In this document: positions 1-21,093 of the stretch, one piece after another
Position numbering within the stretch: position 1 is the first letter of the stretch
Layout of the letters: each line of letters begins with the position of its first letter
DNA from: a virus
Virus record (IMG/VR): IMGVR_UViG_3300046337_000126
Coordinates: 1 to 21,093 of that record
Reading direction: 5' to 3' (one strand)
DNA length: 21,093 nucleotides
Made by a program: the position numbers and the translations under genes
The notes under the pieces: model-generated
Seen by the model: the letters and a program-made list of their open reading frames with translations, nothing else
The model's database searches: none
Told to the model about the DNA's origin: nothing

Positions 1-2605
1 TGAATAACAGAGAATTTTGTCCTACCGCAGTATTGTTGCTTCCCGTTGTGTTATAATATAGAGATTGTGAACCCATTGCGGTGTTAAGGCTACCCGTACT
101 ATTGCTTTGAAGTGCTGAAATACCTATGGAAGTGTTGTAATATCCAGTGGTCATTACTTGTTGAGAATACGCCCCCACCGCAGTATTGTAAGACCCTTGA
201 TAATTTAAGGTTGCCGTACTGCCAATTGTGAAGTTGCCCGAACCCTTTCCAACGAAAGTGTTCTCTCCCAAAGTCGTTACTGTTCCATTATTTCCGTAAA
301 AGAAGTCATGGATAAACCTATTCCCATCTTTGTAAATTATGCCATAAGGGTTGCCACTATTGTAAGTTGTTGTCGGTAGTTTAAAGTTTTTAGTTATTTC
401 TAACTGATGATTTGGTGACGTTGTGCCTATGCCTACGTTGCCACTAGAAGTGATACTTACCCTTTCTGTATTATTTGTGTGAAAAGCTAAAGCGTGATTA
501 CTGTAATTGCCTACCCAAGACTTACTATTTGCACTATCGGGGCTTATTACCAAATCCACAGAACCCGAAATAAAACCTAAAGCGGGTGAATTTCTATCGC
601 TTCCTGTTGTAACTATTTGGAATGCTCCCCAATTTGATGTTTCAACCTTTAATTTATAAGTAGGCACTGAACTTGTACCCACCCCCACATTAGTTCCGTT
701 ATCAAATATCTGCGAATTAGTAAACCCACTACCATTCCACTTAGGTACATAGTTGGTCGTTAAACTACCACCCAATAGTGTATTAACATGAGTTGCTGTT
801 GCTATCACGAACTTTCCCGTTGCATCTGCATAAGCTAAACCAGTATTAAAGCCCGTTTGTAAGATTGAGCCTGTTACATGGAGTTTTTCTGTTGGTGACG
901 TTGTTCCTATTCCTACGTTGCCATTGGAAGTGATTCTAAATCGCTCAACGTTATTGGTGTGTAAAGTAATAGATGCAAATGATGTGGTATTTACCAAACT
1001 TGTGTTTCCTGTTCCTGAATTATAAAATTCTAAATAACCACTTCCTGCTTCAGCCCCATTTCCAAAATCTAATCCAGCACCAATTCTTTTTGATGGTTGC
1101 ATTTGTACGGTTTCTCTAAGTCTAGTATTTCCAACTACATCAAAAAATACACTTGGAACTGTAGTTCCAACACCAACCGCACCAGTAGATGTTATAGTCA
1201 AAAAAGTGCCTACGGCATTTAAAAACTTAAACCCATAAGCACTAGATGTGCTTCCAATATTTACAAACCTATTACTAAAATCGCCATCTCCTGTTACAGT
1301 AAAATAGCCCGCCCTATTTGCATCAGAATTGTTGTATAAAGTTAATCCCTGACCACTTGTATGCTCAATTATTTGACTTCCCCCTAAAATATGAAATTTA
1401 GCATTTGGAGAACCATGACCAATCCCCACATTAGTGCCATTATCAAAAATCTGCGAATTAGCCAAAGTTGTTCCGTTGGACTTTGTAACGTAATTTGCAG
1501 TTAATGAAGGGAGTGTAAATTTAGCGTTTAATTGAGTTTGAATTGCACTTGTAACGCCTTTTACATAACTTAATTCCGTTAAAGAAGGATAAGTCGCAAC
1601 CGCTAAAGAAACCAACTTCTTATTAGAATCTGTGGCTATCAGTTCCGATGCAGTTAATTCTGAACCAATCAAGTTCGGAACGGTCAATCCCCCACTTCGC
1701 CACATTCCCACTTGGGAATTGTTCCTTAGTATTTGAATATCAAAATTACCGCCAGTAGTTCCGAAGATAGTTTGTGCAGTTGCCACATTCCCTGCAAGCA
1801 TCCAAGCCGTTCTATCCGTAGCAATTATACTATTGCCCGTCATATTCAGCATATCTGCCGAAAGTGTAAAGGCATTTAAAGAAGACTTTAACTCAAAACC
1901 TAAAGAACTAGGCTTTAAATAATCTGTAACGGCTCCTAATAAGTTTGTCCAATTGATAGAATTACTAGCGTTACCCTCTTTTACAACATTCAAAACACCT
2001 CCCGTAAGAGTAGCAGTGTGCATTTGCACCACATTGTAAGTAGCATTACCAATAGTTATCTTGTTCGTAGCCATATCTACAGCTAAAACAAGTCTACCGT
2101 TCATTCTAAAGCCATCAGAACCATTTAGCTGAACTATATTAAATGACCCCCTATACAGCTCGAACTTAAAGAATGGATTATCTCCACCCAAAGAGTAGTT
2201 GCCAGTAGGAAACCTTCTAATGTCAGAGTCTTCTAATCCATCATCAGAGAATAAAGAAATGGTTTGTGGTGTACCTTTAAAAGAAAAAGATACTTCTTGA
2301 ACTTGTGTAGTAGTTTGTGGCGTTTTATTGCCACTGAATAAAGGATAAGAAACTATCTTTCCTGTTCCATCGTAAGCGAGTAGTGCAACGGGATTCCCTA
2401 TATAAGATTTATCTGTAGTGTATTTTGTAAGTTGTACTTGTCCATTCTCTAATTCCTGGATATTAGAATCTACTAATCCTTTTTCTCCACCTTTAGGAAT
2501 AACGCCTTTTTTTACATTAGAATTACCGCCAGAAGACAGTTCACTTATCGGCAAATCAAAAAGCTCTCCTGTATTTGTTTTTGCTATTATTGAAACTATC
2601 TCCAT
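1..2605 (-). CDS. Long tail fibre / receptor-binding protein (partial, C-terminus off the window)
   Basis: An open frame of 868 codons runs from ATG at 2605 to the window edge with no stop, so the C-terminus lies beyond position 1. The start reads MEIVSIIAKTNTGELFDLPI. The middle contains several copies of a VGIGTTSP-type motif (GNVGIGTTSPTEKLHV, GNVGIGTTSPNHQLEI, VGVGTTVPS), each followed by a short module and often by NYVPKWNGS/NSQIFDNGTNVG. The visible end switches to about 20-residue repeats (NTFVGKGS, NTAVGAYS, NTSIGISA, NTAMGSQS, NTAVGQNS) of the Hep_Hag/YadA-head kind. Such modules are known from trimeric fibrous phage tail proteins and from Bacteroidetes surface proteins. It is the last gene seen in the structural operon, which supports a virion fibre that contacts the host. 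Fibres of this kind often end in a self-cleaving chaperone domain; here that part is not visible. The family assignment is firm, the receptor role is inferred. Confidence 0.85.
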   Translation of the reverse strand, partial: MEIVSIIAKTNTGELFDLPISELSSGGNSNVKKGVIPKGGEKGLVDSNIQELENGQVQLTKYTTDKSYIGNPVALLAYDGTGKIVSYPLFSGNKTPQTTTQVQEVSFSFKGTPQTISLFSDDGLEDSDIRRFPTGNYSLGGDNPFFKFELYRGSFNIVQLNGSDGFRMNGRLVLAVDMATNKITIGNATYNVVQMHTATLTGGVLNVVKEGNASNSINWTNLLGAVTDYLKPSSLGFELKSSLNAFTLSADMLNMTGNSIIATDRTAWMLAGNVATAQTIFGTTGGNFDIQILRNNSQVGMWRSGGLTVPNLIGSELTASELIATDSNKKLVSLAVATYPSLTELSYVKGVTSAIQTQLNAKFTLPSLTANYVTKSNGTTLANSQIFDNGTNVGIGHGSPNAKFHILGGSQIIEHTSGQGLTLYNNSDANRAGYFTVTGDGDFSNRFVNIGSTSSAYGFKFLNAVGTFLTITSTGAVGVGTTVPSVFFDVVGNTRLRETVQMQPSKRIGAGLDFGNGAEAGSGYLEFYNSGTGNTSLVNTTSFASITLHTNNVERFRITSNGNVGIGTTSPTEKLHVTGSILQTGFNTGLAYADATGKFVIATATHVNTLLGGSLTTNYVPKWNGSGFTNSQIFDNGTNVGVGTSSVPTYKLKVETSNWGAFQIVTTGSDRNSPALGFISGSVDLVISPDSANSKSWVGNYSNHALAFHTNNTERVSITSSGNVGIGTTSPNHQLEITKNFKLPTTTYNSGNPYGIIYKDGNRFIHDFFYGNNGTVTTLGENTFVGKGSGNFTIGSTATLNYQGSYNTAVGAYSQQVMTTGYYNTSIGISALQSNSTGSLNTAMGSQSLYYNTTGSNNTAVGQNSLLF

Positions 2606-2646
2606 TCAAATAATTTTTTCTACAAAATAACAAAATTTTTTCTAAT

Positions 2647-2671
2647 AAAAAAAGAGACCGTAGCCCCTTTT
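2647..2671 (-). terminator. Weak candidate terminator after the 255-aa gene
   Basis: Read on the minus strand, AAAAGGG and CTCTTTT flank an 8-nt spacer and can pair (four A-U pairs, then G-C, G-U, G-C), followed by a run of T. It lies just past the stop of the 255-aa gene and before the tail-fibre start. The stem is short and rich in A-U, so termination is plausible but probably leaky. Confidence 0.4.
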
Positions 2672-2678
2672 AATTATT

Positions 2679-3446
2679 TTATCCTACACTTGCTATGATT
2701 GCATCCAAAAGGTCGGGGTCAGTAGCCTCTAATTCATCAATTAAGGCTTGTCTATCCCAATCTTCTCCTTCGTAAAGGAAGATTACTTTCTTGCTGAAAG
2801 ATACGGTCTTGGCAACATAATCAGTTATCAATTTCTTTCTTTGAACAGCCTTGTTTACCATCTTTAAAACATCCTTTCCTCCTAATGTTTCAATAACACT
2901 TAGGATAGCAGAAGCCTTGGTATCAGCAAGGTCATATAACCCCTCTTTGCCAACTACATTAAGTGCGGTGCCTAACTCTTTAACCTCTTCCGGATTTAGG
3001 TTTTGAATCATAGACTTAACCTTAATGGTAGTCTCTTTTGACTCCAATCTTTCAGCATCTTCTTTCTCTGGGTTAAGCTCTCTGAAAATTGCTTGCTTTG
3101 ATGGGTCTCTGTGAATATTACTTGCGTTGAAGTTTGACCATTTGAAGAACTTGTAAATTACTTCATGTCTAATATTACCACTCTCTAACACCATTTTACC
3201 CCCCGATTGTGGTAAGAACATTAAGTCAAACTCATAATTCGGTGTTCCATCTATACCGAAACTTAATACAGAACCTATCTCGTACATCTCTCCTTCGAAG
3301 ATAATAACGTCTTTAGGTGGTATAAGTGTTAATGGGATAATCTTTAACCCTTTATTTATAGGGTCGTCAGCGATGCTTAATAGTTCAAAAATTACTTGTT
3401 TACCTTTTGGAATTTTTGTTTCCTTAAATTGCTTAAAATCGTTCAT
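2679..3446 (-). CDS. Putative head-to-tail or capsid-associated structural protein
   Basis: A protein of 255 aa that I do not recognise by family. The first ~100 residues are rich in beta-type segments (GKQVIFELL, KDVIIFEGEMYEIGSVLSFG). The remainder is charged and mostly helical, with a lysine-rich stretch near 200-225 and an acidic C-terminus. There is no signal peptide or membrane segment. It lies between the major capsid and tail-fibre genes on the same strand, the usual place for head-completion, neck or capsid-decoration proteins; that role is from position only. The start is preceded by TTTAAACAAATAAC, the A/T leader seen before many genes here. A hairpin terminator separates it from the capsid gene, so its transcript level is likely lower than that of the capsid. 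Confidence 0.7.
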   Translation of the reverse strand: MNDFKQFKETKIPKGKQVIFELLSIADDPINKGLKIIPLTLIPPKDVIIFEGEMYEIGSVLSFGIDGTPNYEFDLMFLPQSGGKMVLESGNIRHEVIYKFFKWSNFNASNIHRDPSKQAIFRELNPEKEDAERLESKETTIKVKSMIQNLNPEEVKELGTALNVVGKEGLYDLADTKASAILSVIETLGGKDVLKMVNKAVQRKKLITDYVAKTVSFSKKVIFLYEGEDWDRQALIDELEATDPDLLDAIIASVG

Positions 3447-3459
3447 CTGTTATTTGTTT

Positions 3460-3489
3460 AAAAATGCCCTACCGAGAACCGATAGGGCA
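3460..3489 (-). terminator. Rho-independent terminator after the capsid gene
   Basis: On the minus strand TGCCCTA at the 5' side pairs perfectly with TAGGGCA at the 3' side (3465-3489). G-U and G-C pairs extend this to about 11 pairs around a 3-nt loop, and five T follow at once. It starts 8 nt past the capsid stop codon and lies within the leader of the next gene. This is the best terminator in the window; it probably limits read-through from capsid into the downstream virion genes. Confidence 0.8.
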
Positions 3490-3497
3490 AATATGTG

Positions 3498-4817
3498 TTA
3501 CGCTTGAATTTTGAAAACACCTAACTTCTTAGGGTCGATTATCTCAACACCTTCTTGGCTGTAAATATCACGTCTGTACTCTCTAGTATTGTTGGTCTTG
3601 CCAGGAGACAATGCACCAGTCTCAACCTCCATATACTTTAGTGATTTTTTGCCATCAAATGCCATGTATCTATTTCTGATTCTAGGAACAGAAGCACCCC
3701 CTTTAATCATCGCCTTGTCTGTAGGAAGCAAAAGGATCTCTTTCTTAAATGCTTCATATCCTACTGCACCCGTCAATCCCTTATGCTCCAAAGGCTTAAA
3801 TCTTTGAATGTGTAAGGTATAACCACCAAATCTTATTGACTTTGCACCGAAAGCTAAAGAAATATCTTTACTACCATTATAGGCTGCATAAGAAATTCCA
3901 CCACCCGAAAAGGCTGCGTTAGTTGCTGCGTTTACGTCAATTGCCAAGTGAGCCGTTTGACCCGCCAAAGCCATATATTCTGTTCCGCAACGAGCTGCAT
4001 CCATTAATACCGCAAGGGCTCTACCATCAACAATAATGTCAAAAGTTCCAGAAGAAGCAGTTTGTCCTGTAAAACCAGTGCCATTTGCAGTAGTTCTAAT
4101 TCCCTCTGTAAAGTAGGTCATCTTTCCATCAGCAGCAGCAAAACTATCCTTTACTCCAAATATCTTTTGGTTAGCTACTTGCATTCTATGAATCAATAAT
4201 TGTTGAGCCAATACTTTGTCCAACATATAGTACTGTCCATTGTACTCAATCTCTACCTTAGTAGCACCTCCAATATCTGTAATAGAATCTCCAGACTCAA
4301 ATATTTGGATGTTGTTTTGACGCTTCAATAGAGTTGGTTGTCTTACATCCGTAGAGTTTGAACCACCTTCACCACCAGCATTTGATAAGATAATCAAAGA
4401 CATTGCATCAGTAGTCGCAGGAATGTTTGTGCTACCAATTGGCTTAACCACTACATCCCAGTTTGAACTATTAGCAGTAACAGACCACACAAAACCAGTT
4501 ACACCGTTTGGAAACAAGATTGTCTCTCTTACCCTTGGAACAGCAGCAGTTCCCAAGAACACGATAGTTTTATTTGCATTTCCAGTTCCTAAGGTAGTAG
4601 TACCTACAGTAGTTGCTATCGACTGCACTGTATCTTCCTCAAGGTGGTCAAAAACAGGAACTCCTGTAATCTCTTCTCCACCAGACATCATATCCATCCA
4701 ATCAAAGTAGCCCATTTCGTCTCTGTAAGCATCTACGTACTTAGCTAAGACTTGTCTTTGAGCAAAACCACTAGCTAGAGTGGCTATTCCGTTTATCGTT
4801 ACATTAGTATTTGCCAT
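3498..4817 (-). CDS. Major capsid protein (probable)
   Basis: A protein of 439 aa, rich in Ala, Gly and Thr, with no signal peptide or membrane helix, starting MANTNVTINGIATLASGFA. Residues ~20-60 (QRQVLAKYVDAYRDEMGYFD) look like an N-terminal arm followed by a helix. The rest alternates beta-rich and Gly-rich stretches, and the C-terminal part (RNRYMAFDGKKSLKYMEVET) is basic. I assign it as major capsid from position and size: it lies directly after an acidic scaffold-like protein, downstream of terminase and portal, and is flanked by a strong promoter upstream and a strong terminator downstream, as expected for the most abundant virion protein. The HK97 fold is expected for tailed phages but I cannot see it directly. 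The start is preceded by AGAAAAAAGAA, an A-rich leader without a Shine-Dalgarno site. Confidence 0.75.
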   Translation of the reverse strand: MANTNVTINGIATLASGFAQRQVLAKYVDAYRDEMGYFDWMDMMSGGEEITGVPVFDHLEEDTVQSIATTVGTTTLGTGNANKTIVFLGTAAVPRVRETILFPNGVTGFVWSVTANSSNWDVVVKPIGSTNIPATTDAMSLIILSNAGGEGGSNSTDVRQPTLLKRQNNIQIFESGDSITDIGGATKVEIEYNGQYYMLDKVLAQQLLIHRMQVANQKIFGVKDSFAAADGKMTYFTEGIRTTANGTGFTGQTASSGTFDIIVDGRALAVLMDAARCGTEYMALAGQTAHLAIDVNAATNAAFSGGGISYAAYNGSKDISLAFGAKSIRFGGYTLHIQRFKPLEHKGLTGAVGYEAFKKEILLLPTDKAMIKGGASVPRIRNRYMAFDGKKSLKYMEVETGALSPGKTNNTREYRRDIYSQEGVEIIDPKKLGVFKIQA

Positions 4818-4850
4818 TTCTTTTTTCTAAAATTAAAAATTTAATAAATC

Positions 4851-5963
4851 TCAACTACCCAACAAGGCAGTCGCAAAGCCTGTTAAGTCTTCGGGTAATC
4901 CAGTGTCTTTATTCACCGAACCTCCACCTAACGAGGTATTTCTTGACGCAGGAGAACTCGTATTCTTAAAGCCTCCAACCACTTGCTTCTTCCCTATGGC
5001 GATACCTTTCTTTATTAGGATGTTATCATGAGATTGTGGATTGATTGCGTAATTCGCCCACTTGGCATACGCTTCATACATAAACTCACCATTTTTATCC
5101 AAGAATAATTTCTTGATAAACCCAACGGGGTCAACAACTGATTCAGCAATCGACTTCATGTTATCTATTGGAACAAAAATAGGCCCATCTTTGTCTTGTA
5201 TAGATACTTTCAAATCTTTAAGTACCTCCGCAAAATCACTTTCAGCACGAGATATTAGAGACTCTTTCTCTGCAATCATGTCTTCTTCGCTCATTTGTGG
5301 TGCAGCTTCTTGCTGATATTCTATTTCTACGTCACTAGAATATTTCTCTATTATTTCTGTCCTCTTTCTTTCGAGATTGGACTTGATCTTTGATGCCTTT
5401 AACACCAATTCTTCTTCGTACAACTTACTATCATCGGGGTCTTCTAAGTCATAACTGTCTTCTAATTCCCTAACTATTTTGCTAAGTTTCTTTTTTATCA
5501 ACCCTTCCGATGCTCCTTGGTTATCAGGATTAGCACGTATGTCAAATTCTATAAGTTCTAGTGGGCTTAGTTTCTCGTAAGACTTTCCTAAGATACCACT
5601 AATCTCTTGAAAACCACCCTCGTTTTCGCTAAGGTAATTGTATAAAATCTTTTGTGTATCGTTCTTGAAAGGAATGGAAGTTTTCTTAGTTTCTAGTATA
5701 GGCTCCTTCTTTTCAACTACAACTTCTTCTTCTGGCTTTTTCTCAATTGTAAACCTGTCCTCTATCTCTTCTTCCTCTACATCCGATACAACTTCCTCTA
5801 CATTTTTTTTTACATCTTCTACTATGTTTTCTTCTGTCTTTGGTTCGATAACTTCTTCTTGAGTATCTTCTTCTTCTCCAACCCTTTCGACAAGGTCGTT
5901 ATTTTCAAAGACCGCCTTTAATAAAGCATCGTCTGTACTTACTTGTTCAATAACTTCTGCCAT
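4851..5963 (-). CDS. Probable capsid scaffolding protein
   Basis: A protein of 370 aa. Residues ~1-95 are strikingly acidic and low in complexity, with many Glu/Val/Asp/Lys (for example VEEVVSDVEEEEIEDR). The middle (~100-260) is charged and predicted helical or coiled-coil (LERKRTEIIEKYSSD, AEKESLISRAESDFAEVLKDLK). The last ~60 residues are Gly/Ser/Asn-rich (NTSSPASRNTSLGGGSVN) and end in DLTGFATALLGS. This combination, directly upstream of the probable major capsid gene, is typical of tailed-phage scaffolds, which bind capsid through a short C-terminal segment and leave the mature head. No protease motif is evident. A good Bacteroidetes promoter lies 20 nt upstream of the ATG, so this gene and the capsid gene likely form their own transcription unit. 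Confidence 0.7.
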   Translation of the reverse strand: MAEVIEQVSTDDALLKAVFENNDLVERVGEEEDTQEEVIEPKTEENIVEDVKKNVEEVVSDVEEEEIEDRFTIEKKPEEEVVVEKKEPILETKKTSIPFKNDTQKILYNYLSENEGGFQEISGILGKSYEKLSPLELIEFDIRANPDNQGASEGLIKKKLSKIVRELEDSYDLEDPDDSKLYEEELVLKASKIKSNLERKRTEIIEKYSSDVEIEYQQEAAPQMSEEDMIAEKESLISRAESDFAEVLKDLKVSIQDKDGPIFVPIDNMKSIAESVVDPVGFIKKLFLDKNGEFMYEAYAKWANYAINPQSHDNILIKKGIAIGKKQVVGGFKNTSSPASRNTSLGGGSVNKDTGLPEDLTGFATALLGS

Positions 5964-5982
5964 ATATTTTGTATATTTGTTG

Positions 5983-6014
5983 CAAACTTATGTATATTTT
6001 GCTATTCAAGCAAA
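5983..6014 (-). promoter_or_regulatory. Bacteroidetes-type promoter for scaffold and capsid
   Basis: On the minus strand the -33 element TTTG (6011-6014) and the -7 element TAAGTTTG (5983-5990) are separated by exactly 20 nt, matching the known consensus TTTG-N19-21-TAnnTTTG. It fills the gap between the portal stop and the scaffold ATG at 5963, which would leave a leader of only about 10-15 nt. Confidence 0.8.
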
Positions 6015-6018
6015 AAAA

Positions 6019-8355
6019 CTACTCTTTTTTATCTGTTTCTGCCTTAATCCCCTCTTTAATTACGTCACTTTGGGTTTCTACAGCCGTTTTTTGTGCTACT
6101 GACTGTGCTGACCTATCAGAACTATATATCTTAGCATCTGCTTGTAGCTTATTTCCATCTACTCTTCCGGTTACTTCTATTTCCTTCATGTACACTTCAA
6201 ATCCGTACTTTTCTCTAATTATAGTCAGTTCTGCTTCTGTGCTAATCTTCTTAAACTCCACATCCAACGAATGTTTGGCTTGAAGCTCTTGCATCTTTGA
6301 CTCTGTAGCTGCTTTTGCAGATTCAATCTGTGAGCGCATAGCCATCTCTTGATTCTGAATAGTTCTTTTTTGTTGTTCTTCTGCATTCTCTTCTACTCTA
6401 TTCGCAAGTACAGCTTCGGCTTGCTTTAAGTTTTTAACGTTTTCTACTACAAAGGAATCCGCTATAGTGATTTGGTTGCTCTGAATTGCTAAAGCGACTT
6501 TTTCTTGTAACCTTTGGTACTGTGCATCCGTAGGTTCGTCTCTTACCTCAATTCCAAGCTCTCTAGTGGTATAATTTTCTCCGAACTTAAAGAAGTTTAT
6601 ACTTTCTTCTCCTATTGCATTGATGTAGTTGTCGAGTCTTCCATCTTCCGCAGCATCTTGTACTCTTAGTAAAAGTCCGGTGGCTAGAGATTCAAAACAA
6701 GTTCTTTCTGCCCTTGCCATGTACTCAATACTATTATTAGTACTTTCACTTGCTCTTTCGGCTACAGCTTTAAGTGTTCTTTCGCCTGGCGTGCTTCCAT
6801 CAGTCAAGTCGTTAAACCCTCCTATCTGTTGGAATAAGCCTATGCCGTTCTGAATTTCGTTAAAGTATCTACTTGCTTCATCTCCTAAGCCGTTGTTTAG
6901 TTCGGTTATAGGTGCAGACCTACTAAAGCTACCGTCTTCTTTTATAGAGCGATAGATTAAGCTACCCGTCTTTTTCCAGAAGTCATACTGTTCAATAGCC
7001 GTTAGTGATTGTCCACCTTTACCGATAGGAACGTTTTCTAAAGCGGTAATATCGATTAGAATACCCTTCTTTTTAGCATTTACGATAACGTCTTGGTACT
7101 TCATAAAGGCAATTTGCACTACGTCAACGATAGGAATGTAGTTTTCTGACATCCCCCTGGTTTCCATATTGTCAAGATTCGGAGCAAATACGTGGTAGCA
7201 CGACTGAACATCAGCTAGATTATTTGCCGCCCTTTTCATATCTGTCTGTATTCCACAACCAAAATAGATGTCTGTTCCTATTACCCACTTTGCAGTGTAC
7301 TTAACTGGATAGTCAGTAGTCTTATAGTCAGAACCCTTTTCTATATAATTGACACTTTTCACCCTCTTGGTCTTTACCTCGTTTCCTAACTTGTCTTTTC
7401 CAAACTGTACTACGTAAGAATCTTCTCCGTCAAACTCTATATCCAATACCTTTACTCTTTCGTTTTCGTAGTCCTTTGGATCAACGTGACTCTTATCGAA
7501 ACTTTCATAAGAGTAAGTGCTTCCTCTCTTTTTAAATAGTTCTACGTATTGTTCTTCCCGAATCTCTTTCTTTATATCTAATTGTTTTAAGTCTCCTATG
7601 GTATAGTCTAATACTTCGCCACGATAGAAAGAGTCTCTAAAATCAGAAAACCTACAACGGGAAACAATAAAATCTCTTACATCAACAAAGCGTTCTTTTA
7701 TATCTCCATTAATATCTACATAGTCCTTATATCCAATGAAGCCGTAATCGTGAAGTTGCTCTATGTTCATTTGCCTTATAGCATCATGCCCACAGTTGTT
7801 CATAATTATAGCTAAGATTTGCTCGGCCTTAATCTCATAAGCAGACTTATAGCCATACTTCATGTATATGTCTAGTTGCTTTTGAGTCTTAAACCCTTGG
7901 TCGGGTGCTTCAACAAGGTCTTCCGGCATATCATTCTCCACAAGGGTTTTCCTAAGTTCTATCTTGGACAAATTTCTTGCGTAGTACTTATTCTTTTCTT
8001 CTATTGAGATTGGATCTATTGCAGTTAGGTTGATGCCGTAAGAGTTCTTGAGTAGTGTGGTCTTAGTCATCCTTGCATACTTAGACACAATAGGCAAAGG
8101 CTCTTTAACTGCTTTTAACCATGACTTATCTGCATTGGCCGAATCAATATCTAGTAGATTAAAGTATTTAGCCATGTCCTGTCTACCAGTCATGTACCTT
8201 CGAATATTGCTGTATCTATCTCTTCCGTTGTAGAAAGATTGGGTATTCATACTGTTCCAATCAGACCAACAAGCCTTGATATAGCTTTGAATCCAAGTTT
8301 TGCTACCTCTGTTTGGGTCTAGTGGGGATGGGAAAGAAGTGTTTTTGTCTATCAT
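6019..8355 (-). CDS. Portal protein (probable)
   Basis: A protein of 778 aa when started at ATG 8355 (MIDKNTSFPSPLDPNRGSK). An ATG at 8385 is possible but would overlap the terminase gene by 29 nt. The ATG at 8355 sits one base past the terminase TAA (TACTAAAATG), a common coupling arrangement, so I prefer it. The protein is large, soluble and mixed alpha/beta, without membrane segments. The last ~130 residues are a long charged helix rich in Gln, Glu, Lys and Ala (EENAEEQQKRTIQNQEM onward), as in portals of large podoviruses. Order is the main evidence: terminase large subunit immediately upstream, scaffold and capsid immediately downstream. The portal forms the 12-subunit ring at one vertex through which DNA is packaged. 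The length resembles portals of crAss-like phages, but I cannot confirm membership. Confidence 0.8.
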   Translation of the reverse strand: MIDKNTSFPSPLDPNRGSKTWIQSYIKACWSDWNSMNTQSFYNGRDRYSNIRRYMTGRQDMAKYFNLLDIDSANADKSWLKAVKEPLPIVSKYARMTKTTLLKNSYGINLTAIDPISIEEKNKYYARNLSKIELRKTLVENDMPEDLVEAPDQGFKTQKQLDIYMKYGYKSAYEIKAEQILAIIMNNCGHDAIRQMNIEQLHDYGFIGYKDYVDINGDIKERFVDVRDFIVSRCRFSDFRDSFYRGEVLDYTIGDLKQLDIKKEIREEQYVELFKKRGSTYSYESFDKSHVDPKDYENERVKVLDIEFDGEDSYVVQFGKDKLGNEVKTKRVKSVNYIEKGSDYKTTDYPVKYTAKWVIGTDIYFGCGIQTDMKRAANNLADVQSCYHVFAPNLDNMETRGMSENYIPIVDVVQIAFMKYQDVIVNAKKKGILIDITALENVPIGKGGQSLTAIEQYDFWKKTGSLIYRSIKEDGSFSRSAPITELNNGLGDEASRYFNEIQNGIGLFQQIGGFNDLTDGSTPGERTLKAVAERASESTNNSIEYMARAERTCFESLATGLLLRVQDAAEDGRLDNYINAIGEESINFFKFGENYTTRELGIEVRDEPTDAQYQRLQEKVALAIQSNQITIADSFVVENVKNLKQAEAVLANRVEENAEEQQKRTIQNQEMAMRSQIESAKAATESKMQELQAKHSLDVEFKKISTEAELTIIREKYGFEVYMKEIEVTGRVDGNKLQADAKIYSSDRSAQSVAQKTAVETQSDVIKEGIKAETDKKE

Positions 8356-8356
8356 T

Positions 8357-10384
8357 TTAGTAAAAACTTTCTGCGTTATAAACAACTTGTTTTGGCTGCT
8401 CTTGTCTAGTTGTTCCTTCGGTTCTCTCTACAAATGAACCAAGTAACGCCCATCCTGCTGCCATTGCTGCATCAAATTTAGTAGAATTTTTTAAATTAAA
8501 CTTATTCCAATCCAATAAAAGTTTCATAAATGGAACTTTCTGTATATTATCACGTATATAAATGCTTGTAGAGTCGGCTGCGGACTGTTTATTTTTAGTT
8601 GAAGCAGGGACTCCATCCGTATGCCCGTCAAAACTAGCAACAAATTTGGACATTCCAGAACTATTTAAGTAATTAATTAGCAATTGCTTGTTATTCTCTA
8701 CTAAAATTTCTGCTCCAGACATAAATGCGAGTTTTGAAATGTCTTCATGGAACTCGTCAAGGTCTTCTGGCCGCATTAAGTATTCGGCAATAAAAGTTTC
8801 TGATAGTGGATTGCGTGGTTCGTACTTAAAGTATAGGTAAGCGGCTGCATTTGAACCCGTATATCCCTTCTTTACCATCTTATGGTCAAATGGGTCAACT
8901 CCTATCACTCTTTTTAAGGCGTTCTTAGGAATTACGTTCCCCCACATATCCTTAGTAGTGTTTTCTAACTTACACTCTGCTACTACATCAAATTTTTTAT
9001 TAATCCAAAACCTTCCATCCTTAGATTCTACAAAGTCAACACCACTAAGCCTTACATTATTCTTCCAAACAAAGTTTCCTCTTATTAAAAGGTCTTCCTT
9101 ACTCAAGGACATTAGAGCAGATTTAGCATTTTCAATGGCTATTTGGTCATAAATACCTTCATCTGATGGTGTCCAGAATGCTTCTTCTACATTTAAAGGG
9201 TATTTACGGATAAAAGAAACTCTTGAATTAGTGTCTGTTCCAAATGATTCTCTCCAATTCTCTAAGGTGATTCTATTTTCTTCTATATTTGGTTCTCCAT
9301 ACTCGTTATAGCTATAAGCACGTTCAGCACTAAGGAAATAACGGTACATTCCGGACTTTGTTTCATTGATACGTGGGTCTTTGGTTAAGTGATCTGATTC
9401 ATCCCACAATTTCTGAAAGTTTCCTTCATCATAACTGTCAAAATCTCCAATATCTTCTACAGTAGTGGTTGCAAGTACCTTTCCTGCTATCTTTCCATTC
9501 CTAAATAGGGCTGGTTTTACTATGTAGTGTCTATCGTAAGCGGAAGCGTGTTCTACCTTTCCACATTCATCATCAACTTTAAGTAAAAGTGTTTCTCCGT
9601 CATAGGCTCCTTCTGCGGAAGACCGGTAATCTATTTCTGATACTAATTCTTTTATGTCGTAGTTGTCTATATTGTCTTCTGATGAACGACTAGAAGTCTT
9701 ATTGAAAGAAATTTTATTCTTGGGAGTACTTCCTAGAGTAGTGTCCATTACGGGCTTAAAAATTCTTTCTAATTTCTTCATAGGGTTTACTACCTGGAAA
9801 GAAAAAAGTCTTTTAGCATCAATATCTGCTTTGCTTTGTATTCCGCTTTTAGCTTCTTTTGCCCTTGAAGTTCTGTACCATATTGTACACCCTGCCCTTA
9901 CTGATTTGCCTTGTTGCCTTTGAGTAATCTCAAGCATACCGTAGGATTTAGGGTCATTCCAACAGTACTCCCAGAAGTAATGCCACTCTACGTCTGTGGT
10001 TCTAAAGTCGGGGGACAATCCTTTAATGCTCCAGTGACATAAGAAGAAATAGTGTTGTCCTGTAAGGTAGATTGCTTTGCCTTTGAGATAAAACCAAAAA
10101 CCATTCGTTGTTCTATCCCACTCCCTTTCTCTGTAAATCTGTAAGTCTCTGTCAAAGAAGTCGGGGTCTACCTTTCTTCTTGTGTGTTCGTCATCGAGTC
10201 TTCTTTTAACGTTATGCGGTTTCTTAGGTATCTCCCAGCACTGCTCTTTTATCTTGTCGGAACGAGAGAAAACGCCCCTATGTTCTACTTGCCCTGTGAA
10301 TTGGTTGAATACGTAGCCTTCTGGGGGTAGATTTACTATTAACCCTTGAATATCTAATTTATCACCTCCAATGTCTTTATACAT
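8357..10384 (-). CDS. terL: Terminase large subunit (packaging ATPase and nuclease)
   Basis: A protein of 675 aa. Visible motifs in order: a deviant Walker A, TQRQQGKS (~154-161); Walker B with catalytic acid, LLLKVDDE (~266-273); coupling motif ATTTVED (~305-311); then an RNase H-like nuclease domain with acidic residues in VIGVDPFD (D497), VENNKQLL (E563) and STKFDAAMAAGWALLG (D638). This is the standard two-domain layout of phage TerL, which drives DNA into the prohead and cuts the concatemer. An N-terminal region of ~120 residues before the ATPase core is rich in aromatic residues and longer than in many TerL proteins. The gene overlaps the upstream 197-aa gene by 8 nt and is followed at once by the portal gene. 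The family is clear; I did not assign a packaging type. Confidence 0.93.
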   Translation of the reverse strand: MYKDIGGDKLDIQGLIVNLPPEGYVFNQFTGQVEHRGVFSRSDKIKEQCWEIPKKPHNVKRRLDDEHTRRKVDPDFFDRDLQIYREREWDRTTNGFWFYLKGKAIYLTGQHYFFLCHWSIKGLSPDFRTTDVEWHYFWEYCWNDPKSYGMLEITQRQQGKSVRAGCTIWYRTSRAKEAKSGIQSKADIDAKRLFSFQVVNPMKKLERIFKPVMDTTLGSTPKNKISFNKTSSRSSEDNIDNYDIKELVSEIDYRSSAEGAYDGETLLLKVDDECGKVEHASAYDRHYIVKPALFRNGKIAGKVLATTTVEDIGDFDSYDEGNFQKLWDESDHLTKDPRINETKSGMYRYFLSAERAYSYNEYGEPNIEENRITLENWRESFGTDTNSRVSFIRKYPLNVEEAFWTPSDEGIYDQIAIENAKSALMSLSKEDLLIRGNFVWKNNVRLSGVDFVESKDGRFWINKKFDVVAECKLENTTKDMWGNVIPKNALKRVIGVDPFDHKMVKKGYTGSNAAAYLYFKYEPRNPLSETFIAEYLMRPEDLDEFHEDISKLAFMSGAEILVENNKQLLINYLNSSGMSKFVASFDGHTDGVPASTKNKQSAADSTSIYIRDNIQKVPFMKLLLDWNKFNLKNSTKFDAAMAAGWALLGSFVERTEGTTRQEQPKQVVYNAESFY

Positions 10385-10970
10385 TTTTCTTCGCTAGTTC
10401 TATTGCTTCTACAAAGTCTTCTAAGCAAAAGTTTATTATCTGTTTGGATTTTTCTGTATTGTCTCCGAATATCTGATTTTCTAATTTGTCGAGTTGTGGC
10501 ATAATAACAGTAGTGTTAGCTGCCGACAATTTGTTAACGGTTTCTTGCTCTTTTGCGTCTCCACCACCGGAGAATATCTTTAAGTTATTGGCCCAGAAAT
10601 TCTGCTCTAGTGCTACGTATGCAGCCCAATTTCTATCTGATTGGTACTTAACATAGTAGTGGACGATAGCAATTGCTCTATCGTCCTTTAATCCTACTGC
10701 ATCTTCCATCCCTTTAGAGCTTTTAAACCCTGCTGTGGATAGTGCTAACTTCTTTCTTTCATCTATTGGTTCTTTTTTTATAGGGCTGTTCTTGTCATAC
10801 ATTAATGCCGTATAAATCAGCATTGAGTTGTCGTTTCTATTTATGGATTTGTTTGACTTGGACATACTTTTGTTAAACTCTCTGTAAATAGAAGCTATTA
10901 TAAGGAGTTTTGACGGGTCGCCATCATCAATATCTAACAGCATCAAGCCGTTGTTCTTTATTTTATCCAT
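10377..10970 (-). CDS. Unrecognised protein in the small-terminase position
   Basis: A protein of 197 aa, mostly helical and charged, with no membrane segment. Residues 1-40 (IDDGDPSKLLIIASIYREFN) and 85-130 (KDDRAIAIVHYYVKYQSDR) look helical. A Gly-rich loop SGGGDAKEQET (~132-142) precedes a Thr-rich turn and a C-terminal helical part ending in FVEAIELAKKNV. It overlaps the start of the terminase large-subunit gene by 8 nt, which is where the small DNA-recognition subunit of terminase normally sits. I see no clear helix-turn-helix, so the small-terminase role is only an inference from position. It could also be another head-assembly factor. Confidence 0.6.
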   Translation of the reverse strand: MDKIKNNGLMLLDIDDGDPSKLLIIASIYREFNKSMSKSNKSINRNDNSMLIYTALMYDKNSPIKKEPIDERKKLALSTAGFKSSKGMEDAVGLKDDRAIAIVHYYVKYQSDRNWAAYVALEQNFWANNLKIFSGGGDAKEQETVNKLSAANTTVIMPQLDKLENQIFGDNTEKSKQIINFCLEDFVEAIELAKKNV

Positions 10971-10987
10971 GTGCTAACACTGTTGCA

Positions 10988-11698
10988 TTATTTCTTTTTT
11001 AAATACTCTTGCATCTTTTTAATCACTTCTCTTTGGGATTTAGAATATGGGTCAATGGTTTTCCCATTTTCTTTTATATGTCCTCTATATAATTGTGCAT
11101 ATTCATCGACATATTTTCCTTCTTGTAGAGATATGTCATTCATTGGATTAAGCCCGCCTCTTAAATATCCATCAACTGCTGTTCTGTCAACATAAGAAGC
11201 AAATGACTCTCCTTTATTTGCCCCCGACAAATATTTTTTCTTAACGAATTCAAGTTCTTCTGGTTTCCAGTTTTTATTAAATTCATCTCTTAATTTCTTG
11301 AATCCATCATCCGCTTTCATCCCATGTAACATATCAAGATATGCCGCATTTTTCATTGTAGGAGTATCTTCAAATAACTCTTGGTCGAAAAATTCTAAAT
11401 TATATTTACCTAAACTAGGATGCGGAAAATCTTTGGGCCCTGGATCGTCTGGAAACCAATGCTCTATTCCTCCGCCTCCACCAATTTTTTTGTTTAGCTC
11501 TTGCCTTTTAGCATCAGCAATTGATATTTTTGTGTTATTTTGATTATATACTCTTCCCATTGCTGGATATTCTGTTAAAATATCATCAATAACTTTTTCT
11601 TCTCTATATTTTGTACTATAAGGTTTTCCTTCATGATTAAATGTCTTTAATCCTTGTTTTCGAGCATTTGCAAATGCAACTTTAAATTCTGTTGGCAT
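10988..11698 (-). CDS. Hypothetical phage protein with FNHEGKPYSTKYREE N-terminus
   Basis: A protein of 236 aa. The N-terminus (EFKVAFANARKQGLKTFN, then HEGKPYSTKYREEK) is a short module that I recall from several Bacteroidetes phage virion or morphogenesis proteins, though I cannot name a family. A GGGGG turn near 73-77 is followed by a Pro-rich section (WFPDDPGPKDFPHPSLGKY), then a helical part with MLHGMKADDGFKKLRDEF and a basic C-terminus (REVIKKMQEYLKKK). There is no signal peptide or membrane helix. It sits between the GroES-like gene and the terminase genes with short gaps, so a role in assembly or as an ejected or internal virion protein is possible. The function is unknown. Confidence 0.65.
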   Translation of the reverse strand: MPTEFKVAFANARKQGLKTFNHEGKPYSTKYREEKVIDDILTEYPAMGRVYNQNNTKISIADAKRQELNKKIGGGGGIEHWFPDDPGPKDFPHPSLGKYNLEFFDQELFEDTPTMKNAAYLDMLHGMKADDGFKKLRDEFNKNWKPEELEFVKKKYLSGANKGESFASYVDRTAVDGYLRGGLNPMNDISLQEGKYVDEYAQLYRGHIKENGKTIDPYSKSQREVIKKMQEYLKKK

Positions 11699-11717
11699 AA
11701 TATTAATAATTTAAAAT

Positions 11718-12317
11718 TTACAACACGGCATTTAATTGAAAGGGTCTAAAGCAATAGAAAAACTGTCCTTCTATCTCATTTTCAAAATTAATACTATTTC
11801 CTTGAACTGTATCTCCTACCGAAACAATGGGTTCTTGGTCTACAAAATTACTGAAATATTTCACAATAGCCCTATCTTCGTAATACTTGTTATTAAAATC
11901 TACTTCTAAACCCCTAATCGAATGTTTCTGTTCCATTACCTTTTCTCCTAACATCCATTCGCCTACGGGTATAATTTGTCCTTCTCTGACTATGCAGATA
12001 ACATCTCTGTACGGTACTCTGACAACCCTTTTGCCATTGTCAATGATGTTAACGTCACCGTCATTGTTTACGTATCTAAAGTAGGCTATGTCTCCTTCTT
12101 TAATAATTGGGTCAATCTTGTACTGTACTTTCTTGCCATCTTCTACAGTTTCATCAAAAGGCTGAATAATGGGTAGTGATGTAACTACTCCACTGTAGCG
12201 GATATTTTGAGTAGGGTTGTAGCCAGTTACCATGTGAAGGGTAAGGCTTTTGTGAGTGATTGTGTCTACGTACTGTCCTTCTGTTGACACTAAAATATAT
12301 GCTCCTGTTGCGGTCAT
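11718..12317 (-). CDS. Tandem GroES-like (Cpn10) co-chaperonin protein
   Basis: A protein of 199 aa that reads as two consecutive GroES-type folds. Repeat 1 (~5-118): GAYILV, a variable loop (~18-40), GVVTSLP, PIIKEGDIAYFRY, then VPYRDVICIVREGQIIPV; this matches the GroES order RVLVKP / mobile loop / GxVVAVG / VKVGDxVLF / EYLILRExDILAV. Repeat 2 (~118-199): GEWMLGEKV, a loop with GLEV, then AIVKYFS, PIVSVGDTVQG and GQFFYCFRPFQLNAVL. Repeat 1 ends where repeat 2 begins, as in the double-domain chloroplast Cpn20. Phage co-chaperonins such as T4 gp31 replace host GroES so that GroEL can fold the capsid protein. The location among morphogenesis genes fits that. Repeat 1 is reasonably clear, repeat 2 is more diverged; activity is inferred. 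Confidence 0.65.
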   Translation of the reverse strand: MTATGAYILVSTEGQYVDTITHKSLTLHMVTGYNPTQNIRYSGVVTSLPIIQPFDETVEDGKKVQYKIDPIIKEGDIAYFRYVNNDGDVNIIDNGKRVVRVPYRDVICIVREGQIIPVGEWMLGEKVMEQKHSIRGLEVDFNNKYYEDRAIVKYFSNFVDQEPIVSVGDTVQGNSINFENEIEGQFFYCFRPFQLNAVL

Positions 12318-12352
12318 ATTACTTTGTTTAAAATATTTATCTTTATACTACT

Positions 12353-12754
12353 TCAATTATTGCTTAATACAGCGTTACGCCCACCTAAACTAGCATTAAG
12401 TGAACCATCAATACATAAACGACCATCCCAAAAATAATTTCCAAAGCTAAACCAACCTCCTTTTGACCTAGAGAAAATTAGTTCACGCCTATCTTTACCT
12501 AAAACTCCTTTTACAAAAAAATCTGTTGTGGGGTCGTAAAGTCCCCAATCGCATCTTTCTATTTCGCCTTTCCACACCTCTAATGTTTCATTATCAATTT
12601 TATCAAAAGGGATTACATCAGTAATCACGACTTCTTCTCTTCTACTCTTTCTAACTTTGCCGTCATTAAAGTAAAAGTAGGTTTGACCTAAAATGGGACA
12701 CAAAGCTATGTTTGTACTATTTGTAATTTTATTTTTTAAATTATCTTTTGTCAT
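12353..12754 (-). CDS. Hypothetical protein
   Basis: A protein of 133 aa that I do not recognise by family, although proteins of similar look are common in Bacteroidetes phages. It has beta-rich stretches (TYFYFNDGKV, EEVVITDVIPFDKI), the segment WKGEIERCDWGLYDPTTDFFVKG, and a Gly/Trp-rich end (KGGWFSFGNYFWDGRLCIDGS). It is soluble, with no signal peptide. A perfect 16-bp palindrome lies just upstream of its ATG. It belongs to the chain of small minus-strand genes between the nuclease and the virion genes. Confidence 0.65.
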   Translation of the reverse strand: MTKDNLKNKITNSTNIALCPILGQTYFYFNDGKVRKSRREEVVITDVIPFDKIDNETLEVWKGEIERCDWGLYDPTTDFFVKGVLGKDRRELIFSRSKGGWFSFGNYFWDGRLCIDGSLNASLGGRNAVLSNN

Positions 12755-12759
12755 AAAAT

Positions 12760-12775
12760 AACTGTTATAACAGTT
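12760..12775. promoter_or_regulatory. Perfect 16-bp palindrome, operator-like
   Basis: AACTGTTATAACAGTT is its own reverse complement and occupies most of the 23-nt gap between two minus-strand genes, 5 nt upstream of the ATG at 12754. Such a site could bind a dimeric regulator or fold the mRNA over the start. No T-run follows it, so it is not a normal terminator. Confidence 0.45.
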
Positions 12776-12777
12776 TA

Positions 12778-12987
12778 TTAGGCTGTTGGTATTCTTCTTC
12801 TTAATTCTTTAAATAAACTTCTAAAATCATTCATTGCAGTACGTGACTTACGTATCTTCACCGTAGGGCTTTCTTCAATATCAAATATCTTACAAAAATC
12901 TTCGTACATTCTGTCAGACATCTTCTTTAATTGGTCGTTGGTCTTGTACAGGAGTTTCTTTTCAAACTCTTCTCTTGTTGGCCTCAT
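12778..12987 (-). CDS. Small hypothetical protein
   Basis: A protein of 69 aa, basic and probably all helical: FEKKLLYKTNDQLKKMSDRM, then MNDFRSLFKELRRRIPTA at the end. The gene starts with ATG at 12987 and overlaps the stop of the upstream 197-aa gene by 4 nt (ATGA), so the two are likely translated together. No family is recognised; size and charge would allow nucleic-acid or protein binding, but nothing specific is visible. Confidence 0.6.
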   Translation of the reverse strand: MRPTREEFEKKLLYKTNDQLKKMSDRMYEDFCKIFDIEESPTVKIRKSRTAMNDFRSLFKELRRRIPTA

Positions 12988-13577
12988 TCGTAGTCAATTT
13001 GATTTAATATTCTTTTTAGTTCTGACTTATTTTTTATCGTACCAGAGAATACCGTTTCTGTATCTTGTCCAATAACGGATTTTTCTATAGAGCAAAAATG
13101 TGTTTTATATTCACAAAAAATCAAAGTTTTCATATCTTTAGAAGAAAAATAACTAGAGGTGTTAACCCGTGGGACTTCTGATATATCCATAAATCCAAGT
13201 TCTAAAATGTCATTTTTATCAAGATATTTAACCCTAACACTTTCTTTATCTATATATTCTTTAAATCTAAAATAATTATCTCCAATATAGGCTTTGACAG
13301 GAATCCACTTTGGTTTTGTTATCTCTAAAAATATTTCATATTCAAACCCGACATGAAACTCTTCAATACTTGGGATATAATACGTTCCTTCACACAAATC
13401 TACTTCTACCTTTTCAAACCATTCTGGACTATTCTCTACTACATCTTCTTTGTAAGAATCAATATGTTGTACTTTTCTATTCTTGTGACAATAATAGTCA
13501 CCTATTTTTTCTTTTAAAAACAATGCCCCAGCTTTTGATATTGGAGTGTCTTTTAATAACCTGTATCTTTTTTCCAT
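12984..13577 (-). CDS. Hypothetical Bacteroidetes phage protein
   Basis: A protein of 197 aa. The N-terminal ~50 residues (YRLLKDTPISKAGALFLKEK) look like a small beta/alpha domain. A segment with YYIPSIEEFHVGFEYEIFLE follows, and later VRVKYLDKNDILELGFMDIS. I recall this pattern (IP-EEF-VGFEYE, then VRVKYLD-DIE-LGF) from uncharacterised proteins of Bacteroidetes phages; no function is known to me. It starts at ATG 13577 and ends in an ATGA overlap with the next small gene. A 48-aa GTG-started frame ends 4 nt before its start. Confidence 0.65.
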   Translation of the reverse strand: MEKRYRLLKDTPISKAGALFLKEKIGDYYCHKNRKVQHIDSYKEDVVENSPEWFEKVEVDLCEGTYYIPSIEEFHVGFEYEIFLEITKPKWIPVKAYIGDNYFRFKEYIDKESVRVKYLDKNDILELGFMDISEVPRVNTSSYFSSKDMKTLIFCEYKTHFCSIEKSVIGQDTETVFSGTIKNKSELKRILNQIDYE

Positions 13578-13581
13578 TATT

Positions 13582-13728
13582 TTATTTAATTTTCTGTTTT
13601 AATTTTTCTAACTCTCTTTCCAAATGCCTTAAAAAAAAGGCTTCTAAATTCGTGTGTGTCGATTTCTTGGCACTGTGTTCTAGTATTAGTGATTCAAGTT
13701 CTTCTATTTGTTGTGGGATGGGTTTCAC
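13582..13728 (-). CDS. Small helical protein, GTG start
   Basis: A 48-aa frame starting at GTG 13728 (VKPIPQQIEELESLILEHSA) and ending at 13582, 4 nt before the next ATG at 13577. The sequence is strongly amphipathic and helical (LEAFFLRHLERELEKLKQK), unlike random low-complexity translation, and it fills the gap exactly. There is no in-frame ATG; the preceding in-frame stop is three codons upstream, so GTG is the only usual start. The function is unknown. Confidence 0.5.
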   Translation of the reverse strand: MKPIPQQIEELESLILEHSAKKSTHTNLEAFFLRHLERELEKLKQKIK

Positions 13729-13734
13729 ATATCG

Positions 13735-13809
13735 TTATTTCAATTTGTTTATTTCTTTAATTAACATATCAAAAGATGTAATATATCCCATGTCAATAGC
13801 AAAAGACAT
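13735..13809 (-). CDS. Possible 24-aa ORF or frameshifted tail of the nuclease gene
   Basis: From ATG 13809 the frame encodes MSFAIDMGYITSFDMLIKEI and ends at 13735. The same frame stays open further upstream and, without an ATG, encodes KEELKKLSTLEEN just before it, overlapping the 3' end of the KilA-N/nuclease gene in another frame. So it may be a short separate gene, or the former C-terminus of the nuclease protein displaced by a frameshift near 13840-13870. Support is weak. Confidence 0.25.
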   Translation of the reverse strand: MSFAIDMGYITSFDMLIKEINKLK

Positions 13810-13835
13810 ATTTTCTTCAAGAGTTGAAAGTTTTT

Positions 13836-14507
13836 TCAACTCTTCTTTAGTGCCGGTGTTTCTTCCTTAAATTTGAGTATATTATTAATTAATAAAAACT
13901 CTTCTCCAATCCTTCCTCTAACAAACTTACAACTTAATTCTTTTTCTATAAGACATTGTCGGTCAATATCAGCACTTTTCATAAACTTAGACTCGTGATA
14001 AGATTCATCAAACTCAACACATAGATTTAGACTTTCGAAATAATAATCAACCCTATAATTTAATACTTTGTATTGTGCTATGAAAGGGGTGATTCCAGAA
14101 AATACAATAGAAAATAGCTCTGTACATCTATTTTCAAAACCAAATGGCACAATTGTTTCTTTGTTATTAAACAACCTATCTTCAACATAATTAAAAATTT
14201 CTTCGTGAACCCATACGCATTTAGTACTTCTTGCTCCTGTTGTAATCTGGAACCCATTTTCTTTTAAATAAGCTGAACCTATGTTTGGTGGCATGTGAAC
14301 TCCAAAAGTCCCTTCAAACCAACTTCTAAAACTCATACTCAAAAGAATTCTTCCTATATTTTTTTCTACCCATCCATTTTCACCCCTTGCTTGAGTATAG
14401 GCTTCTCTCAAATCAGATAAGTTTAAGAATCCAGTTTCTTTTTCTTTTCTGATTAATATTCCAAACAAATTCCTATCTTCTTTTTTTATCACAATGCTTT
14501 GTTTCAT
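13836..14507 (-). CDS. KilA-N-like domain fused to a PD-(D/E)XK nuclease
   Basis: A protein of 223 aa. Residues ~26-112 resemble a KilA-N DNA-binding domain: GFLNLSDLREAY, KNIGRIL, then G-STKCVWVHEEIFNYVEDRL. Residues ~125-215 resemble a small restriction-type nuclease: ALNYRVDYYF-like beta strand with D154, then NLCVEFDESYHE (E165 with nearby D167 and H171), and DIDRQCLIEKELSCKFVRGR. This matches the DUF559/Vsr-like layout that I know from phage proteins with NRDIEY..RQ..I...L.C.FIR. KilA-N proteins are often antirepressors or regulators in phages, and fusions to nuclease domains are known. Catalytic residues look intact. The gene overlaps the upstream 48-aa gene by ATGA. Target and role (host DNA degradation, mobile-type endonuclease or regulation) are not determined. 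Confidence 0.65.
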   Translation of the reverse strand: MKQSIVIKKEDRNLFGILIRKEKETGFLNLSDLREAYTQARGENGWVEKNIGRILLSMSFRSWFEGTFGVHMPPNIGSAYLKENGFQITTGARSTKCVWVHEEIFNYVEDRLFNNKETIVPFGFENRCTELFSIVFSGITPFIAQYKVLNYRVDYYFESLNLCVEFDESYHESKFMKSADIDRQCLIEKELSCKFVRGRIGEEFLLINNILKFKEETPALKKS

Positions 14508-14650
14508 TTCTTTATCTTTAAATCATTTACATCAATTCCCATCTTATCAGCAATCTCCTGCATCGTACCATCAATTTTTTCTGTAATAATTACTTTCCTA
14601 TTCAGTCGAGCAACTTTCGGGAATCCTTGAAATTCTACTTCTTTTTCCAT
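14504..14650 (-). CDS. 48-aa protein carrying an RNA-ligase motif I (truncated ligase?)
   Basis: The frame from ATG 14650 encodes MEKEVEFQGFPKVARLNRKV then IITEKIDGTMQEIADKMG and ends VNDLKIKK. The order aromatic-PK-RL-R-ITEKIDGT is the usual beginning of T4 Rnl2-type RNA ligases, where the lysine of K-x-D-G (here K25) becomes adenylylated. A full ligase has 300 or more residues; all later motifs are missing here. The gene may be a decayed remnant or a small protein reusing this segment. It is well placed for translation: the leader AATTTAAACAAATAAT precedes it, and its TGA overlaps the nuclease ATG (ATGA), which argues against simple junk. Enzyme activity is not expected. Confidence 0.55.
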   Translation of the reverse strand: MEKEVEFQGFPKVARLNRKVIITEKIDGTMQEIADKMGIDVNDLKIKK

Positions 14651-14658
14651 TGTTTTTA

Positions 14659-14910
14659 TTATTTGTTTAAATTATTATCTTCAAAAAATTCTCCTGTGTT
14701 TTTATACCTAAAAAAGCAAGCTCTAATTGCATCTATTTCTCGTAAAGTATGAACCATTGCTATTCTATCTATTGTGTGCCAAGGGTCTTTGGTTCTATTG
14801 ATTAATTCTCTCCATCTTTTTCCCAATTCAACACGAGCGTCTTTTTTATTCTCGTGCTTTGCGACTACTATTTGGCATCTGACAAGGAATGAATTATGGC
14901 TATCTTTCAT
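14659..14910 (-). CDS. Small hypothetical protein
   Basis: A protein of 83 aa, mostly helical, with many basic and aromatic residues: KKDARVELGKRWRELINRTK, TLREIDAIRACFFRYKNTG. It starts with ATG 14910, overlapping the stop of the 73-aa gene by 4 nt. The C-terminus EDNNLNK is encoded by the A/T-rich leader (AATAATTTAAACAAAT) that also serves the next gene. No family is recognised. Confidence 0.6.
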   Translation of the reverse strand: MKDSHNSFLVRCQIVVAKHENKKDARVELGKRWRELINRTKDPWHTIDRIAMVHTLREIDAIRACFFRYKNTGEFFEDNNLNK

Positions 14911-15128
14911 ATTATATTATTTAAATTGTTTTCTTCCATAAACTCTTCATACTTTCTCCAAGCCTCTACTTGCCCCTTTGTTATATCGGGGTCGCAAGGA
15001 CATTCCTCTATAATCTTTTCTGCCAATTCACACCTCTTATACAAATAGTAGCACACCTTTAAAAGTTCTTGAACTTCTGGTTCTTCTAGGAGGTGGGTGT
15101 TGGCGTTGAATAGTTTTTCGTAGTTCAT
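14907..15128 (-). CDS. Small hypothetical protein
   Basis: A protein of 73 aa, acidic and helical: EEPEVQELLKVCYYLYKRCE, then a CPCDPDITKGQVEAWRKYEE segment and EENNLNNII at the end. The two nearby cysteines (CPC) plus two earlier ones could in principle bind a metal, but the spacing is not a known motif. It overlaps both neighbours by 4 nt (ATGA), so it belongs firmly to this operon. Function unknown. Confidence 0.6.
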   Translation of the reverse strand: MNYEKLFNANTHLLEEPEVQELLKVCYYLYKRCELAEKIIEECPCDPDITKGQVEAWRKYEEFMEENNLNNII

Positions 15129-15661
15129 TTCTTAACTGTTTTAAATCCCTTAATATCTTCTTTCTTTAAATGTGTAGCGTATTTTTTCAATCGGTTACCC
15201 TTAAAAAAGAAGAAGGGGTTAATCCAGTACACATCAACACTAAAGGATGCCCTATTCAATATCTTGTGTTCAACCAAATCAGCAACAGCACTGATATATG
15301 TCTCCGACCTCTTTATTCCCGACTCTTCCATATACGCATGACGGTTAATCCAAATCAAATCTACACCATGTTCAATCTTCTGTCCAATCCAATTCAATAA
15401 GTGATGACCTCTAGGACTCAACATCGCCAGGTGTAATCTTCTGTCAGGACTGCAATAAACTTTAACAAAAGAATCAGACTCATACAAAGCAGTATCAGAC
15501 ATAATAAAAGAATCATCTCCATCTCCTACACGAGTTTCTTGGCCTATAACATCAAAAGATTTGGCTTTAATAGTAAAGTCACTCAAGAACGGATTATTTA
15601 AAGCATTAGAATACTTTCGCAACTCGTCATCAGTGAAACCCTTCTTCTTACGAATACCCAT
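15125..15661 (-). CDS. RepL-like winged-helix protein, possible replication initiator
   Basis: A protein of 178 aa. The first ~65 residues are polar and variable. From ~66 on it looks like a winged-helix domain: FVKVYCSPDRRLHLAMLSPR, helix LLNWIGQKIEHG, IWINRHAYMEESG as recognition-helix lead-in, SETYISAVADLVEHKIL as the next helices, and the wing SVDVYWINPFFFFKGNRLKKY. The last element (VYWINP-FFFKG-R) is typical of RepL-type plasmid initiators and of related phage replication proteins. It is the first gene of the leftward operon and lies at the edge of the repeat-rich non-coding region, where an initiator would be expected next to its origin. A transcription regulator with the same fold is the main alternative. 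A TACCTTTG -7 element stands 23 nt upstream of the ATG. Confidence 0.6.
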   Translation of the reverse strand: MGIRKKKGFTDDELRKYSNALNNPFLSDFTIKAKSFDVIGQETRVGDGDDSFIMSDTALYESDSFVKVYCSPDRRLHLAMLSPRGHHLLNWIGQKIEHGVDLIWINRHAYMEESGIKRSETYISAVADLVEHKILNRASFSVDVYWINPFFFFKGNRLKKYATHLKKEDIKGFKTVKK

Positions 15662-15684
15662 ACTATTATTTCCGTTTTATTTCA

Positions 15685-15692
15685 CAAAGGTA
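15685..15692 (-). promoter_or_regulatory. -7 promoter element of the leftward operon
   Basis: On the minus strand this reads TACCTTTG, a full match to the Bacteroidetes -7 consensus TAnnTTTG, 23 nt before the ATG at 15661. No TTTG is found 19-21 nt upstream; instead a pair of 12-bp direct repeats occupies the -33 region, suggesting that a bound protein helps or blocks the polymerase. Confidence 0.55.
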
Positions 15693-15723
15693 CTAATAAA
15701 ATAGATATTATCTAATAAAATAG
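15693..15723. repeat. Pair of perfect 12-bp direct repeats next to the leftward promoter
   Basis: CTAATAAAATAG occurs at 15693-15704 and again at 15712-15723, 19 bp apart. The first copy touches the -7 element of the leftward promoter and the second covers the -33 region, so these look like operator or activator sites, possibly for the winged-helix protein encoded next to them. Confidence 0.6.
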
Positions 15724-15747
15724 TAATTATTTTTATCCTAATTCTAT

Positions 15748-15961
15748 ATTTACGGTTTTTTTCTTTTTGGCTTTTCTCACAACTGTCTGTTAGTAAGTTA
15801 ATTAACCCCCATTTTTTAATAATTCAAAAAGGCTATTAAGTAATACTATATAGCCCTTTTGAAAAATATTCAAAACAATAAAAAAAACATCACTGAATGT
15901 GTCTACCGCATCGTTTTTAGCCAAAAACAAAGATAAAACAAAACATAAAAAAACCGTAAAT
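15748..15961. repeat. Perfect 15-bp inverted repeat with distant arms
   Basis: ATTTACGGTTTTTTT at 15748-15762 is the exact reverse complement of AAAAAAACCGTAAAT at 15947-15961. The arms enclose 184 bp that include a separate stem-loop at 15823-15863. The CCGT core also recurs at 15971-16024. Confidence 0.55.
15823..15863. other. Stem-loop with 14-bp arms, possible two-way terminator
   Basis: TTCAAAAAGGCTAT (15823-15836) pairs with ATAGCCCTTTTGAA (15850-15863) with a single mismatch around a 13-nt loop. An A-run on one arm and a T-run on the other give it the form of a bidirectional terminator, though no gene ends nearby. A structured origin element is the alternative. Confidence 0.45.
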
Positions 15962-15970
15962 AAAGTGTTT

Positions 15971-16024
15971 TTACCGTTGAAACGCCCTCTACTTCATAAA
16001 AAAAGAAATTCTTACCGTTGAAAC
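15971..16024. repeat. Two 13-bp direct repeats, 41 bp apart
   Basis: TTACCGTTGAAAC occurs at 15971-15983 and 16012-16024. The GTTGAAAC end recalls CRISPR repeats, but there are only two copies, the unit is short, and no array or cas genes are present. Confidence 0.5.
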
Positions 16025-16412
16025 CCAATACACTTCCTACCCACACCAAATCTTATTATTGTTAAAAACTAATTATTTTATCAAAAATTGACAAATTCTA
16101 CTACCCTTCTTTTCCCATAATCCTTTACTATTTATTTACCACTTCCAAACCACTTCATATTTACTTGTCACACTTTATCATATTTTTAAATACTTCGCTA
16201 CAATCAATTTAAAATACAGAACGATACAATCTAAAGCCACTAACAAATAACGCTACCACGCCACTTAAAAACACCTTAAAAAGACTATTAAAAACAGGGG
16301 TATCAAAATTACCGCAATAACACAAAGTGTATTTGTCTGTTTTAGTTAATTTTATACCATATCACAAACTAATAACAATAAAAAAAATAAAACTTGAAAA
16401 AAATAAAGATGA

Positions 16413-16443
16413 TAGTTAAGGAAGGTAGTTAAGGAAGGTAGTT
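16413..16443. repeat. Tandem 13-bp repeat, 2.4 copies
   Basis: TAGTTAAGGAAGG is repeated head to tail at 16413-16425 and 16426-16438, then continues as TAGTT. It stands at the point where the strand changes from C-rich to G-rich. Confidence 0.6.
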
Positions 16444-16908
16444 CCAAAATAAAGATGTTAGTTTAAAAAAAATCTCAATGAAAATTAAAAAACTGTTAGA
16501 TAGTTGTTGAGTAGTTTTGAAAAAAGAACGAAGAAAAAAGGGTTGTGAAAAAGAAAAATAATTTAATTTACTAAAAAAAGTGATAGTCATTCAATAGCTA
16601 GTTTTTGATGTATTGAAGAAAAAAGAAAATAAATACAAATAATTAATTGCTAGATTTTAACGCCTGAAAGGATGAATGTAAATAGTTGAAAGAAAAAGAG
16701 TTAAGAGAAAAAAGTATCTGGAAGCATGAGGTAGATAGAAATGTAAAGCATTGAAAAAGAGATGATTAAAAGAAAAACTATTGAAAAAAAAGAGCTAGAA
16801 GGATGAGATAGCGAGGTTATATATATACGATCACCACCATCCCTGTCATCGGGTTCCACAATAATTTCACCTCGTCCCTCTCAATTTTACTTTTCACTTT
16901 TCGTTTTC

Positions 16909-16961
16909 AATTAGATATTTAGTCACTTATCTAATTATATATTTAGTCGCTTATCTAATTA
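16909..16961. repeat. 24-bp-period direct repeat with a dyad
   Basis: A 23-bp unit containing TTTAGTC(A/G)CTTATCTAATT is present at 16915-16937 and 16939-16961 with one difference. In front, AATTAGATA (16909-16917) and TATCTAATT (16928-16936) form a 9-bp dyad with a 10-bp spacer. It resembles a regulator-binding or iteron site. A related sequence, TTAGATAAGACTAA, occurs in the opposite direction at 17268. Confidence 0.6.
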
Positions 16962-17088
16962 TTATTATTACAATTATTATTATTATTTTTTTTTAATCTT
17001 TTTTATGATATTGTTTTTTTTATTCATTTCTTTTTCGCATGGGAAAATTCTGTAATAGTAATACTATCATCTTTGTTAGTTTTACTAC

Positions 17089-17142
17089 TAGTCTATCAAT
17101 TTAATAGAGTAGTAATAGTCTATCATTTTAGTAGAGTAATCT
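17089..17142. repeat. 27-bp tandem repeat, two diverged copies
   Basis: TAGTCTATCA-(A/T)-TTTA-(A/G)-TAGAGTA is found at 17089 and again at 17116, a period of 27 bp with 22 of 27 positions the same by eye. The partial dyad CTAT...ATAG inside each copy suggests a protein-binding unit. Confidence 0.5.
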
Positions 17143-17208
17143 ATTATTATTATTTTAAAAAGTTTTTGTTATTTTATTTGTAATTGTAATTACTAATCGT
17201 TATTCGCG

Positions 17209-17224
17209 TGTATGTGCACATACA
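17209..17224. promoter_or_regulatory. Perfect 16-bp palindrome
   Basis: TGTATGTGCACATACA is its own reverse complement and lies 22 bp before the 22-bp iteron-like array. It contains GTGCAC and is richer in G+C than the surrounding DNA, so it is unlikely to be a chance product of A/T composition. It is probably a site for a dimeric protein. Confidence 0.5.
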
Positions 17225-17245
17225 TATATATTTTAAGGTTAATTG

Positions 17246-17311
17246 TTAGATGACTCTAACTTTGGAATTAGATAAGACTAATAATATTTTTAGACAAGAC
17301 TAAATCTTATA
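17246..17311. repeat. Three iteron-like repeats at an exact 22-bp period
   Basis: TTAGATGACTCTAA (17246), TTAGATAAGACTAA (17268) and TTAGACAAGACTAA (17290) start exactly 22 bp apart, about two helical turns, so bound proteins would lie on one face of the DNA. The shared frame is TTAGA-N5-CTAA, with copy 2 and 3 differing at one base. Spacing and sequence are typical of initiator-binding iterons or of operators. A -7-like TAACTTTG at 17257 overlaps copy 1. Confidence 0.6.
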
Positions 17312-17590
17312 CCTGTTCATATATACTAATAATCTCCTTTATCTTTATTCTTAATCATTCTAATTCCCTTCCTCAATTCAATTATCTTTAATTCTATTCT
17401 ATTTCATTCAATTCTATTCAATCTATTACAATTCTATTCTTTTTTGTTCTATTCTATTATTATTGCTAGTATTCTTATTATCTATCTTTTTTACCCAATT
17501 TTTTAATCTTTTTTCAATTATTTTTATCTTTTTTGTACTATTCCTAGAAATTCATATAAACTTTCTAATATTTATAATCTTTTTTTAATT

Positions 17591-17598
17591 TATATTTG
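17591..17598 (+). promoter_or_regulatory. -7 element for the rightward genes
   Basis: TATATTTG is a full match to TAnnTTTG and is the last such site before the rightward genes. No TTTG is seen at the expected -33 distance, so the promoter may be weak or dependent on an activator. It would give a leader of about 110 nt before the small ORF at 17715. Confidence 0.45.
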
Positions 17599-17714
17599 CA
17601 AGGTATTTATTATTGTGCATATCTTTGTTTCAACAAAAGGGAACAACGGCAAAACATAGCAATAGCATAGTTCTTTAATTAAGTACCTTTTGATAAACAT
17701 TAAACATTAAGACA

Positions 17715-17777
17715 ATGCAGAAATTAAAAAGTACTATGCAGAAGGTTTATTTAATCAAATCTTTAATTATACACTAA
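17715..17777 (+). CDS. Possible 20-aa leader peptide
   Basis: ATG at 17715 encodes MQKLKSTMQKVYLIKSLIIH, stopping at 17777, one base before the ATG of the next gene. The start follows the leader AAACATTAAACATTAAGACA, the kind that precedes many genes in this arm. Basic N-terminus and hydrophobic C-terminus are visible. It could couple translation to the next gene or be chance. Confidence 0.35.
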   Translation: MQKLKSTMQKVYLIKSLIIH

Positions 17778-17778
17778 A

Positions 17779-18168
17779 ATGACAATAGCATCAAACTACG
17801 ACTTCCATCTTGAAACCTTAATGCGAGATGCGGAAAACATATTCGACTGTAAAGCCTATGACGCAGTTTTAAGAGCTGCAAAAGTTCTTTTTGGAGATAG
17901 AAATGTAACGTATAACGAAAGTACAATTTTCATTAAAGATAAAATAACACTTGAATTGTCTTTATCATGGAATGAGCAAAAAGTCTATATTTATACCTAT
18001 TTTGACCTTGATTTAATGAAAGGAGATAAATTAGAAAATGCAAGTGATGTAAACAATGAATTGCGTAGGTTAAATGGAACGTTCCGACTCTTTGGATTAA
18101 ACGAAATAATCCAATACTTGCAAATTAAAGAAATTGAAAATAGATTTATTAAACAACATGAAGGATAA
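17779..18168 (+). CDS. Hypothetical protein, first rightward gene
   Basis: A protein of 129 aa that I do not recognise. The N-terminal part looks helical (ETLMRDAENIFDCKAYDAVL), the middle consists of beta-type strands (NVTYNESTIFIKDKITLELS, KVYIYTYFDLDLM), and the end is helical again (GLNEIIQYLQIKEIENRFIK). It is soluble and shows no DNA-binding motif. It is the first sizeable gene of the rightward set, right after the non-coding region, so early expression is likely. The next gene probably starts inside its last codons. Confidence 0.6.
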   Translation: MTIASNYDFHLETLMRDAENIFDCKAYDAVLRAAKVLFGDRNVTYNESTIFIKDKITLELSLSWNEQKVYIYTYFDLDLMKGDKLENASDVNNELRRLNGTFRLFGLNEIIQYLQIKEIENRFIKQHEG

Positions 18169-18394
18169 AATAATGGAAACAATATTTGAACCAATTTCAG
18201 CAGTAGATAGGTCTACAATGAAATATCTAAAAGAACAAGGCTATGAACTTAGCCTTTGTTGGATGGGTAATACCGTCCAAGACTACAAAGTCACCTTTCG
18301 AGGTGAATATATCGGAAACGATACAGACAAGACACGGGCTGTTCTTGTAGCAATTTTTCACGATGATGAAAGAAATTTTAAAATGCTACAATAA
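18158..18394 (+). CDS. Small hypothetical protein
   Basis: A 78-aa protein from ATG 18158 (MKDKIMETIFEPISAVDRST). This start is preceded by ATTAAACAAC, the usual leader of this arm, and overlaps the previous gene by 11 nt; ATG 18173, 4 nt past the previous stop, is the alternative. The central part has beta-like stretches (ELSLCWMGNTVQDYKVTFRG). Function unknown. Its TAA overlaps the next ATG by one base (TAATG). Confidence 0.55.
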   Translation: MKDKIMETIFEPISAVDRSTMKYLKEQGYELSLCWMGNTVQDYKVTFRGEYIGNDTDKTRAVLVAIFHDDERNFKMLQ

Positions 18395-18558
18395 TGCAAA
18401 GCTACATATTAAGAGAAAATGTATTATCTGATGATGTTTTATTATTAGCAGATGATAAGAAACACTTCAACTGTTACCCTAACCAAAAAATAGACAGATT
18501 GGTAATAGTCATGTGTCTTAATGATGTGGAATTTCAATCAAAATATGTAAACTATTAA
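18394..18558 (+). CDS. Small hypothetical protein (54 aa)
   Basis: The frame from ATG 18394 encodes MQSYILRENVLSDDVLLLAD and ends with DVEFQSKYVNY. It is joined to the previous gene by a TAATG overlap, and the next gene starts 4 nt later. This tight packing and ordinary codon use make it a likely real gene. No family is recognised. Confidence 0.5.
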   Translation: MQSYILRENVLSDDVLLLADDKKHFNCYPNQKIDRLVIVMCLNDVEFQSKYVNY

Positions 18559-18562
18559 AATT

Positions 18563-18679
18563 ATGAACTACCTAAGAACCAAAAAACAAAACTCCAAATT
18601 TCGGGAGGAGTTAAATTGGATCCCGATTTATGTATTTATAGTAGCTGTGTTGGCTGCTATGTTATTAGTAACAATTTAA
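18563..18679 (+). CDS. Small single-pass membrane protein (38 aa)
   Basis: The frame from ATG 18563 encodes MNYLRTKKQNSKFREELNWI followed by a hydrophobic helix PIYVFIVAVLAAMLLVTI to the C-terminus. The basic, polar N-terminus and a terminal ~18-residue hydrophobic segment make a one-helix inner-membrane peptide, with the N-terminus probably cytoplasmic. Phages often encode such peptides for lysis control, superinfection exclusion or envelope modification; none can be chosen here. The next gene follows after 12 nt. Confidence 0.55.
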   Translation: MNYLRTKKQNSKFREELNWIPIYVFIVAVLAAMLLVTI

Positions 18680-18691
18680 ACATTAAACAAA

Positions 18692-19042
18692 ATGAGAACG
18701 AACTCAAAAGTAGTAAGAGATTTAATCAAAAAACATATTTTAGAATGTGTTTACGATTATGAGGAAAACGAATTTTCTACATTAAAAGACGCTTGTAATC
18801 ACTTGTATAGTGAATTTAAAAGAGTAACGGAAGGAGACGGTTATCTTAGAAAAAAGACCTAACAAGAACGTTTTAGTTGGTACTTATCAGGATTGCCTTT
18901 TAGATTCCATTACTCGAATTATGATATAACTTGTTACTTAAATGACCTAGGAATAAATCCAGAAAACAAGTCTTTTGATTCAGAAAAAAGCATGGTACTG
19001 TATCACTATTTAATATTTTCAGAAACATTAAAAAATAAATAA
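18692..19042 (+). pseudogene. Hypothetical gene interrupted by an in-frame TAA
   Basis: ATG 18692 opens a 56-aa frame (MRTNSKVVRDLIKKHILECV ... YLRKKT) that stops at TAA 18860-18862. The same frame then continues for another 59 codons (QERFSWYLSGLPFRFHYSNY ... YHYLIFSETLKNK) to TAA 19040-19042, just before the next ATG. Both halves look like coding sequence: together they make a 115-residue protein, whereas the second half has no ATG near its start. I recall uncharacterised Bacteroidetes phage proteins with a W-x-x-GLP segment followed by a C-terminal helix, and the joined product would fit that size. A nonsense mutation is most likely. Alternatives are stop read-through or a sequencing error. 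The first half may still be made. Confidence 0.55.
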
Positions 19043-19043
19043 A

Positions 19044-19259
19044 ATGACAACATTCACGATTTTTCACAATAAAGTGGAACAAAAAAGATTTGAGAACCAA
19101 GAATCAGACATTTGTATATTTAAGTACATTCTAAACCACCAAAGTCAATCAGTGCATTGGGCTATAAAATACGAAGGGTGGTCGGTTCAAATGGAAAATG
19201 AAGATGGAATATTTATATCAAGCCCAAACAAGTATTCATTTGATTGGGTAAAAATTTAA
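19044..19259 (+). CDS. Small hypothetical protein
   Basis: A 71-aa protein starting MTTFTIFHNKVEQKRFENQE. Strand-like segments (VHWAIKYEGWSVQMENEDG) dominate. It begins 1 nt after the stop of the interrupted gene, in tight packing. No family is recognised and no membrane segment or binding motif is visible. Confidence 0.55.
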   Translation: MTTFTIFHNKVEQKRFENQESDICIFKYILNHQSQSVHWAIKYEGWSVQMENEDGIFISSPNKYSFDWVKI

Positions 19260-19271
19260 ATAATTAATAAA

Positions 19272-19454
19272 ATGAAAAAATACTTAAATATTAAATCAGT
19301 ATATGGAGTTGAAACTGTTGATGAAATAGACTCCAAAGACTTTCCGAAATTTCAAGACTTTCGTGCCGAAAAAAGTCGATTAATTAAAGAATATCGTCTC
19401 GCTGGGATGTATGTTTATCAATCACAACGATGTGATAAAACTTGGATTAACTAA
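19272..19454 (+). CDS. Small hypothetical protein
   Basis: A 60-aa protein: MKKYLNIKSVYGVETVDEID, then KDFPKFQDFRAEKSRLIKEY and AGMYVYQSQRCDKTWIN. It has the look of a short alpha/beta domain. I recall similar small proteins (NIKSVYGVETVDE, Y-LAGM-VY-SQR) in Bacteroidetes phages and mobile elements, all uncharacterised. The start is preceded by AATTAATAAA. A GC-rich hairpin follows shortly after its stop. Confidence 0.6.
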   Translation: MKKYLNIKSVYGVETVDEIDSKDFPKFQDFRAEKSRLIKEYRLAGMYVYQSQRCDKTWIN

Positions 19455-19460
19455 ACAAAC

Positions 19461-19479
19461 GTCGGGTGCAATTCCCGAC
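19461..19479 (+). other. GC-rich hairpin between two genes
   Basis: GTCGGG-TGCAATT-CCCGAC forms a perfect 6-bp stem with a 7-nt loop, starting 6 nt after a stop codon and ending 19 nt before the next ATG. There is no T-run, so it is a weak terminator at best; mRNA stabilisation or processing is possible. The loop resembles a tRNA T-arm but no tRNA body is present. Confidence 0.5.
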
Positions 19480-19498
19480 ACAAACATTAAACAAAAAA

Positions 19499-20047
19499 AT
19501 GGAAAACATTAAAAAAATGATTTGGGATTTATTTGGTAATCGTATTGAAGTGTACGAACAAACAGTTCCTGGCAAATGGTATGAAGCCAAATACGAAAAG
19601 ACAGATGTTATCTTTCCAAATATGGTTTATGGAATACGAGTAAATGGAGGTTCAATCGACTACGACTTCAAATCTCCAAAAGGTGAAGATAGTATTTTGA
19701 AGTCCTTTTTAAATCAATACATATCCAAATACGAAACAAAAACAATGTGCGTTACCGAGAATGGAATGCTTGGGAAAAAGACTAAAGAACAGATTTATGA
19801 AAAAATAAAAAATGATGACAGAGTTGAAAATTGGGTCTTTTATACTACTCTTTATGGAATTGGAACATTCTGCTTCTTTATGAGTGCAAAATCACTTGCA
19901 CAGGTTCACAATAAAATGGCAGAATATCTAAAAAGCAAAAACGTAGAATTTAGAAACGAGTTTTCAGATGCCCAATGGGTTTATAGATTCATAGTTAACA
20001 AAGATGTTGCAATACATAATAAATTATTAACAGATTTTAAACATTAA
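19499..20047 (+). CDS. Hypothetical protein (182 aa)
   Basis: I start it at ATG 19499, preceded by AAACATTAAACAAAAAA, the leader of this arm; a GTG at 19466 is in frame but lies inside the GC-rich hairpin and would be an unlikely start. The protein begins MENIKKMIWDLFGNRIEVYE. Features are a beta-rich region around NMVYGIRVNGGSIDYDF, a basic helical region (KTKEQIYEKIKNDDRVENW), a hydrophobic stretch TLYGIGTFCFFMSAKSLAQV that is too interrupted for a clear membrane helix, and a C-terminal part with EFRNEFSDAQWVYRF. The family is not recognised. It is the largest complete gene of the rightward set. Confidence 0.65.
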   Translation: MENIKKMIWDLFGNRIEVYEQTVPGKWYEAKYEKTDVIFPNMVYGIRVNGGSIDYDFKSPKGEDSILKSFLNQYISKYETKTMCVTENGMLGKKTKEQIYEKIKNDDRVENWVFYTTLYGIGTFCFFMSAKSLAQVHNKMAEYLKSKNVEFRNEFSDAQWVYRFIVNKDVAIHNKLLTDFKH

Positions 20048-20125
20048 ACAGTCGGCTATTCGATGGGTACCAATTAATAGACTTTAACGAATTACAAAAA
20101 TTTAAACAATTAAACAATTAAAACA

Positions 20126-20335
20126 ATGAACGAATTATCAGTCCTCATTAAAAGAATGAGAAAAGAAAAGAAAATGAGACAGAAAGAATTTGCGGATTTA
20201 AGTGGCTTGGGAACAAATCAAAAGGTTTCCAATATTGAAAAGGGAATTATTGTAGTAGGCTTAAACCTTTTTAAAAAGGTTTGTGAAAACGTTGGGTATG
20301 AATATGAAATAACTATTAAACAAAAAAAGAAATGA
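20126..20335 (+). CDS. XRE-family HTH transcription regulator, small
   Basis: A 69-aa protein, one helix-turn-helix domain with little else. Residues 8-42 follow the classic Cro/C1 pattern: IKRMRKEKKMRQKEFADLSG, then the recognition helix around NQKVSNIEKGI. The C-terminus adds a beta-like YEYEITIKQKKK tail. Such single-domain regulators in phages usually control neighbouring promoters or act as antitoxins. Its TGA overlaps the ATG of the next gene (ATGA), so the two are co-expressed. The start follows repeated AATTAAAC units. Candidate binding sites are the dyads in the non-coding region, which is inference only. Confidence 0.85.
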   Translation: MNELSVLIKRMRKEKKMRQKEFADLSGLGTNQKVSNIEKGIIVVGLNLFKKVCENVGYEYEITIKQKKK

Positions 20336-20574
20336 ATTTTATCGAATTAACAACAAGTGATGGAACTAAATTTATTGGGAACATCAATCTTCTGCAAAGG
20401 GTAGCCGATAGTAGCAATGGCCAAAATGGCAATGCTTATGTGGTTGGGTGGAATAATAATGGTGGCTTTTATGTAAGAGAAAGCTATGAAGAGATTATTG
20501 AAAAAATAAATTCAAGACTAGCCGGGACAAACAGATTGCATTGGGGAAAAGCAAATCTAATACCAAAAAAATAA
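20332..20574 (+). CDS. Small FlbD-like beta protein, paired with the HTH gene
   Basis: An 80-aa protein: MNFIELTTSDGTKFIGNINL, then VVGWNNNGGFYVRESYEEII and EKINSRL. The order 'FIELT-DG-KF-NI-L', then 'GGFYVRESYEEIIEKI' resembles the small FlbD fold (IELT..NG..F.LN.D.I, then G..Y.V.ES.EEV..KI), widespread in Bacteroidetes accessory DNA as short proteins of unknown role. FlbD-family members relate to flagella in other phyla, which is not expected here. It overlaps the HTH gene by 4 nt and the next gene by one base (TAATG). It is not a typical toxin by sequence, but a regulator/partner pair is possible. Confidence 0.6.
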   Translation: MNFIELTTSDGTKFIGNINLLQRVADSSNGQNGNAYVVGWNNNGGFYVRESYEEIIEKINSRLAGTNRLHWGKANLIPKK

Positions 20575-20720
20575 TGAAAGTAAAGCTAAGTAATGTTGGG
20601 AATCCTGACTACGGCCAAGACCATGAAATTACATCACATAAGGTTGTTGTAAATGGAATCCACAAAGCAAACTACTTTTTAAGTAAAATTGACTCGGTAC
20701 AAAAACATAATAGAATTTAA
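20574..20720 (+). CDS. Small hypothetical protein (48 aa)
   Basis: The frame from ATG 20574 (TAATG overlap with the previous stop) encodes MKVKLSNVGNPDYGQDHEIT and ends VNGIHKANYFLSKIDSVQKHNRI at 20720. It is packed between its neighbours, with the next ATG 13 nt further. Basic and polar, no recognised family. Confidence 0.5.
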   Translation: MKVKLSNVGNPDYGQDHEITSHKVVVNGIHKANYFLSKIDSVQKHNRI

Positions 20721-20733
20721 ACAATTAAACAAA

Positions 20734-21093
20734 ATGAAACATTTTAAACTAACATCAGAATTTGTAATAAACTCATTCAGCGTAAAGCTATTTAGAATAG
20801 AGGCAACAATAGACTCTAAGTATGTAAAAACTGGAGAAAAAGGGGGATTCATAGAAAAAGAAGAAAACCTTTCTGGCGATGCTTGGGTTTCTGGCGATGC
20901 TTGGGTTTATGGCAATGCTCAGGTTTATGGCAATGCTCAGGTTTATGGCAATGCTCAGGTTTATGGCAATGCTCAGGTTTATGGCAAGGCTCGGGTTTCT
21001 GGCGATGCTTGGGTTTCTGGCGATGCTCAGGTTTCTGGCAAGGCTCGGGTTTCTGGCGATGCTCAGGTTTATGGCGATGCTCGGGTTTTTGGC
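20734..21093 (+). CDS. Hexapeptide-repeat beta-helix protein (partial, cut at the right edge)
   Basis: ATG 20734 is preceded by TTTAAACAATTAAACAAA. The first ~45 residues (MKHFKLTSEFVINSFSVKLF ... KTGEKGGFIEKEENL) form a cap region known before such repeats, with the usual KTGEKGGFIE turn. From 20872 to the edge there are 12 full hexapeptides of the form (S/Y)-G-(D/N/K)-A-(W/Q/R)-V plus the start of a thirteenth. Repeats of this kind build a left-handed-type or polymer-forming beta-helix and are frequent in phages and prophages (YdcK-like proteins). The function is unknown; surface or virion attachment, or a scaffold, is possible. The stop is beyond the window. Confidence 0.8.
   Translation, partial: MKHFKLTSEFVINSFSVKLFRIEATIDSKYVKTGEKGGFIEKEENLSGDAWVSGDAWVYGNAQVYGNAQVYGNAQVYGNAQVYGKARVSGDAWVSGDAQVSGKARVSGDAQVYGDARVFG
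20872..21093 (+). repeat. 18-bp tandem coding repeat, 12.3 copies to the edge
   Basis: Units such as TATGGCAATGCTCAGGTT and TCTGGCGATGCTTGGGTT follow each other without gaps, four consecutive copies (20908-20979) being identical. Only a few positions vary (TAT/TCT, AAT/GAT/AAG, CAG/CGG/TGG), so copy number probably changes by slippage or recombination. Confidence 0.9.

Follow-up and report, generated by a model that had tools for sequence, protein, structure and literature searches.

A putative phage co-chaperonin with two tandem GroES-like domains, encoded upstream of the terminase gene in a flavobacterial podovirus-like lineage

Results

The product of a 199-aa gene (P0001) in a 21,093-base virus record, a fragment of a genome analysed here over its whole length (the window), was predicted to contain two Cpn10 domains in one polypeptide, as indicated by the sequences of its homologues and by a structure model. 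Sequence comparison of its relatives showed the double gene to be conserved beside the gene for the large terminase subunit (terL) and to be under purifying selection. The protein is likely a phage co-chaperonin with two GroES-fold domains arranged head-to-tail as in Cpn20, and would cap GroEL to help fold virion proteins.

Genomic context of the P0001 gene

ORF analysis placed the P0001 gene, with an ATG start, on the minus strand, which holds nearly all long ORFs left of position ~15,660; the plus strand opposite the gene is stop-rich. The gene order was P0001, a 236-aa gene, a 197-aa gene, terminase, portal, a 370-aa gene, capsid, a 255-aa gene and a cut tail-fibre-like gene (Table 1). A counterpart of the 236-aa gene was sought in the records of four relatives and none was found. 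By its position, the 197-aa gene is a possible small terminase or adaptor gene. The named relatives of the window terminase, from phages of Flavobacterium, Cellulophaga, Maribacter and Tenacibaculum, were 24-28% identical to it, which makes the window a distant member of that phage group; the host of the virus is probably one of the Bacteroidota.

Several other features of the window were recorded. The 255-aa protein encoded 3′ of the capsid gene (2679-3446, minus strand) matched Rad60-SLD at residues 185-251 below threshold (19.8 bits vs 23.8), probably by chance. A 223-aa protein (13836-14507, minus strand) showed a weak C-terminal likeness to DUF559/VSR-like endonucleases (18.0 bits, cut-off 20.6), and a 178-aa protein (15125-15661, minus strand) resembled plasmid RepL (PF05732, 20.1 bits, cut-off 20.3). 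The RepL-like gene adjoins an AT-rich gap of ~2.1 kb (15662-17778, GC 24-27%) that lacks any ORF longer than 53 aa, lies where minus- and plus-strand genes diverge and contains short direct repeats, among them 24-nt units at 16909-16966; it is a possible origin or control region. At the right end, an 18-nt tandem repeat (20870-21093, 12.4 copies, 89% matches) is cut off by the contig end; read on the plus strand, it gives hexapeptides of the VYGNAQ type.

Table 1. Features of the P0001 gene and its neighbourhood, numbered from the first base of the window.
Feature	Position	Strand	Basis
Putative tandem GroES-like (double Cpn10) co-chaperonin, 199 aa	11718..12317	-	ORF, homologues, AF2 model, Cpn20 match
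Predicted Cpn10 domain 1, residues 1-112	11982..12317	-	VIA 1p3h Z 8.4, 1g31 Z 6.7; hhalign 93.2%
Domain 1 mobile-loop equivalent, residues 12-41	12195..12284	-	Loop comparison; between model strands 7-11 and 42-47
Domain 1 roof-hairpin equivalent, residues 48-69 (strands 54-59, 62-67)	12111..12176	-	Model secondary structure; loop comparison
Probable interdomain joint: domain 1 last strand 106-111 and domain 2 first strand 114-117	11967..12002	-	Model secondary structure; head-to-tail Cpn20 match
Predicted Cpn10 domain 2, residues 114-199	11721..11978	-	VIA 8wuc Z 9.3; hhalign 97.9%
Domain 2 mobile-loop equivalent, residues 129-146	11880..11933	-	Loop comparison
236-aa gene next downstream of the P0001 gene	10988..11698	-	ORF
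197-aa gene directly upstream of terL	10377..10970	-	ORF
Terminase large subunit (terL)	8357..10384	-	PHROG 6681, E 5.5e-52; TerL of Flavobacterium/Cellulophaga phages
Portal protein	6019..8385	-	Synteny: portal gene position in L002-L006
Major capsid / virion structural protein	3498..4817	-	PHROG 13704, E 6.7e-11; synteny with Calle_1 major capsid gene

Sequence evidence for two Cpn10 domains

Searched alone, P0001 had no match in Pfam or among PDB sequences and nothing convincing among PHROGs, where no entry for PHROG 13932 came up at E<=1; tblastn against 50,697 phage records found nothing either, nor did an IMG/VR pattern search. The family was reached through terL, which led to named phage records and then to an alignment-based scan of IMG/VR. 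The terminase alignment gave 80 IMG/VR loci, picked by their terminase and not by the double protein. Among the ORFs of these loci, P0001 alone matched syntenic proteins in L010 (E 3e-17), L011, L009 and L014, with E values ranging to 6e-11, and an iterated search gathered 71 double-length members and 11 separate single GroES genes.

L010 and L011, both close homologues, each had two stretches recognised as Pfam Cpn10 (PF00166), with whole-protein scores of 32.0 and 49.9 bits (cut-off 21.1). In phi18:3, Calle_1, L018 and others only domain 2 exceeded the cut-off. At the level of sequence, P0001 is thus placed in PF00166 through its family, not directly. The pairwise hhalign comparison of P0001, as a lone sequence, with five named relatives gave a weak 0.7%, an uninformative value for a single sequence against a thin profile. 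A sister clade carries double proteins (L012:6583-7389, L013:8085-8954, L016:8198-9004) with an N-terminal extension of ~60-75 aa and an altered domain 2; Pfam Cpn10 was not recognised in that of L012.

Profiles of the two halves, built from the window's clade, were compared separately with a Cpn10 profile of 12 phage GroES genes from the terminase-chosen loci plus E. coli GroES. Domain 1 aligned at 93.2% over 87 columns and domain 2 at 97.9% over 86 columns; among 200 shuffles of the columns the highest values were 5.8% and 1.9%, respectively, and 0/200 came close. A recent internal tandem duplication was considered and rejected, since both halves scored closer to canonical Cpn10 (N-Cpn10 42.7, C-Cpn10 70.7) than to each other (N-C 31.5). 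The dN/dS ratios of the homologues were 0.05-0.37 across both halves, values that indicate purifying selection on each.

The original prediction, made from the letters of the window, had read residues 5-118 and 118-199 as two consecutive Cpn10 domains on the strength of the motifs GVVTSLP, IKEGDIAYF, ICIVREGQIIPV, WMLGEKV, GLEV, AIVKYFS and VSVGDTV. All of these are present in P0001, the proposed limits agree with those of the structure model (1-112 and 114-199), and the two-domain reading is borne out by Pfam matches of homologues, by the half-profile comparison and by the model. Separate profile comparison of each half, a check set beforehand, linked both to Cpn10. Neither half lacked the Cpn10 β-barrel in the model and the profiles did not lead to an unrelated virion family, the two outcomes named in advance as counting against the prediction.

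Structure model

An AF2 model of P0001 computed with 49 input sequences had a pLDDT of 83.6 and a pTM of 0.81. Foldseek ranked 7ekq_R first (E 3.7e-5), a chain named as a Cpn20 co-chaperonin subunit, and VIA-align superposed the two with Z 10.3 and rmsd 4.6 over 170 residues (range 1-199). Cpn20, offered earlier as a precedent, is therefore the best structural match over the whole chain. Structure prediction and matching of each half to GroES had also been proposed as a check; each half matched separate GroES-type chains, domain 1 M. tuberculosis Cpn10 (1p3h) and T4 gp31 (1g31), and domain 2 GroES (8wuc), with the scores given in Table 1. A separate model of L078, a distant family member, also matched 7ekq_R best (Z 9.3, range 1-183). 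In BFVD the top match was cpn10 of phi18:3. The model thus predicts the GroES β-barrel fold in both halves of P0001.

In GroES rings the last strand of each subunit pairs with the first strand of its neighbour. In the model the corresponding strands 106-111 and 114-117 lie two residues apart, so that the ring-type strand contact is probably made within one chain. The two domains would then probably sit as ring neighbours, as judged from the secondary structure and the structural match.

Loops and hairpins

In both domains a mobile-loop-type segment lies between the first two core strands. The domain 1 loop carries the motif KSLTL in P0001 and GSLTL or GGIEL in relatives, many of which fit GG-I-x-L/F. 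In domain 2 the nearest relatives have a loop of GroES-like length with a Gly-hydrophobic motif (SGIVM, SGLVT, SGIFM, GDLVV) and P0001 has RGLEV; model confidence was lowest in this loop (pLDDT 60 at residues 131-140). The loops of P0001 fit mobile loops in position and length, and the KSLTL and RGLEV motifs are better kept in relatives. The P0001 signatures are imperfect, with KS for GG in domain 1 and LEV or LTL for a contiguous hydrophobic triplet. A roof-like hairpin is present in domain 1 of P0001 and absent from most relatives and from domain 2 of P0001.

In the largest marine clade (e.g. L022, L026, L078) the domain 2 loop is ~18-20 aa long and the domain 1 loop, ~33 aa, is conserved. 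The short domain 2 loop suggests a division of tasks between the two domains, and contact of GroEL by both domains is therefore not a rule for the whole family. A link between the short loop and a phage-encoded GroEL, seen by eye in few lineages and with a counter-example in the Calle/phi38:1 genus, is suggestive only.

Distribution of the double gene and of partner GroES and GroEL genes

The double GroES gene was found upstream of terL in 64/64 loci with at least 1 kb of upstream sequence; the other 16 of the 80 terminase loci were left out of the count since their contigs end too near terL. Gundel_1, a complete relative and the outgroup of the terminase tree, had no double GroES gene. Among named phages the double protein occurs in phi18:3, phi38:1, Calle, elemovirus and Panino, and the named terminase relatives have a gene of 180-200 aa directly upstream of terL annotated 'co-chaperonin GroES' or 'chaperonin cpn10'. 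PHROG 13932, a 200-position profile named 'co-chaperonin GroES', matched 44/49 double-family members; L009, L010, L011 and L014, to which P0001 is homologous, matched almost the full profile. PHROG 13932 is the family of the double GroES protein.

It had been expected that a double form would be unusual in a phage assembly module. Instead, it is standard in this lineage at every terL locus that could be tested, and it was already present, as 'co-chaperonin GroES', in PHROG 13932 and in RefSeq records (phi18:3, Calle_1, elemovirus). 'Chaperonin cpn10' has also been listed among the core genes of Pervagoviridae (PMC8776804). We found no description of a tandem or double GroES in phages in the open-access journal literature searched; what appears new here is the tandem architecture, its universality beside terL at testable loci and the pattern of co-occurrence, in a family known to databases as GroES.

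GroEL genes were noted earlier in this phage group, in 36 marine genomes (PMC5332604). Of 24 lineage records searched, 23 carried the double gene and ten carried GroEL; all ten also had a single GroES and the double form, and three further records had a single GroES without GroEL. The separate single GroES proteins of double-carrying phages are 83-101 aa long. Only the double gene was found in the long records closest to the window, of 58.8 and 62.4 kb, and in the L018 record (59.5 kb); IMG/VR labels these genomes linear, and they may be incomplete. This nested pattern suggests that the double is a core piece and that single GroES and GroEL are optional. In the window's own clade the partner GroEL is likely that of the host. 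The L045 record (105,284 bases) has two double-GroES genes (40179-40787 and 101614-102180), one of which was read through a stop in the search, in addition to a single GroES and GroEL.

Discussion

The model of P0001 as a GroEL lid would predict that three or four copies assemble into a GroES-like dome, that the mobile loops of the domains attach this dome to GroEL as a cap, and that the capped GroEL assists the folding of virion proteins, those of the head or others, from the same late module, the capsid/virion protein of Table 1 being a candidate substrate. GroEL would be supplied by the host in the window's clade, and other clades would bring phage GroEL and single GroES. The seven positions may be filled by three doubles and one single GroES, or by three to four doubles with one position empty or excluded. 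We favour a working lid over a mere structural relic because relatives retain GroES-like domain 2 loops and because the substitution ratios point to purifying selection on both halves. Several observations weigh against a lid. The loop signatures of P0001 are imperfect, and the domain 2 loop of the largest marine clade is short. The double gene is retained in phages that have their own single GroES and GroEL, so the double is not simply the phage's GroES, and the complete relative Gundel_1 does without it. A role in capsid folding would fit the genomic proximity of the P0001 gene to the genes for capsid and packaging.

In a special case, the lid would work solely as a mixed ring, in which three doubles and one single GroES, of phage or host, give seven domains, an arrangement put forward for Cpn20/Cpn10 of algae and plants. 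Every record with GroEL does carry both a single GroES and the double, and hetero-oligomers of Cpn20 and Cpn10 are functional (PMC4242682, PMC5780408). However, the three long relatives with the double only would need to recruit host GroES, and At-Cpn20 and Pf-Cpn20 work as homo-oligomers (PMC3542282); we regard an obligatory mixed ring as unlikely. It is rather improbable that a GroES-fold protein was repurposed as a structural, scaffold or packaging part, for example in head completion or in association with the terminase, and does no GroEL work. The fixed place beside terL, the retention of the double in phages already encoding single GroES and GroEL, the shortened domain 2 loop of the marine clade and the imperfect loop motifs of P0001 would all suit such a part. 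Against it, gp096 of phi18:3 is not among the proteins that the record labels structural from virion MS/MS, gp089 of phi38:1 is labelled hypothetical only, and domain 2 loops of GroES length with Gly-hydrophobic motifs persist in the window's relatives. That P0001 is a generic small β-barrel protein with a coincidental likeness to GroES is hardly credible. In its favour, P0001 alone has no Pfam match, and medium-chain dehydrogenases, found further down the VIA list, contain a barrel of the GroES type. Against it, both halves match Cpn10 in particular, Cpn20 is the top match to the complete chain, and homologues score above the Pfam threshold for Cpn10, either at two sites or in domain 2.

For the lid reading, a broader scenario can be offered tentatively, as a possibility to which we lean less than to its alternatives taken together. 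A Cpn20-type lid may have evolved in phages outside the plastid lineage, breaking the seven-fold symmetry of GroEL with three to four doubles, or three doubles and one host or phage GroES, and forming a folding cage adapted to phage head proteins; the double would be the core of the lineage, and single GroES and GroEL later or optional.

The original prediction had asked how a double-domain cap could fit a seven-fold GroEL. Double co-chaperonins act either as tetramers in which one domain is left out or in rings mixed with Cpn10 (PMC3542282, PMC4242682, PMC5780408), and since these forms work, a double is not barred from capping GroEL. By analogy, the same solutions could apply to the phage protein. 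In the literature searched, chloroplasts and the Plasmodium apicoplast are the only sources from which fused double co-chaperonins have been described, and how an even number of domains caps seven-fold GroEL is still a question there. A widespread phage family adds natural examples, some of whose genomes also encode a partner GroES and GroEL and some of which do not, and models of homo- and hetero-oligomers therefore become testable in a simple bacterial system. The findings also point to a chaperonin requirement in the morphogenesis of marine Bacteroidota phages and correct annotations that read plain 'GroES'.

Comparison with known systems

The closest known proteins are the members of PHROG 13932 (phi18:3 gp096, Calle_1 gp13, elemovirus gp30, Panino CDS0088), which belong to the same family, measure 180-200 aa and are encoded directly upstream of terL. 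The window copy is divergent by comparison; it is separated from terL by two additional genes and has, in domain 1, a longer hairpin of the roof type, and the annotations of these members do not state two domains. Bacterial GroES and single phage Cpn10 share the fold of each half of P0001, domain 2 being the closer, but in P0001 the halves are fused. T4 gp31, which takes the place of GroES with GroEL in folding T4 gp23 (PMC3012670), and RB49 CocO are phage-encoded co-chaperonins of GroES fold, with which P0001 shares a presumed role in virion protein folding, and domain 1 resembles gp31 (Z 6.7); gp31, however, is a single domain of ~12 kDa that forms heptamers, whereas P0001 is a tandem double of 199 aa.

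For a long time chloroplasts were the only known source of double co-chaperonins; Plasmodium followed, and its Cpn20 can substitute for GroES in E. coli. At-Cpn20 is active as a tetramer (PMC3542282), and Cpn20 forms functional hetero-oligomers with Cpn10 (PMC4242682). Like P0001, chloroplast and apicoplast Cpn20 consist of two Cpn10 domains placed head-to-tail within some 200 aa. In contrast to Cpn20, P0001 is phage-encoded, 18% identical, devoid of a roof hairpin in domain 2 and of a transit peptide, short at its N terminus and located in a phage terL-portal-capsid module; plastid ancestry is not indicated. P0001 is thus built like Cpn20 but, not being the product of a plastid gene, is not classed as Cpn20.

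Follow-up and report, generated by a model that had tools for sequence, protein, structure and literature searches.

Two gene arms and the gap between them

The DNA analyzed here (the window) is a linear viral fragment of 21,093 bases, the whole of its record. Sequence comparisons place this 21-kb fragment among podoviruses of the Bacteroidota-infecting kind, as kin of Cellulophaga phi40:1 and the Flavobacterium elemo phages. The nearest described relatives (Cellulophaga phi38:1/phi40:1, the elemo phages and Maribacter phage Panino) are podoviruses of Flavobacteriia at 20-28% identity, and the top environmental matches to the terminase stand at 31-36%. The late arm is read leftward on the minus strand and includes predicted genes for the terminase large subunit (8357-10384; phrog_6681, E=6e-52), the portal protein (6019-8385; phrog_6547, E=5e-63) and a virion structural protein (3498-4817; phrog_13704, E=7e-11). 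The predicted product of 13836-14507 weakly resembles DUF559/restriction-endonuclease-like nucleases (E=0.003), and a similar-looking gene is found at 6112-6720 of the viral contig L012. The first rightward gene (17779-18168, plus strand) was assigned no function from the ORF list and profile searches. Farther along the rightward arm are a second ORF-poor stretch of 505 bp (18395-18899) and a YdcK-type beta-solenoid protein (20689-21093), which is coded by an 18/54-nt tandem repeat and cut off by the window end.

The two arms diverge at 15662-17778, a non-coding region of 2117 bp without an ORF of at least 80 amino acids and the longest ORF-free run in the window. The preliminary description had called this DNA gene-free, as it is: the G-rich part carries 16-21 stop codons per plus-strand frame. 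A hidden or recoded gene in that part was considered and ruled out, all three kinds of stop occurring in all frames. Searches for tRNA genes and known RNA families found none.

Abutting the gap on its left is the first leftward gene (15125-15661, minus strand), which encodes a predicted protein of 178 amino acids. Pfam RepL (PF05732) scores this protein at 20.1 bits (E=5e-4), against a gathering cut-off of 20.3, while an HMM built from 7 plasmid RepL sequences gives it 38.9 bits (E=5e-11), the next of 1449 ORFs reaching 7 bits; the C-terminal INPxxxFxGxR motif is kept in the alignment. The product is on this evidence identified as a homologue of the RepL family of plasmid replication proteins. 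Closer kin were sought in viral and genome contigs and none was found, and a single-sequence AlphaFold model (pLDDT 35) was set aside. The RepL of P1 works at an origin within its own gene, so membership of the family does not imply an adjacent intergenic origin.

The gap is dense in tandem repeats. Seven arrays are present, where 100 second-order shuffles gave a mean of 0.6 and a maximum of 3, and the summed repeat score of 449 compares with maxima of 126 in second-order and 172 in third-order shuffles. On the plus strand lie a 24-nt iteron-like unit repeated 2.5 times (AATTATATATTTAGTCACTTATCT, 16909-16966) and a 27-nt unit repeated twice (..TAGTCTATCA.TTTA.TAGAG, 17083-17136), which have a TAGTC..TATC core in common; ATTCT and 20-nt arrays follow at 17390-17458 and 17496-17534. 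These lie in or at the edge of a T-rich segment (16911-17630), a candidate unwinding element, where G+C is lower than anywhere else in the window (about 22%; low point 17001-17500). On the minus strand, at the opposite rim, a 19-nt direct repeat occurs twice (15693-15730), a candidate operator or initiator site. A putative AT-rich unwinding stretch and iterated sites are thus placed in the gap beside a candidate initiator gene, an arrangement looked for in an origin. A cluster of DnaA boxes is absent, the exact TTWTNCACA occurring once in the gap (16544) and once elsewhere in the window (19060).

Signals for outward transcription may be present at both rims. The motif search employed the Bacteroidota promoter consensus, and a match to it, TTTG-N21-TATCTTTG (17595-17627, plus strand), precedes the rightward gene at 17779. 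The 19-nt repeat abuts a -7-like box (TACCTTTG, 15685-15692, minus strand) ahead of the RepL-like gene, which lacks a -33 TTG at the expected distance. On that reading of the two sites, most of the gap belongs to neither messenger. The likeliest rival to an origin starts from these rims: the region would be a large divergent promoter/operator region and no origin, its repeats binding regulators, the RepL-like protein serving as a winged-helix regulator and the skew being incidental or a side effect. We regard this as somewhat unlikely. The canonical promoter at the right rim and the box at the left rim agree with it; however, the approximately 1.9 kb between the promoters is far above what promoters need, as are the excess of repeats and the AT-rich low point.

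The skew switch and its possible causes

The preliminary description reported an abrupt inversion of GC skew within the gap, and its counts were reproduced exactly: 73 C to 15 G at 16021-16320 and 15 C to 60 G at 16501-16800 (Fisher p = 3e-16). Its strength is likewise borne out, as the most extreme 300-bp skews in the gap lie 111 apart, whereas in 1000 first-order Markov shuffles of the gap this spread averaged 37 and never exceeded 62. The change falls at approximately 16320-16394. The GGAAGG repeat reported at the switch is a 13-nt unit repeated 2.4 times (TAGTTAAGGAAGG, 16413-16443, plus strand), just to the right of it.

On the plus strand, a segment with more C than G (15662-16330; C 20%, G 8%) gives way through a switch zone (16331-16394) to an island with more G than C (16395-16810; A 50%, G 20%, C 5%). 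The cumulative-skew minimum of the window falls at 16393, and its largest swing between adjacent 300-bp intervals (+91) at 16324. Three further features were absent from the preliminary description. The two sides of the switch are unlike in kind, the left being depleted of G and the right purine-rich (70% A+G) and depleted of C; the skew reverses a second time at about 16811 (swing -70), where a C-rich block (16811-16910) begins; and 17301-17600, which includes ATTCT arrays, is very C/T-rich, with a skew of -0.75 that exceeds that of the stretch first reported. Skews of at least 0.6 in either direction occur in only 28 of 19,633 300-bp intervals of the relatives' contigs examined. All 28 belong to the three nearest relatives (G001-G003), some near the junction and some elsewhere.

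The arm-wide skew has a different source. Counts on the coding strand of the leftward arm are 1600 G to 530 C at codon position 1 and 767 G to 726 C at position 3; four-fold sites are balanced (189 G to 211 C, p=0.29). This places the skew of the arm at codon position 1 and makes it an effect of coding; neutral strand bias is undetectable. In elemo, a GroEL/GroES pair running against the direction of its arm inverts the local skew, and this flip, together with the unskewed four-fold sites, indicates that skew in the phi40:1/elemo group tracks the orientation of genes and codon position 1. A cumulative minimum can point to an origin when it reflects replication strand bias; here the arm skew is found only at codon position 1, and the minimum at 16393 is consequently no evidence of an origin. 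Skew alone is insufficient as proof of one. Since four-fold sites are unskewed, the non-coding skew needs a local cause; it is made neither by codons, as the preliminary description had held of so strong a skew in gene-free DNA, nor by neutral replication bias.

A further rival reading is that one or two non-coding RNAs run outward from near 16350, C-poor in either direction (8% leftward, 5% rightward). C-poverty could possibly let untranslated RNA escape Rho; by the same token, RNA entering from outside would be C-rich and Rho-sensitive. The C>G and G>C runs are symmetric about the switch, and the leftward strand folds better than its shuffles (z=-2.5, 0/20). It also includes a symmetric hairpin (AAAAAGGCTAT/ATAGCCCTTTT, 15826-15860), noticed by eye and by folding, that could end such an RNA and possibly act as a two-way terminator; a terminator scan did not pick it up. 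The rightward strand, in contrast, folds no better than shuffles (z=+0.5), Rfam gives no match, promoter-like sites in the gap are no commoner than in shuffles, and the C-rich block at 16811-16910 interrupts the rightward pattern. The same fold score and Rfam result fail to support a long structured RNA from the G-rich part, and outward RNAs as a whole seem improbable. The stretch 16330-17150 was also considered as a long inverted repeat or a structured RNA, and this was rejected, as its fold was no better than that of shuffles.

The corresponding region in related phages

Divergent gaps of approximately 0.3-2 kb are present in elemo and in the relatives G001, G002, G003, G005, G007, G012 and G013; in phi40:1 the corresponding place is taken by 1.4 kb of poorly coding sequence. 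In G001 (94), phi40:1 (88) and G003 (69) no C-to-G switch elsewhere in the genome is as large as the one in the gap, and in G002 this holds only marginally (65 versus 62 elsewhere). In elemo, G005, G007, G012 and G013 the switch in the gap is not the largest, being absent or unexceptional. The divergent region of the Manatee Spring phage, missed by a stricter gap definition, contains a G-rich repeated island, and the largest swing in the part of that genome examined falls there; GC-rich CGCGTGTGTG/GGGTCGGGTCGTCGCG tandem repeats occur in this region (L003:8180-8400). In relatives with a clean junction, the cumulative-skew minimum falls inside the divergent gap or within approximately 1.5 kb of it. 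An automatic junction scan of partial loci had too few loci that extend to the junction.

The sequences themselves are another matter. G001, G002 and G003 have in common, at 76-77% identity, some 220 bp of non-coding sequence adjoining the switch, with ATCCACAGTA inside the conserved part of G001 and G002; the window lacks this element. Comparison of the gap with the gaps of five relatives revealed no shared sequence above chance or low complexity, and distant blastn searches of phage records returned chance-level or low-complexity matches only. The architecture of the gap is recurrent and not universal, and by these comparisons its sequences are without detectable homology.

A conserved non-coding stretch of approximately 220 bp lies at the divergent junction of three related viral contigs (L012:4430-4650, L014 about 4960-5100, and L171); its pattern is ACCCCTACCCAGT..TTTGCGTTT..ATAACCCCCACCC..ACATCCACAGTA, and the core occurs in three contigs of the whole viral collection. 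Separately, two copies of a 20-odd-nt repeat with a partly palindromic core, TCCACCGTATGGATACAA, precede a late promoter in L012 (about 4980-5150) and in the gap of G003, and this repeat is likely an operator.

The comparison bears on two of the alternatives. That the gap is neutral leftover or recently acquired DNA, with a composition that has no function, would accord with the lack of sequence common to relatives' gaps and with the many slippage-like repeats. A like switch at the corresponding place in four relatives, the conserved non-coding stretch in three and the absence of such skew at the window's own neutral sites all speak against it, and we consider it decidedly improbable. A control region without an origin gains from the relatives, in whose corresponding gap late promoters and repeated TCTCCACCGTATGGATACA sites are found, and the gap is present as well in relatives where no RepL was detected.

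Scanned with the profile made from 7 plasmid RepL sequences, the ORFs of elemo, phi40:1, the partial Manatee genome and G001-G005 yielded no RepL. A different search of elemo, Manatee, phi40:1 and Panino also found none, a weak result as the same search missed the window's own gene. With no RepL detected in those described relatives that were tested, initiation in them presumably differs. Phage phi40:1 (Pervagoviridae, KC821612) resembles the present virus in its homologous terminase and portal and in its long, poorly coding divergent region, with the switch at 33831 and a G-rich island to about 34130; it differs, RepL aside, in having tRNA genes on the late side and no non-coding sequence in common. 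In the elemo phages (Elemovirus) the arms are arranged in the same way, the head genes are homologous and the gap measures about 1 kb, but these phages show only a weak local switch and carry other replication genes.

A probable control region that may include an origin

The region at 15662-17778 is probably the control region of this phage. We lean, tentatively, toward its being an early/late control region that may well include a replication origin. An origin was one of three suggestions in the preliminary description and is still the best guess among them, on grounds other than skew: a RepL-family gene lies next to the gap, tandem repeats are dense in it, its G+C is low and its position recurs in relatives. 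The gap is, moreover, the longest ORF-free stretch and lies where gene orientation diverges, and the divergent gap holds the largest C-to-G switch in phi40:1 and G001-G003. Small Bacteroidota RepL plasmids (Elizabethkingia anophelis NZ_CP115635, Bacteroides fragilis CP103205 and NZ_CP054004) likewise have direct repeats of approximately 20 nt before the gene for a RepL-family protein, the tandem units that precede repL being about 22 nt long. They are replicons of 2.7 kb with different repeat sequences, and the likeness is not proof of related origins. A specific resemblance of the repL upstream region to that of Elizabethkingia was dropped, other AT-rich pieces of the gap scoring equally high.

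Against an origin stand the skew, which follows gene orientation and so lends no support through its cumulative minimum; the strong switch that is missing or unexceptional in five relatives; the described relatives in which RepL was looked for and not detected; the lack of shared gap sequence; and the position of the phage's remaining replication genes outside the 21-kb fragment. The repeats could instead be operators or products of slippage.

If there is an origin here, the RepL-family protein would bind the repeated sites (direct repeats of 24, 27 and 19 nt), the adjoining stretch of very high A+T (approximately 16911-17630) would open, and replication forks would depart both ways from the gap, while promoters at both rims would drive the two gene arms outward. 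The C-to-G switch would be a locally maintained composition, for example of protein-binding or strand-exposed tracts, and not a by-product of genome-wide strand bias. We infer, and do not observe, initiation by RepL at this place, the repeats as its sites and a function for the skew. A bolder version, which we think rather unlikely, is that a plasmid RepL replicon has been captured by a tailed phage: an initiator of the RepL family would act on a compositionally partitioned origin of about 2 kb between the arms, with the C-poor outward strands as a selected signal.

PhicrAss001 (PMC6235969) has been described with two oppositely oriented gene arms, inverted in GC skew and with regulators near their junction, so this kind of arrangement is already known. 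The likeness lies in the opposed arms with inverted skew; there the inversion was described between genome halves, whereas here an extra-strong inversion, beyond the codon effect, lies within the non-coding gap. The unusual points are how strong that inversion is and that a plasmid-type RepL gene lies next to it.

For genomes of the phi40:1/elemo kind, a caution follows: what the cumulative-skew minimum shows is how genes are oriented, by way of codon position 1, and not an origin. We know of no mapping of where or how replication starts in podoviruses of this kind. The region at 15662-17778 would offer them a short candidate origin with a named candidate initiator.
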